Of a DNA stretch of 64,000 bases, positions 1 to 64,000 are shown in pieces. Within the stretch, counting starts at the first letter, position 1. The number at the start of each line of letters is the position of its first letter. The stretch comes from Acidobacteriota bacterium. GTDB taxonomy: Bacteria; Acidobacteriota; Terriglobia; 20CM-2-55-15. Location: contig QHWY01000090.1 in NCBI GenBank assembly GCA_003223875.1, positions 1 through 64,000 of the forward strand, given 5' to 3'. The position numbers were made by a program, and so were the translations under genes. The notes beneath the pieces are model-generated. The model made no database searches and was not told where the DNA came from. It was given only the letters and a program-made list of their open reading frames with translations.

Positions 1-103
1 TCCAGGCTCCCATCAGTGGATTTTTCGTACCCGAAGATTGGCTATAGAGGTATACCGTGCCCGCAAGCAACGCGAGAAGCGTGATTGCTATCAGTCGATG
101 CAT
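1..103 (-). CDS. 5' end of a secreted protein gene, running off the window
   Basis: A minus-strand ATG at 101-103 is preceded by a good ribosome-binding sequence (GAGGAGATCC just upstream). The 34 codons visible encode a typical signal peptide: start MHRLIAITLLALLAGTVYLY, then a polar stretch SQSSGTKNP and LMGAW. The gene leaves the window at base 1, so the mature domain is not visible. The LMGAW end recalls small lipocalin-like or hypothetical secreted proteins, but no function is claimed. It is divergent from the gene at 360, with a repeat element in the gap. Confidence 0.6.
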   Translation of the reverse strand, partial: MHRLIAITLLALLAGTVYLYSQSSGTKNPLMGAW

Positions 104-202
104 TGGATCTCCTCGGCGGAAATGATCCGCCATGTTTGATTAGTGATTGGGTGAATCGCAGCCACTTTGACTTGAACGAAGTGCGCTTGTCAACATTCAC
201 AC

Positions 203-313
203 CTGTAGCGGCGGTCCGCGAAGCGCAAGCGCGGTAGCGCGCAGCCTCAAGAAATGACCGCCGACAATCCGGCAATTTACGAGATCGCCGGCAGTCATAG
301 ACCGCCGCTACAG
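203..313. repeat. Class A palindromic (REPIN-like) repeat, long form
   Basis: Outer arms CTGTAGCGGCGGTC and the reverse complement of a matching arm enclose about 110 bp. The right half contains the inner palindrome GGTCATAGACC. The left half carries a 36-bp longer loop (CGCGAAGCGCAAGCGCGG...) also seen in the copy at 25759-25868. It lies in the gap between divergent genes. Other copies: 1476-1549, 4508-4582, 25759-25868, 41025-41098. Confidence 0.85.
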
Positions 314-359
314 TTCGGTATCGTGATGTACGCTCAAGCGTGTGTTAAGATTTGCGACC

Positions 360-1475
360 ATGAAACGCCTGCACTTTATTCCCAATACCAAAAGTCTCTT
401 TCTGATCGCGGCCTGTTTGATCGTTGTTGCTTCCGGGCGCACTGCGCCACCGGTACCGGCCGAACTGACCGACAAACAGTTCTGGAGCCTGTCCAAGGAC
501 CTTTCCGAAGAGGATGGGTTTTTCCGTTCCGACAACCTTCTCTCCAACGAAACCAGCTTCCAGTACGTCATTCCCGAACTGTTGAAAACGGCGAAACAGG
601 GACGTGTTTATCTTGGAGTCGGGCCGGAGCAGAACTTTACCTACATCGCGGCGCTCAAACCGGCGATGGCGTTCATCATCGATATCCGCCATGGGAACCT
701 CGATGTCCATCTGATGTACAAGGCCCTGTTTGAACTGTCGAAGGATCGCGCCGAGTTTGTTTCGCGACTCTTCTCCAGGAAGCGTCCGGACGGCCTGACG
801 GCGACCTCAACGGCAGCTGAGATTTTCGACGCGTACCTGAAAGCAGAAGGCAGCAAAGAAATCTACGAAGAAAATCTGAGAGCTGTCGAAGACGTTCTGA
901 TCAAAAAACATGGATTGCCGCTTACGGCCGGAGACCTCGACGGTCTTCGTTGGGCATTGAGCAATTATTACCAGTTCGGGCCCTCTATAAATTACGGATC
1001 GAGTCTATCCGTAAACGTTCCGCCTACCATCGTTGGAGCAACCGGAGGTTATGGTTTCGGAAGCAACGGCGTGACCTATGCGAGTCTGATGACGTCCGAT
1101 GACGGGACTGGCCAATATCGGAGTTATCTGGGAAGCGAGGAGAAGTTCGCGTTCATTAAGGACCTCGAGGCCCGCAACCTCGTTGTACCGGTTGTCGGCG
1201 ACTTCAGCGGAAATAAGGCGATTCGCGCGGTCGCCGATTATCTGAAGGGCGTGGGCGGTATGGTGTCGGCGTTCTACTTGTCCAACGTCGAGCAATTCCT
1301 GTTTCAGGACGGAAAGTGGAACCGATTTTGTTCCAGCGTCGCGACTATCCCAATCGACGAGGCCAGCATGTTCATCCGCTCGGGCCGCGGCCGTAGCCGC
1401 TTCGGCGGCAGCGTCCAGAATTCGTCCACGACGAACATGCTTCTCGACCTGGCTCCCTGCCTCGAGAAGCGCTAG
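360..1475 (+). CDS. Secreted LIC_10091-like (methyltransferase-fold-like) protein of unknown role
   Basis: About 371 residues from the ATG at 360; a GTG at 342 is in frame, but the ATG begins a clean signal peptide (MKRLHFIPNTKSLFLIAACLI...). The mature part contains YLGVGPEQNFTYIAALKP followed by AFIIDIRHGN and LHxMYKALFEL-like text. I recall these from proteins named LIC_10091 family, whose fold resembles SAM-dependent methyltransferases. The VGPEQNF loop and the acidic DIRHGN stretch fit a nucleotide-binding-like fold, but no enzyme activity is established. The C-terminus is low complexity (GRGRSRFGGSVQNSS). It stands alone between two class A repeats. Family assignment is from memory of the motif; function unknown. 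Confidence 0.65.
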   Translation: MKRLHFIPNTKSLFLIAACLIVVASGRTAPPVPAELTDKQFWSLSKDLSEEDGFFRSDNLLSNETSFQYVIPELLKTAKQGRVYLGVGPEQNFTYIAALKPAMAFIIDIRHGNLDVHLMYKALFELSKDRAEFVSRLFSRKRPDGLTATSTAAEIFDAYLKAEGSKEIYEENLRAVEDVLIKKHGLPLTAGDLDGLRWALSNYYQFGPSINYGSSLSVNVPPTIVGATGGYGFGSNGVTYASLMTSDDGTGQYRSYLGSEEKFAFIKDLEARNLVVPVVGDFSGNKAIRAVADYLKGVGGMVSAFYLSNVEQFLFQDGKWNRFCSSVATIPIDEASMFIRSGRGRSRFGGSVQNSSTTNMLLDLAPCLEKR

Positions 1476-1549
1476 CTGTAGCGGCGGTCTATGACCGCCG
1501 ACGATCTCTAACTTGCTGGACTGCCGGCGCTCATAGAGCGCCGCTACAG
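1476..1549. repeat. Class A palindromic (REPIN-like) repeat
   Basis: It starts one base after the stop of the preceding gene. Outer arms are CTGTAGCGGCGG... and ...CCGCCGCTACAG-type. The left inner palindrome is GGTCTATGACC and the right one GCTCATAGAGC. The right unit differs from the copy at 4508 by paired changes on both stem sides, so the hairpin is kept. Confidence 0.85.
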
Positions 1550-1626
1550 TTACCGAATGATTTATTGCCGGCGGTCTGGTATGGGGTAATATTCGTTCAG
1601 TTCCCAATGATCAAGGAGGTTCCGAT

Positions 1627-2085
1627 ATGGCGTTTACCCTTCTCGTCAATGGCGTTCAGTATTCGGTGGACGCGGAACAGGAGACACCACTGTTGTGGGT
1701 GCTCCGCGATTCGATTGGTCTCACCGGCACGAAGTACGGGTGCGGCATCGGTCAGTGCGGCGCCTGCACCGTCCTGATGGATGGCAATGCGGTGAGGTCC
1801 TGTTTTATGCAGGCAGGCCGGGCCGTGGGCAGGAAGATCACCACTATCGAAGGCTTATCGCCCGATGGGTCGCATCCCGCACAACTTGCGTGGAAGGAGT
1901 TTGACGTTCCGCAGTGCGGCTACTGCCAGTCGGGACAGATCTTGACTGCGGTGGCGCTGCTCGAAAAGAAACCCAAGCCGACGGATGCCGATATCGATGC
2001 CCAAATGACGAATGCCTGCCGGTGCGGAACCTACCACCGTATCCGCCAGGCTATCCATCGCGCAGCCGCGCTGCGTGGTCAGTAA
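1627..2085 (+). CDS. Small [2Fe-2S] subunit of a molybdenum hydroxylase (isoquinoline 1-oxidoreductase alpha type)
   Basis: 152 residues, the normal size for the iron-sulfur subunit of xanthine dehydrogenase/aldehyde oxidase-type enzymes. The N-terminal ferredoxin cluster motif is [15 protein letters not shown]. The C-terminal helical domain holds the second cluster motif, CGYCQSGQ with a later CRCGTY. It passes electrons from the Mo subunit to an acceptor. AAGGAGG lies 7-8 bases before the ATG. The large subunit starts 11 bp downstream, so the two form an operon. There is no separate FAD subunit, as in the two-subunit IorAB-type enzymes. The substrate cannot be told from sequence. Confidence 0.93.
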
Positions 2086-2096
2086 GGGAGGACATC

Positions 2097-4451
2097 ATGA
2101 GTGAAAAGACGCCAGAGAAAAAAACAGAAATGGATCGCCGCGAATTCCTGACCACGACTGCTACCGTCGGCGGCGCAATGGTCCTCGGCTTCTGGATGCC
2201 CCTGAGTGCGGAGGCGGCGAATATGCCCGTTGCTCCTACGCCCTGGTATCGCGAGGCGGCGGTTCCTGAGATCAACGCCTGGATTACGATCGCGCCCGAC
2301 GATACGGTGACCATCCGCGTCGGCCAGACCGAACTCGGAACCGGTGTGTTCACGGCGAATCCGATGATGGTCGCCGAGGAACTCCAGTGCGACTGGAAAA
2401 AAGTCCGGGCCGAATATGCATCCGCTAATCGCGATGCCAGAGAGAAGGCGCCGGAGTGGACACTAAAAGTGCCCGGCAACGGCGAATCCGATCCTGGTGG
2501 CGCCGCGCCCGTCGAGCTCGAGAACGCAAAGGGAGTGTACCGCCGCATGATCATCCACTCGAGCGGTAATGTCCGCGAGAGCCGCTACTATCTGCAGCTC
2601 GCAGGCGCCGAAGCTCGCGAGCGGCTTCTGCTGGCCGCTGCCAACGAGTGGGGGGTGCCGGTGTCGGAGCTGGTGGCGAAGGACAGCGTGATCACTCATG
2701 CGAAGTCCAAGCGCCGCACCACTTACGGCGCGATTGCGGCGAAAGCGGCCCGAACGCCGCTGCCCGACCCATCGAAAATCAAAATCAAGACACCCGACAA
2801 GTACACGCTGCTTGGAACCGAGCAGAAGAGCCTCGACGTTCCGCTGAAAGTAACGGGAGAGGCGATTTATGGCATCGACATCCGTTTGCCCGGCATGTTG
2901 TACGCGGCCGTAAAGGCGTGCCCGGTCTGGGGCGGAGATGTCCAAAGCTACAATTTCGATCGCATCCGGAATATGCCGGGTGTCCATTCCGTCGTGCGCT
3001 TGCCTTTCGATTCACTGACCAAGAGCGTTGGCTTCCTGTGCGGTGGAGTCGCTGCTATCGCTGATTCGTGGTGGAGAGCCAAGACGGCGCTTGACGCCTT
3101 ACCGGTCGAGTGGAATTACGGTTCAGGAGCCGGCGTCAGCTCCACATCGCTTTACGATCTTCACCTCGCTACCGGCAAACAACCCGGGGAAGCAAAAACC
3201 AACGACGGCAACGTCGACGAGGCGATGGCGCGCGCAGCCAAAGTTGTCGAAGCGGTTTACTCTGTCCCGTTCTCGCCGCGCGCCCGCATGGAGCCCGGCA
3301 ATGCGACGGTCCTCGTTACCGATAATCGCGTCGATATCTGGAGCGGAGATCAGGATCCGCAGGGATTGCTCCGCAGAGCAGCGAAATTGACGGGCATTAC
3401 CCCCGAGAACGTGTATATCCACTCGACATTCCAAGGTGGCGGCTACGGAAGCAACGGGAATGGTCCGCAGGGAGAGCAGGCGGTCGCAGTCGCCAATGCC
3501 GTCCGCGGACGTCCGGTCAAGATGTTGTGGACGCGCGAAGAAGACTGGGGCACTGGAACGAAGTATCGCCCGATGAGCGTTTGTCTCATGAAGGCGGGTC
3601 TGGATGCTCAAGGATGGCCGATCGCGATGGAAGTTCGTCACGCCACCACATGGAGTCTCGGCGATATGGGTTATCGCGGACTCTCAGCGCCGCCGTACTT
3701 CATCCCGAATTACCGCCTCACCATTCACGCGCCAAAAACTCACGTTCCGATTGGGACGCGCCGTGGAACCGGCGCAGCTCCCAACGGCTTCTACATGGAA
3801 AGTTTCATCGACGAACTGGCCAACATCGCGGGCAAAGATCCTTACATGTACCGGCGCGAGTTGATCTCGCGCAATCCTGCCGAGCCCAAGCAAGGGGTTG
3901 GAGGCTTTGTGCACCGCGACGATTTCGTGAGAGCCCTCGATATGGTGGCTAAGATGTCCGGATGGGGAACACCGCTGCCCGAAGGCTGGGCGCGCGGCAT
4001 CGCTATCGACGACCGCCGCCGGCCGACGCGGACGACCTCGACAATTTGTGCCCAGGTCCATACCGTCGAGGTCACTAAAGCCGGCAAACTCACACACCAT
4101 CGTGTGGACGTTGTGTTCGAGCAGGGATTTGCGCTGATGAACCCACTGTCGGTTCGAAAGCAGATCGAAGGGCAGATCGCCTGGGGATACGACGACACCA
4201 TGTATCAGGCCACCACACTCGAGGAGGGCCACGCCATCGAGCGCAACTTCGACAAATTCCCCGTCTCACGCATGAACGAGTATCCGAAGCAAGTCAATAT
4301 TCAGTTCATGAAGACGAACCGTTGGATTACGGGCGCAGGCGAGGAAGCGATCCCGCAGATCCCTCCGGCGATTCTCAACGCGGTGTTCAAGATTACCGGC
4401 AAACGTTTCCGGTCCATTCCTCTGAAGAGCCACGACCTGAGCTGGGGCTAA
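2097..4451 (+). CDS. Large molybdopterin subunit of a molybdenum hydroxylase (isoquinoline 1-oxidoreductase beta type)
   Basis: 784 residues. The ATG at 2097 follows GGGAGG and is preferred over upstream in-frame starts because it begins a Tat-type leader (MDRREFLTTTATVGG at residues 12-26), expected for an exported Mo enzyme of the IorB type. The aldehyde oxidase/xanthine dehydrogenase a/b domain lies around residues 230-340 (GEAIYGIDIRLPGMLYA). The molybdopterin-binding region includes FQGGGYGSNGNG and RGRPVKMLWTREED, and a C-terminal GAGEEAIPQIPP segment matches the family's catalytic-glutamate loop. It would hydroxylate an N-heterocycle or aldehyde in the periplasm together with the small subunit at 1627. 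No Mo-cofactor insertion gene of the XdhC type is seen nearby. Confidence 0.93.
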   Translation: MSEKTPEKKTEMDRREFLTTTATVGGAMVLGFWMPLSAEAANMPVAPTPWYREAAVPEINAWITIAPDDTVTIRVGQTELGTGVFTANPMMVAEELQCDWKKVRAEYASANRDAREKAPEWTLKVPGNGESDPGGAAPVELENAKGVYRRMIIHSSGNVRESRYYLQLAGAEARERLLLAAANEWGVPVSELVAKDSVITHAKSKRRTTYGAIAAKAARTPLPDPSKIKIKTPDKYTLLGTEQKSLDVPLKVTGEAIYGIDIRLPGMLYAAVKACPVWGGDVQSYNFDRIRNMPGVHSVVRLPFDSLTKSVGFLCGGVAAIADSWWRAKTALDALPVEWNYGSGAGVSSTSLYDLHLATGKQPGEAKTNDGNVDEAMARAAKVVEAVYSVPFSPRARMEPGNATVLVTDNRVDIWSGDQDPQGLLRRAAKLTGITPENVYIHSTFQGGGYGSNGNGPQGEQAVAVANAVRGRPVKMLWTREEDWGTGTKYRPMSVCLMKAGLDAQGWPIAMEVRHATTWSLGDMGYRGLSAPPYFIPNYRLTIHAPKTHVPIGTRRGTGAAPNGFYMESFIDELANIAGKDPYMYRRELISRNPAEPKQGVGGFVHRDDFVRALDMVAKMSGWGTPLPEGWARGIAIDDRRRPTRTTSTICAQVHTVEVTKAGKLTHHRVDVVFEQGFALMNPLSVRKQIEGQIAWGYDDTMYQATTLEEGHAIERNFDKFPVSRMNEYPKQVNIQFMKTNRWITGAGEEAIPQIPPAILNAVFKITGKRFRSIPLKSHDLSWG

Positions 4452-4507
4452 ATTGCAGGGAGGTATTCCCCTCCTCGCGGCTTTGCACAGAAAGTCGAGT
4501 GTGGCCA

Positions 4508-4582
4508 CTGTAGCGGCGGTCTATGACCGCCGGCGATCTCGCAAATTGCTGTATTGTCGGCGGTCATAGACCGCCGCTACAG
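4508..4582. repeat. Class A palindromic (REPIN-like) repeat, most symmetric copy
   Basis: Both ends carry the same unit in opposite orientation: CTGTAGCGGCGGTCTATG on the left and its reverse complement on the right, separated by about 27 bp. Each unit is itself a hairpin (GCGGTC-TAT-GACCGC). This is the head-to-head arrangement typical of REPINs. It lies downstream of the Mo hydroxylase operon. Confidence 0.88.
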
Positions 4583-4618
4583 CGGGAGAGCCCGACATCG
4601 TTCACTTTTTGGGCAAAG

Positions 4619-4639
4619 CCCCTCCTCTGCGAGGAGGGG
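4619..4639. repeat. Class B hairpin (single unit)
   Basis: A perfect palindrome with arms CCCCTCCTC and GAGGAGGGG and loop TGC, 6 bp past the stop of the minus-strand RidA gene. It could end transcription of that gene, but no U-run follows on that strand. The same hairpin bounds the larger class B elements between 27.3 and 33.6 kb. Confidence 0.8.
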
Positions 4640-4645
4640 AATGCG

Positions 4646-5089
4646 TCAATCCACGACTGCCACCATTTGGATTTCGATCAGCTGCTCGGGTTCGCCGAGT
4701 TCCAAAACAGCGAGGTTCGTCGAGGTCGGTTTGTGGTTATAGGGAGCGAAATAAGAGTCGATGATCGCGCTCGCTCTTCCAATGTCCCCCATTCGTGGCC
4801 GCGCCCGGAACACAAAAACGTGGACAACATCTCCGAAGGTTGCTCCTGCGGCTTCCAGGGTCTTCTGGATTCCTTCCATACTTGCCCGGGTCTGTGCCTC
4901 CAGGTCATTCGGCATATGTTTGGACAAGTCTTCACGGCGGTGCGGGTGATCATGATAAACCGGCAGGGCCGTGCCGCCGGCCAACCATAGGAGCTTGCCG
5001 CTCTTGATTTTGATGGCGGGCACAAAAGGCATCATGAAGGTTCTTTCATAGTTTGGGTGGTGGATCACCTCCATGTGTTGGTTCGGCAT
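4646..5089 (-). CDS. RidA family protein (YjgF/YER057c/UK114)
   Basis: 147 residues, close to the usual 130-150. The ATG follows an excellent AAAAGGAGG with 5-base spacing. The RidA fold is recognisable from GKLLWLAGGTALP near residue 30, the middle QTRASMEGIQKTLEAAGAT, and the C-terminal PTSTNLAVLELGEPEQLIEIQ. Canonical RidA proteins deaminate reactive enamine/imine intermediates of PLP enzymes with an arginine in the last third. Here the corresponding stretch reads HKPTSTNLAVLEL with no obvious arginine, so it may belong to a Rid subfamily without that activity. It is divergent from the gene at 5289; no partner gene is adjacent. Confidence 0.85.
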   Translation of the reverse strand: MPNQHMEVIHHPNYERTFMMPFVPAIKIKSGKLLWLAGGTALPVYHDHPHRREDLSKHMPNDLEAQTRASMEGIQKTLEAAGATFGDVVHVFVFRARPRMGDIGRASAIIDSYFAPYNHKPTSTNLAVLELGEPEQLIEIQMVAVVD

Positions 5090-5182
5090 AGAGACCTCCT
5101 TTTGAATCGGATCTGTTAATATGCCGCCACTGTGTGGAGGAAAGGAATGAAATTACTGATCGGCGGTTTTCAGTGGCGACGC

Positions 5183-5209
5183 ATTCCCCTCCTCTGCGAG
5201 GAGGGGAAT
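5183..5209. repeat. Class B hairpin (single unit, extended arms)
   Basis: A perfect inverted repeat: 12-bp arms ATTCCCCTCCTC and GAGGAGGGGAAT around TGC. It lies between the divergent RidA gene and the cytochrome/propeller gene at 5289. It is the solo form of the hairpin that caps the longer class B elements. Confidence 0.85.
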
Positions 5210-5288
5210 GGACTCGACCGAAAATTGATTTGGACAGAAGCGTGGCGTAGAATCCGCCAAAGGCCCAAAAAAAGGAGAGGTTACGACG

Positions 5289-6992
5289 ATGAGAGTCACA
5301 CTAACGACAGTGCTCGTGATTGCTTTAGCGGTCTTGTACTCTCAGTTTTCACCGAGCGGGTTCATGGCTGCGGAGCAGTCGCTGCTGAGCGGAAGGGTTG
5401 TGTCTGCCAACGGTCAGGCGCTGGCGGGAGTCCCGGTGCGGTCTCATCGCCAGAACAGCAACATCGCGGTGACTGTCTATACCAACAGCAGCGGCGAATA
5501 TTCATTTCCCGGCTGGTCCGATTTGTCTGCCGGTTCTCATGCGGTCACGATCGACCTTCCGGATTTCGAGCCGGCCAAGCGCGAGGCTGTGACGCTTTCT
5601 GCCGGGAAAACATCGCGAGTCGATTTCAGCTTGCAACCCCGTCAGCCGTCGATCGCGGACGCGACAGCGTCGGAAATTGTGGCTGCTCTGCCTGGGACGG
5701 ATGAGCAGAAACATTTGTTTATTCAGTGTGACAACTGCCATTCGCTGCAGTTTGCATTACGAGGGCCGCGTACAAAGGAAGGGTGGGTTCAGATCATCCG
5801 CCGAATGGCTGGAGAACGGGCCGTCTCGCGCGAAACACCGGGAACACGCGCCTTTGGCCAGAAGAAATACGTCGAACCTCTCGCCGAATACCTGGCTTCG
5901 ATTCGCGGGCCGGGCTCCTCGGATCAAATCCCGTTCCAGCTGCGGCCCCGGCCAACGAGTGACGCCGCCATTCGTCTTGTCGTGACGGAATACGACGTTC
6001 CGAGAGGCGGTAAGGCGGACCTAAATATCCTTCGCGGAGACCGGCGCTTCGTCTGGCCTCACGACATCATTCTGGAGCCGAAAGGGCCGTACGCTTATTA
6101 CACCGACCATTTCAGTTACGTTCTAGGACGGCTCGACCGGCGAACCGGCGAGGTGAAGGAATTCCCTTATAAGGTACTGCCGGGTATGGGAAGGGAAGGC
6201 GGCATCGTCGCCGAAGGGCAACAGCGCGCCGGCAATCCTGGGGGCGGAGCGCACGATCTCGCGTTCGATCCCGAGGGTAACGTCGTGTTTGGCATGGGCG
6301 GAGGCATCATCCGATTTAATCCGCGAACCGAAGAATTCACGCCTTGGGCTTCTGGAAGCAACATGTTTGGGATGGGGCCGGGCGGCAACGTTTGGTACCT
6401 GGACAAGGGCTTACATAGGCTGGATATGAAGACCGGCGAGGTGAAGCATTACGCGGTTCCCGATGGAACCGATGATGACACCTACGATATGGAGACCGAT
6501 CCGCACGGGCGTTCGATCATGAACCTTTACCGCCTGGGCAAGGTGGGCTTGTTTGATCCGGAAACGGAGCGGTTCACCGCGTATGCGACGCCCACGCCGG
6601 GTTCAGGACCACGACGCGGCGATATGGATTCGCAGGGCCGTGAATGGGTCGGGCTGTATTGGGCGGGTAGGGTCGCCATGTTTGATCCGAATAAACCGGA
6701 CGGCATTAAGGAATATCCAGTCATCCCCAGTAACGAGCGGCCCTACACGCCGCCGTTTCCGTCGCCCTATACCGTTGCTGTTGACGATAAGAACCAGATC
6801 GTCTGGACCAACGATTTTAATAGCAACCGCATCTTTCGCATCGACATGAAAACCGGGCAATCGACGGAGTTCTTCACGCCATCTCCGTATGAGATCCGCG
6901 ATCTGACGGTAGACAAAACGGCGGCTCGCCCGACGGTGTGGATTCCGGCCTACCGTCCGCAGTCGCGGATGGTGAAGGTGCAAGTCCGATGA
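5289..6992 (+). CDS. Secreted fusion protein: regulatory-like Ig domain, c-type heme site and Vgb/NHL-type beta-propeller
   Basis: 567 residues with an N-terminal signal sequence (about 1-28). A carboxypeptidase-regulatory-like beta-sandwich occupies about 33-118 (SGRVVSANGQALAGVPV ... GEYSFPGW). A single c-type heme motif, CDNCH, is at 147-151 (IQCDNCHSLQ), with helices after it. From about 220 to the end is a six-bladed-type propeller like virginiamycin B lyase (repeats such as YYTDHFSYVLGRLDRRTGEV and TNDFNSNRIFRIDMKTG). AAGGAGAGG precedes the start. The stop overlaps the start of the amidohydrolase by 4 bp (ATGA), so the two are translationally coupled. The heme plus propeller suggests a periplasmic redox or lactone-binding enzyme. 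True streptogramin lyases lack the heme domain, so that function is not assumed. Confidence 0.85.
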   Translation: MRVTLTTVLVIALAVLYSQFSPSGFMAAEQSLLSGRVVSANGQALAGVPVRSHRQNSNIAVTVYTNSSGEYSFPGWSDLSAGSHAVTIDLPDFEPAKREAVTLSAGKTSRVDFSLQPRQPSIADATASEIVAALPGTDEQKHLFIQCDNCHSLQFALRGPRTKEGWVQIIRRMAGERAVSRETPGTRAFGQKKYVEPLAEYLASIRGPGSSDQIPFQLRPRPTSDAAIRLVVTEYDVPRGGKADLNILRGDRRFVWPHDIILEPKGPYAYYTDHFSYVLGRLDRRTGEVKEFPYKVLPGMGREGGIVAEGQQRAGNPGGGAHDLAFDPEGNVVFGMGGGIIRFNPRTEEFTPWASGSNMFGMGPGGNVWYLDKGLHRLDMKTGEVKHYAVPDGTDDDTYDMETDPHGRSIMNLYRLGKVGLFDPETERFTAYATPTPGSGPRRGDMDSQGREWVGLYWAGRVAMFDPNKPDGIKEYPVIPSNERPYTPPFPSPYTVAVDDKNQIVWTNDFNSNRIFRIDMKTGQSTEFFTPSPYEIRDLTVDKTAARPTVWIPAYRPQSRMVKVQVR

Positions 6993-8488
6993 TTACTAAA
7001 ACGTTCACTCGTGTCCTCGTCGCAGCGTTCCTGTTGGCGGGCCTGGCAGCTTGTTCTGCACCCGTGGGAAGCCAGACCGCTTCGGGCAACGCGACCGTTT
7101 TCGAAGGAGCGCGGCTCATTACAGGCGACGGCAGTGCCCCGATCGAAAACTCAGCCTTCGTTATCCAGAATGATCAGTTCACCGCGGTCGGACGGAAAGG
7201 CCAGATTGAGGTGCCTGCCGGCGCGGAGCGGGTCGATTTGTCGGGCAAGACGGTTATGCCCGCCAAGGTCGATATGCACGGCCACCTCGGCTACGAGAAT
7301 GTGGTCGAGGGAACGACGGCAAAAGAAAACTTTACGCGCGAGAATCTCATCGACCATCTGGAGCGCTACGCGTATCTCGGGTTCAGCGGTGTTGTCGACA
7401 TTGCCAGTCTCACCGAGAGGGAGATCATGCCGGGCGATCATCTCAACCTCTTCATGGCTCCTCGAGATCCAAAAATGCCGAAGACGGGGCGATTCCCGTG
7501 GGGCAACGTGCCGTTCCAAGTCCAGGAAGAAGTCATACCGAACGCCGCGCTGTTTCGAACGGCGGGTCCAGGAATATCGTGGCCAGGAGCCGGCGCGACC
7601 GGTCATGCATCTAGAAACGACGTGATGTACCCCGTGACGACCGAAGAAGAAGCTCGGCGAGCTGTTCAGGATTACGCCAAGAACAAAGTGGCGTTCGTGA
7701 AGATCTGGGTAGACGATCGGGGAGGAAAGCTGAAGACGCTGCCGCCGCCGCTCTATCGCGCAATCATCGACGAAGCGAGGAAGCACAACCTGACTGTTGC
7801 GGCACACACGGTGAAACTCGCGGATGCGAAGGAGCTTTATAAAGCCGGTCTCGTCGGATCCACGCACATGCCTGTCCGCGATGGCGAAGAGCCGGATGAA
7901 GAGCTGCTCACAATCATTCGTGACCGCGTTGCAAAAAGCGACCGGCCGCTGTGGTTTACCGAACACGGCAACTTGAACGCGCTCGGCCCCGAGGGATGGG
8001 ACGATCCGCTGCTATGGGAGATGCTCTCCCGCGAGCAGGTGCAACAACAGCAGGGTAAGAACATCCGAAAGATGACGCCGGAAGTTGTCGCGCGTGCCCG
8101 CGAAGAATCCAAGCAAATGGGAGAGGTTGCCAGAAAATTCATCAAAGCGGGAATAAAACTCGTGTTCGGGAGCGACAACGGCGCAGCCGGACGCGGTTAC
8201 GGCTGGTACAACCAACAAGAGTTCGAGAGCTGGATCGACATGGGCTTCACACCCATGGAAGCGATTGTCATGGCCACGCGCGATGCAGCCGAAATCGCAG
8301 GTTTCAATACAGGCTTGGTCACGGCCGGCCGGAGTGCTGACTTCATCGTGCTCGATGCCAATCCGCTCGAGAACATCAAGAATTCCCGGCGCATCAATAA
8401 AGTTTATCTGCGCGGTAAGGAAGTCGACCGAACCACGATGCGCACAACGTGGCAGGCCAAGTGGAAAACGGCAGCCGCCCGAAGTTAG
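6989..8488 (+). CDS. Amidohydrolase, secreted lipoprotein (imidazolonepropionase-like)
   Basis: 499 residues from the ATG that overlaps the upstream stop. The leader ends in a lipobox, LLAGLAAC with Cys22, so the enzyme is probably membrane-anchored. Metal-dependent amidohydrolase signatures appear in order: DMHGHLG (HxH), the VKIWVDD stretch with the lysine expected to bridge the metals, VAAHTVK, GSTHMPV, and the late aspartate in FGSDNGAAG. The C-terminal GRSADFIVLDANPL is the usual beta-sandwich return. The substrate is unknown; this subgroup includes cyclic dipeptidases and lactonases. Coupling with the propeller/cytochrome gene suggests a shared pathway in the cell envelope. Confidence 0.9.
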   Translation: MITKTFTRVLVAAFLLAGLAACSAPVGSQTASGNATVFEGARLITGDGSAPIENSAFVIQNDQFTAVGRKGQIEVPAGAERVDLSGKTVMPAKVDMHGHLGYENVVEGTTAKENFTRENLIDHLERYAYLGFSGVVDIASLTEREIMPGDHLNLFMAPRDPKMPKTGRFPWGNVPFQVQEEVIPNAALFRTAGPGISWPGAGATGHASRNDVMYPVTTEEEARRAVQDYAKNKVAFVKIWVDDRGGKLKTLPPPLYRAIIDEARKHNLTVAAHTVKLADAKELYKAGLVGSTHMPVRDGEEPDEELLTIIRDRVAKSDRPLWFTEHGNLNALGPEGWDDPLLWEMLSREQVQQQQGKNIRKMTPEVVARAREESKQMGEVARKFIKAGIKLVFGSDNGAAGRGYGWYNQQEFESWIDMGFTPMEAIVMATRDAAEIAGFNTGLVTAGRSADFIVLDANPLENIKNSRRINKVYLRGKEVDRTTMRTTWQAKWKTAAARS

Positions 8489-8515
8489 CCGTTAAAAGTC
8501 GATCTGCGAATTCGC

Positions 8516-11500
8516 TTAGAAGAAATACTTCAAAGCGAATTGCATGATGCGCGGATCGCGCGCGGAGATCACTTGACCGAACGTGCTGCTCGTGGAGTTC
8601 GAATCCAGGTACGGAAGACCGGTTTGGCTCAATCCGGTATCCGTCCGGAAACTGTTGGTGAGGTTGAATGCCTCCGCTCGGAATTCCACCCGCTGTGCTT
8701 CTTTGATCCGGAAGTTTCGGGATAGCGCCACATCGAACTGCCACGTAGACGGACCTCGAATAGTACCCCGTCCGAGATTCCCGAAAGTACCGGGCAGCGG
8801 CGCCGCAAATGCCTTCGGATTAAGGAAGTTTTTGACAGACCGATCTCCGTACGGACTTGCCAGGACGAGATCGGGGCGTTGGTGGAGCATATAGATCAGC
8901 CCTGGGTCCGTAGTGTTCTCGACGTTAACCGTTCCACCGGACAGGATCCTTAGGATCGGCGCCACTTGCCAGCCGGATCCAATGATTCTCAGTTTAGAAA
9001 CGGCAAACTGCGGGCTTGCGGCTGTTCCGGAAAGATTGAAAATTTGCCGCCGGTCTTCCGCTCCTCCACCTGCGGCGCCCGCTGTACAGTTGCCGCGGTC
9101 GTAGCGGCGATTGGTCCAATCGTTCCATCCTTCGTCCGCGTTGCTGGCATTCGAAATATCCTGGTACAGGTCTGTGATGCAGTGCGACAAGGTATAGTTC
9201 GCGCTGATGGAAACGCCTTTAACCGGCCGGCGCTGTAACGACAGGATGAGGGCGTTATAGCTTGCGGTGCCGCCGCTTTCGATCCGGTTTACGGGACCAA
9301 AAAGCTTGGAAACATTGGCTGGTATGGACGTATCCAGCGATAGTCTCCGGCGAGCAGTGTAACTGGCGGTGGTCGCCGTCGAGCAGGGCGCCCTCGGTGC
9401 GACCGTATACGGAACCACCTGACCGTTGAGCGTGCAGTTCCCTTTGGCATCACCCACACCGGGGACGAAGATAACCGGATTGAGCGGCTGCGTGCCCCAC
9501 AGATGACGAGTGCCGTTACCAATGTAGTTTGCTGAGACTACCCAGTCGGTTCCTAGTTGCCGTTGGACGCTCAGGTTCCACTGACCCACGCGCATGTTAG
9601 GTGTGTCGTAATCTAAGGCCGTCACGATCGAGTTCAGTTGCCAGGGTGTATTCTTCGGCGCAGATCCACCGAATGGAATTTGCCCCGGATCTCCGCCTGG
9701 ATAGCCCGCCCAGGGATCCTGGAAACTCACACCAGCTAACTGGGTCCGTATGCTCCATGGCGGCACCGTCGTCAGATTGCGGAAGTAGATCGAAGTAGGA
9801 CGATCATAGAAGATGCCGGCGGCAGCCCGGATCGAGGTGCGGCCGTCTCCCGACACATCCCACGCCAGGCCGAGCCGTGGCGCGATGTTGGACCACCGAG
9901 TATTTATGCCGGTGCGCTTCGGGAATCCGGGATCGGTGTCGAAAAACAAACCCGGCGGTGCGTTATCAAACCGGTTGGTATGGATTCCCTGCCGCAAGGC
10001 GGCCTCATCGAAATGAATGGACGTGCCATCTAGGTTCACCTGGGGAAAGTAGGGCTCCCAGCGCACGCCATAATTCAAAGTGACTCTGGGTGTCACGCGC
10101 CATGTATCGGCGGCATACCAGTTCAGATATTTGGACCTGTTGTGTTGCTCGATCCCGCTACCCGTTCGCCACAGGGATACTTTTCCAATCAAAAAGTCCG
10201 CCATTCCCAATCCGGAGTACCGGCCATTAAAGGTAGCCCGGTACTCCGTGTTCGCCGAGGAATATGAGTCGACCCACCAGCTCGCGGACGACACGCCAAA
10301 CGCCATCTGGTGATTCCCGCGAACGATGCTCACGTCATCGTTGAATCCGTATAGAGTGACGTACGTCGGACCGACATTGGCGCCCACGACGAAGCCGCCG
10401 CCCACGGCGGTTCCGGCATTACCCGTTACAGTGATCGATGCAACATCCGGTGTTGGAAAGTAGGCATTGATTCCGAGATGCCCCATGCCGCAATTGCACT
10501 TGCTGAAGTCCGCTCCGGTTTTGCCACCGATAAAGTGGTTATAGTTCGCGCGGAAAGTATTAATGACATTCGGACCGAACAGATACGTACTTCCGATCGT
10601 CAACGCCTGACTCGATCCGTCCACTCCATTGCCGGCGGCGAGCAGGTTTTTGCTGAGGTCATAGCCGACTGGCTGCTTGCGAGTCTCCCGCAACCATCGG
10701 CCAAACAGAGAGTGATTGTTGGTCAACTGGTAGTCGACGCGGCCAATGTAGTTACCCCAGTCGTCGTGAAACGGATTGCTGTAGTTCACCTTCCCGCAGG
10801 GATCGCTCGTCTTCGGGAGGAACGATGCGAACTTGACCGCGGGAGGGCTGAATTGGGCTGGATCGACCTGATTATTGAAAAAAGGTGCAGCCAAGGTGAT
10901 CGGTTTGCCCGAATTGCAATCCGGCGCCGCAAAGGCGCGGAAGTCCCCGGCCAGCATGGCATCGGTCGGCACATACGCGTACGTTTGCGGAGGATCCTGG
11001 CGGGTCCGCGTGCCCTGGTAACCTCCAAAGAAGAAGAGCTTATTCTTCACGACCGGGCCGCCCATCGTGCCTCCAAACTGGTTGCGCTTCAACGTATCCC
11101 TGGTGCTCGCGAAGGCATTCCGCGCGTTAAATATTCCGTTACGGACAAATTCGAAAAGGCCGCCGTGAAACTCGTTCGTCCCGGACTTCGTCACGAGACT
11201 GATTGAACCCGAGGATTTCGTTCCCTGCTTCGCTCCCATGGCGCTGGTCTCGACTTTGAACTCCTGCATCGCGTCCGGAAACGGCATCGACAGGTAAGAG
11301 CCCTGGAAAGGATTGTTATGGTCCGCCCCATCCAGCGTGTAATTCAATCCCGAGTTCAGGCCGCCTGCGACCGAAACATTTCCCTGAGCAAACGGATCCC
11401 GAGACTGGCCCGTGAGCGTCACCGCCGGCGCTGCGGCGCCCGCGAGCGCGACGAGTTCGACCACATTCCGCCCATTCAAGGGAAGATCCAAGATGCGGGC

Positions 11501-11923
11501 ATTTTCCACCACTTCACCGATACCCGAATTCCGGGTTTCCACCAGAGCCGCGTTGGCTTGCACCTCGATCGTCTCCGTGACCTGTCCCACTTCCAGGACG
11601 ATATTAAGAACCGGACTGCTGTTGACTTCCAGAGCTATTCCGCTCTGCACATAGGTGCGAAACCCAGGCAACGCCGCCTGCAGCCGATATGGTCCAATGG
11701 GAAGGTTCGGCAGAACGTAGGAGCCGGTTTCGTTGGTGACGGCGGTACGGGCAATCCCAGTGCCGGTCTGAGTCGCGGTGACTTCCACTCCCGGCAGAAC
11801 TGCGCCCGTCGTATCTTGAACCCGGCCACTAATCTGGGCCGTTGCCTGCGCCCACAGTTCGCTACAGTCCAACGTCAAGACAAACATGAGAACCATTGTC
11901 GAGAAAGTCATTCGCTTCATCAT
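8516..11923 (-). CDS. Oar-like TonB-dependent outer-membrane receptor
   Basis: 1135 residues. It has a signal peptide ending near LWAQ, then a carboxypeptidase-regulatory-like domain at about 28-110 (SGRVQDTTGAVLPGVEV ... YVLPNLPIGPYRLQA). A plug-type segment with DLPLNGRNVVELV at about 147-159 follows, then a long beta-barrel ending in the aromatic FALKYFF. GGGGAG lies upstream of the tandem ATG ATG start. It is convergent with the amidohydrolase (27 bp gap) and divergent from the gene at 12066. Such receptors are abundant in Acidobacteriota and thought to import large or complex ligands; no ligand can be assigned. Confidence 0.93.
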   Translation of the reverse strand: MMKRMTFSTMVLMFVLTLDCSELWAQATAQISGRVQDTTGAVLPGVEVTATQTGTGIARTAVTNETGSYVLPNLPIGPYRLQAALPGFRTYVQSGIALEVNSSPVLNIVLEVGQVTETIEVQANAALVETRNSGIGEVVENARILDLPLNGRNVVELVALAGAAAPAVTLTGQSRDPFAQGNVSVAGGLNSGLNYTLDGADHNNPFQGSYLSMPFPDAMQEFKVETSAMGAKQGTKSSGSISLVTKSGTNEFHGGLFEFVRNGIFNARNAFASTRDTLKRNQFGGTMGGPVVKNKLFFFGGYQGTRTRQDPPQTYAYVPTDAMLAGDFRAFAAPDCNSGKPITLAAPFFNNQVDPAQFSPPAVKFASFLPKTSDPCGKVNYSNPFHDDWGNYIGRVDYQLTNNHSLFGRWLRETRKQPVGYDLSKNLLAAGNGVDGSSQALTIGSTYLFGPNVINTFRANYNHFIGGKTGADFSKCNCGMGHLGINAYFPTPDVASITVTGNAGTAVGGGFVVGANVGPTYVTLYGFNDDVSIVRGNHQMAFGVSSASWWVDSYSSANTEYRATFNGRYSGLGMADFLIGKVSLWRTGSGIEQHNRSKYLNWYAADTWRVTPRVTLNYGVRWEPYFPQVNLDGTSIHFDEAALRQGIHTNRFDNAPPGLFFDTDPGFPKRTGINTRWSNIAPRLGLAWDVSGDGRTSIRAAAGIFYDRPTSIYFRNLTTVPPWSIRTQLAGVSFQDPWAGYPGGDPGQIPFGGSAPKNTPWQLNSIVTALDYDTPNMRVGQWNLSVQRQLGTDWVVSANYIGNGTRHLWGTQPLNPVIFVPGVGDAKGNCTLNGQVVPYTVAPRAPCSTATTASYTARRRLSLDTSIPANVSKLFGPVNRIESGGTASYNALILSLQRRPVKGVSISANYTLSHCITDLYQDISNASNADEGWNDWTNRRYDRGNCTAGAAGGGAEDRRQIFNLSGTAASPQFAVSKLRIIGSGWQVAPILRILSGGTVNVENTTDPGLIYMLHQRPDLVLASPYGDRSVKNFLNPKAFAAPLPGTFGNLGRGTIRGPSTWQFDVALSRNFRIKEAQRVEFRAEAFNLTNSFRTDTGLSQTGLPYLDSNSTSSTFGQVISARDPRIMQFALKYFF

Positions 11924-12065
11924 CGTTACTCCCCACCGGCTTGGTTTTTACGACCGCCGCCTGTATAGGCCCCTATGCCGGTTGATGTCAAGCACGATAA
12001 CTTTGCGGGCGCTAAGTGATAAAATCCTTCCGATCACGTCCACAATTACGGCGGGAGGGCAGTCC

Positions 12066-12929
12066 ATGCGTCAGCTACTACTAGCCAGTGCGGCAGCGTT
12101 ACTCGTTGGGATCGGAGCCGAAGCACAGCAACCGGCTGCTCAGGTCTGCCCGCCAGGTGGCTATACGCCACCGATGTATGGTGTGTTCGGCCAGAACGGC
12201 GGTGGCGGCCAGACGTCCTATGAAATTGCGAGCCCGTGTATCCCGAAGGAAGTGCGGGATGCCGCGGAAGCGATCGGAATGGGACGTACGAAGCCTCTCG
12301 GAGTTAAGAATGTCATCACCGTCATGTTCTCTGCCGAGGGTGCACTGGCTGGTCAAGGCGGCATGGACAAGCTGAGCAAGGCGGAATTCCACATCAACTA
12401 TGTCGTTCCTGCGATGCGAATGTTTCTTAATGGAACCCGCGCCGACGGCAAGCCTCTGGCGGAGATCCGCGTATTCGCCGACACCTGGGCGTGGAATGAA
12501 GCGAAGGAGGGAGTGGGCGCCAGTGCGGCCATGGCGACCCTTGCCGAGCGCGCGCCGCTCGTCAAGCTGACTCCGTTCGGCGCGCTGTGGTCAATCATCG
12601 AAGCGGAAGGGCACGTCAAAGTCGGCACTGTCGCAAGCAAGACGACATTCACTGGGACATCCCCATACGATGGGATGGAAGTGACGATGACGCTCGACAC
12701 GAAGCAGCGTCCGGACTCGGTGACGGTGAAGGCCAACGGCCACGTGTATGGCGCGACGTTCGCTGACTATCGTGATAATTGGGAGCCCGCCTACCTTGTT
12801 ATTTTCCCGAGCGAAATTCATTGGACGAAGGATAACCGGCCTCTGGCGGACCTGAAGGTCACGGCGTTCAAATCGAACCCGTATGTTGTCTTCCCCGTGC
12901 CCGAGGTTGTGAAACAGAAATCTAATTAG
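12066..12929 (+). CDS. Secreted protein of unknown function
   Basis: 287 residues from the ATG at 12066, preceded by GGGAGGGC; this start begins a signal peptide (MRQLLLASAAALLVGIGAEA). The mature protein has a glycine-rich opening (MYGVFGQNGGGGQTSYE), a short CIPKEVRDAAEAIGMGR helix and beta-rich remainder. I do not recognise a family. It is first in a tightly spaced run with a DUF6152 gene (13 bp later), another secreted protein and a TonB-dependent receptor, so it probably works in the periplasm with them. Confidence 0.75.
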   Translation: MRQLLLASAAALLVGIGAEAQQPAAQVCPPGGYTPPMYGVFGQNGGGGQTSYEIASPCIPKEVRDAAEAIGMGRTKPLGVKNVITVMFSAEGALAGQGGMDKLSKAEFHINYVVPAMRMFLNGTRADGKPLAEIRVFADTWAWNEAKEGVGASAAMATLAERAPLVKLTPFGALWSIIEAEGHVKVGTVASKTTFTGTSPYDGMEVTMTLDTKQRPDSVTVKANGHVYGATFADYRDNWEPAYLVIFPSEIHWTKDNRPLADLKVTAFKSNPYVVFPVPEVVKQKSN

Positions 12930-12942
12930 AAAGGATCAGAAA

Positions 12943-13329
12943 ATGATCAAGAACATCCTAGTGATAGCCACGATGTTGCTCTCGATTCTGGCGCTGAGTG
13001 TTTCCGCGACTGCGCACCACTCCGCGGCCGCTCAATTCGATGTCACTCAGGAATTCGTCCTGACGGGCGTCCTGACCGAACTGCAGGAGGTCAACCCGCA
13101 CTCGATTTGGCATGTCGATGTCAAAGGCGAGGACGGAAAGGTTACGCCGTGGAAACTTGAAGGAGTCAGCCCCAACGGGCTTCGGCGGATGGGCCTGAGC
13201 ATCAAGAACGACCTGAAGATTGGCGGCACCTACAGCTTCACGTGCGCTCCTGCGCGCGACGGCAGCCGGTATGTTTTTCTCAAGGCCGTCACCGTCAACG
13301 GCAAAGTTTATCAGATGATCCAGCTCTAA
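12943..13329 (+). CDS. DUF6152 family secreted protein
   Basis: 128 residues: a signal peptide (MIKNILVIATMLLSILALS) followed by ATAHHSAAAQFD, then a small beta-barrel-like domain with LTGVLTELQEVNPHSIW and the ending SRYVFLKAVTVNGKVYQ. The HHSAAAxFD opening and NPHSxW motif are those I associate with DUF6152, common next to secreted proteins of the type encoded just downstream. AGAAAGGA lies before the start. The function of the family is not known. Confidence 0.82.
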   Translation: MIKNILVIATMLLSILALSVSATAHHSAAAQFDVTQEFVLTGVLTELQEVNPHSIWHVDVKGEDGKVTPWKLEGVSPNGLRRMGLSIKNDLKIGGTYSFTCAPARDGSRYVFLKAVTVNGKVYQMIQL

Positions 13330-13352
13330 GGACCGCGTCCCGGAGGGCAATT

Positions 13353-14204
13353 GTGTCGAGAAATTCGCGCTTCTTTGTCGCCGCCGGCATCGCAATCGCG
13401 ATTGCCGGGGCAGGACATCTAACCCAGGCTTCCGCGCAGGCGACAGCTTATCAACCGCCGGCGAAACGTGTGTCTCCTGCGCAAGGATTCGCCCGCCAGA
13501 AGTCATCCCTTCCGACGCCTCGCGCCGCCGATGGTCATCCCGACCTCACCGGAGTTTGGGTGGGAGGATTCCCCTCACCTGCGGGCCCATATACGGTCCG
13601 GCGCATGGGCACATTCGAACCCGACCAGGCCGTAATGCAGCGAGGCGTAGCGTGGAACAAGCCTATTTACAAGCCTGAGTACTGGGAGAAAGTGAGGAGC
13701 CTCGACTTCAGCAAGGTAGACGTCGATCCTGCCTTTCGCTGTCTGCCGGCCGGCGTTCCGCGCCAGACCGCGCCTCAGAAGATCGTTCAAACACCGAAGG
13801 AGCTTGTGTTCTATAACGCCAATTCAATTCGTTTCGTCCCCGTGGATGGACGCGAACGCGATCCGCAGGACGCCGACTATAGGACCTGGTCGGGAATTCC
13901 GCTGGGTCATTGGGAGGGCGACACGCTCGTCGTAGAGTCGGTCGGCTTCACCGATGAATCATGGATTCAGTGGCAGGGATATTTTCACACCGAGGATATG
14001 AAAGTGACCGAGCGGTTGAGGCGTGATGGCGATCTGCTCTTCTATACATTCACTGTTGACGATCCCGCAGTGTTGGCCGAACCATGGACATCGGATACCT
14101 ATGTGCGCAGGTTGAACCCGGACCCGAAGGCGCGTGTCGATGAGCCACCGCCATGCATCGAGCAGGATCTGAACTCCATCGTCGACAAGTACTATCGGGG
14201 TTGA
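13353..14204 (+). CDS. Secreted protein of unknown function, DUF6152 neighbour
   Basis: 283 residues from a GTG at 13353, with CGGAGG 7 bases upstream; earlier in-frame starts fall inside the DUF6152 gene and lack a signal peptide. The leader is SRNSRFFVAAGIAIAIAGAG. Motifs that recur in such proteins are DGHPDLTGVWVGG, FRCLPAGVPR, GHWEGDTLVVESVGFTDES and TERLRRDGD. The pattern LxGVW ... GHWEGDTLVV is widespread in Acidobacteriota and Proteobacteria genes annotated as hypothetical. It follows DUF6152 by 23 bp and precedes a TonB-dependent receptor by 59 bp. Confidence 0.78.
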   Translation: MSRNSRFFVAAGIAIAIAGAGHLTQASAQATAYQPPAKRVSPAQGFARQKSSLPTPRAADGHPDLTGVWVGGFPSPAGPYTVRRMGTFEPDQAVMQRGVAWNKPIYKPEYWEKVRSLDFSKVDVDPAFRCLPAGVPRQTAPQKIVQTPKELVFYNANSIRFVPVDGRERDPQDADYRTWSGIPLGHWEGDTLVVESVGFTDESWIQWQGYFHTEDMKVTERLRRDGDLLFYTFTVDDPAVLAEPWTSDTYVRRLNPDPKARVDEPPPCIEQDLNSIVDKYYRG

Positions 14205-14263
14205 CTGGTCACCACGCTCGAGTATCCGAGCAGTCTAGACTGCGGACGCGGAGGGATAGTGGT

Positions 14264-17200
14264 ATGCGTTCTCTCATTCGGCTAAAGATATTCCTGCTTA
14301 TTGCTGCGGTGGCGCTAGCTCAGACTGCTACTTCGCGAATCACGGGAACAGTCAGCGATGCATCCGGAGCCTTAGTTCCTGGAGCTATGGTGACCGCCAG
14401 ACATGAGGCTACTGGAGTCACCTATACTCAATTGACCACCGAAGCCGGCCTTTACGCATTTTCTTCTTTGCCTGTTGGAACCTACACGATCACTGTCGCG
14501 CTTCCCGGTTTCAAGACGGCCAACAAGACCGGAAATATTTTGGAAGTCAACACGCCTCTCGTGATCAATATGTCATTGGAGGTTGGCGGAATCACCGAAA
14601 CCGTGAGCATCGCTGCAGAGGCCGAAGTGCTGCAGACGAGCAATGCGGCTATCGGCAATGTCGTCGAGCGCAAGGCGATCCTCGACCTTCCGCTCAATGG
14701 ACGCAATCCTCTCGCGTTGATCGCATTGGAACCAGGTGTGGTTCAGAGGTCGGCCGGAGCCGCCGGTTCGGGTATTCACGTTAACGGCGCTCGTGATCGA
14801 TCGGTCAATGTGACGGTAGATGGCATTGAAGCCAACGAATCGTCGGTACCAAACCCGCTCTCGAATTTGTACCGGCTGAACCCCGACAACGTGCAGGAAT
14901 ACAAAGTCACAACCAACAATGCCACTCCCGAAGAAGGTCGCAACAGCGGAGCTTCCGTATCCGTCGCGACCCGCAGCGGTACGAATGAATTTCATGGAAC
15001 GCTCTTCGAGTTTGTGCGGAATACTGCGCTCAACGCGAATGAGTTTTTCGCTAGTGCGCAAGGAACGCCTAAACCGGAGATTAAGATGCATCAGTTCGGC
15101 TTTGAGGCAGGCGGTCCCATCCGCAAGAACAAAACCTTCTTCTTTGGAAGCTGGCAAGGACAAAACACGAAATTCGCACAGCCGATCGATCAGACATTCG
15201 GCATTCCAAGGATGTACACACCCACTGCGCTTTCCGGCATTTTCCGATACTTGGTTACGGATCCCGTAAACCCACTGGTGCTGAACGGACAGACGATCAC
15301 GCGAAACAGTCCATTGCTCGTCGATCCGGCGACCGGCGCGTATCGGCCAGGCGTACACGATTGCGCGACGGCGTCGGAACTAAATTGCGTCAGGTCGTTC
15401 AATATGTTTTCCAACGATCCACTGCAGATCGGCGCGGATCCGAAAATGTTGGCTTTGTTCAAAACGTATCCACTGCCTAATTCATACATCGTCGGTGACG
15501 GCTTAAACACCGCGGGGTACATGTGGAATCCGCCTACAAGCAACGAAGGTCCCAACTACATGGCACGCGTCGATCACACTTTCAACGACCGGAATACGGT
15601 GTTTGTCCGCTGGCTGCAAGCCGACAACAATACGCGACAGGGCGATCCACTGAACGCGCGGCCCCAGGTGTTTCCCGGTTTTCCTCCGTTGGGCGAGGTA
15701 TTCCGAGCGACGAAAAATCTAGCTATCAGTTACCGCCAGACGATTTCCTCGCACGTCGTGAATGAATTCACGGCTGGTTTCGCGCGCTTTGTGTTCTTGT
15801 TTACGCAGGGCGAGGCAAATCCCGCGTTTCCCGACGTGCTGCCATTCACGAGCAGCCCTGGCGGGACCAACAACGCTTTCAACAACATGGTTAGTCTGCC
15901 CTACATCAACACGCCAAGAACGTTTCGTGCAGTCACGACACCACAGTTTCTCGACAATCTCAGTATCGTGACGGGCGCACATGTTTTCCGAACGGGAGCG
16001 AATGTGCGCCTTTATGAACATAACGACCAGCGCGGCCAGCCCGGCGGAACGAATGTGACGCCGCTGATGTCCTTCATGCAAAACATTCGGACGCCACCTG
16101 GATTCAACACGCCGCTGGTCGGCGCCCGCAGTATCGATGCTACCGATAGCAACAATTTGAATGGCGCCATCAACGATATCCTTGGGATTCCAGCTCGCTT
16201 ATCCCAGGTGTTTCTCGGTGATCTTTCGTCTGATGCGTTCCTGCCCTTTCGTTCCGGCAAAGGCGTAACGCTGTGGAACCTGGGTCACCGTTTGAAACAA
16301 TACAATTTCTACTTTCAAGATGAGTGGAAGCTTCGGCAAAACGTCACGCTCAACTACGGAGTGCGCTGGGAAATCAATCCTGCGCCGTCTGAAGCCGCAG
16401 GCCGCGTCTATGTTCCAGATAAACCGATCGTCGGTGCGGGACTCGTCACCTTCCGAAAGACCGACCGCTGGTATGAACGGAACAATGCCAACGCGATCGC
16501 GCCGCGAGTTGGAATTGCATGGAGTCCCCGGCCCAATTTCGTGATTCGATCCGGATACGGAATCGCGTTCGATCCTATTGCTTCATTCCAGGTGACCGCT
16601 GTTTCCGGCAAGGTGCCTGGGCTGACGTTCTCCTGTTCCGCAACGGTTGGGGGCACGACAACACCGGGTTGCGCGTCAGCGCCGGATGTTCGAATCGGCC
16701 AGGGCTTCCCACTGGAATTGCCGCCACCAACTGTAAAGCCATCTTCGTTCCTTACGCCGCCCGAGCAACCTTTAACGAACGCTCCGGCTCTGACGCTATT
16801 CGACCAGAAGCTTAAGCTCCCAACGGTTCACCAGTGGAACCTCACGATCGAACATGAGTTGCCGTGGGGTGTAGTGGCTCAAGCGAGTTATATCGGCCGC
16901 CGTGGAACGCGGCTATTGCGAGCTTATGATGTGAACCAGATCAATGCGGATCCGATTCTGCCTTCGTTCGTGATCATGCAACAGAACATGCGCAACGGCT
17001 GCCGGCCGGATGGGACGGGTTGCGCCAATGGTGTTGCTGTTCCGATCGTGACGTCGGGGATCGTTTCCAGCACGTTCGTCAACTCCTCGATCACGCAAAG
17101 CGATCTCACCCTTAATGGTGCCGGCAACTTTGCAGGGCGCGTCGAGCAGACGACATTGGCGTCAAAGCTGCGGCCCAATCAACAGTTCGCTACGATCACG

Positions 17201-18040
17201 TATATCGATTCGGGAGGAGATTCGTACTATCACAGCGGCCAGGCGACATTGAGAAAGCGCTTCGGCGATGGCGTGCAGGCGGGACTGGCCTACACGTTTG
17301 GCAAGTCGATCGACGATCAATCCGTAGATCCTGTCGGAGCGACTTCCGGTGGCGCCCTCAGCTCAACGAATTCTCGAACGCCGACCGATACGCGCGATTG
17401 GCGTCAGGAGCGCGGCCGCTCGGACTTCGATCGCCGTCATGTGCTCACCTTAAATTCATTGTGGGAACTCCCTGTTGGAAGACAAAAACGGTTCGCGTCG
17501 TCGATTCATCCGGCGTTGAACCATGTCGTCGGAGGCTGGAGCCTCAACGGAATTTACACGTTCATGTCCGGCGAGCCTTTCAGCGTCCGCAGCGGCGTCC
17601 GAACGTCGAACTTCTCTCACGAGTCGCGTGCCGATATCATCGGCGCCAAACCGCAGGTTCGCTTGCAGGAAGTGCCGGGTGTGATCGGTCCTGTCGTTTT
17701 CAAGGACGCCGGCGCGTTTGCCATACCGGCGCCCGGAACCAATGGCGCCGGCCGCAACACTTTTGAAGCCCCGGGTTACTGGAATCTCGACTTGGGAATC
17801 GGCAAACGTTTCGAATTAACCGAAAGATTCAATCTGCAGTTCCGCGCCGAGATATTCAACGCGCTGAACCATCCTAATTTCGATAATCCGCGTGACGCTT
17901 CGTCGGGTTCACCCAGCATCCGCTCTACGGTATTCGCGCAAACATGCTGCCAGACCGTGGCTCCGCCGACAACGCAGACGATCATTCAAACCGGAGAAGC
18001 GGCGCGGGTGATTCAGTTCGCGTTAAAAATGCTTTGGTAA
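14264..18040 (+). CDS. Oar-like TonB-dependent outer-membrane receptor
   Basis: 1258 residues from the ATG at 14264, which starts the signal peptide MRSLIRLKIFLLIAAVALA; earlier in-frame starts overlap the upstream gene. A carboxypeptidase-regulatory-like domain (ITGTVSDASGALVPGAMV ... YAFSSLPVGTYTI) at about 25-105, a plug motif DLPLNGRNPLALIALEPGV, and a large barrel follow. The end is VIQFALKMLW with a terminal aromatic residue. It is the last gene of the run beginning at 12066, suggesting that this receptor and the three secreted proteins act together. Confidence 0.93.
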   Translation: MRSLIRLKIFLLIAAVALAQTATSRITGTVSDASGALVPGAMVTARHEATGVTYTQLTTEAGLYAFSSLPVGTYTITVALPGFKTANKTGNILEVNTPLVINMSLEVGGITETVSIAAEAEVLQTSNAAIGNVVERKAILDLPLNGRNPLALIALEPGVVQRSAGAAGSGIHVNGARDRSVNVTVDGIEANESSVPNPLSNLYRLNPDNVQEYKVTTNNATPEEGRNSGASVSVATRSGTNEFHGTLFEFVRNTALNANEFFASAQGTPKPEIKMHQFGFEAGGPIRKNKTFFFGSWQGQNTKFAQPIDQTFGIPRMYTPTALSGIFRYLVTDPVNPLVLNGQTITRNSPLLVDPATGAYRPGVHDCATASELNCVRSFNMFSNDPLQIGADPKMLALFKTYPLPNSYIVGDGLNTAGYMWNPPTSNEGPNYMARVDHTFNDRNTVFVRWLQADNNTRQGDPLNARPQVFPGFPPLGEVFRATKNLAISYRQTISSHVVNEFTAGFARFVFLFTQGEANPAFPDVLPFTSSPGGTNNAFNNMVSLPYINTPRTFRAVTTPQFLDNLSIVTGAHVFRTGANVRLYEHNDQRGQPGGTNVTPLMSFMQNIRTPPGFNTPLVGARSIDATDSNNLNGAINDILGIPARLSQVFLGDLSSDAFLPFRSGKGVTLWNLGHRLKQYNFYFQDEWKLRQNVTLNYGVRWEINPAPSEAAGRVYVPDKPIVGAGLVTFRKTDRWYERNNANAIAPRVGIAWSPRPNFVIRSGYGIAFDPIASFQVTAVSGKVPGLTFSCSATVGGTTTPGCASAPDVRIGQGFPLELPPPTVKPSSFLTPPEQPLTNAPALTLFDQKLKLPTVHQWNLTIEHELPWGVVAQASYIGRRGTRLLRAYDVNQINADPILPSFVIMQQNMRNGCRPDGTGCANGVAVPIVTSGIVSSTFVNSSITQSDLTLNGAGNFAGRVEQTTLASKLRPNQQFATITYIDSGGDSYYHSGQATLRKRFGDGVQAGLAYTFGKSIDDQSVDPVGATSGGALSSTNSRTPTDTRDWRQERGRSDFDRRHVLTLNSLWELPVGRQKRFASSIHPALNHVVGGWSLNGIYTFMSGEPFSVRSGVRTSNFSHESRADIIGAKPQVRLQEVPGVIGPVVFKDAGAFAIPAPGTNGAGRNTFEAPGYWNLDLGIGKRFELTERFNLQFRAEIFNALNHPNFDNPRDASSGSPSIRSTVFAQTCCQTVAPPTTQTIIQTGEAARVIQFALKMLW

Positions 18041-18049
18041 CGACTTGAC

Positions 18050-18274
18050 CTAAAAAATCAGCTTCAGCGAGAGTTGGATCTGCCTTGATGTTGTTGTGGT
18101 GGACGTGATTTGCCCCGCAGTTGAATTAATCGCCAAAGCCGGCGATGACCCGAATTGACAGCTTTTCACAGCCGGGGTTGCCGCTATGTTGCCACAATCC
18201 GCTTTTGTCGGGTCGAAAAAACTTGGAAATCGCGATCGTTGACGCTCACCCCTGTTCCGTATATTCTCGGTCAT
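18050..18274 (-). pseudogene. 3' remnant of a TonB-dependent receptor gene
   Basis: A minus-strand frame ends with ITSTTTTSRQIQLSLKLIF and stop. This closely matches the last residues of the receptor at 18340-21801 (ITTTATSSRQIQLALKVIF). About 50 residues upstream (PTKADCGN...KSCQFG) also read like a receptor end, then similarity fades. There is no room for the rest of the gene. So this is the tail of a deleted or rearranged receptor gene, facing the tail of the receptor that stops at 18040. Confidence 0.75.
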
Positions 18275-18339
18275 AAATTCGCACTTAAAACATTCCCTGA
18301 CGACTATGTATTAGAAACTGCGTTGACCGAGGAGGAAGC

Positions 18340-21300
18340 ATGCAGTGCAGATTGAGTTTGGGTTTTCTGACAATTTGCTGGATTGTTGTTTCCGTTACGG
18401 CTGTAGCGCAGCAGAACACCGGCACGATTCTGGGCGTAGTGAAAGACTCCTCAGGCGCGGTGGTGCCCGGTGCCGGCGTCACGATGGTGAACGAAGAGAC
18501 GAGCTTGACCCGCACCGTGACGACAGGCGAGAACGGCGCCTTTCGCGCGCCCGCACTGCCCGTTGGTCATTACACCGTGAGAGTTGAACTGGCCGGCTTC
18601 CGGACGCAGGCTCAGCGCGGCCTGGTTCTCGAAGTGGCGCAGGAACTGGTCGTGAATCCCACGCTGGAAGTGGGCGCAGTGCCGCAGGAGGAAGTGGTGG
18701 TCAGCGGCGAAGCGCCATTAGTCAATACCACCAGCAGCGCGCTGGGTAGCGTGGTGAACGAGCAAAGCATGTCGGACCTGCCGCTCAACGGGAGGAACTA
18801 CGTCGACCTGACGATGTTGCAGCCGGGAGTAAACCCACAAACGCTCGCGACGACAGGCGGCACCGCCACTGCCAGTGGAAGCTGGTTCAGTGCCAACGGG
18901 GCTCCCGTCCGGTCGAACAATTTCATGCTTGACGGAGCGCCGGTGGTCAATGGCGGTGGCTCCTCGGCTGCCTCCGAAGCTGGAACCACCTTGGGTGTGG
19001 ACGGCATCCGCGAGTACAAAGTTGTCACGAGCGCTTTCAGCGCCGAATACGGGATGGTAATGGGCAGCCAGACCGTTATGGTCAGCAAGAATGGAACGAA
19101 TATATGGCACGGCGATGTGTTCGAGTACCTGCGAAATAGCTCTCTCGATGCCCGGAATTTCTTTGATTACCCGGCCAGTTCGGGAGGCAGACGCCTGCCT
19201 CTATTCCAACGGAATAACTTTGGCGGGTCCCTTGGCGGTCCCATCAGGAAAGACAAAACATTCTTCTATGGCGTTTATGAGGAGCTGCGGCAAAATCTCG
19301 GCGTAACCATCCTGGACAACGTGCTGCCGGCAGCTTGCCATCAACTCGTGAATCGCGGTACCGACAACACGACACTCGCAAATCCTTCCGCCTGCGCACC
19401 AACATTAACCGCTTCGAATGTCGTCCCGCGAGTCATTCAGCCCTTTCTCGATTTTTATCCTCAGCCCAACCTGCCCGGAAACCAGTTCACCTTTCCATCG
19501 TCCAGTAGGCAGCGAGAGGATTACGGACAGATCCGTGTGGACCAGAACTTCTCAGCGGCGGACACGGTGTTTGTGCGCTACACCATTGACGATGACGACC
19601 TAAATAATGCGACCAACAACATCCGGGCTCTCGCTGCCGGCGCGGCCTTTCCCGGCATTCGCACGTTGGGTACGAGCCGAAGCCAGTCGGCGACGGTGTC
19701 TGAAGGCCACGTCTTTTCTGCGGCGTTGCTCAATACGGTCAGGCTGTCCTTCAGCCGTACCAACTACTGGAACGGTGGCTCTTCCCCCGACAACCTGACC
19801 AGTCCAGCCTACTCTCTTGTATCCGGCCAGCCGATTGGAGGGATTTCGATCTCCGGTGGGATCACGGGGATCCAAGCGGTGGCGATACCGCAGTCTCAGA
19901 TCCAAACCGTCTACACCTTGAGTGATGACCTGTACTACACGAAAGGCCGCCACGCCTTGAAGCTGGGCATGCTGCTCAACCGCTACCATTTCTCCACGCT
20001 GGGAACGGCCAAATTGGTCAGCGGTACGGTCACGTTCAACGACGTCGCCAGTTTTATGCAGGGCGTCTACGACAACTATGCTGCGGGTACGCCCAGCAGT
20101 TGGCAGCGCCGGTTCTGGTCATACAAGACCTGGGGCTTCTACGCGCAGGATGACGTGCGGGCGACTTCCCGGTTGACCCTGAACCTTGGCCTACGGTATG
20201 AGTTTCAGACTGTGCCACGAGAACGATACGGTATCGAGAGCCGCTTCCTCAACTTGACTGATCCCACTCAGACTTGGACCTATGGCCCTGTGATGCGCAA
20301 CCCCACCTTGCACAATTTCAGCCCGCGCGTTGGGTTTGCGTGGGACATCCGAGGCAATGGCAAGACAGCAATTCGGTCAGGATTCGGCCTGTATCAGGAT
20401 CTCGCCAATTTCGGATCGGCCATTCTGCAGATCCCGCTTGGTATGACACCTTACGCGCGGCAGAATATCATCAGCAGCAACCCGCTGCGGCAACTGTTGC
20501 CTGTCCCGTTGCAGTTTCCCGACACACCGCTCACAAGCGTTTGCGCCAGTGATCTGCCTCCGGCCAATTGCTCGAATCGGTTGCAGACGATGGCCTATGA
20601 CCTCGATCAGCCGCGCTCACTCCAGTACAACTTGACTGTGGAGCAGCAGATGCCTCGGGGCGTAGGGTTGGCGGTGTCCTATGTGGGATTCCGAGGCATT
20701 CATCTCTGGCAAGTTCGGGAAGGCAATCCCATTCCCCCCACCGACATTATTAATGGTTCGCCCGCCTGGCTGCCCTACCTATGCGGCGGAGTTGCTTCTG
20801 CAGTGCCGTGCTTCGCACCCGTGGCAACGGTGGCGAATCCTGCCTATCACAGGTTGAATCCCGGTTATGCCAGCGTCATTCTCATTAAGACGTCGGCAGA
20901 CTCCTGGTACAACTCGCTTCAAGTTGTATTGAAAAAGCGACTGAGCCGGGGATTGGAGTTTCAGAGCGCCTACACGTGGAGCAAATCACTCGATACGACG
21001 CAGGGTCAATTGTATTTCGCCGATTGCACCGATCAGGCCGAACTTGAAGGCACCAGCCCCTTTAATGCGCGAATGGACAAAGGCCCCTCCTGTTTCGACG
21101 TGCGCCACAACTGGCACATGAACATGCTGTATCACATTCCGAGCATGAACTCGGATCGGCTCGCGGCCAAATTCCTGCGCGGCTGGTGGGTGGGCAACAT
21201 TATCACTGCTCGTACCGGATTTCCGTTCACGCCGCTGGTCAGCGTCGGCCGTTCGAACAATGCGGTCTTTGCGGGACAGGGCACGAGCGGCATCGTCGAT

Positions 21301-21801
21301 CGGCCCAATGTGGGGACCGACACGACTACCGCGACGTTCCGCTGCTCCGGCACCTCTTCGGCGTTTCCAGGCGCGCCACCCTGTTCGAACGGTTCAGTCA
21401 GTTATCAGTTCATTCCCTACGATAAGGACAAGGTCATGACCGGTGACCCTAACGCCTGGTTCAATCCGCTCATGTTCCGGCTGGCGCCGACCGGTCTTCA
21501 GGGCAATGCATCACGAGGGCTATTGCGAGGGCCCGGCCTCAACACTTGGGACCTTTCACTGAATAAAGATACGGGCTTGCCCTTTCTCGGAGAGAGCACC
21601 AAACTTCAGTTCCGCGCGGAAATCTTTAATCTCCTCAACCACGCCAATTTCTCTCTTCCCGCCTCGATCGGACGCGTCTTCGTCGGCATGCTGACGGATG
21701 CGGCCGGTGTCTCGGAGGCGCCGATTCCGAACGTGGGCAAGATCACAACGACGGCGACCTCCTCGCGGCAAATTCAGTTGGCGCTGAAGGTGATCTTCTG
21801 A
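18340..21801 (+). CDS. Oar-like TonB-dependent outer-membrane receptor
   Basis: 1153 residues; GAGGAGG sits 6-7 bases before the ATG. Signal peptide to about residue 24 (VTAVAQQ), then a carboxypeptidase-regulatory-like domain (LGVVKDSSGAVVPGAGV ... FRAPALPVGHYTV), the plug motif DLPLNGRNYVDLTMLQPGV and a barrel with the typical N-GG-LGGPIRKDKTFFYG strand. The end RQIQLALKVIF is aromatic. It stands alone, followed by a tandem repeat array. Ligand unknown. Confidence 0.93.
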   Translation: MQCRLSLGFLTICWIVVSVTAVAQQNTGTILGVVKDSSGAVVPGAGVTMVNEETSLTRTVTTGENGAFRAPALPVGHYTVRVELAGFRTQAQRGLVLEVAQELVVNPTLEVGAVPQEEVVVSGEAPLVNTTSSALGSVVNEQSMSDLPLNGRNYVDLTMLQPGVNPQTLATTGGTATASGSWFSANGAPVRSNNFMLDGAPVVNGGGSSAASEAGTTLGVDGIREYKVVTSAFSAEYGMVMGSQTVMVSKNGTNIWHGDVFEYLRNSSLDARNFFDYPASSGGRRLPLFQRNNFGGSLGGPIRKDKTFFYGVYEELRQNLGVTILDNVLPAACHQLVNRGTDNTTLANPSACAPTLTASNVVPRVIQPFLDFYPQPNLPGNQFTFPSSSRQREDYGQIRVDQNFSAADTVFVRYTIDDDDLNNATNNIRALAAGAAFPGIRTLGTSRSQSATVSEGHVFSAALLNTVRLSFSRTNYWNGGSSPDNLTSPAYSLVSGQPIGGISISGGITGIQAVAIPQSQIQTVYTLSDDLYYTKGRHALKLGMLLNRYHFSTLGTAKLVSGTVTFNDVASFMQGVYDNYAAGTPSSWQRRFWSYKTWGFYAQDDVRATSRLTLNLGLRYEFQTVPRERYGIESRFLNLTDPTQTWTYGPVMRNPTLHNFSPRVGFAWDIRGNGKTAIRSGFGLYQDLANFGSAILQIPLGMTPYARQNIISSNPLRQLLPVPLQFPDTPLTSVCASDLPPANCSNRLQTMAYDLDQPRSLQYNLTVEQQMPRGVGLAVSYVGFRGIHLWQVREGNPIPPTDIINGSPAWLPYLCGGVASAVPCFAPVATVANPAYHRLNPGYASVILIKTSADSWYNSLQVVLKKRLSRGLEFQSAYTWSKSLDTTQGQLYFADCTDQAELEGTSPFNARMDKGPSCFDVRHNWHMNMLYHIPSMNSDRLAAKFLRGWWVGNIITARTGFPFTPLVSVGRSNNAVFAGQGTSGIVDRPNVGTDTTTATFRCSGTSSAFPGAPPCSNGSVSYQFIPYDKDKVMTGDPNAWFNPLMFRLAPTGLQGNASRGLLRGPGLNTWDLSLNKDTGLPFLGESTKLQFRAEIFNLLNHANFSLPASIGRVFVGMLTDAAGVSEAPIPNVGKITTTATSSRQIQLALKVIF

Positions 21802-21892
21802 TTCGACAAACCGGGACGAACGGAACAGATACCTATCGACGGAACGGAATGTCCCTGGGTAAATGATCTTGAGCATCCGCAAAAATGGATTT

Positions 21893-22171
21893 CACGATTT
21901 AGATACGGGCCATCGTGACTTCGAATCGCCTTTCACGATTTAGATACGGGCCATCGTGATTTCGAATCGCCTTTCACGATTTAGATACGGGCCATCGTGA
22001 TTTCGAATCGCCTTTCATGATTTAGATACGGGTCATCGTGATTTCGAATCGCCTTTCATGATTTAGGTACGGGCCATCGTGACTTCGAATCGCGTTTCAT
22101 GATTTAGATACGGGCCATCGTGACTTCGAAATTCAATTCATGACTTAGATCGCCAGCATTGAGGCTTCAAC
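21893..22171. repeat. 41-bp tandem repeat array with internal hairpins
   Basis: Six complete 41-bp units start at 21893, 21934, 21975, 22016, 22057 and 22098, and a decayed seventh starts at 22139. Each unit reads CAYGATTTAGATACGGGYC then ATCGTGAYTTCGAATCG with few changes. CACGAT and ATCGTG form a 6-bp stem with a 13-base loop. In units 4-6 the first arm is CATGAT, which still pairs through one G.U in RNA. Each unit also has TTCGAA. No reading frame crosses the array. It fills the gap downstream of the receptor gene (21802-22209). Confidence 0.9.
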
Positions 22172-22209
22172 GGGCCCAAATTCGAAAACAACCTTAGAAG
22201 GAAGAACGT

Positions 22210-22476
22210 ATGACAAAACTAAAGAAGATCAAACTATTGGATGGCTTTTCCAATGTGCCCGACGCGGAGGAAATCGCTTTTCCTCGTTGCCGAGCAAGGC
22301 CTTCCTGCCGCGATCGTTCGCGTCACTTTGAGAATCCGAACAACTGTGCGCGCGGCTCAGTGGTCTGTGATTTCGATCTCGGCGGCCCTTGCTCGGTGGC
22401 GGGTTTCCAAGTTTGTTCGGCAAGTAACAGCTTCCTGAATGAAGCGCCGTCGCCTCTTGTTCCCGGAGTCAATTAA
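22210..22476 (+). CDS. Uncertain small reading frame, possibly a decayed gene start
   Basis: An AGAAGGAAG ribosome-binding-like sequence precedes an ATG, and the first 20 or so codons (MTKLKKIKLLDGFSNVPDAE) look natural. After about codon 24 the sequence turns cysteine- and arginine-rich with no recognisable domain, as expected after a frameshift. The next frame continues more plausibly (AEQGLPAAIVRVTLRI), supporting decay. I see no family match. It lies at the entrance of a zone full of broken genes. Confidence 0.25.
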   Translation: MTKLKKIKLLDGFSNVPDAEEIAFPRCRARPSCRDRSRHFENPNNCARGSVVCDFDLGGPCSVAGFQVCSASNSFLNEAPSPLVPGVN

Positions 22477-22553
22477 GGTGTTTGCCAGATAGCCCGACAA
22501 AAGCGGAAAGCGTCGTCGCTCAGGTGCCGACCAGCCGGTCGGTTCACCACCAA

Positions 22554-22955
22554 CTATGCGAATGCCTTGTCCAAAGCCTCCGTGTCACGTTCTCTTTTCA
22601 CTTGGCCTTTCACTATGTAGCCAAGGCCAAAGTCGGGGACATCTGTCGGCCAAAACTCGCCATAGGTGTATCCTTCGAGTTGGTCGAGAACCCCACCTCG
22701 TACGAACAATAGGAAGCCAGCTCCATTCTTGAGTCCGGGAATAGTCGCTGCCACATCGCCGAATGTCAAACTCTTTTTCGACAGCGGACGAACATTGGGA
22801 GCCAGCCGGAATTTTGTAAAAAATCCTGCTCCTGTGAATTTCCTCTCAACGCTCTCAATTTCTTCAAACTGCTTGCGAAGGTCTTGCAGGAGCGGATTGT
22901 CACCATCAAGAAGCTTTTCCATCACGGCTTGTTCTAATCGTGTTAAGTCGCTCAT
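22554..22955 (-). CDS. Small cytosolic protein of unknown function (possible immunity-type protein)
   Basis: 133 residues without a signal peptide: an N-terminal helical part (LTRLEQAVMEKLLDGDNP LLQDLRKQFE), then a beta-rich part with GAGFFTKFRLAP, GLKNGAGFLLFVRGG and LDQLEGYTYGEFWP. The GxGFFTxF motif recurs in a widespread family of small hypothetical proteins. It begins directly after the stop of a decayed frame at 22956 that may be the end of an Rhs-type toxin gene. An immunity function is an inference from that position alone. It looks intact although its surroundings are degraded. Confidence 0.65.
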   Translation of the reverse strand: MSDLTRLEQAVMEKLLDGDNPLLQDLRKQFEEIESVERKFTGAGFFTKFRLAPNVRPLSKKSLTFGDVAATIPGLKNGAGFLLFVRGGVLDQLEGYTYGEFWPTDVPDFGLGYIVKGQVKRERDTEALDKAFA

Positions 22956-23381
22956 CTAAGGAATAAACGCGGTTGCGATGTTAATGACGCCATCAATGAT
23001 GTTTCCCCTCACAGTCACAAGACTTGAACCCACTTGAACAGACATCTCGAAAAGACCATCCCCCAAGCCCTGCGTTCGGGCTGCCAACAATGTCCCTTGC
23101 TGGATCGCTTCTCGATGGCCTTGGCCGCGATGTTGCCTTTTCTGGGAGGAATAGAAGTATTCGAGACACCTGGGCCACATAAGACACCGACGTTGTTTCA
23201 ACCGGCCACCGAATAAGTGGAATGGCCACTTCCTAATGCGTCCCCCGGAGCATGACGCCCTGATTTGCGGAGTCCAGCCGAACAGCTGGCGCGGCGGACG
23301 CTGGATCGGATTCTGATCTATTATAGCGATCGGAATACAGCGAATATTGGAGCCGAATAGCAACGTGGCCGTTTCAGACAA
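22956..23381 (-). pseudogene. Decayed C-terminal part of a large secreted protein (possibly Rhs-type)
   Basis: On the minus strand the last frame ends GLGDGLFEMSVQVG...GNIIDGVINIATAFIP immediately before the next gene's ATG. Another frame of the same stretch reads GSGHSTYSVAG, then NNVGVLCGPGVSNTS. Good protein-like text therefore switches frame, which indicates frameshifts. About 700 bp further on, the same strand carries the N-terminal part of an Rhs-like protein (24060-24439). I infer both are ends of one gene whose middle was lost. Assignment to Rhs for this end is tentative. Confidence 0.4.
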
Positions 23382-23558
23382 AGCGGTTAACGAATTAAAG
23401 GGCGGTGCCGTTTGGCGTCTCCCGCGTCAACCTTTTGCAACGGTATTCAAACATTGTGAACCCTGACCAGTGCAGAACGCCGAGTAGCCCCAGATGCCTG
23501 CATTGATGACAAGCATTCTATTTCTGTTTTTCATCCTCCTGTTTGCAGGCATCCGCTG

Positions 23559-24016
23559 TTGTTGGCAAACCTGAAATTTCTCCGACAGCACGTCACGGAG
23601 ATCTTTGTCCTTCTCGTGGTTTCTCTCTTATGCGTACCCCCGTGGAATGGGAAGTACTTCATGGGTCTTGAGTATGAGGATGCCTACATCTTCACTGCGA
23701 ACTCGCGTTACCTACTCTTCTCAACCAGGACTTCTCTGTTGATCCGCTCCAGACTCACACCTGTGTACTTGGCAGCATCTCTGACTGCAAAATCGAGGCG
23801 ACCTATGGAGGACACTTTCTGGCGCTGCCCTCTCTCGCGTACATAACGCACAGATTACTCGGCTATCACCCGTATGCGGTGTGCGGGATCAATCTTGGCT
23901 CGTCATTCATTTCAATGCTTGTTCTTTACTTCCTGCTCCTTCGCCTTACTTGCGAGCGGGTTTGTTCATTCACGGCGGCCGCGCTGCCAACAGCCGTCGC
24001 CGGAGCATCCCGATGA
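23559..24016 (+). pseudogene. Frameshifted, truncated glycosyltransferase-39-like membrane protein
   Basis: From TTG at 23559 the frame reads LLVVSLLCVPPWNGKYF then MGLEYEDAYIFTANSRYLLFS up to about 23720. A one-base shift there continues the same protein: NQDFSVDPLQTHTCVLGS, GGHFLALPSLAYITHRLLGY, HPYAVCGINLGSSF, then a hydrophobic segment MLVLYFLLLRL, ending in TGA at 24014-24016. The GLEYEDAY motif after a first membrane helix and the following loop resemble the N-terminus of ArnT/PMT-type (GT39) transferases. Such enzymes have 400-600 residues; only about 150 remain. It interrupts the Rhs-like remnants on the other strand. Confidence 0.6.
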
Positions 24017-24059
24017 CGTAGTGAAGACCTTGAGCTAGCCTCGACTGAATCCAAAGAAC

Positions 24060-24439
24060 TTAAGCCGTGAAATACCCCTCAACTGCGAAAGTCAGGTTAG
24101 TCTGGGTCGCCGTGAGGATGCCCCCAAGTCCAGTGTTCTTGCGCCAGCCGAGAAAAGTCCCAGACGGTTTGATTATTCACCGTTCGTGGCTCCAGAAACT
24201 TGCTGTTGTAATCCATGGCCAGACGGAACGACACTTCACGCTCCGGCAGATTGACGAGCGGCATACTCAAATGCAAATTTCCATTGGTCATGGAAACCGT
24301 GTCGATATCCGTGGCGAAGAACTCCCCAGCGGACGTTCTCCTGTTTGCATATCTGGGGACGTGTCGAAGCTTGTCGAGCCAGTGTTGCAGATGTGCTACA
24401 GATGATTACGACCAGTAGCAAAAGAATATTCATCTTCAC
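24060..24439 (-). pseudogene. N-terminal remnant of an Rhs-repeat-type secreted protein
   Basis: AAGGAGG lies 9 bases before a GTG at 24439 that starts a signal peptide (MKMNILLLLVVIICSTS). After a frameshift near residue 25 the protein continues as RYANRRTSAGEFFATDIDTV, SMTNGNLHLSMPLVNLPERE and SFRLAMDYNSKFLEP. TxNGNLHLxxPxVxLPxR followed by YNSxF is the opening I know from Acidobacteriota Rhs-repeat proteins. It stops after about 110 residues, although such proteins usually exceed 1000. Frameshift and truncation both mark it as dead. Confidence 0.6.
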
Positions 24440-24457
24440 GCATCCGAACCTCCTTAT

Positions 24458-25461
24458 CTACACAAAGAAGCGTTCAAAGGCTTCAATCACGGCCTGCGGC
24501 GCTTCCTCTGCCAGATAGTGGCCCGTATCCAGCGGGCCGCCCGTCACATCGGTTGCAGCTTCGCGCCAGATGGAGACCAGGTCGCCCCCATAAAACATCC
24601 CTGTGTGGCTTCGGCTTCCCCACATGACAAGTACGGGTGCGGCAATCTTGCGCCCGGCCTGATGATCCGCCTCGTCATGCTTCAGATCGATTCCAGCAGC
24701 CGCGCGATAATCCTCGCAGGAACCGTGAACGTCTTTGGTGTGAAGCAGCGGACGTATTCGGCGACCGCACGATCGTCAAAGAATGCAGGCTTGCCGGATC
24801 GGCCAAGATGGCGCAATACGAATTCGCGAGCCGGAATCGCTCGAATCATGCGCTCGAACATCTCGTCCGGCTGCGCCATGAACGACCAGTGCCAGGAATT
24901 CAGCGCCCATTCACGCGACGGGTGCGCCCACACGTAGCGCGTGGGCAATATGTCCAGCAGCGCAACTTTACGCACGCGCTCCGGATGATCCAGTGCCAGC
25001 CGATGGGCCGTGCGCGCTCCCCGGTCATGACCGGCCACAAAAAAACGGTCATATCCGAGCGTCGTCATCACGTCCATCTGATCTTGAGCCATGGTGCGGA
25101 ATGAATAATTAATGTGGTCTGGGCCGCCGGCGGCGGGGCCCACACTGTCACCATAGCCCCGGAGATCCGCAACGACGACGTGGTATCGGCGGGCGAGAGT
25201 GCCGGCGACCTTGTGCCAGCAGACGTGCGACTGCGGATTGCCATGAAGCAACAGCATCGGCTGCCCCGTGCCGCCGTGCCGGAGGAAAATATCCGCGCCA
25301 TTCGTGTGAACCCATTTCGCTTCAAACCCCGGAAACAAGCCACTATCGGGCGGCAGTGGCCGCGCTGCGGTCTGCGCAAGAGCGTCGCCGGATTTGGAAA
25401 CGAGTTGGGACCCCAATCCCGCCGCTGCCGCGGCCATGAACTGTCTGCGATCGATCGTCAC
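24458..25461 (-). pseudogene. Exported haloacetate/epoxide-hydrolase-like alpha/beta hydrolase, broken by one frameshift
   Basis: The GTG at 25461 has GGAGG 7 bases upstream and starts a Tat-type leader (DRRQFMAAAAAGLGSQL). The domain shows LLLHGNPQSHVCWH, DLRGYGDS, the nucleophile motif GHDRGARTAHRLAL (Asp nucleophile followed by Arg as in fluoroacetate dehalogenases) and SWHWSFMAQP. The first frame then stops at 24682. The next frame carries on exactly where expected: HGSCEDYRAAAGIDL, APVLVMWG and the catalytic-histidine segment DTGHYLAEEAP, stopping at 24458. The shift is near 24745. One indel thus separates the nucleophile from its histidine. It may be a recent mutation or a sequence error. 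Confidence 0.8.
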
Positions 25462-25610
25462 GGCATCACCTCCGATGGATATGTTAAGTGCCATTCGGGC
25501 TTCGGGCACAACGTTTACTGCTGTTACTCCTGATGTTCGCATCAATCAGGATCTCCATTTGGCGTCGGCGCGAAATAGCTTACGCCCATCATCCAGGCGA
25601 ACCAACAGTT

Positions 25611-25700
25611 TTAAGCCGCGAATTTGCGCGCAATCGCCGAGCCGATTCCTCCAGAAGCACCGGTGATGAGGACAACTTTTCCAGCCAGGCCCGTTTGCAT
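25611..25700 (-). pseudogene. 29-codon remnant of a short-chain dehydrogenase gene
   Basis: ATG at 25700 (minus strand) opens MQTGLAGKVVLITGASGGIG, then SAIARKFAA and stop. This is the first beta-strand, the TGxxxGIG cofactor loop and the first helix of an SDR enzyme, but the remaining 220 or so residues are absent. The adjacent sequence toward 25545 shows no SDR continuation in any frame that I can follow. A clear gene stub. Confidence 0.75.
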
Positions 25701-25739
25701 CGTGCGAAGATTCTACACGTGGTTACGAAGCCGGGCGCG

Positions 25740-25905
25740 GGTGGTGACTCAGTTTCATCTGTAGCGGCGGTCCGCGAAGCGCAAGCGCGGCAGCGCACAG
25801 CCTCAAGAAATGACCGCCGGCGATGTCTAAACTGCTGCACTGTCGGCGCTCATAGAGCGCCGCTACAGTTGGGAAACCCCGCAATTTTCAAACTGAGTCA
25901 CTACC
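25740..25905. mobile_element. MITE-like element with 16-bp inverted ends and 8-bp target duplication (copy 1)
   Basis: Left end GGTGGTGACTCAGTTT and right end, read in reverse complement, GGTAGTGACTCAGTTT (15 of 16 identical). The 8 bases CGGGCGCG occur directly on both sides (25732-25739 and 25906-25913). There is no reading frame for a transposase. The interior is a long-form class A repeat (25759-25868) flanked by short unique stretches, including GGGAAACCCCGCAATTTTC. The right end is 52 bp before the rimO start. Copy 2 at 41006-41135 shares ends and interior. Confidence 0.88.
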
Positions 25906-25957
25906 CGGGCGCGTGGCGGTTCGGCCGAGCTCAGGGTTTCTTGCTAGAATCATTTGA

Positions 25958-27313
25958 ATGTCTGATAAAACGCCGAAAATAGGATTTGTTAGCCTCGGCT
26001 GCCCCAAGAACCTGGTGGACAGCGAAGTCATGCTGGGGACTCTCTCCAGGCAAGGCTATTCCATTACCGCGCAAAAAGAAGAAGCCGATGTCATCGTCGT
26101 GAATACATGTGGATTCATCGACACAGCCAAGAAAGAGTCGATTGACACGATTCTTGAAATGGCGGAACTGAAGATTCAGGGAAATTGTAAGAAGCTTGTC
26201 GTCGCCGGTTGTCTGGCGGAGCGGTACCGCAGCGAAATTCAAAAGGAAATCCCGGAAATCGATTTTATTTTCGGGCCCGACGAACTCGGCCGGGTGCTCG
26301 AGGCTGTGCAGTTGGATTCTTCGGCGGCCGTGCCGGATGTTTCGATCGATGCGCTGTACACCTCGACAGAAGTTCCCACGATTCCTCGAATCCTGACAAC
26401 ACCCTCTTATCTGGCGTATTTGAAAATTTCCGAAGGTTGCGATCACGTATGCACGTTCTGCGCGATACCGAGTTTTCGTGGCCGCTTCCGTAGCCGCAGC
26501 CTCGCTGATTTGGTGGCTGAATCGCGGCGATTGGCGAAGCAAGGTGTTCGGGAACTCGTCATTGTTTCGCAGGACACGATGGCTTACGGAAACGATATCG
26601 GCCTTCGGAACGGCATCACAACACTGCTTCAGGAACTGAGCAAGATCGATGGATTCGAGTGGATTCGTTTTCTGTATTGCTATCCGAACATGGTCTCGGA
26701 TGAGCTGGTTCGATTGGTCGCTGAAAAGGAGCGGCTCTGCAAATACTTCGATATTCCCTACCAACATGCGAGCCGGCGTGTGCTCGAGCGTATGAAGCGC
26801 GGCGGCCAGCGCGCCATGTACGAACGTCAGATTGACGGCATTCGAAAACTTATGCCGGATGCCGGCTTGCGGACGTCCTTTATCGTCGGCTTTCCGGGTG
26901 AAACCGGCGGGGATTTCGACGAGATCTGCACTTTTATCCGGAACGTGCATTTCGATAACGTTGGTGTTTTTCTCTATTCCGATGAGGAAGGTACGGGAGC
27001 TTTCGACCTCGACGCTAAAGTTCAACGGCGTGTGGCTGTTCAACGCCGGAACCGGCTCATGAAAGAGCAGGCGAAGATCTCGAGGGCCAAATTGAAAAGC
27101 ATGGTTGGACGCACCGTCAAAGTCCTGCTTGAAGGCCGCTCGGATGAATCCGACCTTCTGCTTCAGGGCCGCATGGAAACTCAGGCTCCCGACATCGATG
27201 GGCACGTCTTGATCAATGATGCTGGAGAATCGGAGCCGATCTCCGGAAGATTTTATAAGGTCGTGATTACCAGTAGCCTTGAATACGATCTCATCGGAAG
27301 GATAGTGACTTGA
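25958..27313 (+). CDS. rimO: Ribosomal protein S12 methylthiotransferase RimO
   Basis: 451 residues. The N-terminal UPF0004 domain has three cluster cysteines: Cys15 (SLGCPKN), Cys51 (NTCGF) and Cys85 (VAGCLAER). The radical-SAM domain has the CxxxCxxC triad at 161, 165 and 168 (CDHVCTFCAIPSFRGR). The C-terminal TRAM domain ends in SGRFYKVVITSSLEYDLIG. SLGCPKNxVDSE and IPSFRGR distinguish RimO from MiaB. It adds a methylthio group to the conserved aspartate of S12. It is followed at once by a class B repeat and preceded by a MITE-like element whose end may carry or displace its promoter. Confidence 0.96.
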   Translation: MSDKTPKIGFVSLGCPKNLVDSEVMLGTLSRQGYSITAQKEEADVIVVNTCGFIDTAKKESIDTILEMAELKIQGNCKKLVVAGCLAERYRSEIQKEIPEIDFIFGPDELGRVLEAVQLDSSAAVPDVSIDALYTSTEVPTIPRILTTPSYLAYLKISEGCDHVCTFCAIPSFRGRFRSRSLADLVAESRRLAKQGVRELVIVSQDTMAYGNDIGLRNGITTLLQELSKIDGFEWIRFLYCYPNMVSDELVRLVAEKERLCKYFDIPYQHASRRVLERMKRGGQRAMYERQIDGIRKLMPDAGLRTSFIVGFPGETGGDFDEICTFIRNVHFDNVGVFLYSDEEGTGAFDLDAKVQRRVAVQRRNRLMKEQAKISRAKLKSMVGRTVKVLLEGRSDESDLLLQGRMETQAPDIDGHVLINDAGESEPISGRFYKVVITSSLEYDLIGRIVT

Positions 27314-27315
27314 AT

Positions 27316-27540
27316 CATTTCCCTCCTCGCAGAGGAGGGTGGCGCGACAGCCGTAAGGCTGACGCGCCGGGCGCGAAGCGCGAGCCCGATAGGGCGAAGC
27401 CTTAATTGGTGGTCAGTTCGGCGAAACATTTCGGCCGGTCTGACCGCCCCGTCTGCGCCTCGCTTCGCTCGGCGCCGCTTCTCTTGAGGCTTCGCCCTGC
27501 CGGGCTCGCGCTCCGCGCCCTCCTCTGCGAGGAGGGGAAT
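27316..27540. repeat. Class B composite palindromic element (rimO/yacG junction)
   Basis: Bounded by CCCTCCTCGCAGAGGAGGG on the left and its mirror on the right, ending GAGGAGGGGAAT. Inside are GTGGTCAG...CTGACCGCCCCG arms and GC-rich palindromic modules such as GCGCGAAGCGCG and CTTCGCCCTGCCGGGC. It begins 2 bp after the rimO stop and ends 12 bp before yacG. Its GAGGAGGGG may serve as ribosome-binding sequence. Confidence 0.85.
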
Positions 27541-27552
27541 CTTATATCGCTC

Positions 27553-27738
27553 ATGAAATGTCCGACCTGCAAGAAAGAAACCGAGTATGCCGGCAATCCT
27601 CACCGGCCGTTTTGCAGCGAGCGCTGCAAGTTGATTGACCTCGGCAGATGGGCCGGCGGGGAATATCGCGCCCCGACAACCGAGCGTCCCCCTGAAGAAA
27701 TTCACCAATCCAACGGAAATCGTGAAAACGAAGAGTGA
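27553..27738 (+). CDS. yacG: DNA gyrase inhibitor YacG (small zinc-finger protein)
   Basis: 61 residues with four zinc-ligand cysteines at 3, 6, 21 and 25 (MKCPTCKKE ... [20 protein letters not shown]), the complete YacG signature. It binds gyrase and inhibits its DNA binding in E. coli. The ATG at 27553 lies 12 bases after the GAGGAGGGGAAT end of a class B repeat. It overlaps pgpA by 17 bp, so the two are translated from the same message. Confidence 0.92.
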
Positions 27739-28222
27739 GCCGCTCAACTCGGCCGACTGGCTCGCGATCGCTGTTGCCACTGCGGCCGGCGCTGGTTTCA
27801 CGCCAAAGGCTCCCGGGACGGCGGGTTCTGTTGTGGGCGTCGGGATATATCTTGCGCTCGACCGGGCCGGTGCCGGCGCATATTACCCGCATGCTATAAT
27901 TTTTTTCTTCATCGTCGGTATCTGGGCGTCGTCACGCGTCGAGCATATGTGGGGACACGATGCTCAGCGCATTGTGATTGATGAAGTTGTAGGTCAAATG
28001 ATCACGTTCGGGTTGGCCGCCGGCAGATATCAACTTTCGGCATTCTACGTTGCTTTGGGTTTCGGCCTATTTCGCCTGTTTGATATTGTGAAACCCTTTC
28101 CAATACGGCATCTCGAGCGCATCAAGGGCGGCCTCGGCGTGATTTCAGACGATGTCGGCGCAGGATTCTATGCTCTGGCGACGCTTACTCTTATTCGGTA
28201 CGTATTCGTGAAATCTTATTAA
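27722..28222 (+). CDS. pgpA: Phosphatidylglycerophosphatase A
   Basis: 166 residues from a GTG at 27722 inside the end of yacG. The PgpA signature is complete: [15 protein letters not shown] near the start, then [14 protein letters not shown] and [19 protein letters not shown], with [12 protein letters not shown] near the end. Acidic residues in IDE and DD bind Mg2+. Several hydrophobic helices place it in the inner membrane, where it makes phosphatidylglycerol from its phosphate. Its stop overlaps the next ATG by one base. Confidence 0.93.
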
Positions 28223-29244
28223 TGTCTGTTATCACAATTAAAAATGTTGCTCCAAAGGCTGCTCTTCCTGGTGGAGAGGTTGTCATCGAATACTCCGGCC
28301 GCGAGCTTGCTGGAACGGCGCGGCCCGAAGTCCGTTTCGGCGATTTCGCGGCGCAGGTCACCGTGGCCTCGAATGATCACATTATTGCGAAGGTTCCCGA
28401 ATCGTCCTCCGAAATTGGCACGCATGAACTTATCGTGTCGACGGACGGGGATACCAGCCGTCCTTTCGCGTATGAGATCGGAAAAAAGCTGGCGTCGAAT
28501 CTCCATCCGGTTTCAAATCCTGCCCTCGACGCGGAAGGAAACGTTTACGCTACCTACAGCGGCCGCCGCGGCCAGAAGACCCCGGTATCGATATATAAGA
28601 TTACACCGAAGGGCGCGGTCACCCCTTTCGTGACGGACATCATGAATGCTACCGGGCTAGCATTCAGCCTTAACGGCGATTTGTTTGTTTCTAGCCGGAA
28701 CGAGGGAAACGTGTATTGCGTCGATCCCGCCGGGCGGACGGAACTCTATATCGAGGGAATGGGCATCGCCAGCGGTATCGCGCTGGATCACGATGGAAAT
28801 CTCTATGTCGGCGATCGCAGCGGCAGCATTTTCAAAATAAGTCCGAGTAAAGAAATCTTCGTGTTCGCGACGCTAGAACCTAGCATCGCCGCATATCACC
28901 TCGCTTTTGGATTCGATGATTATCTCTACGTGACTGGACCGACAACTTCGAGCTTCGACGCTATCTATCGAATATCGCCGAGCGGCGAGGTCGACCGGTT
29001 CTTTACCGGACTCGGCCGGCCTCAAGGTCTGGCATTCGATATCGAGGGCAGCTTGTACGCCGTTGCCTCGCATCGCGGTCGCCGCGGGATTTTTCGATTC
29101 CGAGATCCCAAAAAGCCCGAATTGATGGTTGCCGGTCTCAGCCTGGTTGGCCTCGCTTTTGATCTTCACGAAAATTTGATGGTCGTCGATTCCGGGGCGC
29201 TCTATCGGGTCCGTCTCGGCATTATGGGCAAACCGCTTCCATGA
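28222..29244 (+). CDS. IPT/TIG-domain plus NHL-type beta-propeller protein
   Basis: 340 residues. An N-terminal IPT/TIG-like beta-sandwich occupies about 1-88 (APKAALPGGEVVIEYSGREL ... IGTHELIV). Repeats of NHL/SMP-30 type propeller blades follow: PALDAEGNVYATY, GLAFSLNGDLFVSS, GIALDHDGNLYVGD, GLAFDIEGSLYAVA, GLAFDLHENLMVVD. No signal peptide is visible, so it may be cytoplasmic or use another route. It starts within the pgpA stop codon (one shared base), so it is the third gene of the yacG-pgpA unit. A role is not known; propellers often bind ligands or proteins. Confidence 0.82.
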   Translation: MSVITIKNVAPKAALPGGEVVIEYSGRELAGTARPEVRFGDFAAQVTVASNDHIIAKVPESSSEIGTHELIVSTDGDTSRPFAYEIGKKLASNLHPVSNPALDAEGNVYATYSGRRGQKTPVSIYKITPKGAVTPFVTDIMNATGLAFSLNGDLFVSSRNEGNVYCVDPAGRTELYIEGMGIASGIALDHDGNLYVGDRSGSIFKISPSKEIFVFATLEPSIAAYHLAFGFDDYLYVTGPTTSSFDAIYRISPSGEVDRFFTGLGRPQGLAFDIEGSLYAVASHRGRRGIFRFRDPKKPELMVAGLSLVGLAFDLHENLMVVDSGALYRVRLGIMGKPLP

Positions 29245-29265
29245 GACGTGGGGGGACCGGCACAT

Positions 29266-29493
29266 ATTCCCCTCCTCGCAGAGCAGGGGTGGCGCGACAG
29301 CTTAATAGAAGCTGGCGCGCCGGGGTGGTTAGTTTGGCCGAAACGTTTCGCCGTTCTTCTATTGAGGCTTCGCCCTATCGGGCTCGCGCTTCGCGCCACC
29401 CCGTCTGCGCCTTCGCTTCGCTCGGCGCCGCTTCTCTTGAGGCTTCGCCCTGCCGGGCTCGCGCTCCGCGCCCTCCTCTGCGAGGAGGGGAAT
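29266..29493. repeat. Class B composite palindromic element (upstream of cinA)
   Basis: Ends ATTCCCCTCCTC and GAGGAGGGGAAT; the left hairpin has one change (GAGCAGGGG). The interior shares modules with the copy at 27316-27540 (GGCTTCGCCCTRYCGGGCTC, twice). It occupies the whole gap between the NHL-type gene and cinA. The right end is 13 bp before the cinA ATG. Confidence 0.85.
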
Positions 29494-29506
29494 TGACGCT
29501 AAGAAA

Positions 29507-30751
29507 ATGAACCTGTCCGCGGAAATCATTGCCATCGGCTCCGAGCTGCTGACGCCGCAATTCAAAGACACGAATTCGCTCTACCTGACGGAAGAGCTCA
29601 ATGCCATCGGCATCCCGGTCGTAATGAAGACCATCGTAGGCGACGATGAACATTACCTCGAGCACGCGGCGCGCGCATCACTTGCACGCACTCCCCTGGT
29701 GATAACGATCGGAGGGCTTGGCCCCACCGAGGATGACGTGACGCGCAAGGTCATTGCCAGCGTTCTTCAACGGCAGCTCGTGCTGAATGATGAAATCCTC
29801 GCGAAGTTGCAGCGACGTTTCAAAGCGCGAGGTACCGAAATGCCGGCCAACAATGCGCGTCAGGCCCTGGTGTTGACGGGTTCCGATATCCTTGAAAACC
29901 ATCATGGGACAGCTCCAGGGCTCTGGATTGCTGCCGAGAAAAATACCGTCATCTTACTGCCCGGTCCGCCATCCGAACTTCAGCCGATGTTCGAAAACTC
30001 GTGTGTGCCGCGCCTGCGAGAAATGGCCGGAAATGTCGCCTTGTCCCGATGTGTGTTTCGAACGGCGTGCCTGCCGGAATCGACCCTCGATGCGCGCATC
30101 GCGCCGATTTATACCAAATACAAGAATCCGGAGACGACGATTCTTGCGAAACCGGGGCAGGTGGAAATCCGGCTCACCGCGCGAGGCAGAAATCGCGAAG
30201 AAGCCGACAGGCTGCTGAAAGAATTGGCCGATCAGATCGATCAAGAACTCGACGATTACATCTTCGCCCGTTCCGAACAATCGCTGGAAGAAATCGTCGG
30301 AATGTTTCTCGTGATGAAGAACGCGACCATCGCGACGGCGGAATCCTGCACCGGAGGCCTCCTCGCGGAACGGCTGACCAATGTTCCGGGTAGTTCGCGA
30401 TACTTCCTTTCGGGAGTCGTTTGCTACAGCAACGAATCTAAAATGGAACTCGCCGGCATTCCTCCTCTATTGCTCGAAATGCAAGGCGCCGTGAGTGCGG
30501 AGGTGGCGCGCGGCCTCGCTGAAGGCATTCGCGCGCGTGCTGGGACGACAATTGGTGTTGGGGTGACCGGCATTGCCGGTCCCGGCGGCGGATCCGAGGC
30601 AAAACCCGTGGGTACGGTTCACATCGCCGTGGCCACGCCTGCCGGAACAGAGCGTCGCCAATCCTTCTTCCCTGGGGATCGTGAGAGGATCCGCTGGTGG
30701 GCGTCACAGGTTGCCCTCGATATGGTCCGGCGTGAATTGATGAAAATGTAA
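29507..30751 (+). CDS. cinA: CinA-family nicotinamide mononucleotide deamidase / competence-damage protein
   Basis: 414 residues with both domains. The N-terminal MoCF/COG1058 domain (about 1-170) has IIAIGSELLTPQFKDTNS and TIGGLGPTEDDVTRK. The C-terminal PncC amidase domain (about 260-410) has IATAESCTGGLLAERLTNVPGSS, VCYSNESKMELAGI and GVTGIAGPGGGSEAKPVG. The Ser and Lys/Tyr of the amidase centre are in these motifs. It recycles NMN to nicotinic acid mononucleotide. The stop overlaps the thpR start by one base. Confidence 0.94.
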   Translation: MNLSAEIIAIGSELLTPQFKDTNSLYLTEELNAIGIPVVMKTIVGDDEHYLEHAARASLARTPLVITIGGLGPTEDDVTRKVIASVLQRQLVLNDEILAKLQRRFKARGTEMPANNARQALVLTGSDILENHHGTAPGLWIAAEKNTVILLPGPPSELQPMFENSCVPRLREMAGNVALSRCVFRTACLPESTLDARIAPIYTKYKNPETTILAKPGQVEIRLTARGRNREEADRLLKELADQIDQELDDYIFARSEQSLEEIVGMFLVMKNATIATAESCTGGLLAERLTNVPGSSRYFLSGVVCYSNESKMELAGIPPLLLEMQGAVSAEVARGLAEGIRARAGTTIGVGVTGIAGPGGGSEAKPVGTVHIAVATPAGTERRQSFFPGDRERIRWWASQVALDMVRRELMKM

Positions 30752-31293
30752 TGCGAGTCTTTATTGCCGCTGATCTCCCAAACGAACTCCGCGAACAGCT
30801 TGCCAAAGTCCAACGTGAGCTCGATCCTTTGACCCGGGCGGCTCGATGGGTCGCGCCGGCATCGATTCACATCACTCTAAAGTTCATTGGTGAAGTGCCG
30901 GAGAAACGGATCGAGACCATTGATACGGTCCTCACCGGCTTGACCTGGAAGTCCTTCACCGTAACCGTACGCGGTGTCGGATTTTTTCCCGGCAACCGCT
31001 CGCCTCGCGTGTTTTGGGCGGGAATGGAATCTCCAACGATGCAGGACCTGGCGGAAAAACTCGACGCGCGTCTCGAATCTTACGGTTTTGAGAAAGAGAA
31101 ACGCGCGTTCCGGCCGCACATCACACTTGCGCGCGCACGCACCTCGAGGATCGACTCCTCGCTTGTGACTGCTGCATCGCGATATGCCGAACAAGCCTTC
31201 GGGTCCTTTAGCGTCGATCGCATATACCTGTTTGAAAGCATCTTGAAACCCTCAGGTGCGGTACATCAGCGACTCAAGGAATACGTGTTGTGA
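30751..31293 (+). CDS. thpR: RNA 2',3'-cyclic phosphodiesterase (2H family)
   Basis: 180 residues. Two HxTx catalytic motifs define the 2H phosphoesterase fold: His40-Thr42 (HITLKFIG) and His123-Thr125 (HITLARAR). The start MRVFIAADLP and the GFFPGNRSPRVFWAG segment are typical of ThpR/LigT. It opens 2',3'-cyclic phosphate RNA ends. It starts in the cinA stop (shared base) and its stop overlaps the GTG of gpsA by 4 bp, so cinA-thpR-gpsA is a tight operon. Confidence 0.93.
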   Translation: MRVFIAADLPNELREQLAKVQRELDPLTRAARWVAPASIHITLKFIGEVPEKRIETIDTVLTGLTWKSFTVTVRGVGFFPGNRSPRVFWAGMESPTMQDLAEKLDARLESYGFEKEKRAFRPHITLARARTSRIDSSLVTAASRYAEQAFGSFSVDRIYLFESILKPSGAVHQRLKEYVL

Positions 31294-32288
31294 ATCCCAT
31301 CGCGATCATTGGTGGCGGTGGCTGGGGAACGGCACTGGCCATTACTCTGGCTCGTATCGAACGCGACGTGCGTTTGTGGGTCTACGAGCCGTATCTGGTC
31401 GAGACCATGATCGCCACGCGCGAGAATCCGCTGTATCTTCCTTCGGTCCGCATTCCGTCGGCCGTGCGCGTCAGCAACCGCGCGGAAGAGGTTCTCGCGG
31501 GTGTTCACATCGTGATTCTCGCCGTTCCTTCACACGTATACCGGCAGGTTTTTTCGAACATGCTGCCGCTGCTGAACGGCGAAATGTTTTTTGTTAGCGC
31601 AACGAAAGGCATCGAAAATGAAACATTGATGAGAATGTCCGAAGTGGTTGCCGACGTCGCAAAGGCGCGCTTCACCCCCCGCATCGCGGCAATCTCTGGA
31701 CCGACATTCGCCCCGGAAGTTGCGCGCGGCGAACCGACGGCCCTTGTGGTGGCATCGCCGGATGAACAATTGCGCCTTTTTCTTCAAAAGGAATTGTCGG
31801 TCCCGCGATTCCGGCTTTACACGAATCCTGACCTGATTGGCGTGGAGATTTCCGCCGCAGTGAAAAATATCATCGCAATCGCCGCCGGCGTCGTGGATGG
31901 TCTGGGTTTGGGTTCGAATCCTATTGCGGCCTTGATCACGCGCGGGCTTGCCGAAATGACGCGTTTGGTTGTCGCTTGCGGCGGCCGGCGCGAAACGCTC
32001 TCGGGGCTCGCCGGCCTCGGCGATCTTGTCCTCACGTCTTACGGTAATCTCAGCAGAAATCGGCGACTTGGGGTGGCGCTGGGGCAAGGGAAAGATATTG
32101 AGGACGTGCTTTCAAGTACTCGTATGGTTGCTGAAGGCGTCAAGACCGCGAAGTCGACTGTCGCGCTCGCCCGAAAACTCAACGTGGAGATGCCGATTGC
32201 AGAAAAAATGTACGCGGTTTTGTATGAAGGCCTCAAACCGCAAGACGCAATCAGTGATTTGATGGAGCGGAAGCTGAAAGAGGAATAG
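31290..32288 (+). CDS. gpsA: Glycerol-3-phosphate dehydrogenase [NAD(P)+]
   Basis: 332 residues from GTG at 31290. The N-terminal Rossmann motif is AIIGGGGWGTALA. ATKGIENETL and SGPTFAPEVARGEPTA are GpsA signatures. The substrate-binding lysine lies in EISAAVKNIIAIAAG, followed by GLGLGSNPIAALITRGLAEM. It makes sn-glycerol 3-phosphate for phospholipids, fitting with pgpA nearby. It is followed by a class B element that starts 10 bp after the stop. Confidence 0.95.
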   Translation: MNPIAIIGGGGWGTALAITLARIERDVRLWVYEPYLVETMIATRENPLYLPSVRIPSAVRVSNRAEEVLAGVHIVILAVPSHVYRQVFSNMLPLLNGEMFFVSATKGIENETLMRMSEVVADVAKARFTPRIAAISGPTFAPEVARGEPTALVVASPDEQLRLFLQKELSVPRFRLYTNPDLIGVEISAAVKNIIAIAAGVVDGLGLGSNPIAALITRGLAEMTRLVVACGGRRETLSGLAGLGDLVLTSYGNLSRNRRLGVALGQGKDIEDVLSSTRMVAEGVKTAKSTVALARKLNVEMPIAEKMYAVLYEGLKPQDAISDLMERKLKEE

Positions 32289-32297
32289 AAGGAGAAC

Positions 32298-32449
32298 ATT
32301 CCCCTCCTCGCAGAGGAGGGGTGGCGCGACAGTCGCAGACTGACGCGCCGGGGTGGTCAGTTCGACGAAATGTCTCGGCCGGGCTGACCACCCCGTCTGC
32401 GCCTCGCGGTGCTCGGCGCATCCACCCCTCCTCTGCGAGGAGGGGAATG
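32298..32449. repeat. Class B composite element with perfect 25-bp inverted ends
   Basis: The first 25 bases (32298-32322) and the last 25 (32425-32449) are exact inverted copies, each itself a hairpin with arms CCCCTCCTC/GAGGAGGGG. Inside, GGGGTGGTCAG and CTGACCACCCC form a second nested pair. It fills the gpsA-ftsY gap. Its last bases, GGGGAATG, contain an in-frame ATG for ftsY. Confidence 0.9.
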
Positions 32450-32458
32450 CGCACAATC

Positions 32459-33415
32459 ATGGAATTCATCACATTATTCGGAACACCGAAACGAGAACCC
32501 ACCGTATTCGAAAAGGTCAAGGAAGCCGTCAAGCAGACCAAAGCGAATTTTACCGAGCAGATCCAAGATCTGGTTGAAGGTAAGAAAGAAATTGATCCGG
32601 AGATGCTCGACGATCTTGAAGCTATCATGATCGGCGCCGATATCGGTGTGGCCACGACGAACGAGATTTTGAAAGCAATCAAAGATCAGATGTCGCGAAA
32701 AACCCTTCAGGATCCGGCCGAGCTGAGATCAGCTATTAAGGAAGAGCTGCGAAAGATTTTGAACGTGAACTACACGCCCCCGAAAGAGGTTCCGGAGGGG
32801 AATCCATTTGTCATCTTGATCGTCGGAGTCAATGGCGTCGGCAAGACGACTACCATCGGCAAACTGGCACATCGGTTCAAATCGGCGGGCAAACAGGTAA
32901 TGGTCTGCGCGTCCGATACCTTCAGAGCAGCGGCGGTTGAACAGCTCGAGATCTGGGCAAACCGCGCGGGCGTGCCCATCATCAAGCAAAAGGCCGGCGC
33001 GGATCCGTCGGCCGTCCTGTTCGATGCCTTGCAATCCGCGAAAGCGCGGCGGATCGATTACGTCATCGCCGATACAGCCGGTAGGCTTCATACAAAACAC
33101 AATTTGATGGCGGAACTGGAAAAAATGACCCGAATCGCAAAGCGTGAAGTTCCGGGCGCGCCGCATGAGGTTCTGCTGGTTTTGGATGCGACGACCGGAC
33201 AGAACGGGCTGACGCAGGCGCGCGAATTCATGAAAAGCGCCGGAGTGACCGGACTCGTACTAACGAAGCTCGACGGCACTGCGAAGGGTGGCGTAGTAAC
33301 CGCCATCGCGAAGGACCTGAAGATTCCCATTCGTTTCGTCGGCGTGGGCGAAAAGATGGACGACCTCATCGAATTTTCCGCGGATGATTTCGTCGAGTCC
33401 TTATTCGCCGCATGA
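32459..33415 (+). CDS. ftsY: Signal recognition particle receptor FtsY
   Basis: 318 residues from ATG 32459 (an in-frame ATG at 32447 lies inside the repeat). A short charged N-domain is followed by the SRP GTPase G domain: GVNGVGKTTTIGKLA at about 123, DTFRAAAVEQLEIWA, DTAGRLHTKHNLMAELEKM at about 204, and TKLDGTAKGG at about 268. The C-terminal KFVGxGEKxDDLxxF-type ending is IRFVGVGEKMDDLIEF. It lacks the long acidic A-domain of E. coli FtsY, as in many phyla. It brings ribosome-SRP complexes to SecYEG. It stands between two class B repeats. Confidence 0.96.
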   Translation: MEFITLFGTPKREPTVFEKVKEAVKQTKANFTEQIQDLVEGKKEIDPEMLDDLEAIMIGADIGVATTNEILKAIKDQMSRKTLQDPAELRSAIKEELRKILNVNYTPPKEVPEGNPFVILIVGVNGVGKTTTIGKLAHRFKSAGKQVMVCASDTFRAAAVEQLEIWANRAGVPIIKQKAGADPSAVLFDALQSAKARRIDYVIADTAGRLHTKHNLMAELEKMTRIAKREVPGAPHEVLLVLDATTGQNGLTQAREFMKSAGVTGLVLTKLDGTAKGGVVTAIAKDLKIPIRFVGVGEKMDDLIEFSADDFVESLFAA

Positions 33416-33550
33416 ATTCCCCTCCTCGCAGAGGAGGGGTGGCCGAAGGCCGGGGTGGTCAGTTCGGCGAAATCTTGCGCCGGTCTGACCACCCCGTCTG
33501 CGCCGTCGCTTCGCTCGGCGCATCCTCCCCTCCTCTGCGAGGAGGGGAAT
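33416..33550. repeat. Class B composite element (ftsY/ribD junction)
   Basis: Starts directly after the ftsY stop. Outer arms ATTCCCCTCCTC and GAGGAGGGGAAT, inner arms GGGGTGGTCAG and CTGACCACCCC around CGGCGAAATCTTGCGCCG. The last hairpin is 13 bp before the ribD ATG. This is the position where an FMN riboswitch would be expected upstream of rib genes; none is recognisable. Confidence 0.88.
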
Positions 33551-33562
33551 GCGGTAACACCT

Positions 33563-34549
33563 ATGGACGATTTAATCTATATGCGTCGGGCTCTGGAACT
33601 TGCCGAACGAGGAGCGGGTCTCACGAGCCCGGGTGCAATGGTCGGGGCAGTCATCGTCAAGGACGGCGCAGTCATCGGCGAAGGTTTCTATACATGGGAT
33701 GGCATCCGGCACGCCGAAATCATCGCGCTGGAGCAAGCAGGCGCAGCCGCCCGAGGCGCGACGGTCTACACGTCGCTTGAACCATGCTCCCATCAAGGCC
33801 GGACGCCGCCGTGCGCGAAAGCATTGATCGATGCAGGAGTCGCACGCGTTGTAAGCGCAATTCAGGACCCGAATCCTGAGGTCGATGGCAGCGGGCTGGC
33901 GGCATTGCGTGAGGCAGGAATACAAGTCGAATGCGGAATGCTCGAAGAAGAAGCTCGCCGCCTGAATGAAGCATTCATTATTTACAAAACCAAGCGTAGG
34001 CCATTCGGTATTCTGAAAATCGCGATGACGCTCGACGGCAAAATCGCAACGCGATACGGTGAATCGCGATGGATTACTTCGGAAGAATCACGGGCAGCCG
34101 TTCACGAGTTACGGCATCGGTCGGATGCACTAATCACCGGCAGCGGCACTTTCATCGCCGACAATCCCCAACTCACCGACCGCAGTCGCCGGCCGCGCCG
34201 CCGGCCACTGTTACGTGTCATCCTCGACCGGCGCGGCCGAGTCTCGAGCTTTACCGGTTTGGTTTTTCGCGACGAGCTTGCGGCTCTGCCAGCCGCACTT
34301 TACAGCCGCGAAATTCAAAGCTTCCTTCTGGAATGCGGCCCGGATCTGGCTTTCAACGCCCTTCGGGCCGGAATCGTTGATAAGATAATTGCATTCGTTG
34401 CTCCGAAAATCTTAGGTGGACGCGAGATTCCGGCGATTGGCGGCGAGGGCATAGAGAAGTTGTCGGAAGCAATTCCGCTGAAAGACTTCATAGCGACGAA
34501 GTCTGGGCCGGACGTCGTTTTGACTGCATATGTTCACAGGGATTATTGA
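33563..34549 (+). CDS. ribD: Bifunctional diaminohydroxyphosphoribosylaminopyrimidine deaminase / 5-amino-6-(5-phosphoribosylamino)uracil reductase
   Basis: 328 residues, slightly shorter than the usual 360. The deaminase domain has the zinc site His50-Ala-Glu52 (RHAEIIAL) with Cys75 and Cys84 (PCSHQGRTPPC), and SPGAMVGAVIVKDG. The reductase domain begins at about 148 (RPFGILKIAMTLDGKIAT) with GESRWITSEESR and ends LECGPDLAFNAL ... FVAPKILGG. It carries out steps two and three of riboflavin synthesis. It overlaps ribE by 20 bp. Confidence 0.95.
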   Translation: MDDLIYMRRALELAERGAGLTSPGAMVGAVIVKDGAVIGEGFYTWDGIRHAEIIALEQAGAAARGATVYTSLEPCSHQGRTPPCAKALIDAGVARVVSAIQDPNPEVDGSGLAALREAGIQVECGMLEEEARRLNEAFIIYKTKRRPFGILKIAMTLDGKIATRYGESRWITSEESRAAVHELRHRSDALITGSGTFIADNPQLTDRSRRPRRRPLLRVILDRRGRVSSFTGLVFRDELAALPAALYSREIQSFLLECGPDLAFNALRAGIVDKIIAFVAPKILGGREIPAIGGEGIEKLSEAIPLKDFIATKSGPDVVLTAYVHRDY

Positions 34550-35138
34550 GGAAGTCGGTGAGGTGGTCGAAATCGAAGACACCGGCAATTTCCGTACTAT
34601 TGCTGTTACGGGAAATACAGTATTCGACGATCTTCGCACCGGCTCCAGCATTGCCGTCAATGGCGTTTGCCTTACGGTCCGCTCGATGGCAAGCCGGATA
34701 TTCACGGCCGAAATGTCACGAGAGACGCTCGACCGAACCAGCCTCGGCAGTTTGAAGAAAGGAACGGTGCTGAATCTCGAACGGCCGATGCGCGCCGATT
34801 CCCGATTTGGCGGGCACATTGTGCAAGGTCACGTCGACGGTGTGGGCCATATACGACGCTTCGAGCGGCAAGCTGACGCATGGAATCTTGAAGTGGAATA
34901 TCCGGAGACCGATAAGTGTTATCTCGTTGAGAAGGGGTCGATTGCCGTGGACGGCATTAGCCTGACCGTGGCCTCTCTTCGAAGTCCTAACATTTTTTCG
35001 GTCGCAATAATTCCTCACACGTTCGAGAATACGAACCTGAGGACAGCCAGACCGAATGATCCGATGAACCTGGAATTCGATGTCCTGGCAAAATACATAG
35101 AAAGTTTGTTGAAGCCGTATGCAGTTCGCAACGATTGA
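34530..35138 (+). CDS. ribE: Riboflavin synthase alpha chain
   Basis: 202 residues with two lumazine-binding repeats. Repeat one begins [12 protein letters not shown] and has [11 protein letters not shown]; repeat two has [13 protein letters not shown] and [12 protein letters not shown], ending [15 protein letters not shown]. It dismutates 6,7-dimethyl-8-ribityllumazine to riboflavin. It overlaps ribD and ribBA by 20 bp each. The lumazine synthase gene ribH is not in the window. Confidence 0.95.
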
Positions 35139-36255
35139 AGAAGCCATCGCGGAAATCCAAGAAGGACGTCTGATCATCATCGTCGATGATGAGGATCGTG
35201 AAAATGAAGGCGACCTCATGATTGCCGCCGAAAAGGTCACACCTGAGGCGATTAATTTCATGGCCACTCATGGGCGGGGTTTGATCTGTCTCGCCATGAC
35301 GGGTCAGCGGCTCGAGGAGTTGCAAATTCCTTTGATGGTCTCCGATTACAGCAACACCTCTCCCTACGGTACCGCCTTCTGCGTTTCGATTGAAGCCCGC
35401 AGGAACGTTTCGACGGGCATCTCCGCGTTCGATCGCGCTCAAACCATTCTTACGGCAATCGATCCCAAGACCAAGCCGAGCGACCTGACCCGGCCGGGCC
35501 ACATCTTTCCGCTGCGAGCGCGGGAGGGTGGTGTGCTTGTGCGCGCAGGTCAAACGGAGGCTTCGGTGGATCTCGTTACTGCGGCTGGTCTGACTGAGGC
35601 CGGAGTCATTTGCGAGGTCATGAAAGAAGACGGAACCATGGCACGGGTTCCGGACCTGTTCGAGTTCGCCGCCTTGCATCAATTGAAAATCATCACTGTC
35701 GCCGACCTCATTCGGTACCGGCTGCGGACGGAGCGATTCGTCCGGAAAACCGGCGAGACGACGCTCCCCACGCCGCATGGCGACTTCCGCATGATCGTCT
35801 TCGAAAGTATTCTCGATCAGCAAACGCACGTCGCTCTGGTCCGAGGGAATATCGAAAACGGTGAGGATGTCCTGGTGAGGGTCCAGACTCACTGCCTCAC
35901 AGGACATGTCTTTGGATCGCCGGCCTGCCGTTGCCATGAACAGATGAGTGGTGCAATGGAAATGATTGCCCAGACAGGCCGCGGCGTCCTTTTATATTTG
36001 CACGAGATGGGCCGCTCATGGTCTGGAACCGCGCTTCTTGAATATCACGGCAAGCACGGCGCCGATTCCAACGAAACGATCAGCCTTCGCGGCGAACAGC
36101 GCGAGTACGGGATCGGCGCTCAAATCCTTGCCGACTTAAATATTCGATCGATGCGCATTCTCACGAATCATCCGCGGAAACTCGTCGCCTTGGAAGCCTA
36201 CGGCTTAAAGATCGTCGCGCAGGTACCGCTGGCGACCGTGAGAACGCGTCGGTAG
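35119..36255 (+). CDS. ribBA: 3,4-dihydroxy-2-butanone 4-phosphate synthase with C-terminal GTP cyclohydrolase II-like domain
   Basis: 378 residues. Residues 1-200 are a complete DHBP synthase: [55 protein letters not shown]. The rest is GTP cyclohydrolase II-like: cysteines in [15 protein letters not shown] correspond to the three zinc ligands, and YGIGAQIL and [17 protein letters not shown] are typical. However, the catalytic QEGRGIGL signature is replaced by HEMGRSWSG and the following region is diverged. RibBA-like proteins with a degenerate second domain are known as RibBX. So butanone phosphate synthesis is secure, while GTP cyclohydrolase activity is doubtful. Confidence 0.88.
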
Positions 36256-36321
36256 GCTCATCCCTCCGCTGACCGTTAGCCCCAGGAATACCAAACATAC
36301 TTGAACGAACCTGCGTGACAT
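36205..36321 (-). CDS. Small reading frame with signal-like start, coupled to the permease
   Basis: 38 residues. The ATG shares a base with the permease stop and is preceded by GGAAGGAGAATCC. It encodes MSRRFVQVCLVFLGLTVSGG and a short basic tail, and its last 51 bp lie antisense to ribBA. It may be the stump of a secreted protein cut off by a rearrangement, or a genuine small protein. I know no homologue. Confidence 0.35.
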   Translation of the reverse strand: MSRRFVQVCLVFLGLTVSGGMSLPTRSHGRQRYLRDDL

Positions 36322-37934
36322 CAGGATTCTCCTTCCTGTTTTGTGTTCGTAAATGACAGCGCGACGAACATTAAAGCCAACACTATATAGCCGGCCGTAA
36401 ATTGGTAAGGAATCCGGCGAGCGGCGTCGGGCAACGACCACGGCAGATACATGTTGCCTTCAGGAAGCGCGGAGTGGATGATGCCGAAAAAGGTGAAAGC
36501 CGCGCATAGAAGCAAATAGAACGACGCCGTTTTAAGGTTCCGATCAATCAGCTTGGCGACGAATGCTCCCCATAACATGGACGTGAGTATAAATCCGTTG
36601 CCCAGCGCAACGGTTACCAGGAGGTCGGGCAGTCGCGCTCCAGTCCCCGCGAGGAGCTGTTGGAAGCGTTCGACAGGAACAAAATCGGGATTAGAAAGCT
36701 CAATTTGAACGAGCCGGGCCACAATCGGAAAGAAGGCGAACGCCACTGCGGGCGCATGGCGCTCCGGAGTAGCGATGAAGGCTTGACAGACGATATCGAT
36801 CGCGACGAATACAAGTATGGGCGCAATGACCGCACGCGGAATGAGTTCCACAATGAAGCTGACATACCCGAGGATGCCGCCCAAACCAATGAAGAGGCCT
36901 GTCAGCAGTGTATATCCCGCACGGCTTCCCATCTGCTTGTAAGCGGGTTGACCTATATAAGGTGTGGATTGAGCGACACCTCCGCAAACCCCCGCCACCA
37001 GCGTCGATACCGCCTCGGTCAGTAGAATCTCGCGCGTATCAAAGTCATCACCCGCGACGCGAGCGCTTTCGGTGACGTTGATTCCGCCGATGACTGTGAG
37101 CAGTCCGAACGGGATAGCGATCGGCAGATATTTGAGCGCCGGTACAAGCCCCTTCAAAAAATCCAAAGTCGGTATCGGAAACCCGAAATGCAATTCGGGC
37201 GAAGGCGCCGTGTACGTGCCACCGGCCAGACCCATTGGCGCTAGCGTGTAGTAAAGCGCCGAGCCGATGAGCACGGCCGCAAATACGCCGGGAAAATTTT
37301 TCGGCAGACGGATCCCAGCCACGAGGGTATAAAGAATGATGCCAAGCGCAGTCATTCCCACAATGGGTAGGCCCAATATCTCGACAATCGGGATGTAGCC
37401 GATCAGGGCCAGTCCGGCGCCTGCGAGCGAGCCAAGCAATCCCGCTTGAGGTACTGCCCGCTGCACCCACGATCCCACGAACGAAAGCACCAACTTCAGG
37501 AGCCCAATAAAGACCATGGTCGCCATGCCGATGTACCACGTCATCATTGCGGCGTCTTGCGGCGTCATCCCTTGTGCCTTGAGGGAAACAAAGGCCGGAC
37601 CGAGCACAGTCAATGCGAGGCCGATCGTGGACGGCGTATCGAGACCCAACGGCATCGCCGTCACTCTGGAGTTGCCCGTGCGTTTGGCGAGCCGGAAAGC
37701 CATCCAGGTATAGATCGCATCGCCGACAAACACACCGAAGGCGGTCCCCGGAAACATGCGTGTATAAACAACGTCGGCAGGGAATTGAAACCCGAGAATC
37801 AGAATGCCGGCCAGAAACGAGAGAACAGTAAAGTTATCGAACGCGAGCCCGAAGAAACCATTAACGTCTCCCAGAACGAACCATTCATAACCGGAGCGGC
37901 CTGATTTTAGCGGAGTCGCGTCGATTGTCTTCAT
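36321..37934 (-). CDS. NCS2-like (xanthine/uracil-type) membrane permease
   Basis: 537 residues, with about 12-14 hydrophobic segments. Features resembling the nucleobase-cation symporter 2 superfamily are the N-terminal GDVNGFFGLAFDNFTVLS, TAMPLGLDTPSTIGLALT, a middle GGINVTESARVAGDDFDTREIL and GVCGGVAQSTPYIGQPAYKQMG. The TPYIGQPAYK and DxxxTREILL segments are found in a subgroup usually annotated just as permease. The substrate may be a purine or another small anion and is unknown. It is divergent from the DUF4159 pair (45 bp gap) and followed by a small coupled frame. Confidence 0.82.
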   Translation of the reverse strand: MKTIDATPLKSGRSGYEWFVLGDVNGFFGLAFDNFTVLSFLAGILILGFQFPADVVYTRMFPGTAFGVFVGDAIYTWMAFRLAKRTGNSRVTAMPLGLDTPSTIGLALTVLGPAFVSLKAQGMTPQDAAMMTWYIGMATMVFIGLLKLVLSFVGSWVQRAVPQAGLLGSLAGAGLALIGYIPIVEILGLPIVGMTALGIILYTLVAGIRLPKNFPGVFAAVLIGSALYYTLAPMGLAGGTYTAPSPELHFGFPIPTLDFLKGLVPALKYLPIAIPFGLLTVIGGINVTESARVAGDDFDTREILLTEAVSTLVAGVCGGVAQSTPYIGQPAYKQMGSRAGYTLLTGLFIGLGGILGYVSFIVELIPRAVIAPILVFVAIDIVCQAFIATPERHAPAVAFAFFPIVARLVQIELSNPDFVPVERFQQLLAGTGARLPDLLVTVALGNGFILTSMLWGAFVAKLIDRNLKTASFYLLLCAAFTFFGIIHSALPEGNMYLPWSLPDAARRIPYQFTAGYIVLALMFVALSFTNTKQEGES

Positions 37935-37979
37935 GGAATCTTTGTCCGGAGTGTTATAGCATGCTGTGGGATACGCCCG

Positions 37980-38747
37980 ATGAGAAAAAGGTTCCTGCTT
38001 CTCACTCTCGCTGGCTTGTTGGTGAGCTTATGCGTGTTTCTTCCGCGCTCGCTATCGGACGCGCCGCCGCAGGATTCCGAATTTGTTTATGCGCGAATCC
38101 GATATCACATGACGCCGGGTGCTTTTATGATGCGTGAAGCGCCTTGGCATCATGACTATCCTTATGGCGACGAGACGTTACCGACGATCTTAGGCGAAGT
38201 CTCACACGTCAGGACTGGCTCGACTTCTTACAAGATCGTCGATATCGATAGCCCCGAATTATTCCGCTATCCGTTCGCTTATCTTTCCGAGCCCGGATAT
38301 ATGGATCTCAATTCCAAGGACGTCGTCAACCTTCGCGAGTACCTCGATCGTGGCGGCTTCTTGTTCGTCGACGATTTCCGCACCGCCGACTTTTCGCGTC
38401 AGACTGGGGGCGGGCCCGAGGATGATATTGCGCACTTCAGAAGAGAACTAAAGAAGATGTATCCGGATCGAGACTTCGTCCGTCTCGATTTGTCGGACCC
38501 CATTTTCAATGTGTTTTACCGGATCAAGTCGCTCGAAATGACGCCGCCCTACATCTTTCCGGGCCAGCACCCGGTGGAGTTTCTCGGGCTTCGCGATGCC
38601 CATGGAAACCTCCAGATGGTCTTGGACAACAATAACGACATTAGTGAATATTTTGAATGGATCGATCAGGGCAGGATGTCCATGCACGATGCCGCCACGG
38701 CGCTGCAGTTTGGGATTAATTACGCGATGTATGCGATGACACATTGA
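37980..38747 (+). CDS. DUF4159 domain secreted protein, copy 1
   Basis: 255 residues: signal peptide (MRKRFLLLTLAGLLVSLCVFL), then the DUF4159 domain with SEFVYARIRYHM, APWHHDYPYGDE, FRYPFAYLSEPGYMDL, YLDRGGFLFVDDFRT and HPVEFLGL. The N-terminal W-HDYP and the GGFxxxDDFR motif are constant in all three copies here. The fold resembles glutamine-amidotransferase-like periplasmic proteins. Its stop overlaps the next start by one base. Confidence 0.88.
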   Translation: MRKRFLLLTLAGLLVSLCVFLPRSLSDAPPQDSEFVYARIRYHMTPGAFMMREAPWHHDYPYGDETLPTILGEVSHVRTGSTSYKIVDIDSPELFRYPFAYLSEPGYMDLNSKDVVNLREYLDRGGFLFVDDFRTADFSRQTGGGPEDDIAHFRRELKKMYPDRDFVRLDLSDPIFNVFYRIKSLEMTPPYIFPGQHPVEFLGLRDAHGNLQMVLDNNNDISEYFEWIDQGRMSMHDAATALQFGINYAMYAMTH

Positions 38748-39487
38748 TGAAGAGATTCACCGCCATACTGATTCTTCTCGCGGCCGTCGCCGTTTCCGCG
38801 ATGCCGGACGCATCACCCAAGGACAACTCGGAGTTCATTTTTGCACGCGTCGAGCCAACCCAGCGCGAATACCGGATGTACTGGTCCGAGGCGCCCTGGC
38901 ATCACGATTATCCGTTTTCCGAAGAATTCATCCTCGGCATGCTGCGTGAACTGTCGGGCGTGCACGTCAATCCGGGCTCCTATCGAATCGTTCAGCTTTC
39001 CAGTTCGGAAATCTTTCAGTACCCGTTTCTATATATTTCAGAGCCCGGATTCCTGAGACTCACTGATGTGGAGATCGCAAACCTCGGAGAGTACATCCGG
39101 CGTGGCGGATTCATTATGGCGGACGATTTCCGCACGGCAAACTATCTGCGCGGCCCGGAAGAACTGGAAGTCCTGCGAAGTTATCTGAAACGGGCTGTGC
39201 CGGAACGCGAACTTGTTCGGCTGGATGCGCGCCATCCGATATTTCATACGCTTTACAACATCGAAACGCTCGATATGGATCCGCCCTATGGCAAAGAGAC
39301 ACCCGGATTCGTTCCGCAATTCTGGGGAATGCTCGATGACCAGGGCAACCTGCAGTTGATCGCCAATTACAACAACGATCTCGGTGAGTTTTGGGAATGG
39401 GTCGATAAAGGTGAAATGCCTTTCCGTCCCGCGGTCCGATCTGTTCAGCTAGGAATCAACTACCTTATTTACGCATTCAGCCACTGA
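38747..39487 (+). CDS. DUF4159 domain secreted protein, copy 2
   Basis: 246 residues from ATG 38747, which shares one base with the preceding stop. Signal peptide MKRFTAILILLAAVAVSA, then EFIFARVEPTQREYRMYW, APWHHDYPFSEEF, FQYPFLYISEPGFLRL, YIRRGGFIMADDFRTANYL, HPIFHTLYNIETL and FWGMLDDQGNLQLIANYNND. It is much more similar to copy 3 (46344-47084) than to copy 1. The usual DUF4159 neighbours (MoxR ATPase, DUF58, BatA-type genes) are absent here. Confidence 0.88.
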   Translation: MKRFTAILILLAAVAVSAMPDASPKDNSEFIFARVEPTQREYRMYWSEAPWHHDYPFSEEFILGMLRELSGVHVNPGSYRIVQLSSSEIFQYPFLYISEPGFLRLTDVEIANLGEYIRRGGFIMADDFRTANYLRGPEELEVLRSYLKRAVPERELVRLDARHPIFHTLYNIETLDMDPPYGKETPGFVPQFWGMLDDQGNLQLIANYNNDLGEFWEWVDKGEMPFRPAVRSVQLGINYLIYAFSH

Positions 39488-39741
39488 CCCAAAGCCGCGA
39501 AGCGACGTGTTGCCTCTACGGGGCTTGCCATTCCAGACTTGGAAGGTCTAAGCCGCGAAGCGGCGTGAGAGCTTAGCCCAGGGCGCGAGCCCTGGGTTAT
39601 GTGAATCGTGAGATGCTAAAGCCCCGAAGGGGCGGCAGAGGATGAGATCTGTCGCCCCTTCGGGGCTTGCGATTCCAAACGTTCCGGCCCCCAGCGCTTA
39701 CGCGCTGGGCTATTGTCTGACGCCGCTTCGCGGCTTTCGTT
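39488..39741. repeat. Array of short GC-rich palindromes between convergent genes
   Basis: No gene here. Six or more palindromes follow each other: AGCCGCGAAGCGGCGTG, CCCAGGGCGCGAGCCCTGGG, AGCCCCGAAGGGGCG, CGCCCCTTCGGGGCTT, CAGCGCTTACGCGCTGGG and CGCCGCTTCGCGGCTT. Each pairs with a unit of opposite orientation elsewhere in the block, so long-range and local stems are both possible. The block may stop transcription from both sides. The palindromes differ from classes A and B. Confidence 0.8.
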
Positions 39742-40926
39742 CTACCCAGCTTTGGTTTGCGCGGTGGGCTGAGCCGGGAACAGCTCCTTGAACACCTTCA
39801 TGAAACCCTTCATTTCTTCGTCGGTGCCGACGGAAACGCGGAGCCATTCGGTCATCGGAGGGAACTTTCGGCCGACGACGAAGCCCTTCTTGAGGAATTC
39901 CTCGGCGACAGGCGTGACATCCTTCTTCACATTGACCATGAAGAAATTGGACTGCGACGGAATGACCTCGTAGCCCATGCCCTTCAACTCGCCCGTGACT
40001 CTGTCGCGTATTTGCTTGTTGAGCTGTTTGATTTTGGCTTCGTTCGCCGTGTCTTTCAGTGAAGCCACGCCGCCGAACTTCACAATCGTGTTCGTGTTGT
40101 ACGACATCACAAACGGCTTAAGCTGGTCGATGATTTCCTTCGGCGCAACGGCATAGCCGAGGCGCATTCCCGCAAGCGCCGCGATTTTGGAGAAGGTGCG
40201 GGCGATAATCACCTTTCTTCCTTCGATGACGTACTTTACGGAGGGCTCATAGTTCGGATCGTCGACGAAATGATGGTACGCCTCGTCGATGAATACCGGA
40301 ATGTCGCCCGGAATGCTGTCGAGCAACAACTTGATCTCATCCTTCGGAACGATTCTGCCGGTGGGGTTATTCGGATTGCAGATATAGACCACGCCCACAT
40401 CGCGCGCATTCAACTTCGTGACGCGAATGATCTCTTTCATATTGGCGTCATATGTTTTCGTGAGCGGGACGGCAATGGCTTTGGCTTTGCTGTTGGTCGC
40501 AAAGCGATAGACGGTTTCATATGTCGGCTCGACGCCCACGACGAGCTTATGATCGGGCAGGAACGCGTCATCAACGATTTTCAGAATCTCACTCGAACCA
40601 CAACCGATCAGGACGTTCTCAGGTTTGACGTGATGATGCTCGGCAATGGCATCGAAGATGCCGCCGTCCGGAGCGGCGTAGCGATTTCCGTACTTCCAGG
40701 CATCGTTCATCGCTTTCAGTACGCCTTCAGGCGGGCCGTACGGGTTCTCGTTGTTCGCCAGCTTGATGAGCTTGTCGTAGTCGGCAGGTTTTTTCGGATC
40801 CGGCGCACCCGCCACAGCTTGGCGACTTCGACCTTGCCCGGAAAGCTGCAGCGGCCCCAGCCCGGCGTAGCCCAGCAATACAGCCATTTTTCCCATAAAA
40901 TTTCGGCGAGCAATGTCCGTCTTCAT
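39742..40926 (-). CDS. Exported HisC-like class I/II aminotransferase
   Basis: 394 residues. The N-terminus MKTDIARRNFMGKMAVLLGY is a twin-arginine type leader; QGRSRQAV marks the mature start. The PLP fold follows: LANNENPYGPPEGVLKAM, YAAPDGG, CGSSEILKIVDDAFL, VYICNPNNPTGRIVP, FIDEAYHHFV and the PLP lysine in TFSKIAALAGMRLGY. The C-terminal SQSNFFMVNV and EWLRVSVGTDEEM complete it. The fold matches histidinol-phosphate aminotransferase, but no his genes are nearby and an exported enzyme would not serve histidine synthesis. A periplasmic transamination or racemisation role is possible. Confidence 0.87.
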   Translation of the reverse strand: MKTDIARRNFMGKMAVLLGYAGLGPLQLSGQGRSRQAVAGAPDPKKPADYDKLIKLANNENPYGPPEGVLKAMNDAWKYGNRYAAPDGGIFDAIAEHHHVKPENVLIGCGSSEILKIVDDAFLPDHKLVVGVEPTYETVYRFATNSKAKAIAVPLTKTYDANMKEIIRVTKLNARDVGVVYICNPNNPTGRIVPKDEIKLLLDSIPGDIPVFIDEAYHHFVDDPNYEPSVKYVIEGRKVIIARTFSKIAALAGMRLGYAVAPKEIIDQLKPFVMSYNTNTIVKFGGVASLKDTANEAKIKQLNKQIRDRVTGELKGMGYEVIPSQSNFFMVNVKKDVTPVAEEFLKKGFVVGRKFPPMTEWLRVSVGTDEEMKGFMKVFKELFPAQPTAQTKAG

Positions 40927-41005
40927 TTCAAGCCTCCGTCGCGATTGGAATTTACAGCAAATGATACAACGGATAGCCCTTGAACTCCCAATTTTAACGG
41001 TTTCG

Positions 41006-41135
41006 GGTGGTGACTCAGTTTCATCTGTAGCGGCGGTCTATGACCGCCGGCGATGTCTAAACTGCTGCACTGTCGGCGCTCATAGAGCGCCGCTACAGTT
41101 GGGAAACCCCGCAATTTTCAAACTGAGTCACTACC
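41006..41135. mobile_element. MITE-like element with 16-bp inverted ends and 8-bp target duplication (copy 2)
   Basis: Same terminal sequences as copy 1 (GGTGGTGACTCAGTTT and the mirror of GGTAGTGACTCAGTTT). Flanks CGGTTTCG (40998-41005) and CGGTCTCG (41136-41143) match at 7 of 8 bases. The interior is a short-form class A repeat (41025-41098), otherwise near-identical to copy 1, which has a 36-bp longer left loop. It ends 57 bp before the receptor gene at 41193. Confidence 0.87.
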
Positions 41136-41192
41136 CGGTCTCGCCGTAAGGCGTGGCTTGCGGTAGAATCCGCGTAACGCGGAGGAAAACCC

Positions 41193-44100
41193 ATGACATT
41201 CGAAACCAAGCTTACTTTCATTGTATTGCTGGCGGCATCTGTTCACTCGTTCGGTCAAGGCTTTCAGGGCGGCCTGCGCGGGTCGGCAAGAGACGCGGGA
41301 GGCGGTGTCGCTCCCGGCGTCGAAGTCACGCTCACGAATGAAGCGACGAGCCTGGCGCGGACAACGGCGACGAACGATGCCGGTGAATATAGCTTTGCTG
41401 CGCTCGATCCCGGATCGTATCGGCTTCACGCATCACTGGCGGGTTTCAAAGCCGTCGACCAAACGGGCATTCGCATTGGTACCCAGCAATTCGTCACGCT
41501 CGATTTGAAGCTGGAAGTGGGTGCCGTGGCCGAAACTGTCGCCGTCACGGCGGAAGTTCCTCTGGTGGAAACCTCGAATGCGTCGACGGGGACGGTACTC
41601 GACACGTTATCGTTACAGACACTGCCTGCTCCCGGACGCAATGCGTTCATGATCGGCGTGACAGTGCCAACGGTCATTCCGTCCGGTGACACTCAATTCA
41701 ACCGGCAACAGGACCAGACCAACGCGTCGTTGCTCTCGCTCGGCGGCGGCACACGCCGCGGCAATAACTACACGTTAGATGGCGTTCCGATTACCGACCT
41801 ACGCAATCGCGCGACGGCGAACCCGACAATTGAATCTCTTGAAGACGTCAAGGTGCAAGTGCATACCTACGACGCCGAGATGGGCCGCACGGGCGGTGGT
41901 GTGTTCAACACGACACTGAGAACCGGATCCAACGGCTTTCACGGAACCGGTTTCTTTCAGACCCGTCCCATTTGGGCGGAGGAAAACAACTTCTTCAGCC
42001 AAAAAGCCGGCATTCCGAAACCGAACAACCCGTACTACCTCTTCGGGGGCGGTTTCGGCGGTCCGATCATCAAGAACCGGACATTCTTCTGGTTTGCCGC
42101 TGAGGACTATCACGACATACAGACGCGAAACATCAGCGTGATATTTCCGACACTAGCTGAACGAGCCGGCGACTTTTCGGCTCTGACGGACGCTCAGGGC
42201 CGTCCAGTAATCATCTACGACCCATTGACTAGCCGGACCGTAAACGGCGCTATCGTGCGCGATCCTTTTCCGGGGAACAGGATTGCAAATCGGATCAATC
42301 CGGTTGCTGCCGCAATGCTGAAATATCTGCCACTGCCGGATAAGAATATCGACAACGGCGGCACCAATTACACCCGGACGGCGCTCATCAACAATCGCTT
42401 CCAGCAGGAATACACCATCAAGATTGAACACAAGGTCACGGATAAAGTGTCGGTTAGCGGTTTCTACCTTTACAACCGGACCAACGAGCCGGACGCGGAT
42501 TATTTTGAACCAGGCCTGAACGGTCCCAACCGCTTTGCCGATCCGAACGACTACTTGCTCAAGCGCCGCCCGCAGATTATCGCCGTCAATAGCACTTCAA
42601 CCCTGAGCAGTAGCTCCGTGTTGGCCCTGCGATTCGGCTGGACGCGCTTCCCCGACAACAACACGATGACGGCGAATTTTGACCCTGCAACATTAGGGTT
42701 CTCACCGACCTTCCTGAGTCAGGTCTCTTTAAAGAAGTTTCCCGATGTCCGAATTCGTGGGTACGACCAGTCCACATTACCGGCGACTCCTGTGACGATG
42801 GGCGCAAACGATCCAACCCAGATCAATTGGAAGTCGATGACTTTCAACGGCAGCTACTCCAAGTTTATCGGTACGCACACATTCAAGATGGGCGCTGATT
42901 TCAGGAAGATGGTCCTCGACACGTACATTCCCGGACCCGGTTCCGGATTTTTTGATTTCGAAAAGGATTGGACTTCCGCCAATGGCGGCACCAGTGATGT
43001 TCTGTCCGGCAATCCGTTCGCGGCCTTCCTCCTGGGATTCCCATCTGGGCTTTCGAGCCGGCAGAGTACATTACCGATCTCGACTCCGCTGAACTTGTAC
43101 ACGCATTACTATGGAGGATACTGGCAGGACGACTGGCGAATCACTCCAAAACTCACGCTGAACTACGGCCTCCGTGTGGAGCATGAAGATGGCTTGCGCG
43201 AACAACACAACAACTTCTCGGTGGGCTTTGATCCCAAAGCACCTAGCACTTTGAGTAACGTAACGATTCCGGCCGATCCCATCGCAGGCACAGCCGCGCG
43301 GCAAGTCACCGGTGGCCTCATATACGCCGGTGTTGGCGGTAATAAGATGTCTCAAGGCAATCCGCCTTCGGTAAAGTGGTCGCCGCGCCTGGGCGGGGCC
43401 TATTCTTTCACTTCTCAAACTGTCCTACGCGGCGGTTACGGCATATTTTGGGCGCCGTACAACTATCCGATTCCTAATACAACCAACAGCAACTACGGGC
43501 AGGTGGGCTTTACTCAGAACACCGTGAGTGTCCCGCAGACCACACTAATTCCAACCGTCAGACTGGATAACCCATTTCCGAATGGTGTCGTTCAGCCAAC
43601 CGGCAGCAGGCTGGGCGCCCTGACAGGGGTGGGCACAACCATCAGCTTCGTCGATCAGAATCGAAAGGCGCCACGAGTGGAGCAGTATTCTGTCGATATC
43701 CAACGCCAACTTCCTGACAATATGGCGATCAGCATTGGCTATGTTGGAGCAAGAAGCGAACATCTCGGGCTTGGCGGTTCCGCGGACACGCCGGTGAATA
43801 TCAACCAGGTCGATCCGAAATACCTGTCGCTTGGTGCAGCGCTGACACAGCAGGTGGCGAATCCATTCTTCGGAAGGCCGGAGTTTGGAAACAGCAATCT
43901 TGGTTCGAGCCCTACAATCGCCCGTAATCAGCTCCTCCGTCCGTATCCACAATTCCTGAACATCAATGCGCGCCAAGTCACCGAAGGGCTGAGCCGGTAC
44001 AACGCAGGCGTGATCGAGTGGACGAAACGTCTGTCCCACGGTTGGGGTGGACGCGCCAGCTATACCTATAGTGTATTGACTGACAATCAGGTTGGGGAAA

Positions 44101-44819
44101 CGAACTTTTACTCCTACGTCTCTCCGGGCCTGCCATTAAACAATTACAACTATATTGCTTCCATGCCGCGGTGCGCGGCAGGGGCCCGGCTTACAAGCGC
44201 CTGCTACGATCCTTATGCCGAATACGGCCGCGGCATGCTGGATGTGCCGCATCGCGTAATTCTGGCTCCGATTGTCGAGCTTCCCTTCGGCCAGAATCGG
44301 AAATGGGCGAACGCGAGTAAAGCCGCCGACTGGGTGATCGGCGGTTGGTCCATCTCGGCGATTGTGAACCTCCAGAGCGGCTTTCCAATGAACGTTCAGC
44401 AAACCGATAATACTAATTTGCTCGGTGGCGCTCAGCGTCCCAATCTTTCGGGACAAAATTTGGCCACTCTCGGCAATTATGAAGACCGGTTGGCTTCTGC
44501 GGACCATCCAACGGCAACCTGGATCAGCGCCGCCGGCTTTAGTCCCGCGCTGGCAAACAGTTTCGGGACAGCGCCGCGCACTATTACCGCAGTCCGCTCG
44601 CCAACGCAGAAGAATGTTGATGCGTCATTTATGAAGAACTTCAGACTGGGCGAGAGCAAAACGGCTCAAGTGAAGGTCGAAATGCTGAACCTGTTCAACC
44701 GTGTCAACGTGCAAGCTGACTTGAACGCAAACACGCTCGGCAACCCGAACTTCGGCCAGATCAATAATCAGGCCGGATTTATGCGGATCACTCAAGTCAT
44801 GTTCCGGTATTCGTTCTAA
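41193..44819 (+). CDS. Oar-like TonB-dependent outer-membrane receptor
   Basis: 1208 residues. Signal peptide to about residue 22 (SFGQG), then a carboxypeptidase-regulatory-like domain (LRGSARDAGGGVAPGVEV ... YSFAALDPGSYRL) at about 28-105. A plug-type region has LPAPGRNAFMIGVTVPTV and NYTLDGVPITDL, and the barrel ends ITQVMFRYSF. CGCGGAGG lies upstream of the ATG. It overlaps the convergent flavoprotein gene by 4 bp. The plug motif PAPGRN deviates from the PLNGRN of the other three receptors, suggesting a separate subfamily. Confidence 0.93.
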   Translation: MTFETKLTFIVLLAASVHSFGQGFQGGLRGSARDAGGGVAPGVEVTLTNEATSLARTTATNDAGEYSFAALDPGSYRLHASLAGFKAVDQTGIRIGTQQFVTLDLKLEVGAVAETVAVTAEVPLVETSNASTGTVLDTLSLQTLPAPGRNAFMIGVTVPTVIPSGDTQFNRQQDQTNASLLSLGGGTRRGNNYTLDGVPITDLRNRATANPTIESLEDVKVQVHTYDAEMGRTGGGVFNTTLRTGSNGFHGTGFFQTRPIWAEENNFFSQKAGIPKPNNPYYLFGGGFGGPIIKNRTFFWFAAEDYHDIQTRNISVIFPTLAERAGDFSALTDAQGRPVIIYDPLTSRTVNGAIVRDPFPGNRIANRINPVAAAMLKYLPLPDKNIDNGGTNYTRTALINNRFQQEYTIKIEHKVTDKVSVSGFYLYNRTNEPDADYFEPGLNGPNRFADPNDYLLKRRPQIIAVNSTSTLSSSSVLALRFGWTRFPDNNTMTANFDPATLGFSPTFLSQVSLKKFPDVRIRGYDQSTLPATPVTMGANDPTQINWKSMTFNGSYSKFIGTHTFKMGADFRKMVLDTYIPGPGSGFFDFEKDWTSANGGTSDVLSGNPFAAFLLGFPSGLSSRQSTLPISTPLNLYTHYYGGYWQDDWRITPKLTLNYGLRVEHEDGLREQHNNFSVGFDPKAPSTLSNVTIPADPIAGTAARQVTGGLIYAGVGGNKMSQGNPPSVKWSPRLGGAYSFTSQTVLRGGYGIFWAPYNYPIPNTTNSNYGQVGFTQNTVSVPQTTLIPTVRLDNPFPNGVVQPTGSRLGALTGVGTTISFVDQNRKAPRVEQYSVDIQRQLPDNMAISIGYVGARSEHLGLGGSADTPVNINQVDPKYLSLGAALTQQVANPFFGRPEFGNSNLGSSPTIARNQLLRPYPQFLNINARQVTEGLSRYNAGVIEWTKRLSHGWGGRASYTYSVLTDNQVGETNFYSYVSPGLPLNNYNYIASMPRCAAGARLTSACYDPYAEYGRGMLDVPHRVILAPIVELPFGQNRKWANASKAADWVIGGWSISAIVNLQSGFPMNVQQTDNTNLLGGAQRPNLSGQNLATLGNYEDRLASADHPTATWISAAGFSPALANSFGTAPRTITAVRSPTQKNVDASFMKNFRLGESKTAQVKVEMLNLFNRVNVQADLNANTLGNPNFGQINNQAGFMRITQVMFRYSF

Positions 44820-46003
44820 ATGACGGCGAGATTCCGGTTTTTCCGCATCGCCGCGAAAAGTTGGATATGTTGATCGACGACTTCTTGGCGGGCTCCCTCG
44901 TTCGGTTCCAATGTCCAGACGCCACGCTCCGAGGTGCCCCCTAAAGCGATACCATCGGTTCGGGGCATCATGTGAATTCCGATATTGCCTCTCAGGGCAA
45001 GGTTACGAGTATCGCTTCCGGTCTGATAGTTGATTTCCGGTTGAGGTACAAAATGCGTGAGCTGACCCTTCAGGGGTATTAATTCCTCGTCACCAAATAA
45101 CATTCGCGAGCCAAGTCCTGTGCAATTGATGATTACCGATTGCGGCAGAGACATAAGGTCTCGCGGTGTATCGAACTTGCGAATGTTAATTCGCCCTCCA
45201 AAGGAAAGGAAGTCTCGAACAAGCGCGTCGAGATATATCGACGGCTCGATGCGAATGACAGGCCGGCGAATTGCGTATTTCGTGGGAAAGGGATGCTCGC
45301 CCGGCCCGAATCGGACACCTCCAGTCCGCAGTTCAGCGGGAAGCAGGTCGCCCGTCTCCGCCGGCCCCTCTTCTGGTTCATCCGTCAGGTTGTAGTTCGA
45401 AATCCACGAAACCCCGTAATGAGGACCGGCGAGCAATTGAAGTTGTCTGTAGGCGATCCGCGCTGCGCGTCTGAACTGTTCGGTCCATTCCGACGTACGC
45501 CGCGCATTTTCGATGAGGCCCGACGTTGGTGTGAAGCCGGCCAGCGACATATTCGATGTCGTATCGGGAGGCACCGACATCGCGTAGATCGTTACGTCAA
45601 ATCCGCGACGCTGCAACTGGCGTGCGCCCGTCAAACCAACAACTCCGCAACCAATGACTGCTGCGCGCCGCTGGTCATGCTCGGTTGCGGCTTCCGCCGC
45701 CATGTATCCGGTTCCCCAGGACAGCGACATGCCAGCACCCCCGTGTCCGTAATTGTGAACCAGGAGTTTCTCGTCGAGCTTCTCCGCTCGAAGGACAAAA
45801 CCGGAATCCCGGTGCGGACGAAGTCCAACAGTTGTGCGGATTACCCGGTCCCAAGATGCTTCGACCGGAGGCAGTCTTACTGAGGAACGCGCATCGGCGG
45901 GGAATGTTGAAGTCTTTCGCGCGACCCGGCTTGTCGCGCATCCGCCAAATCCGAGCGACAGCAGCGCAGCGCTTCCGCTTTTTAACAGCGTCCGTCGATC
46001 CAT
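44816..46003 (-). CDS. Exported FAD-dependent D-amino-acid-oxidase-like oxidoreductase
   Basis: 395 residues. The leader MDRRTLLKSGSAALLSLGFG has a double arginine and ends in GGC, so it is a Tat substrate and possibly a lipoprotein. The dinucleotide-binding motif is AAVIGCGVVGLTGARQLQRR at about 118. Other family features are LAGFTPTSG, YLDALVRDFLSFGG, VIINCTGLGSR and PLKGQLTHFVPQPE, with a C-terminal IHMMPRTDGIALGGT. An N-terminal GHGGAGMSLSWGTG block, usually found near the C-terminus of DAO proteins, comes before the Rossmann motif. That is a permuted arrangement worth noting. The substrate is unknown. Confidence 0.82.
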   Translation of the reverse strand: MDRRTLLKSGSAALLSLGFGGCATSRVARKTSTFPADARSSVRLPPVEASWDRVIRTTVGLRPHRDSGFVLRAEKLDEKLLVHNYGHGGAGMSLSWGTGYMAAEAATEHDQRRAAVIGCGVVGLTGARQLQRRGFDVTIYAMSVPPDTTSNMSLAGFTPTSGLIENARRTSEWTEQFRRAARIAYRQLQLLAGPHYGVSWISNYNLTDEPEEGPAETGDLLPAELRTGGVRFGPGEHPFPTKYAIRRPVIRIEPSIYLDALVRDFLSFGGRINIRKFDTPRDLMSLPQSVIINCTGLGSRMLFGDEELIPLKGQLTHFVPQPEINYQTGSDTRNLALRGNIGIHMMPRTDGIALGGTSERGVWTLEPNEGARQEVVDQHIQLFAAMRKNRNLAVI

Positions 46004-46030
46004 AAGATCGTATCTATTGGAAATTGTAGG

Positions 46031-46085
46031 TTGGAAATTGCTTCATTTTTTCATCCGAAAAAATTTCCAATGAAGCAACTTCCAA
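46031..46085. repeat. AT-rich 17-bp inverted repeat
   Basis: Arms TTGGAAATTGCTTCATT (46031-46047) and AATGAAGCAACTTCCAA (46069-46085) pair at 16 of 17 positions around a 21-base loop. TTGGAAATTG is also present just upstream, and ATTGGAATTTACAAT just downstream, making a wider mirror. It is far more AT-rich than its surroundings. It lies upstream of the flavoprotein gene and may be a regulatory or mobile-element remnant. Confidence 0.7.
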
Positions 46086-46149
46086 TATTGGAATTTACAA
46101 TACAATGAACCTCACCTTAAATGACAATTAAGAAGGCCTCAAACTTCCT

Positions 46150-46347
46150 TTGGCTCCTCTGCTGCATCGATCGCCTGAAGACCGCTATCAGGGTGCAAGA
46201 AAGAGTGGAGCTTCGATAGAACTTTTAGTCAAGAATGGCGATCGTTACCGGACCGTGCGGATGGATTACCACGACGGATTAAGGTACCCGCATTTGGAAC
46301 GTACGGGCGCCGTGGCGCTCCTCGATCAAATCCTTGCGCCTCGCTAG
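46150..46347 (+). pseudogene. C-terminal fragment of a larger protein (possibly an M61-type peptidase)
   Basis: 65 codons from TTG. The last 45 residues read naturally (SGASIELLVKNGDRYRTV, then DYHDGLRYPHLERT and LLDQILAPR). The pattern LxKNGDRxRTVxxDYHxGxRYPxLER recalls the extreme C-terminus of PDZ-containing M61 glycyl aminopeptidases, from memory only. The first 20 codons are not convincing. Probably a gene tail left by a rearrangement. It converges with DUF4159 copy 3, overlapping by 4 bp. Confidence 0.4.
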
Positions 46348-47084
46348 TGACTCATCGCGTAAATGAGGTAATCGATTCCGATCCGGATGGAGCGAGCGCT
46401 GTCCTTGAGCGGCTTGTCCCCCTGGTCAAGGTATTTCCAGAAATCGCCGAGGTCGTTGTTGTAATTCGCGATGATCTGTAGCCTGCCGTGCTCGTCCGAC
46501 ATGCCCCAGAATTCCGGAACGAACGCGCCGTATGGCGGCGTCAAGTTCAATGTATCGATATCGTAAAAAGTGTGGAAGATCGGATGCGTAACATCGAGCC
46601 GCACAAGATCGCGCTCTGGAAGCGCTCGCTTCAAATAGTAACGCAGAACTTCTAACTCGTTCGGCCCACCGAGATACGCGCCTGTACGAAAATCATCCGC
46701 CATGATGAAGCCGCCGCGGCGGATGTATTCCCCGAGATTTGCGATCTCTTTCTCATTGAGCGTTAAAAAGCCGGGTTCCGACAAATAAAGAAACGGGTAT
46801 TTGAAAACGTCGGGACTGTCGAGGCGCACGATCTTATAGGAGTCCGGAGTCACTCGCACGCCCGTCAGCTCGTGCAATATCCCGATGAAGAACTCATCCG
46901 AGGCAGGGAAGTCATGCTTCCACGGCGGCATGTCCGGCCAGTATTGCGGCCAATACATCCAAGACTCTCGATTGCTGCACGCGAGCCGCGCAAACACAAA
47001 CTCCGGCGCAGGCTCGAACCAATCGGAAATCGCCGGCTGGACGAGGATTCCCAGGAATGCCAGGAGCATCATTAGCCTTTTCAC
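46344..47084 (-). CDS. DUF4159 domain secreted protein, copy 3
   Basis: 246 residues from the GTG at 47084, which begins a signal peptide (VKRLMMLLAFLGILVQPAIS); the frame is open further upstream but overlaps the permease gene. The domain has EFVFARLACSNRESWMYW, PWKHDFPASDEFF, FKYPFLYLSEPGFLTL, YIRRGGFIMADDFRTGAYL and HPIFHTFYDIDTLNLTPPYG. It is the same length as copy 2 and clearly its closest relative here. It follows the metal permease by 35 bp on the same strand, so it may be read with the metal uptake genes. Confidence 0.88.
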   Translation of the reverse strand: MKRLMMLLAFLGILVQPAISDWFEPAPEFVFARLACSNRESWMYWPQYWPDMPPWKHDFPASDEFFIGILHELTGVRVTPDSYKIVRLDSPDVFKYPFLYLSEPGFLTLNEKEIANLGEYIRRGGFIMADDFRTGAYLGGPNELEVLRYYLKRALPERDLVRLDVTHPIFHTFYDIDTLNLTPPYGAFVPEFWGMSDEHGRLQIIANYNNDLGDFWKYLDQGDKPLKDSARSIRIGIDYLIYAMSH

Positions 47085-47119
47085 AACCACCGCACCACCT
47101 GGAAGATTATCATGTCTGG

Positions 47120-48010
47120 TTATCTTGTCCTTCCGTGAACATGATCCGCCTGATCCATTTGATGCGCTCTGGCGGGGATTTCCCGATGGATCAGGGGACG
47201 CATGGCAGCCATGATGATCAGAACGATACCAAAAGTGCATACGATCGTGGCTCCCGTTGGCAAATCGAGCTTTAACGAGAGATAGATTCCCAATGCGGAT
47301 ACGACTGTGCCCATCGACCAGCCAATAGCAAGCCGGCGGCCGATAGTATCGGCATACAACATCGCGGCGACGGACGGCACGATGAGATAGCAAAACACCA
47401 AAAGGACACCCGCAATAGCCACGGACGAAGTCACGACGAATCCGAACGAAGCGTAAAAGAAAAAATCCCAGACCTTAATCGGGATTCCTTCAGCTTCGGC
47501 CTTCCGAGGATCCAGTGAAATCGCAAGGAACTTGTGCCGGAAGATATAGTGGAATGCCCCGATCGCCCCATAGAGAATAGCGGTTTTGCCGACTTCCGGC
47601 CACGATACCGCCAGAATGTTGCCGACGAGCATGTCCTTGAGGTGCTCACTCTCGGAAGTTGCTTTGCTCATCGCGAGGATCGCCCCCGCCGACGCTACCG
47701 CATAGCAAATGCCAATAATCGCCTCCTGGGGAATACGCGCGTGCCGCGCACGAATAGTTGAAAACACCAGGGCACCGAGGAAAGTAAACGCCAGGCTGAT
47801 CCAATAAGTAATAGGAGCGTGCGGATCGCCGCCGGTAATCGGCATCAGAATAGCGATCGTCGCGCCGAGCGCGGCAATCTGTGCCAGGGAAAGGTCAACG
47901 AAAATCACACCACGTTCGACGACATGAACTCCGAGATAGGCATGAATACCGGTGAGTATCAGGCTGGCGACGAAAGGGGCCGCTAGAAATACGAGTACGG
48001 ATGTGTCCAT
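47120..48010 (-). CDS. Metal ABC transporter permease (ZnuB/MntB type)
   Basis: 296 residues with about eight hydrophobic segments. The ABC-3 family signature is seen in GIHAYLGVHVVERGVIFVDL, SLAQIAALGATIA and the C-terminal GVLLVFCYLIVPSVAAMLYA. It forms the membrane channel of a zinc or manganese importer. The binding-protein gene lies 9 bp upstream. No gene for the ATP-binding subunit is present on either side, so ATPase must come from elsewhere. The C-terminal tail has histidines (HREIPARAHQMDQADHVHGR). Confidence 0.92.
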   Translation of the reverse strand: MDTSVLVFLAAPFVASLILTGIHAYLGVHVVERGVIFVDLSLAQIAALGATIAILMPITGGDPHAPITYWISLAFTFLGALVFSTIRARHARIPQEAIIGICYAVASAGAILAMSKATSESEHLKDMLVGNILAVSWPEVGKTAILYGAIGAFHYIFRHKFLAISLDPRKAEAEGIPIKVWDFFFYASFGFVVTSSVAIAGVLLVFCYLIVPSVAAMLYADTIGRRLAIGWSMGTVVSALGIYLSLKLDLPTGATIVCTFGIVLIIMAAMRPLIHREIPARAHQMDQADHVHGRTR

Positions 48011-48019
48011 GGCATGCCC

Positions 48020-48949
48020 TTAATTCTCGCGGATTTTTTTGATTGCGTTGATTAACAGGTTGAGATCGTAATCAAAGAGCTTGAAATAATCGGACGCTTC
48101 CTTGACTCCTCCGACCGACGGAGGCATGACCAGCACCTCCGCACCGGTGGCGCGGCCGATCGAGTTCGGTGTCTTCAGGTCGAAGTAGGGCTCAACCAAT
48201 ACGACCTTGACGTTCGCCTTCTTCATTTCGTTGATCAGGTCCAAGGTGTGCTGGGGCGTGGGCGGGATCCCCGGCTTCGGCTCAACATAACCCACCACGT
48301 CGAGCCCGAACCGTTCGGCGAAGTTCGGAAAAGAACGATGATATGTGACCACTTTGGTGCCTTTGTAAGGCGCCATCATGGCGCCCCACCGCTTTTCGGC
48401 ATCGCTCAGCCGATTCAGAAAGTCATTGAGGCGCGGCTCGAAAAAAGCGCCCTCATTAGGCCTAAAACGCGAGAGCCGGTCGAAGATCTCACGAGCGATG
48501 ATCTTGCCGTTCTCCGGGTCTAACCAATAATGAGGGTTGCCGAGAGGATGAACATCGCCTTCTGCCCGCGTGATCTGACCTTGCGGGATTTCGAGAATTC
48601 GGGCCTGAAGCGAGGCATCAAGATAGCCATCAGCACCAACTTGAACCTTCGAGTTCCGGCTCTGCTGAATCAAAGGAGGCAGCCAACCGATCTCGAGCTC
48701 CCGGCCCACAAGAATTAGCAGATCGGCCTTTTGCAGCTTGAGAATGAAACTCGGCTTCGCTTCCACAAAGTGGGGATCCTGATATCCTTTTGCGATCGAA
48801 TCCACGGTGATGTGATCACCACCGACCTCGCGTGCTATGGCTGCAAGATCCTCGGTGGTCGTGACAACGTTCAGTTTGCCCTGAGCGTTTACCGAGAAGT
48901 TTGAGGCGAATACCGCAATGAATACGGCCAGACAGATTTTGTTCGTCAT
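48020..48949 (-). CDS. Metal ABC transporter substrate-binding protein (ZnuA type)
   Basis: 309 residues from ATG 48949, the first start that does not overlap the porin gene and that opens a signal peptide (TNKICLAVFIAVFASNFSV). Cluster A-I motifs are VVTTTEDLAAIAREVGGD, DPHFVEAKPSFI, the HPLGNPHYWLDP segment with metal-binding histidines, VVTYHRSFPNFAERFG and the glutamate region VVLVEPYFD. There is no long His-rich loop. Zinc or manganese is likely; the metal cannot be fixed from sequence. Confidence 0.92.
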   Translation of the reverse strand: MTNKICLAVFIAVFASNFSVNAQGKLNVVTTTEDLAAIAREVGGDHITVDSIAKGYQDPHFVEAKPSFILKLQKADLLILVGRELEIGWLPPLIQQSRNSKVQVGADGYLDASLQARILEIPQGQITRAEGDVHPLGNPHYWLDPENGKIIAREIFDRLSRFRPNEGAFFEPRLNDFLNRLSDAEKRWGAMMAPYKGTKVVTYHRSFPNFAERFGLDVVGYVEPKPGIPPTPQHTLDLINEMKKANVKVVLVEPYFDLKTPNSIGRATGAEVLVMPPSVGGVKEASDYFKLFDYDLNLLINAIKKIREN

Positions 48950-48959
48950 TCTTACTACC

Positions 48960-50282
48960 CTAAAATGGATGCGCGCCGTGCGCCCCAATCGAAAACTGGA
49001 ACTGCATTAAGAACTCGTTGGCCGTCGGTCCGGTTGCATATTGTGTGCGGCGATATTGACCGCGGACCTGGCTGAACTCGCTTGGCCAGTATGTCAGAAC
49101 TGCCGACTGGCCTTTGTCTGTCAGCGACGCCTCGTCGGCGCGCTTCGACCGATCATAACGTATGCCCGCGAACCATCGCCGCGCAAACTGGTAATCACCC
49201 GAGAAGTAATAGCCTAGCGCGTTTTGTACTCCGTTGGGCTGTCCACGCCTGCTCCAGATGAACTCGGAACGTCCGACAAACGAATGGTAAATCGCGCGCC
49301 TTAGCGGACGCCATCGAACAGTAGCGTCTGCCCCATACAAAGCGGTTCTGAATCGTCCAAGATCGGAATTATTAACAATACCCGAACCGTTATGCCCTCG
49401 AGAGTATGAAACACCGATATCGATGTTAGTGCTCTCGGTGATGTCCTGATAGCCGCGCAAATGCCCAACGTAGCTTAAATCGCCTCGCTTCGACGCCGTG
49501 AAAAGATCGTTGGAATCTCCTCGGAAAACTTGTCCCGTCGCCTCAAGAAAGATCCAGGGATTCGGGATTAATCTCGCAGCGGAAAACCCCGCATCATTGA
49601 TGCCGTCTTCACCGCCCACTAGATTCGATATCACGAGCGGACGGTCCGTCCACGGCAGCACGTGATTGTGAAGTGTGTTGACCTTGCCAAAAGCGGCGCG
49701 CATCTTTCCGGCTCTCACGAGCAGCCCGCCGGGAATCGCAGGGAAGGTAAGATAACCCTCCTCGAGATTCACGCCTTGCTCGCCGAATGAGAAAAAGAAG
49801 TCCGCGCGTGCGTACGGATCGACAATGGCCTGGAACGAAGCCTCCGATTCATGCATCGTCAAGGCCGGGTCCGGATTAACGTTGTTAGACCCGGCCGCCC
49901 CTGCCGCGCCCAGAAAGTCACCGATGACGGCGATGTCGGGATTGAAAATCTTCGATCCGGCTGTCGCGCCGCCATAGACCGGCAACTGACCAGCCGGCCC
50001 GCCCGCTCCCTGCGCGCCGGCCGGGACGTCGGCTGTTTGCGGCGGGGCTGGAGCCGTAGCAGGAGTTTGCGCCGTGGGCGCCGGTTGCGCTGGTTGCGTT
50101 TGACCCTGAAGAGCTTCGAATTGCCTTTCGAGCGCCTGCAGACGTTTATCGTATTCCGCCTTCAAAGCATCGATCTGTGCCCTCAACGCGTTAATCTCTG
50201 CAACCGTCGGAGTTTGGGCGAAACCCTCCGAACCGGGCGGCATGGCAAAAACCAATAGCAGTGCAAGAACATGCGGCTTCAT
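48960..50282 (-). CDS. Outer-membrane porin-like protein with N-terminal coiled coil
   Basis: 440 residues: signal peptide, a coiled-coil at about 28-60 (EINALRAQIDALKAEYDKRL), a Pro/Ala/Gln-rich linker (about 60-95) and a beta-barrel with alternating strands (DPYARADFFFSFGEQGVNLE, WPSEFSQVRGQYRRTQYA). The final residues QFQFSIGAHGAHPF end in phenylalanine, the outer-membrane insertion signal. It lies 10 bp upstream of the metal-binding protein gene. A coiled coil before a barrel suggests a trimeric porin that could admit the metal to the periplasm. Confidence 0.8.
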   Translation of the reverse strand: MKPHVLALLLVFAMPPGSEGFAQTPTVAEINALRAQIDALKAEYDKRLQALERQFEALQGQTQPAQPAPTAQTPATAPAPPQTADVPAGAQGAGGPAGQLPVYGGATAGSKIFNPDIAVIGDFLGAAGAAGSNNVNPDPALTMHESEASFQAIVDPYARADFFFSFGEQGVNLEEGYLTFPAIPGGLLVRAGKMRAAFGKVNTLHNHVLPWTDRPLVISNLVGGEDGINDAGFSAARLIPNPWIFLEATGQVFRGDSNDLFTASKRGDLSYVGHLRGYQDITESTNIDIGVSYSRGHNGSGIVNNSDLGRFRTALYGADATVRWRPLRRAIYHSFVGRSEFIWSRRGQPNGVQNALGYYFSGDYQFARRWFAGIRYDRSKRADEASLTDKGQSAVLTYWPSEFSQVRGQYRRTQYATGPTANEFLMQFQFSIGAHGAHPF

Positions 50283-50329
50283 AAAAATCCATCTCCTTCG
50301 CAGTGGATTTGAGGCGTGGTTCGAACGTG

Positions 50330-50629
50330 CTACACAGTGAAAGAGGTGGACCTTGGAGGGGCACGGCTCGAAAAGCTTACAAAGAAGGTTTCGAGCTCAC
50401 AAACCGGATTGTCGGCGGACCAGTCCTGTTCGCTCAGCACAGGAGAGGCGGGACCTTGCGCAACGAGACCGAGCGCGCTAGGCAAGTGCCTCACATGGCA
50501 CAACTGACATCCTTGGTCGCTCCAGTCGTTGTGCCAGTGCAGCACTGTGGACCACATAGCAGACACCAACAGAATTGCCGCGATCAAGGCACCATACGAT
50601 CGTTGCGTGACCCAACGGCGCTTTGACAT
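50330..50629 (-). CDS. Small membrane/secreted protein with a CxxC motif
   Basis: 99 residues from the ATG at 50629; a start nine bases earlier is also possible. A single hydrophobic segment (YGALIAAILLVSAMW) is followed by HWHNDWSDQGCQLCHVRHLP, which contains CxxCH with several histidines. This could bind metal or, less likely, heme. The spacing to the porin gene is 47 bp and it is in the same direction, so it probably opens the metal uptake operon. This resembles small DUF2946-like proteins near metal transporters, but I cannot confirm the family. Confidence 0.65.
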   Translation of the reverse strand: MSKRRWVTQRSYGALIAAILLVSAMWSTVLHWHNDWSDQGCQLCHVRHLPSALGLVAQGPASPVLSEQDWSADNPVCELETFFVSFSSRAPPRSTSFTV

Positions 50630-50711
50630 GAGCCCCAATCATAGTCTCCGGACCAAGGGACAACAAGAGGAACCGTTGCTGGGTACTGGGCTACTTTGGG
50701 ATCGGCCGTCC

Positions 50712-50846
50712 AAAACTCCCCTCCTAAGTTAGGAGGGGCGCCGAGCGCAGCGAGGCGGGGTGGTTCCTAAGGACCAATGTTTGCAGTCGGCATTCGGAAC
50801 CACCCCGGCGCTTCGCGCCCCCCTCCTAACTTAGGAGGGGAGTTTT
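50712..50846. repeat. Class B-related composite palindromic element, variant ends
   Basis: Ends AAAACTCCCCTCCTAAG and its exact mirror, each with an inner CCCCTCCTAAGTTAGGAGGGG-type hairpin, so the loop differs from class B (AAGTT against TGC/GCA). The middle GGGGTGGTTC and GAACCACCCC pair likewise. It sits between the metal operon and the two-component genes. The architecture is that of class B, but the stem sequences are changed in concert. Confidence 0.85.
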
Positions 50847-50881
50847 GATCCTTTACTTCGAAATAGCCCACTACCGCGTGG

Positions 50882-51673
50882 TCAGAGCCTCAGGAGTTGA
50901 TCGCGGAGGAGGCGAGACTGCAGGCGGCTGACGGGGAATTCCTGATTGTCGTTGAGAACGACCGTGAACAATCCGCCTGGCATCCGAATAATGCGCCGGA
51001 TCGTGTCGACGTTGATGATGGCACCACGGCTCAGGCGCATGAACCGGGTAGCATCGAGGCGGACGGCAAGATCGCGCAGCCGATAGGCAATAGTATGAGT
51101 CTCGTTGGTTCCCGTGCGCAGGTGAAGAATTTCGCCGTCGGCGACGATGGAAACAATTTGTGAAACAGGGACAAGGACGATTTCGTCATGCCGGCGAACC
51201 GGAATCCGTTCTAGCAAAGGCCGGACTCCTGCGGCTTCGTAGTCGGATACGGCTGCGCGAACACGTTCCGCAGCTTCAGATTTGTATTCCTCGTGCTCCA
51301 AACGTTCCCGCGCCCGATCGATGGTTTGGCGTAAGCGCGCGCTCTCGACCGGTTTCAAAATGTAATCGACGGCGTTCACCTCGAACGCGCGAACGGCATA
51401 TTCGTCGTACGCGGTAACAAATGCCACCAGAGGCATTCGGTTTTTCTTCAGGAGCCGGACGACGCCAAGGCCGTCGACCTCGGGCATCTGGAGGTCGAGC
51501 AGAGCCAGATCGGGCTGTTTGGATTCGATAAGTGTGACCGCTTCCATTCCATTCACCGCTTCCCCGAGAAGGTCCACATCACCGAACCTGCCAAGAATGG
51601 CCGCGAGGAACGAGCGCGCCGGGCGTTCATCATCGGCGATGACGACTCGCAACTTGTCGGCAGACCGGCTCAT
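50882..51673 (-). CDS. LytTR-family response regulator
   Basis: 263 residues. The receiver domain (8-125) has the acidic pair Asp14-Asp15, phosphoacceptor Asp60 (ALLDLQMPEVDG) and YILKPVE lysine. The LytTR DNA-binding domain (about 165-262) has RIPVRRHDEIVLVPVSQIV and FMRLSRGAIINVDTIRRI. Its ATG overlaps the kinase stop by 4 bp. With the kinase it forms a LytS/LytR-type pair; targets are unknown. Confidence 0.93.
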   Translation of the reverse strand: MSRSADKLRVVIADDERPARSFLAAILGRFGDVDLLGEAVNGMEAVTLIESKQPDLALLDLQMPEVDGLGVVRLLKKNRMPLVAFVTAYDEYAVRAFEVNAVDYILKPVESARLRQTIDRARERLEHEEYKSEAAERVRAAVSDYEAAGVRPLLERIPVRRHDEIVLVPVSQIVSIVADGEILHLRTGTNETHTIAYRLRDLAVRLDATRFMRLSRGAIINVDTIRRIIRMPGGLFTVVLNDNQEFPVSRLQSRLLRDQLLRL

Positions 51674-53550
51674 GAGGATTTGGCGGAGACCACCAGCGAC
51701 GCGATTTCGCCCGTTTGGATGGGCAAGCGAATCTCTACAGTTGTCCCCGCTCCTGGCGTACTCCAAATCACCAGCGGTGTTTCCGTATTGGTGTACCGCC
51801 GCAACCGCTGCTCCACATTCGAGAGACCCACGCCGCGAGACCGGCCATGTTGAAGTGTGGACTCCGTCACGCCGAGTCCGGTATCGACGACAGATAAAAA
51901 GAGTTCGTCCTGACCGAGGCGGGCAGAGATGCGAACCTCTCCGCCAGCGAGACACTCACTTATTCCATGCTTGATCGCATTCTCTACGAGCGGCTGAATT
52001 GCCAGCGCCGGAATCCGAATGCGCCGCAATTCGCTCGGAACATCGATATGCACCCGAAGCCGGTCTTCGAACCGCGCACGCTCAATGTCCAGGTAGGCCT
52101 CAATCAGATCCAATTCTTCACCAATGGTTACAAATTCTTCACCGGCGCGAAGAACACCGCGCAGCAACCCCGATAAGCGCATCAGAGTTCCGAGAGCGCG
52201 TTCGGGCGCCGTTTGAATCAAATATCCGATCGTGGTCAAGGCATTGAACAGAAAATGCGGGTTGACTTGCGCGCGCAACGCACGAAGTTCGGCCTCCGCC
52301 GCAAGCTTTCGCATTTCCTGTTCTTGAATATCGCGCTGGTACCTTTCCCGCATCGAACGCACTGCATCAATACGCCGGGCTACAAGCAGCGCCGCGTGCT
52401 CCACCATGGCAATATCGTCAGAGAGAAGGCGGCGCCCACCGGATAATTCCGTAATGGAAAAAACATAATGGGGTTTATCGGTCGTTAGAACAGTGACGCG
52501 CGCACTGCGCCGGTCTTGCTGGACCCAACTCGGCAGAGCCGGTTCGTCGGACTCCGACCATTCGATCGACTTTGCGCTCAACGCGGGCGCCAGCGCGCGC
52601 GCCATTTCGTCGAGCGCCGCCTTCGGCGTTTCACACCGGTCGAGCGATCGCGAAAGCCCTGAAATGAGTTCGGCATAATCGACGCGCCTCAGAACGATCT
52701 TGTCAACGAAAAGCGCCGCTACCCGGCGCAGAATGGGATAAGCCAGAGCCGTCGATACCCACAACGCCAACAACACGGCGGTAGACCGCTCGCTCGCCGG
52801 CTTCGCCGCCAGCAACGGCGTCACGCCGAACACAAACATGCTGAAGATCAAGCCCGCCAGGAGAATGAAGGCGAGCGCTCGCTTCAGGAAGATATCGGCT
52901 AATGCGAAACGGAAGTCCTGATAAAGGATCAACAATGCCAACGGTAGCGACGCGTGATGCCCCTCGAGCTGCAGCCACCACGGATCCTCACCGGCACCAT
53001 GGTTGGTGCTGAGATGCAGCGCCGACACCGCGAATACCGACATCGCGACAACCGATAGCACGCGCCCGCGTTTCGCTTGGCCGCGTGTGAGTACAAGCAA
53101 TGTCACCAGCAAAAGCACAAATCCAACCGTCACGCCTATCAACGCGGATTGAGATGGAGCCGTTCCGCTGGTGAACGCCGTGTAAAAATTCATGATCGTC
53201 GCAATCCCACTCATCGCGTATGCCAGCGCCGCGAGGATCAGGTATTGCGTACGGGTGATTTTCTCGGCGGTGCGCAATGCAGAATGAACGACGACAGCGG
53301 GCAGAGAACATAATGAACTGAACGCCGCGGCCAGCAGGATTGGCGCCGACTGCGTGAAACCCAAGTTCGCCAATCCATACCCGCCAAACGCGCCCGCATT
53401 CCAAGCGAAACCAAGTAATCCGGTCAGCAGCGCCAGTCTGTTCAATTCGGGCCGCGACGTCAAGACCATCCACAGCAACATCACATAGAGTACGACTCCC
53501 GTAATGAATCCCAGGAGATTTACAAGTGAGGCTGCGGTGCTGGTCATCAT
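51670..53550 (-). CDS. LytS-type sensor histidine kinase with seven-helix membrane sensor
   Basis: 626 residues. About seven or more hydrophobic segments in the first 230 residues form the sensor. A GAF-like linker follows, then the His_kinase domain with the phosphoacceptor His in QVNPHFLFNALTTIGYLIQT at about 440. The HATPase region has RIPALAIQPLVENAIKHGI and VVDTGLGV. It lies directly upstream of the LytTR regulator with an ATGA overlap. The signal is not known. Confidence 0.93.
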   Translation of the reverse strand: MMTSTAASLVNLLGFITGVVLYVMLLWMVLTSRPELNRLALLTGLLGFAWNAGAFGGYGLANLGFTQSAPILLAAAFSSLCSLPAVVVHSALRTAEKITRTQYLILAALAYAMSGIATIMNFYTAFTSGTAPSQSALIGVTVGFVLLLVTLLVLTRGQAKRGRVLSVVAMSVFAVSALHLSTNHGAGEDPWWLQLEGHHASLPLALLILYQDFRFALADIFLKRALAFILLAGLIFSMFVFGVTPLLAAKPASERSTAVLLALWVSTALAYPILRRVAALFVDKIVLRRVDYAELISGLSRSLDRCETPKAALDEMARALAPALSAKSIEWSESDEPALPSWVQQDRRSARVTVLTTDKPHYVFSITELSGGRRLLSDDIAMVEHAALLVARRIDAVRSMRERYQRDIQEQEMRKLAAEAELRALRAQVNPHFLFNALTTIGYLIQTAPERALGTLMRLSGLLRGVLRAGEEFVTIGEELDLIEAYLDIERARFEDRLRVHIDVPSELRRIRIPALAIQPLVENAIKHGISECLAGGEVRISARLGQDELFLSVVDTGLGVTESTLQHGRSRGVGLSNVEQRLRRYTNTETPLVIWSTPGAGTTVEIRLPIQTGEIASLVVSAKSS

Positions 53551-53817
53551 AAGGTTTACGGCTGAGCGCGAATTCTATTCAGATGACGATTGTAAGTCAC
53601 CGGAAAGTGAATAATAGGTCGTTTTTGCCGGTGAATAGCACTACCACGCAGCGAAAACGGCGTATGTGTCCGGCGTCCGTGCAACACCCTGTGACGCCAT
53701 CCCTTGTTTATCTGTCGATCTCCGTTGGCCGATTCGACCATTCATTGGGAATGTCTTGGTGGGTCGGTCGCACGTAGAATGCAAAATCTTGGGTCTGAGC
53801 AATTTAGGAGCGAGCTT

Positions 53818-53967
53818 ATGTTCTTTTCACGGCGGGCTGTCACCCTTGGGGCTGGTCGTTTACTGCTTTCGTCATTTGCAACTCCGACCGCGGCTCAGTC
53901 AGTCCTACTCAAATGCCTCCGTACCAAGTGCCGCGGCTCTTACGATAATAGTCCCGGCGGTCTGTGA
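53818..53967 (+). pseudogene. 5' remnant of an exported-protein gene
   Basis: TAGGAGCG precedes an ATG that encodes MFFSRRAVTLGAGRLLLSSF then ATPTAAQS, a perfect Tat-type leader. The mature part fails within 25 residues, where the frame runs antisense through the end of the Mo enzyme gene at 53909. I infer that insertion or deletion at this border removed the body of the gene. No other part of it is seen in the window. Confidence 0.5.
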
Positions 53968-54676
53968 CGACGATTCGAGAAAGATACTTGGTATTTTTCC
54001 AGCCGAGGTGGCGCGAGAGGCGAAGGCGGACAGGGGCGCCGTGGTCGGCGGGCAAGGCCTCACCATTCATGCCATAGGCAAGCAGCGTCTGCGGATGAAA
54101 GGCGTCAGCCATGTCTATGCTATCCCACAATACGCGTACAACCCGCCCACTTTGATTGGGGTTCGCGAATGGCTCGAACACGACGTATCGTGATTCAGGA
54201 CGCGGTTCGACGAGATCCAACACAGTTGCCAGACGCACGCCCGTCCATTCGGCAATGTAGGACCAACCCTCCTCGCAGGCGTGCAACAATATATGAGTTT
54301 CGGCCGGCAGACGTTTCAACTCTTCGAGCGAAAAAGATACGGGACGCGCAACTAATCCCTCGACCGATAGGCGCCAGTCTTTGAAACCGTCCGCGAGAAA
54401 GGCCAGATATTTTTCGTCCTTAGGATGCGGGCCGTTCACCGGAGCGACCTTCGAAATGTCACTGCGTTTGAATTCACGAGCCAACGAGTGCCGCGACGTC
54501 AGGAGACGTTGAGTGGCATAGGTGAGCGTTTCGCCGACACCTACAATGCCGGCATGATCAGGCGGGATCAAACCATCACGGTCGGCGAAGTAGACCGCCG
54601 CGCCGAGTCCCGATGCGCCGGCCGCCGTCGCCAATCCCGCGGTGACAAATGTACGGCGCGTGAGAAATTTGCTCAT
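53909..54676 (-). CDS. Sulfite-oxidase-fold molybdopterin protein (MsrP/YedY-like), copy 1
   Basis: 255 residues with a double-arginine leader (FLTRRTFVTAGLATAAG). The oxidoreductase molybdopterin domain has the Mo-ligating cysteine in LLHACEEGWSYIAEWTGV, then LDLVEPRPESRYVVFEPF, FHPQTLLAYGMNGEALPADH, HGAPVRLRLSRHLGWKNTKY and a final RGTWYGGI. Its start overlaps the cytochrome b stop by 4 bp. Together they resemble a periplasmic Mo enzyme fed by a membrane heme b protein, by analogy with MsrPQ. The substrate is unknown. Confidence 0.9.
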   Translation of the reverse strand: MSKFLTRRTFVTAGLATAAGASGLGAAVYFADRDGLIPPDHAGIVGVGETLTYATQRLLTSRHSLAREFKRSDISKVAPVNGPHPKDEKYLAFLADGFKDWRLSVEGLVARPVSFSLEELKRLPAETHILLHACEEGWSYIAEWTGVRLATVLDLVEPRPESRYVVFEPFANPNQSGRVVRVLWDSIDMADAFHPQTLLAYGMNGEALPADHGAPVRLRLSRHLGWKNTKYLSRIVVTDRRDYYRKSRGTWYGGI

Positions 54677-55386
54677 CGTGCCTTCCCTCCCTGCGGTATG
54701 TATCCCGTTATCATCGCCCGCACATTGCTCCAGAATCCAGCAAGGTAGAGCATGATGATGTGTACAACCGCGAAAAGCAGCAGCAAAGTGACAAAGAAGA
54801 AGTGAAGCGTCCGAGCGGACTGATGGCCGCCCAGCGCAGTCGCTAACATCGGGAACACCGACGTCACTCCGAACGACATCGCCAGGCCGGTCCAGAGGAT
54901 GGCCGGAAAAAGCCCCAACACGACGGCCAGGTAGGTCAGCCGTTGCACCACATTATAAGTCCCGACGGCATTCGCCCTCGGTCGCTTCCAGCTCAAATGC
55001 TCCGCGACGACGGCCATGATGTGGTTCCAACGGAGTTCGGCTTTCGCCGGGAGCAGGTCATTGCGGAAGTGCTGCGTGATAAAGCCGCCGGCAACATAAA
55101 TCAGGCCGCTCAAGACCAGAATCCACGCAAAGAAGAAATGAAAAGGCCGGTTCCACACCGACGGGCCGATGATAAACGGAATGGGAAGATCGATGAGGGA
55201 ATCCGTCCCTAGACTGCCGGTTTCGCCCCAGTACAAGCGCGGGTGAGATACGAGAATGCCTATGCCGCTGACCAGCAAGCCGAGCACGCTCAGCACAACG
55301 ATCCAGTGCGTGATCCGAACGATCGCGATATGACGCGGCACGGACACCGTCTTGACTGTTGCTTCGACGCTGGGTTCGGAAATCAT
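54673..55386 (-). CDS. Membrane cytochrome b (b561/NiFe-hydrogenase type), copy 1
   Basis: 237 residues, four or five hydrophobic helices. Probable heme-ligating histidines are in VRITHWIVVLSVLGLLVSG, FHFFFAWILVLSGL and TLHFFFVTLLLLFAVVHII. The segment HPRLYWGETGSLGTDSLIDL is nearly the same in the second copy. It transfers electrons through the inner membrane to or from the Mo protein encoded next. A second pair lies at 56150-57588. Confidence 0.9.
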   Translation of the reverse strand: MISEPSVEATVKTVSVPRHIAIVRITHWIVVLSVLGLLVSGIGILVSHPRLYWGETGSLGTDSLIDLPIPFIIGPSVWNRPFHFFFAWILVLSGLIYVAGGFITQHFRNDLLPAKAELRWNHIMAVVAEHLSWKRPRANAVGTYNVVQRLTYLAVVLGLFPAILWTGLAMSFGVTSVFPMLATALGGHQSARTLHFFFVTLLLLFAVVHIIMLYLAGFWSNVRAMITGYIPQGGKAR

Positions 55387-55472
55387 GCCCCTATGTTACA
55401 CCCAACACCGACAGCCTTCACATTCACTACAGCGGAAAAATACATCCCCTTATTACCGTGGTACTATAAGGC

Positions 55473-55736
55473 ATGGCAGTCACGAGATCGAGAGTCACGG
55501 CGCAAGGTCAGATATCCATACCTGCAGAAGTTCGACAGAAACTCGGAATCGGCCCTGGTTCCGTTTTGGAATGGGACGCAGAAGGCGAAAAGATTGTCGT
55601 CCGTCGGGTCGGGCAACACACATCTGAAGACGTCCACAACGCTATATTCCGGAAGAAACTTCCTGCGCACAAAACCATTCGTGAAATAAAAGAAGGTATC
55701 CGCTCATACATGAAGAAGCGCTATGCGCGCCATTGA
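55473..55736 (+). CDS. vapB: AbrB/MazE-type antitoxin (VapB-like)
   Basis: 87 residues with an N-terminal swapped-hairpin AbrB domain (VTAQGQISIPAEVRQKLGIGPGSVLEWDAEG) and a charged C-terminal helix (IREIKEGIRSYMKKRYARH) that would bind the toxin. It overlaps the toxin gene by 14 bp, the usual arrangement. It autoregulates such operons; TACTATAA just before the start is a possible -10. The pair lies between two related oxidoreductase operons. Confidence 0.9.
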   Translation: MAVTRSRVTAQGQISIPAEVRQKLGIGPGSVLEWDAEGEKIVVRRVGQHTSEDVHNAIFRKKLPAHKTIREIKEGIRSYMKKRYARH

Positions 55737-56099
55737 TACCAACGTCCTGGTTCGGCTCATCACACGAGACGATCCCCGGCAGGTCACAATGGCTGAGGAA
55801 TTCATACAAAAAGGCGCCTGGGTCTCGCATATCGCTCTGGCGGAAGCAACATGGGTGTTATCGGCCGTCTATCAACGGAGCGCGCCAGAAATCGGAACCG
55901 CCGTGGAAATGTTGCTAAACCACAAAGACCTCACGGTACAGGATCCGCACGTCGTATCCGCCGCCCTCGAGAAGTTTCGGCGCAAGTTCGCAATTGGATT
56001 CTCGGATTGTCTTTTGCTCGAAATCGCGCGCAAAGCTGGGCCCCGCTCGGGACACTCGATCGCGACATTGCTAAACTTGACGGTGCGGAAAAGCTATAG
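55723..56099 (+). pseudogene. vapC: VapC-type PIN toxin with a late frameshift
   Basis: The frame opens MRAIDTNVLVRLITRDD with Asp5, then ALAEATW with Glu (about 45) and FSDCLLLEIARKAG with Asp (about 92). In a normal PIN protein the last catalytic Asp follows in LGTLDRDIAKL. That text exists, ending LDGAEKL at 56097-56099, but in the next frame. The switch is at GGGCCCC (56038-56044), a run prone to slippage. The read-through frame continues to 56238 as unrelated sequence. So the toxin is probably inactive, or an error inserted or lost one base. Confidence 0.82.
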
Positions 56100-56149
56100 G
56101 AGCCTCGTTCCCTCTGCAGCCCCTTCCGTTGGGATTTTCGAAAACGCTC

Positions 56150-56908
56150 TCAGATCCCTGCGTACCATGAATAGCCGACCTCGGGCGAGTAGGAGCCCAA
56201 GCCTTCGCCTATATTTTTCAGAGTGTCCGTTACGGTGATTCGAGCAAGATACTTCACGCTCTTGTATCCAAGCTGGCGCGCGACACGTAGGCGAACCGGC
56301 GCGCCGTGAGGTGTGGGCAGATCCTCGCCATTCATTCCATAGGCAAGCAAGGTTTGCGGATGCCAGGCGTCGGGCATGTCGAGGCTGTCCCAGGATTGAT
56401 CGAAGGGAAAGAAGACCACGTATTTCGCCTGCGGACTCACCCCAACAAGATTCAAAACATAGGAGAGAGGGACGCCCGTCCATTCGGCAATGAATGACCA
56501 ACCCTCTTCGCACGCCTGATGCGTAATCTGTGTGCGTGAAGGGAATCGCTTCAAATCCGCAAGAGAGAAGGAAGAAGGCCGAGCTACCAAACCGTCGACG
56601 GTGAGACGCCAGTCTTGAAAATCGCCGGCCCGCAGGCGTTGATAGGTGTCATTGTCTGGAGGCGGACCGTTTACTGGAATCACTTTCGAGATTTGGCTGC
56701 GTTCAAACTCTCGGGCAAGGGAATGGTAAGACATCAAGAGCCGTTGCGAGGCATAGGTCAGCGTTTCGCCAACACCATAGATGCCACCAGAATCGGGTGG
56801 TATCAGCGCGTATCGAGCGGCGAGACGGCGAGCAACAGCAAGTCCGGAAACGCCTGCGGCGGCTAGGCCGCTGACGATCAGCTTACGGCGCGTGAGTTGT
56901 TCGCTCAT
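56150..56908 (-). CDS. Sulfite-oxidase-fold molybdopterin protein (MsrP/YedY-like), copy 2
   Basis: 252 residues from ATG 56908, which overlaps the cytochrome b stop by 4 bp. Leader EQLTRRKLIVSGLAAAGV is Tat-like. The cysteine is in HQACEEGWSFIAEWTGVPLS. WHPQTLLAYGMNGEDLP and HGAPVRLRVARQLGYKSVKY parallel copy 1 almost word for word; the end is GYSWYAGI. The central loops differ (SPQAKYVVFFPFDQSWDSL against a longer loop in copy 1). It duplicates the operon at 53909-55386. Confidence 0.9.
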   Translation of the reverse strand: MSEQLTRRKLIVSGLAAAGVSGLAVARRLAARYALIPPDSGGIYGVGETLTYASQRLLMSYHSLAREFERSQISKVIPVNGPPPDNDTYQRLRAGDFQDWRLTVDGLVARPSSFSLADLKRFPSRTQITHQACEEGWSFIAEWTGVPLSYVLNLVGVSPQAKYVVFFPFDQSWDSLDMPDAWHPQTLLAYGMNGEDLPTPHGAPVRLRVARQLGYKSVKYLARITVTDTLKNIGEGLGSYSPEVGYSWYAGI

Positions 56909-57588
56909 GCGTGCTCCTTTCGCACGGCAGCATTTCCCGTGATCATAGCTCCGATTCGGCTTCGAAACCCAGCGAGGAAGATCATCGCGACGTGGACCAC
57001 AAGAAACAGAACAAGAGCGCCGGCAGCAAAGAAATGAATAGTTCGTGCCGATTGCTGTCCGCCGAGTAGTGTTACGAATATCGGAACCACCGAGGTGATC
57101 GCCGGAGACATCGCCAGACCGGTCCAGATCATCAAAGGAAAGAGGACGAAGACCACCGAAAGATACGTTATCTGCTGAAGAACGTTGTACTGGAAAGTTT
57201 CGTCTTCCGTAGGTCGACGTAGGAGCAAATGGTTCGAGATGACATCGGCGACGGACGTCAATGAAAGATCCGCTTTCGCCGGCAACAAGTCCTTCCGGAA
57301 ATGTTCGGTCAACACGCCTGAGACAACGTATACGAGACCGGTCAACAGCGAAACCCACGCCGACAGAAAGTGCAGATACCGGCCCCAGCCCGATTGGCCG
57401 GTCAGCACGAACGGCAGCGGCAAATCGATGAGCGAATCCGTTCCCACGGCGCCGGTTTCTCCCCAATACAGACGCGGGTGCGCCAGCAGAATGGCAATCC
57501 CGCTGACAAGCAGTCCGACGAAACTGATCGCGGTAATCCAATGCGTGACGCGCACGACGGCGGAATGCTTCATACCTGGTGCAGCCAA
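56905..57588 (-). CDS. Membrane cytochrome b (b561/NiFe-hydrogenase type), copy 2
   Basis: 227 residues, paralogous to 54673-55386: VRVTHWITAISFVGLLVSGI, HPRLYWGETGAVGTDSLIDL, YLHFLSAWVSLLTGLVYVV, TIHFFAAGALVLFLVVHVAM. Four or five helices with the same histidine positions. It is encoded directly upstream of its Mo partner and is divergent from the PepSY protein at 57652. Confidence 0.9.
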   Translation of the reverse strand: MAAPGMKHSAVVRVTHWITAISFVGLLVSGIAILLAHPRLYWGETGAVGTDSLIDLPLPFVLTGQSGWGRYLHFLSAWVSLLTGLVYVVSGVLTEHFRKDLLPAKADLSLTSVADVISNHLLLRRPTEDETFQYNVLQQITYLSVVFVLFPLMIWTGLAMSPAITSVVPIFVTLLGGQQSARTIHFFAAGALVLFLVVHVAMIFLAGFRSRIGAMITGNAAVRKEHA

Positions 57589-57595
57589 ATTCTAG

Positions 57596-57610
57596 CATTC
57601 CCCTCCTCGG
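57596..57610. repeat. Class B end fragment
   Basis: CATTCCCCTCCTCGG is the first 13-14 bases of the class B end without the rest of the element. It lies between divergent genes and looks like a leftover of excision or recombination. Confidence 0.6.
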
Positions 57611-57651
57611 ATCTGTTGACATGATCAACCGCGGGTCGTAGCTTCTCGTTT

Positions 57652-58644
57652 GTGGGCGCGAGCAATCAATTGACTGTATGGCAGCGCTGGGTTCGGCAGC
57701 CGCAGAATATCTGGTTCCGGAGGGCGCTTTTCCAGGTGCATTTATGGAGCGGGATCGCCATCGGACTATATATCCTCATGATCAGCGTAACCGGCAGCGT
57801 GCTTGTCTATCGCAACGAGCTTTACAGAGCCGCAACCCCGCGGCCCATTATCTCGACGAGTACAGGACCACGACTGACCGACGATCAGCTCACGGCGGCC
57901 GTCAGCCGTTTATACCCGGGCTACCAGGTTGAGAATCTCGGCCGGGCACTGAATCTCGATCAGGCGGTCGATGTTTGGTTACGGCGCGACGACAAGATCA
58001 AGAAGCGGCTATTCGATCCTCGGAGCGGCAGCGATCTTGGCGAATCGGTTCCGACCAGCGTTTGGCTCGTGTCCAGCCTGCTTGATCTGCATGACAATCT
58101 GCTCGCGGGACCAACCGGCCGAGAAGTGAACGGTGTGGGCGCACTCGCTGTGCTCGCGCTTGCGGCCACGGGTCTGGTGATCTGGTGGCCGGGCATCAAG
58201 ACATGGCGTCGCAGCTTGACACTCCATCGCGGCATCGGATGGAAGCGCCTGATCTGGCACTTGCACAGCATGATCGGGTTTTGGAGCCTCGGGTTCATAA
58301 CGGTATTTGCCTTAAGCGGGGCCTATCTCGGCATTCCCCAGCCCTTTCAAGACCTCGCCGACCGGCTCGAGCCGCTCACTCCCGCGAATGCCGGGACACG
58401 CATTGGCGACGAAGTTATTTATTGGCTCGCCTACTTGCATTTCGGCCGTATTAACGGAATAGGGATTCCTTGCAGCGGCCCCGGCCTCTGCGACCAGACC
58501 ACAAAGGCAATATGGGCCGTATTCGGATTGGCTCCGGCCGCAATGTTCTTGACCGGTGCGATCATGTGGTGGAACCGCGTGCTGCGCCCCCGCTGGCAAG
58601 GGTTTATCCGGCCGAATCTGCAAATGCAGGTCTTGCATGACTAA
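57652..58644 (+). CDS. PepSY-associated transmembrane protein
   Basis: 330 residues from a GTG. Four hydrophobic helices in the PepSY_TM arrangement: FQVHLWSGIAIGLYILMIS at about 27 with SGSVLVYRNEL after it, GVGALAVLALAATGLVIWWPG, WHLHSMIGFWSLGFITVFAL and ALxPAAMFLTGAIMWWNR-type last helix. Such proteins are often iron-regulated membrane reductases next to siderophore receptors. Here it lies beside cytochrome b genes, suggesting another electron-transfer function. No PepSY repeat is obvious outside the membrane. Confidence 0.85.
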   Translation: MGASNQLTVWQRWVRQPQNIWFRRALFQVHLWSGIAIGLYILMISVTGSVLVYRNELYRAATPRPIISTSTGPRLTDDQLTAAVSRLYPGYQVENLGRALNLDQAVDVWLRRDDKIKKRLFDPRSGSDLGESVPTSVWLVSSLLDLHDNLLAGPTGREVNGVGALAVLALAATGLVIWWPGIKTWRRSLTLHRGIGWKRLIWHLHSMIGFWSLGFITVFALSGAYLGIPQPFQDLADRLEPLTPANAGTRIGDEVIYWLAYLHFGRINGIGIPCSGPGLCDQTTKAIWAVFGLAPAAMFLTGAIMWWNRVLRPRWQGFIRPNLQMQVLHD

Positions 58645-58679
58645 GGTTAAGACACGTTACTTATGGTTCGGCAGAGCCG

Positions 58680-58840
58680 CATTCCCCTCCTCGCAGAGGA
58701 GGGGAGGATGCGCAACCAATAAGATGGCGCGAAGCCACCGAAAGCGGCGCAGACGGGGTGGTCAGACCGGCACGTCCTGGATTTCGCCGAACTGACCACC
58801 CCGGCGCTTCGCGCCACCCCTCCTCTGCGAGGAGGGGAAT
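58680..58840. repeat. Class B composite palindromic element
   Basis: Outer arms CATTCCCCTCCTCGCAG and the mirror GAGGAGGGGAAT. Inner arms GGGGTGGTCAG and CTGACCACCCC. It contains modules CGCAGACGGGGTGG and GGCGCTTCGCGCC as in the copies at 27-33 kb, in the opposite orientation. It fills the gap before the small gene at 58888. Confidence 0.87.
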
Positions 58841-58887
58841 TCGTCAACGCAATTTTCAAACGCAACACTAAAGAGGAACTGGATACC

Positions 58888-59064
58888 GTGGATGACATAA
58901 AGCCGGAGCTCCAACGTCTATTCGACGCAAAAGAGACGCGCCGCCGTAAACTTGCCCAGCTCCCTTTTCCGGAAAAGGTCCGCATCATCCTTCAACTCCA
59001 GAGAATGGCTGCTCCCTTGTTTCGCGCTCGTGGGATAAAGGTTCGCGTCTGGGACCCCAAGTAG
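58888..59064 (+). CDS. 58-residue protein with helical, arginine-rich sequence (possible antitoxin-module partner)
   Basis: A GTG at 58888 with AAGAGGAA about 10 bases upstream opens MDDIKPELQRLFDAKETRRR. It continues KLAQLPFPEKVRIILQLQRM and AAPLFRARGIKVRVWDPK. The pattern LPFPEKVxIxxQLQxMAxPLLRARG is one I recognise from small genes placed next to nucleotidyltransferase-type toxin genes; no partner is seen here. It is clearly protein-like although short. Confidence 0.7.
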   Translation: MDDIKPELQRLFDAKETRRRKLAQLPFPEKVRIILQLQRMAAPLFRARGIKVRVWDPK

Positions 59065-59181
59065 GCTGTCGCTCGCATCCGTGCCTTAGATATTGCTTAC
59101 GCCTGCCCTCATGCTGGGAATCGGCCGCAGCTCATCGCCATGTGACCCGCGGCTACCTCGGCTTTATTCCGACTATCCGCT

Positions 59182-60075
59182 TCACGAGTCGATGACTTCG
59201 AGCTCGGGCCGGCGAGCTCGAAGCGAACCCACTTCGCTTGGACCGAAACCAAGTGTTTGGCGCACATCGACCTGCTTTAGTGCAGGCAGGGCTGCCAGCT
59301 TCGCGAGCCCGGCGCTCGTAAGCGCTGGACAGTATGCGACCGACAACACGACCAATTCTTTCAGCGAAGTCAGAAGCTCCACGGTTTCGTCGTTCACGGA
59401 GGGCGCGTAGGCGAGTCCTAGCTCGCAGAGCGTCGTGATTCGGGCCAGATGTGCAAGGCCTGCCCGCGAAAGCTGCGTACAGCCCGCAACGTCGAGAACG
59501 CGCAACGTCGGGCGGCGCGCGAGTTCGGCAAGCGCATCGTCCACCAGGTTCAGGCAGTGCCGCAGCCCGAGCTCGACGAGCCGCTCGAGGCCGCAGATCT
59601 CGAAAAGGCCGGCGGCTCCGATGTCGCGATGCTCCGCCAGGCTCAGCGCTTCGAGCGTCTGCGCTTCACCTAGCTCTCGGAGCGCCTCGTCGGAGATGGG
59701 AGCGGTTCCCGCAAGACGCAGCTCGCGAAGGCGCGGCAGACGCGCGACTGCACGCACCGTCTTGCTACCGACTCCCGTGGAGTCGTTCAGGTTGAGATGC
59801 TCGAGCGAGACGATCTGTCCGACAGCCGCAACGCCCTCGTCCGTAAGCGCCTCGCAGCGCACGAGGCGCAGGTCTTCGAGCTCGCGCAGGCCGGCCAGCG
59901 CGTGACAGGTGGTGTCGGTCAGGCCGGTGCATCCGCCGAGCAAGAGCGCCCGAACGGCCGGTTGGCCCCGGAGCAGCGCAATGATGCCGGCATCGCTGAT
60001 GCGCCTGCAGTTCACCAGCTCGAGGAATTCGAGCGGCGCGCAATGCGAGATCACGTCGAGCGCTGCATCGTCCAC
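59182..60075 (-). CDS. Leucine-rich-repeat protein of the AMN1/F-box LRR type, likely 5'-truncated
   Basis: 297 residues from a GTG at 60075, about eleven 24-26-residue repeats of the cysteine-containing LRR kind (LEFLELVNCRRISDAGIIAL, LRVLDVAGCTQLSRAGLAHL). There is no leader and no ribosome-binding sequence. The same frame stays open upstream to about 60300 and is protein-like there: TCPPCCEDLSGRNTPPRRV, ICITLKLGSSTG leading into the first repeat. It holds no ATG, GTG or TTG. So the real start seems lost or displaced. Base composition is richer in G+C than its neighbours, suggesting transfer. Confidence 0.72.
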   Translation of the reverse strand: MDDAALDVISHCAPLEFLELVNCRRISDAGIIALLRGQPAVRALLLGGCTGLTDTTCHALAGLRELEDLRLVRCEALTDEGVAAVGQIVSLEHLNLNDSTGVGSKTVRAVARLPRLRELRLAGTAPISDEALRELGEAQTLEALSLAEHRDIGAAGLFEICGLERLVELGLRHCLNLVDDALAELARRPTLRVLDVAGCTQLSRAGLAHLARITTLCELGLAYAPSVNDETVELLTSLKELVVLSVAYCPALTSAGLAKLAALPALKQVDVRQTLGFGPSEVGSLRARRPELEVIDS

Positions 60076-60203
60076 GCCGGTGCTGCTGCCGAGCTTCAGA
60101 GTGATGCAAATAACGCGGCGCGGCGGGGTGTTGCGGCCGCTCAGGTCTTCGCAGCATGGCGGACAGGTGGGTATTGAGCAGATCTCACCGTTAGGGACCG
60201 GAG

Positions 60204-60494
60204 CTAGGCTTTGGCCGTTCGGGTTGTAGACGAATTCACCGGGCTCCGGGGCGCAGCTTGCTTTACGGAGATGGTTTGATTTCGCATCTTTTTCCCATCA
60301 AGCACGGATACCGCTTCCAGCAACCGCGCTTCGTCTTTCAAGCCCGCGTAGGCGAATGCTGGAGATACTCCTGCTACGAGGTCACGGATGATGCGGATCG
60401 ATGTCGTTTCTATCCCCCGCGATTCAATCCAGTCCTTAAGTTCACGATCAGAACAGTCATGTGGAAGGTTCATAAACAACAGTTGGGAGCGCAT
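60204..60494 (-). CDS. Small RRM-type RNA-binding protein
   Basis: 96 residues from ATG 60494, preceded by GAGAGG. One RNA-recognition motif: RNP2-like LLFMNLPHD, helix DRELKDWIESRG, RNP1-like SPAFAYAGLKD and second helix ARLLEAVSVLDGKKM. A short Ser/Thr/Arg tail follows. The RNP1 lacks the usual aromatic pair (FAY retains part). Related proteins are short RRM proteins in bacteria such as cyanobacteria and Acidobacteriota. It is upstream of the LRR frame on the same strand. Confidence 0.75.
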   Translation of the reverse strand: MRSQLLFMNLPHDCSDRELKDWIESRGIETTSIRIIRDLVAGVSPAFAYAGLKDEARLLEAVSVLDGKKMRNQTISVKQAAPRSPVNSSTTRTAKA

Positions 60495-60651
60495 CTTTTT
60501 TGGCCTCTCATTCAGGCGACCCTGCGCGCCGATAACGCTCGGTGGGTTTGAAGCCAAGAATATTCCTCCCGTTGGACGAAGGCAAGAAAACCGTTTTTGA
60601 AATTTTTGGACGTATTACTGACAACGACAACCCCGGTGGGGCTAACGATGC

Positions 60652-60912
60652 GTGCTGGTAGCGTCGGTTGACGCCGATTCGGCAGCCAGCAAAGGCGGAC
60701 TGAAAGCCCGCGATGTGATCACGGCCGTAGACGTCAGGCGCATTTCCAATCCACAAGACTTTAGCCGCGAGATGTGCTCGGCCGGATCAACCGTCACGCT
60801 TACAATCGTCCGAGAGAAACAAGAGCGCGAACTGAGACTGGAAGATGTCGCCCGCTGGCAGACAGGACAGCGTCGAGAGCGCATCAACGGTTCCGAAGTG
60901 AATGTGCTTTGA
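60652..60912 (+). pseudogene. Isolated PDZ-domain fragment
   Basis: 86 codons from a GTG without ribosome-binding sequence, encoding VASVDADSAASKGGLKARD, VITAVDVRRISNPQDFSREM and VTLTIVREKQERELRLEDV. This is the second half of a PDZ domain of HtrA/PDZ-protease kind (the GL-GDVI-like segment reads GLKARDVI). The carboxylate-binding loop at the start of a PDZ domain and any protease part are missing. A stop lies two codons before the GTG in frame. I read it as a gene piece. Confidence 0.6.
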
Positions 60913-61190
60913 CTCACCCTACGCCGCGGAGGACGCAGAAACCATATCTGGATTGGTCGAGGGCAAGCGCAACCGGGGCATACTCCAATTCCTATCATGG
61001 AAATTATCTACCTTTTGGAGGCCTGTACTTCCTCCGCTTGCATGGGCATCTTGATTCCCTATAGCGACGTTGATCCTCCTAACCATAAGCGCGTCAGTGG
61101 AAAACTGAAGGTGGAATCGGGAACGCACCCACGTGGCCGGTCGATTGCTCGTTGGACAGACGACCTTCAACTCATCGAAAGGAGACATTT
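60913..61190. other. Gap without a supported gene
   Basis: An open frame with ATG at 60997 exists (MEIIYLLEACTSSACMG...), but its composition is not convincing and it has no ribosome-binding sequence. I see no repeat or RNA gene here. Confidence 0.5.
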
Positions 61191-61406
61191 GTGTCGAAAA
61201 ATCTTGATCTAAACACTGCAACCGAGCAAGAACTAACGGGAATTCTTGGCATGGGTAGAGATCATGCCAAGAAGATCATCGACTATCGCAACCAGAATGG
61301 CCCGTTCAAAAGTTGGGAGGATCTGAAGCGGGTTCCAGGATTGCCTGGGAACATGCTGGATACTCTGAAGCGTCAGGGATGCACCATCGCAGGAAAAGCG
61401 GCCTAA
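61191..61406 (+). CDS. Helix-hairpin-helix (ComEA-like) DNA-binding protein
   Basis: 71 residues from GTG at 61191, with AAAGGAG 7 bases upstream. It has a double HhH motif: LNTATEQELTGILGMGRDHA, KKIIDYRNQNGPFKSWEDL, KRVPGLPGNMLDTLKRQG. No signal peptide or membrane anchor, unlike full ComEA, so it is a cytoplasmic HhH protein or a short relative. It binds DNA without sequence preference, going by the family. It is followed by a good terminator. Confidence 0.85.
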   Translation: MSKNLDLNTATEQELTGILGMGRDHAKKIIDYRNQNGPFKSWEDLKRVPGLPGNMLDTLKRQGCTIAGKAA

Positions 61407-61427
61407 GGAAAACAGATTGCTCCTCGA

Positions 61428-61455
61428 AGCCTGCCGGCATCGGCAGGCTCGTTTT
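61428..61455 (+). terminator. Rho-independent terminator after the HhH gene
   Basis: Perfect 9-bp stem AGCCTGCCG / CGGCAGGCT with a GCAT loop, followed by CGTTTTCC. It lies 21 bp after the stop at 61406. Confidence 0.85.
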
Positions 61456-61484
61456 CCGTTGTCCATGTCATAGCCTGAAAGAAT

Positions 61485-61709
61485 TTGGCGCAACCTCTGT
61501 TGATTGCCGCCATAGCGTCGATTGGCCTCTCGCCACTGCTCGGCCAACGGGATACCTTCCGGGCGGATGTCGATCTTGTCGTCGTGCCTGCGTCGGTCAA
61601 AAATGCTGATGGGTGCTCCGTTTATGAGCTAAAGCAGGAAGACTTCTCTATCTTCGAGGACGAACGCCGACAACGGATCCAACAAATATCCTCGACGTCC
61701 TTAGCATAG
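61485..61709 (+). pseudogene. N-terminal stub of a VWFA-related secreted protein
   Basis: 74 codons from TTG: a leader (LLIAAIASIGLSPLLGQ), then RADVDLVVVPASVKNADGCS, VYELKQEDFSIFEDERRQRI. VDLVVVPxSVKxxDG followed by LxxxDFxIxEDxxxQxI is the opening of the VWFA-related domain proteins common in Acidobacteriota, which have over 300 residues. A stop at 61709 removes the whole VWA domain. A truncated gene. Confidence 0.65.
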
Positions 61710-61790
61710 CGGTTCGGCCTAAACGCCTCCGCGTAATGAATTGCCGTTAGAGCGTGCTTGGGCACCACGATTTGTGGATCTAGTCGGAAC

Positions 61791-62210
61791 TTAATCCAGC
61801 AGACGTCGCAGGATTCTGACCAGGCTGCGTTGTTCTGACGGGGACAAACGGCTCAGACTGTCGGGCGGCTTTGTCATGCGTTCGAGAACAACTGCTCGCA
61901 GGCGAGCGCCGGTTGGGGTGAGATCCAGCGCTTTGACGCGGCGGTCTTCCTCCGATAATTGACGGCGTACCAGACCTCGCGCTTCGAGCCGGTCTACCAA
62001 ACCCGTCACATTCGACGCATCGCATGCCAGCGTTTCAGCAATCCGGCCCATCGGCACCGGCTGGCCCGGCTCAATCAGACGTAATACGTGACACTGAACC
62101 GGCGAAAGATCGAACTCTGCAGCCAATGCAGGCAGGTCCGCCCGTTGGGAAAAGAAAAATTTCAAGAGCAGTTCCCAGGCTTCACATGTGTGTGGGGTCC
62201 GAGGTTTCAT
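61791..62210 (-). CDS. MarR-family transcriptional regulator
   Basis: 139 residues with a winged helix: SPVQCHVLRLIEPGQPVPMG, then IAETLACDASNVTGLVDRLE (recognition helix) and RGLVRRQLSEEDRRVKALDL (wing), ending in a dimer helix. It is divergent from lon, with 63 bp between starts containing a palindrome (62235-62255). It probably represses its own gene and perhaps lon in response to a small ligand. Confidence 0.92.
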   Translation of the reverse strand: MKPRTPHTCEAWELLLKFFFSQRADLPALAAEFDLSPVQCHVLRLIEPGQPVPMGRIAETLACDASNVTGLVDRLEARGLVRRQLSEEDRRVKALDLTPTGARLRAVVLERMTKPPDSLSRLSPSEQRSLVRILRRLLD

Positions 62211-62234
62211 AGCAATAGAATGTTTATACAGTCA

Positions 62235-62255
62235 ATAGTTGACATCATCAACTAT
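62235..62255. promoter_or_regulatory. Palindromic operator-like site between marR and lon
   Basis: ATAGTTGA and TCAACTAT form 8-bp inverted arms with a 5-base centre, the size expected of a MarR site. It overlaps TTGACA (62239-62244), a possible -35 for lon, with TATGGT 16 bp later. A related half site, ATGGTTGAT, follows at 62262. Position and symmetry suggest MarR control of both genes. Confidence 0.72.
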
Positions 62256-62273
62256 ATGCCTATGGTTGATGCT

Positions 62274-64000
62274 ATGACAAGACTTAGATTGGTTTCTCTC
62301 GACGACACCGTGGTGTTCCCGGGAATGCCCGTAACCCTTTCATTCGACGCGGGCGCCGACACGCGCGTCTTCCTGATACCGCGCCAGGGCGCGAAATATG
62401 CGAAGGCCGGCGTGGTGGCCGAGATTACCGAGCGCGTCCAATTGGCGGGACGGGGATTTGCCCTTACCCTGATGGGACTACACCGAGGTGTGCCTGGTGC
62501 TGCGCAAACAGATCGCGATGGCCGTCTTCGAGTAGATGTCGAGGAGCGTCCCGATGTGATTCCGCCACCGGCGCTGACCCATGAGCTAGAGCGTCAGTAC
62601 CGGGCCGTCGTTGAAGAAATTCTCGAGCTCCGTGGCGATGACGGCCGGCTTAGCGCCTTCGTTCGGTCGATTACGAATACGGGAGCACTGGCAGATACTG
62701 CCGGTTATTCGCCGGATTTGACGATCGCTCAAAAGATCGAACTGTTGGAGACGTTCGATGTCGTGGAACGCTTGAAGCTGGCGTTGAAACTGCAACAGGA
62801 ACGCCTGACCGAACTTCATTTGCGCCGGCGCATCCGCGATGAGGTGGAATCCGGTGCGCAGAAGCAGCAGCGCGAGTATTTACTTCGCCGGCAAATGGAC
62901 GCGATTCGTAAGGAACTTGGCGAAAGCGACGGTTCAGTTATTGAGGAATACCGGAAGAAGATTGCCGAGGCGCAGATGCCCGAGGCCGTTCAAAAACAAG
63001 CCGAACACGAGCTCGCGCGCCTCGAACGCATGGGCGATCAGAACGCGGAAGCCTCCATGATTCGGACCTACCTCGATTGGCTGCTCGCCGTGCCGTGGTC
63101 GAAGCGCTCGGAAGAGCGTCTTGACCCGAAACACGCACGTCAGGTGCTCGACGAAGATCATGCCGGGCTCGACGATGTCAAACGCCGGATCACTGAATAT
63201 CTTGCTGTGCGCAAGCTCCGAGCTGAGCGCGGTCTGAGCGACACGCGCCGGTCCGGCGCCATTCTGACGCTCGTCGGACCGCCCGGTACCGGCAAAACAT
63301 CGGTCGGCGAATCGATCGCCCGGGCGACCGGACGAAAATTCGTTCGCATGTCGCTCGGCGGTGTTCGCGACGAAGCCGAAATCCGCGGCCATCGCCGCAC
63401 GTATATCGGCGCATTGCCGGGGCGGTTGGTGCGCGCGCTACGCGATGCCGGAACAATGAATCCCGTCATCATGCTCGATGAAGTGGACAAACTCGGCGCC
63501 GACTGGCGCGGCGATCCATCGGCAGCGCTTTTAGAGGTGCTGGACCCAGCGCAGAACCATGCGTTCCAGGACCATTACCTGGATGTGGAACTCGACCTCT
63601 CGCATGTGTTGTTTATCGCAACTGCAAACGTAGCAGAGATGATTCCGGCTCCACTCCTGGATCGGATGGAAATCATTCGATTCGATGGCTACACGACCGA
63701 CGAAAAACTAACGATCGCCCGCGGCTATTTATGGCCACGGCAAATCGAACGGAATGGTTTACGCATGGACGAGGTAACCATCGACGATAGCCTGTTGCGG
63801 CTGGTCACCACCGACTACACCCGCGAAGCAGGTGTGCGCCAGTTGGAGCGCGAGTTGGGTACCTTGCTCCGGAAGACGGCGACGGCTATTGCCTCAGGCG
63901 ACCGGCAGCCGCCGGTGATCATCGACGCTGTCGCGGTTCGCGAAGCCCTTGGCCGCGCGAAAGTCCATCACGAGGCTGCCGCGCGCACGTCAGTCCCTGG
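62274..64000 (+). CDS. lon: ATP-dependent Lon protease, 3' end outside the window
   Basis: Open to the window end (575 codons seen). The ATG at 62274 opens TRLRLVSLDDTVVFPGMPVT, the Lon N-terminal domain; in-frame ATGs at 62256 and 62262 overlap the operator-like site. A coiled-coil helix region (LHLRRRIRDEVESGAQKQQR) leads into the AAA+ module: Walker A GPPGTGKTSVGES at about 335, Walker B VIMLDEVDKLG at about 398 and TANVAEMIPAPLLDRMEII. The sensor region and EAGVRQLERELGTLLRKTAT are present; the Ser-Lys protease domain lies beyond 64000. It degrades damaged and regulatory proteins. The possible MarR link is unusual. Confidence 0.95.
   Translation, partial: MTRLRLVSLDDTVVFPGMPVTLSFDAGADTRVFLIPRQGAKYAKAGVVAEITERVQLAGRGFALTLMGLHRGVPGAAQTDRDGRLRVDVEERPDVIPPPALTHELERQYRAVVEEILELRGDDGRLSAFVRSITNTGALADTAGYSPDLTIAQKIELLETFDVVERLKLALKLQQERLTELHLRRRIRDEVESGAQKQQREYLLRRQMDAIRKELGESDGSVIEEYRKKIAEAQMPEAVQKQAEHELARLERMGDQNAEASMIRTYLDWLLAVPWSKRSEERLDPKHARQVLDEDHAGLDDVKRRITEYLAVRKLRAERGLSDTRRSGAILTLVGPPGTGKTSVGESIARATGRKFVRMSLGGVRDEAEIRGHRRTYIGALPGRLVRALRDAGTMNPVIMLDEVDKLGADWRGDPSAALLEVLDPAQNHAFQDHYLDVELDLSHVLFIATANVAEMIPAPLLDRMEIIRFDGYTTDEKLTIARGYLWPRQIERNGLRMDEVTIDDSLLRLVTTDYTREAGVRQLERELGTLLRKTATAIASGDRQPPVIIDAVAVREALGRAKVHHEAAARTSVP

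Follow-up and report, generated by a model that had tools for sequence, protein, structure and literature searches.

Organization of the locus

The window, a 64,000-nucleotide stretch of an Acidobacteriota contig (QHWY01000090.1), contains a short repeat-bounded element directly upstream of a gene for a RimO-like protein. The locus is laid out as follows.

25732-25739, no strand: left target duplication copy, CGGGCGCG (from the sequence; 20 of 37 distinct genomic copies carry an exact 8-bp duplication)
25740-25905: MITE copy 1, 166 bp, with terminal inverted repeats (TIRs) and an exact 8-bp duplication
25740-25755, + strand: left TIR, GGTGGTGACTCAGTTT (from the sequence and genome-wide matches)
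25761-25866, no strand: REPIN body, two inverted GTAG-REPs plus spacer (from the identity of REP1 to RAYT-flanking REPs)
25761-25819, + strand: REP1, GTAG plus a CGGCGGTC / GACCGCCG hairpin, split by a 36-bp unit
25773-25808, + strand: 36-bp unit in the REP1 hairpin loop (from alignment to the 130-bp form)
25844-25866, - strand: REP2, CGGCGCTC-ATA-GAGCGCCG-CTAC, inverted and uninterrupted
25890-25905, - strand: right TIR, AAACTGAGTCACTACC (inverted GGTAGTGACTCAGTTT; from the sequence)
25906-25913, no strand: right target duplication copy, CGGGCGCG (from the sequence)
25958-27313, + strand: downstream gene (open reading frame), 451 aa, RimO-like radical-SAM protein by its motifs

An earlier note on this DNA had described a MITE-like element with 16-bp inverted ends, an 8-bp target duplication, and no transposase frame, and all of this is confirmed. 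The TIRs of the element proper (25740-25905) match at 15 of 16 positions, with a single differing position, CGGGCGCG recurs exactly on both sides, and the open reading frames of the window include no transposase frame inside the 166 bp. The short, non-coding form and the 16-bp inverted ends hold across a family measuring 128-490 bp, and no Rfam family covers the element. The 166-bp stretch is a small non-coding mobile element.

Between the element and the rimO start lie 52 bp, as the note had it, with the ATG at 25958. Its further suggestion of an altered rimO promoter finds no support, a consensus scan having returned no promoter-like or terminator-like site near the MITE. On the other flank, between a hydrolase-like gene and the MITE, the minus strand at 25608-25700 shows what may be the opening of an SDR gene (MQTGLAGKVVLITGASGGIGSA), with a stop soon after the first codons.

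Genomic copies, target duplications, and an empty site

The RGTGACTCAGTTT end has 93 matches in the source genome (G000) at ≤1 mismatch versus 2 for a reversed-pattern control, placing the copy number beyond chance. Complete copies number 38 and represent 37 distinct sequences, the second copy of the window being identical in sequence to the copy on contig C350. An 8-bp duplication with 0-1 mismatch borders 29 of the 37 distinct copies (20 exact, 9 with one mismatch), and the remaining 8 show >1 mismatch; none of the 37 has an exact duplication of length 7 or 9. Ends without a close partner in this genome are accompanied by no transposase gene, and several of them are truncated or internal variants. 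The earlier note had proposed searching the genome with the 16-bp ends and had counted a lack of further copies against its reading, an objection that falls in view of the 93 end matches and the duplications in 29/37 copies.

41006-41135, + strand: second MITE copy, the 130-bp form without the 36-bp unit, with flanks CGGTTTCG / CGGTCTCG (from an empty site in G001)

The empty site that the note had also proposed to look for exists for this second copy. The same-genus genome G001 retains the same two neighbor genes and lacks the insertion, its sequence aligning to the joined flanks at 68% identity, with gaps, and holding one CGGTTTCA. Another MITE copy occupies the same site in both genomes. 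At rimO, the upstream neighbor differs in two comparable relatives, which blocks a comparison of the G001 type, so that an empty site could not be demonstrated there and the pre-insertion rimO promoter is beyond reconstruction.

IS1-related transposons with matching ends

A wide search for paired ends around a transposase gene revealed 36 complete transposons (among L169-L248), 1.8-4.4 kb in length, each bounded by 16-bp GGTAGTGNNTCAGTTT-type TIRs and exact 8-bp duplications. Four of them (L169, L170, L176, and L227) have GGTAGTGACTCATTTT ends, which match the GGTAGTG end of the MITE at 15/16 positions; these nearest TIRs of complete autonomous elements are thus one position off the MITE. At L077, in a genome of the same family, one end repeats the GGTAGTG end letter for letter, and a fragment of the transposase lies inside. 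The MITE therefore has its ends in common with autonomous transposons at these four loci and with L077. A same-genus genome carries a 274-aa transposase frame with a right end of the same kind, and relatives of the L077 transposase occur widely, with Acidobacteria, Nitrospira, and Verrucomicrobia among the groups that have them.

Classical IS1 encodes InsA/InsB with a programmed frameshift, although single-frame subgroups exist, and its ends start with GGT. The parental transposons encode their transposase in a single continuous frame of ~270-300 aa in place of a frameshifted InsA/InsB pair, and we accordingly call them IS1-related, not classical IS1. Their transposase is of the IS1-type DDE class, the L170 protein reaching 33.2 bits against Pfam DDE_Tnp_IS1 (PF03400), above the gathering score of 24.1. 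Against the NCBIfam IS1 model NF033558 (cut-off 100), a zinc-domain relative (L109) passes with 102.7, and L103, which lacks the zinc domain, stays under the cut-off with 56.1, a score that marks the transposase as a divergent IS1 relative.

The passenger genes tested in these transposons match Fic, GmrSD, PIN, Gp49-like, AAA_21, and other families. The 36 cargo transposons also often encode a small basic protein with a KxxIAxKAAxARW motif at the end, which has no Pfam match above cut-off.

No intact transposase or autonomous partner of this type is present in the source assembly (489 contigs, 93% complete). As all that this assembly retains is a 103-aa remnant belonging to another IS1 subtype, we infer the mobilizer: judged by sequence, an IS1-related DDE transposase acting on GGTAGTG...TCAGTTT ends is the most likely candidate. 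The earlier note had left the mobilizing family open and had pointed to a search for an insertion sequence with matching ends; that search yielded the 36 transposons, four of them at 15/16, and so gives the family a name, that of an IS1-related DDE transposon, without locating the partner in the source assembly itself.

Several IS families produce 8-bp duplications, and the missing partner would fit mobilization by another of these (e.g., ISL3, IS256, IS1595, or IS66), with the likeness to IS1 being convergent. We consider this very unlikely, since the same 16-bp end architecture is combined with 8-bp duplications in all 36 complete IS1-type transposons and since at L077 ends of this kind are joined to part of that very transposase.

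A REPIN forms the body of the MITE

In uninterrupted MITE copies, the body reads GTAGCGGCGGTC-TAT-GACCGCCG followed by inverted GTAGCGGCGCTC-TAT-GAGCGCCG, a GTAG foot plus hairpin arranged as an inverted pair. The first REP has ~428 matches in the source genome (≤2 mismatches) and a control has none. Among 30 sampled REPs, 27 lack an IS1-type end in their vicinity and thus lie outside the MITE, and 22 have an inverted partner. The window itself includes free REPINs.

1476-1551, + strand: free REPIN of the same type, without IS1-type ends
203-313, + strand: free REPIN with the 36-bp unit in its REP1 loop, without IS1-type ends

A RAYT gene (Y1_Tnp, HIH motif) on contig C399 of the source genome is flanked on both sides by inverted GTAGCGGCGGTCTATGACCGCCG, letter-identical to REP1 of the uninterrupted MITE copies. 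By these sequence features, the body of the MITE is a REPIN whose cognate RAYT resides in the same genome. As the REPIN far outnumbers the MITE and comes with a (putative) transposase of its own, the element is a chimera, a nested MITE that combines IS1-type transposon ends with a different mobile repeat as its body. The earlier note had recognized neither this REPIN and its RAYT nor the 36-bp unit in the hairpin loop.

The same ends in other genomes of the class

The exact GGTAGTGACTCAGTTT end occurs in 19 of 399 genomes of the class. Elements bounded by such ends contain GTAG-type REP pairs in two genomes (G063 and G350) and REP-like palindromes in four others (G058, G119, G023, and G002); in G004 the ends are joined end to end in a bare 33-bp form, which has an exact duplication. 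Inside most such elements, hairpins exceed those of random-stretch controls, with a few elements showing no excess. Free REPs are present in G350 and in the source genome, and some of the REPs found in the MITE of G350 are among them. Capture of a separately common REPIN is well shown for the source genome and suggested for G350. Nearly all sampled REPs of G063 lie inside the MITE, so this genome gives no example of the capture of an independently common REPIN. None of the RAYT genes examined in G063, G350, G058, G023, and G119 is flanked by the REPs of the MITE there.

The REPIN core and its cognate RAYT coexist in the source genome, which would suit a model in which RAYT moves the whole unit and the outer inverted repeats are flanking DNA carried along. 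We regard this model as disfavored and highly improbable. The 8-bp duplications lie exactly at the outer ends in 29/37 copies, these ends are missing from 27/30 sampled REP sites, and in other genomes the same ends enclose unrelated palindromes. To our knowledge, target duplications are not expected of Y1 transposases of the IS200/IS605 type.

Proposed mechanism

The reading that we prefer, and hold to be very probable, is that of a non-autonomous MITE whose ends are those of an IS1-related cargo transposon, moved in trans by a DDE transposase and carrying the REPIN body as a passenger. The transposase, of an IS1 type that the assembly no longer contains, would act by binding the GGTRGTGACTCAGTTT ends and moving the 130-490 bp unit, leaving 8-bp target duplications. 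A REPIN that came to be enclosed by such ends, presumably in a capture event, would also spread as their passenger. On this reading, both hairpin loops of the REPIN have repeatedly taken insertions, among them the 36-bp unit, which may face either way, and palindromic elements of larger size.

Insertions at the hairpin loops

Aligned to the 130-bp form, the 36-bp unit at 25773-25808 begins exactly after consensus position 33, and 166 copies of it (≤3 mismatches) are present in the source genome. Each of the 16 elements of 164-202 bp has a 36-bp insertion precisely at one hairpin loop or at both. Larger elements that align cleanly likewise have theirs at hairpin loops. Insertion points were mapped by alignment to the 130-bp form, as counting perfect stems is too strict for short stems. 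All cleanly mapped insertions ≥20 bp (30/30) fall at the two REPIN loops, a count that leaves out L045, L034, and L047, whose interiors align poorly and give 8 scattered points; two of the 30 loop points come from L045 and L034, making the strict clean count 28/28. Grouped by loop, orientation, and inserted element, the 30 insertions reflect at least seven founding events, far fewer than 30 because variants were later copied along with the MITE.

The 36-bp unit enters both loops of the MITE in both orientations; free REPINs, too, have it in their loops, as does a related 36-bp unit. Separately, head-to-tail arrays of the unit with exact 36-bp spacing, possibly within coding frames, are found in the source genome at C275 9971-10142 and C371 21604-21739. 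In G063, a genome of a different family in the same class, loci L267 and L271 have another palindromic element in a REP hairpin loop inside the MITE.

Slippage at hairpins is known to delete loops readily, and the insertion points lie exactly at loops, as they also would if the loop repeats were ancestral and the 130-bp form had arisen by loop deletion, for instance by slippage between the hairpin arms. This polarity is unlikely, though, given that the same 36-bp unit runs in both orientations, fills either loop, and turns up in free REPINs, within the loop of a related unit, and as tandem arrays; deletion would require several starting forms in which that unit was already present, at varied positions and facing either way.

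Under the insertion reading, the loops may be chosen since they are exposed as single strands. More tentatively, hairpin loops could be a general landing place, with 36-bp and other palindromic elements entering loops of 2-4 bases, those of their own kind included, and building nested palindromes; IS1-type MITEs would then possibly be a recurring vehicle that picks up and spreads whatever REPIN a genome has.

Relation to known systems

Bacterial IS-derived MITEs such as NEMIS, RUP, Nezha, and ERIC (PMC3733652) resemble this element in being short, non-coding, and multicopy, with 15-30 bp TIRs, a target duplication, and ends matching an autonomous element. The interior sets it apart, being a separate REPIN with nested loop insertions, not a deleted transposase gene. 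The parental transposons agree with the IS1 family (PF03400 / NF033558) in the IS1 DDE domain of their transposase, 8-bp duplications, and ends starting with GGT, and differ from it in their single reading frame, their passenger genes, and their length of 1.8-4.4 kb, which exceeds that of classical IS1.

As in the REPIN/RAYT systems with GTAG-REPs (PMC3733652, PMC3116915), GTAG is followed by a hairpin, two units are inverted, copies number in the hundreds, and a Y1 transposase gene is flanked by the same REPs. Unlike in those systems, one REPIN subtype resides here inside a DDE-type MITE, hence the 8-bp target duplications. In A. variabilis, T. roseum, and H. neapolitanus, REP dimers regularly lie within longer palindromes for a reason left unexplained (PMC3733652, section 7); the arrangement of a REP dimer within an outer palindrome is alike, whereas the outer palindrome here is a transposon end pair with target duplications and autonomous relatives. 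The insertion sequences IS1397, ISPpu9, and ISRm22, which target REP sequences (PMC1525189), likewise enter a palindromic repeat at one set position, but the unit inserted here is 36 bp long, non-coding, in either orientation, and exactly at the loop.

REPINs are held to spread via their own RAYT (PMC3733652). A REPIN carried by a DDE-type MITE of an identified family makes a second, testable route of spread visible, and the same ends around different REP-like palindromes in several unrelated genomes, together with loop-located insertions, suggest a rule by which the repetitive intergenic DNA of these genomes is assembled. A literature search, which covered few subscription papers, returned no account of a REPIN enclosed in an IS1-type MITE.

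Other repeats are present in the window. Matches to Acido-Lenti-1 (RF01687) at 39551-39596 (- strand) and 39690-39735 (+ strand), in opposite orientation and ~94 bp apart with palindromes in between, look like a mobile repeat pair, and a tandem repeat with a 41-bp period spans 21849-22176.
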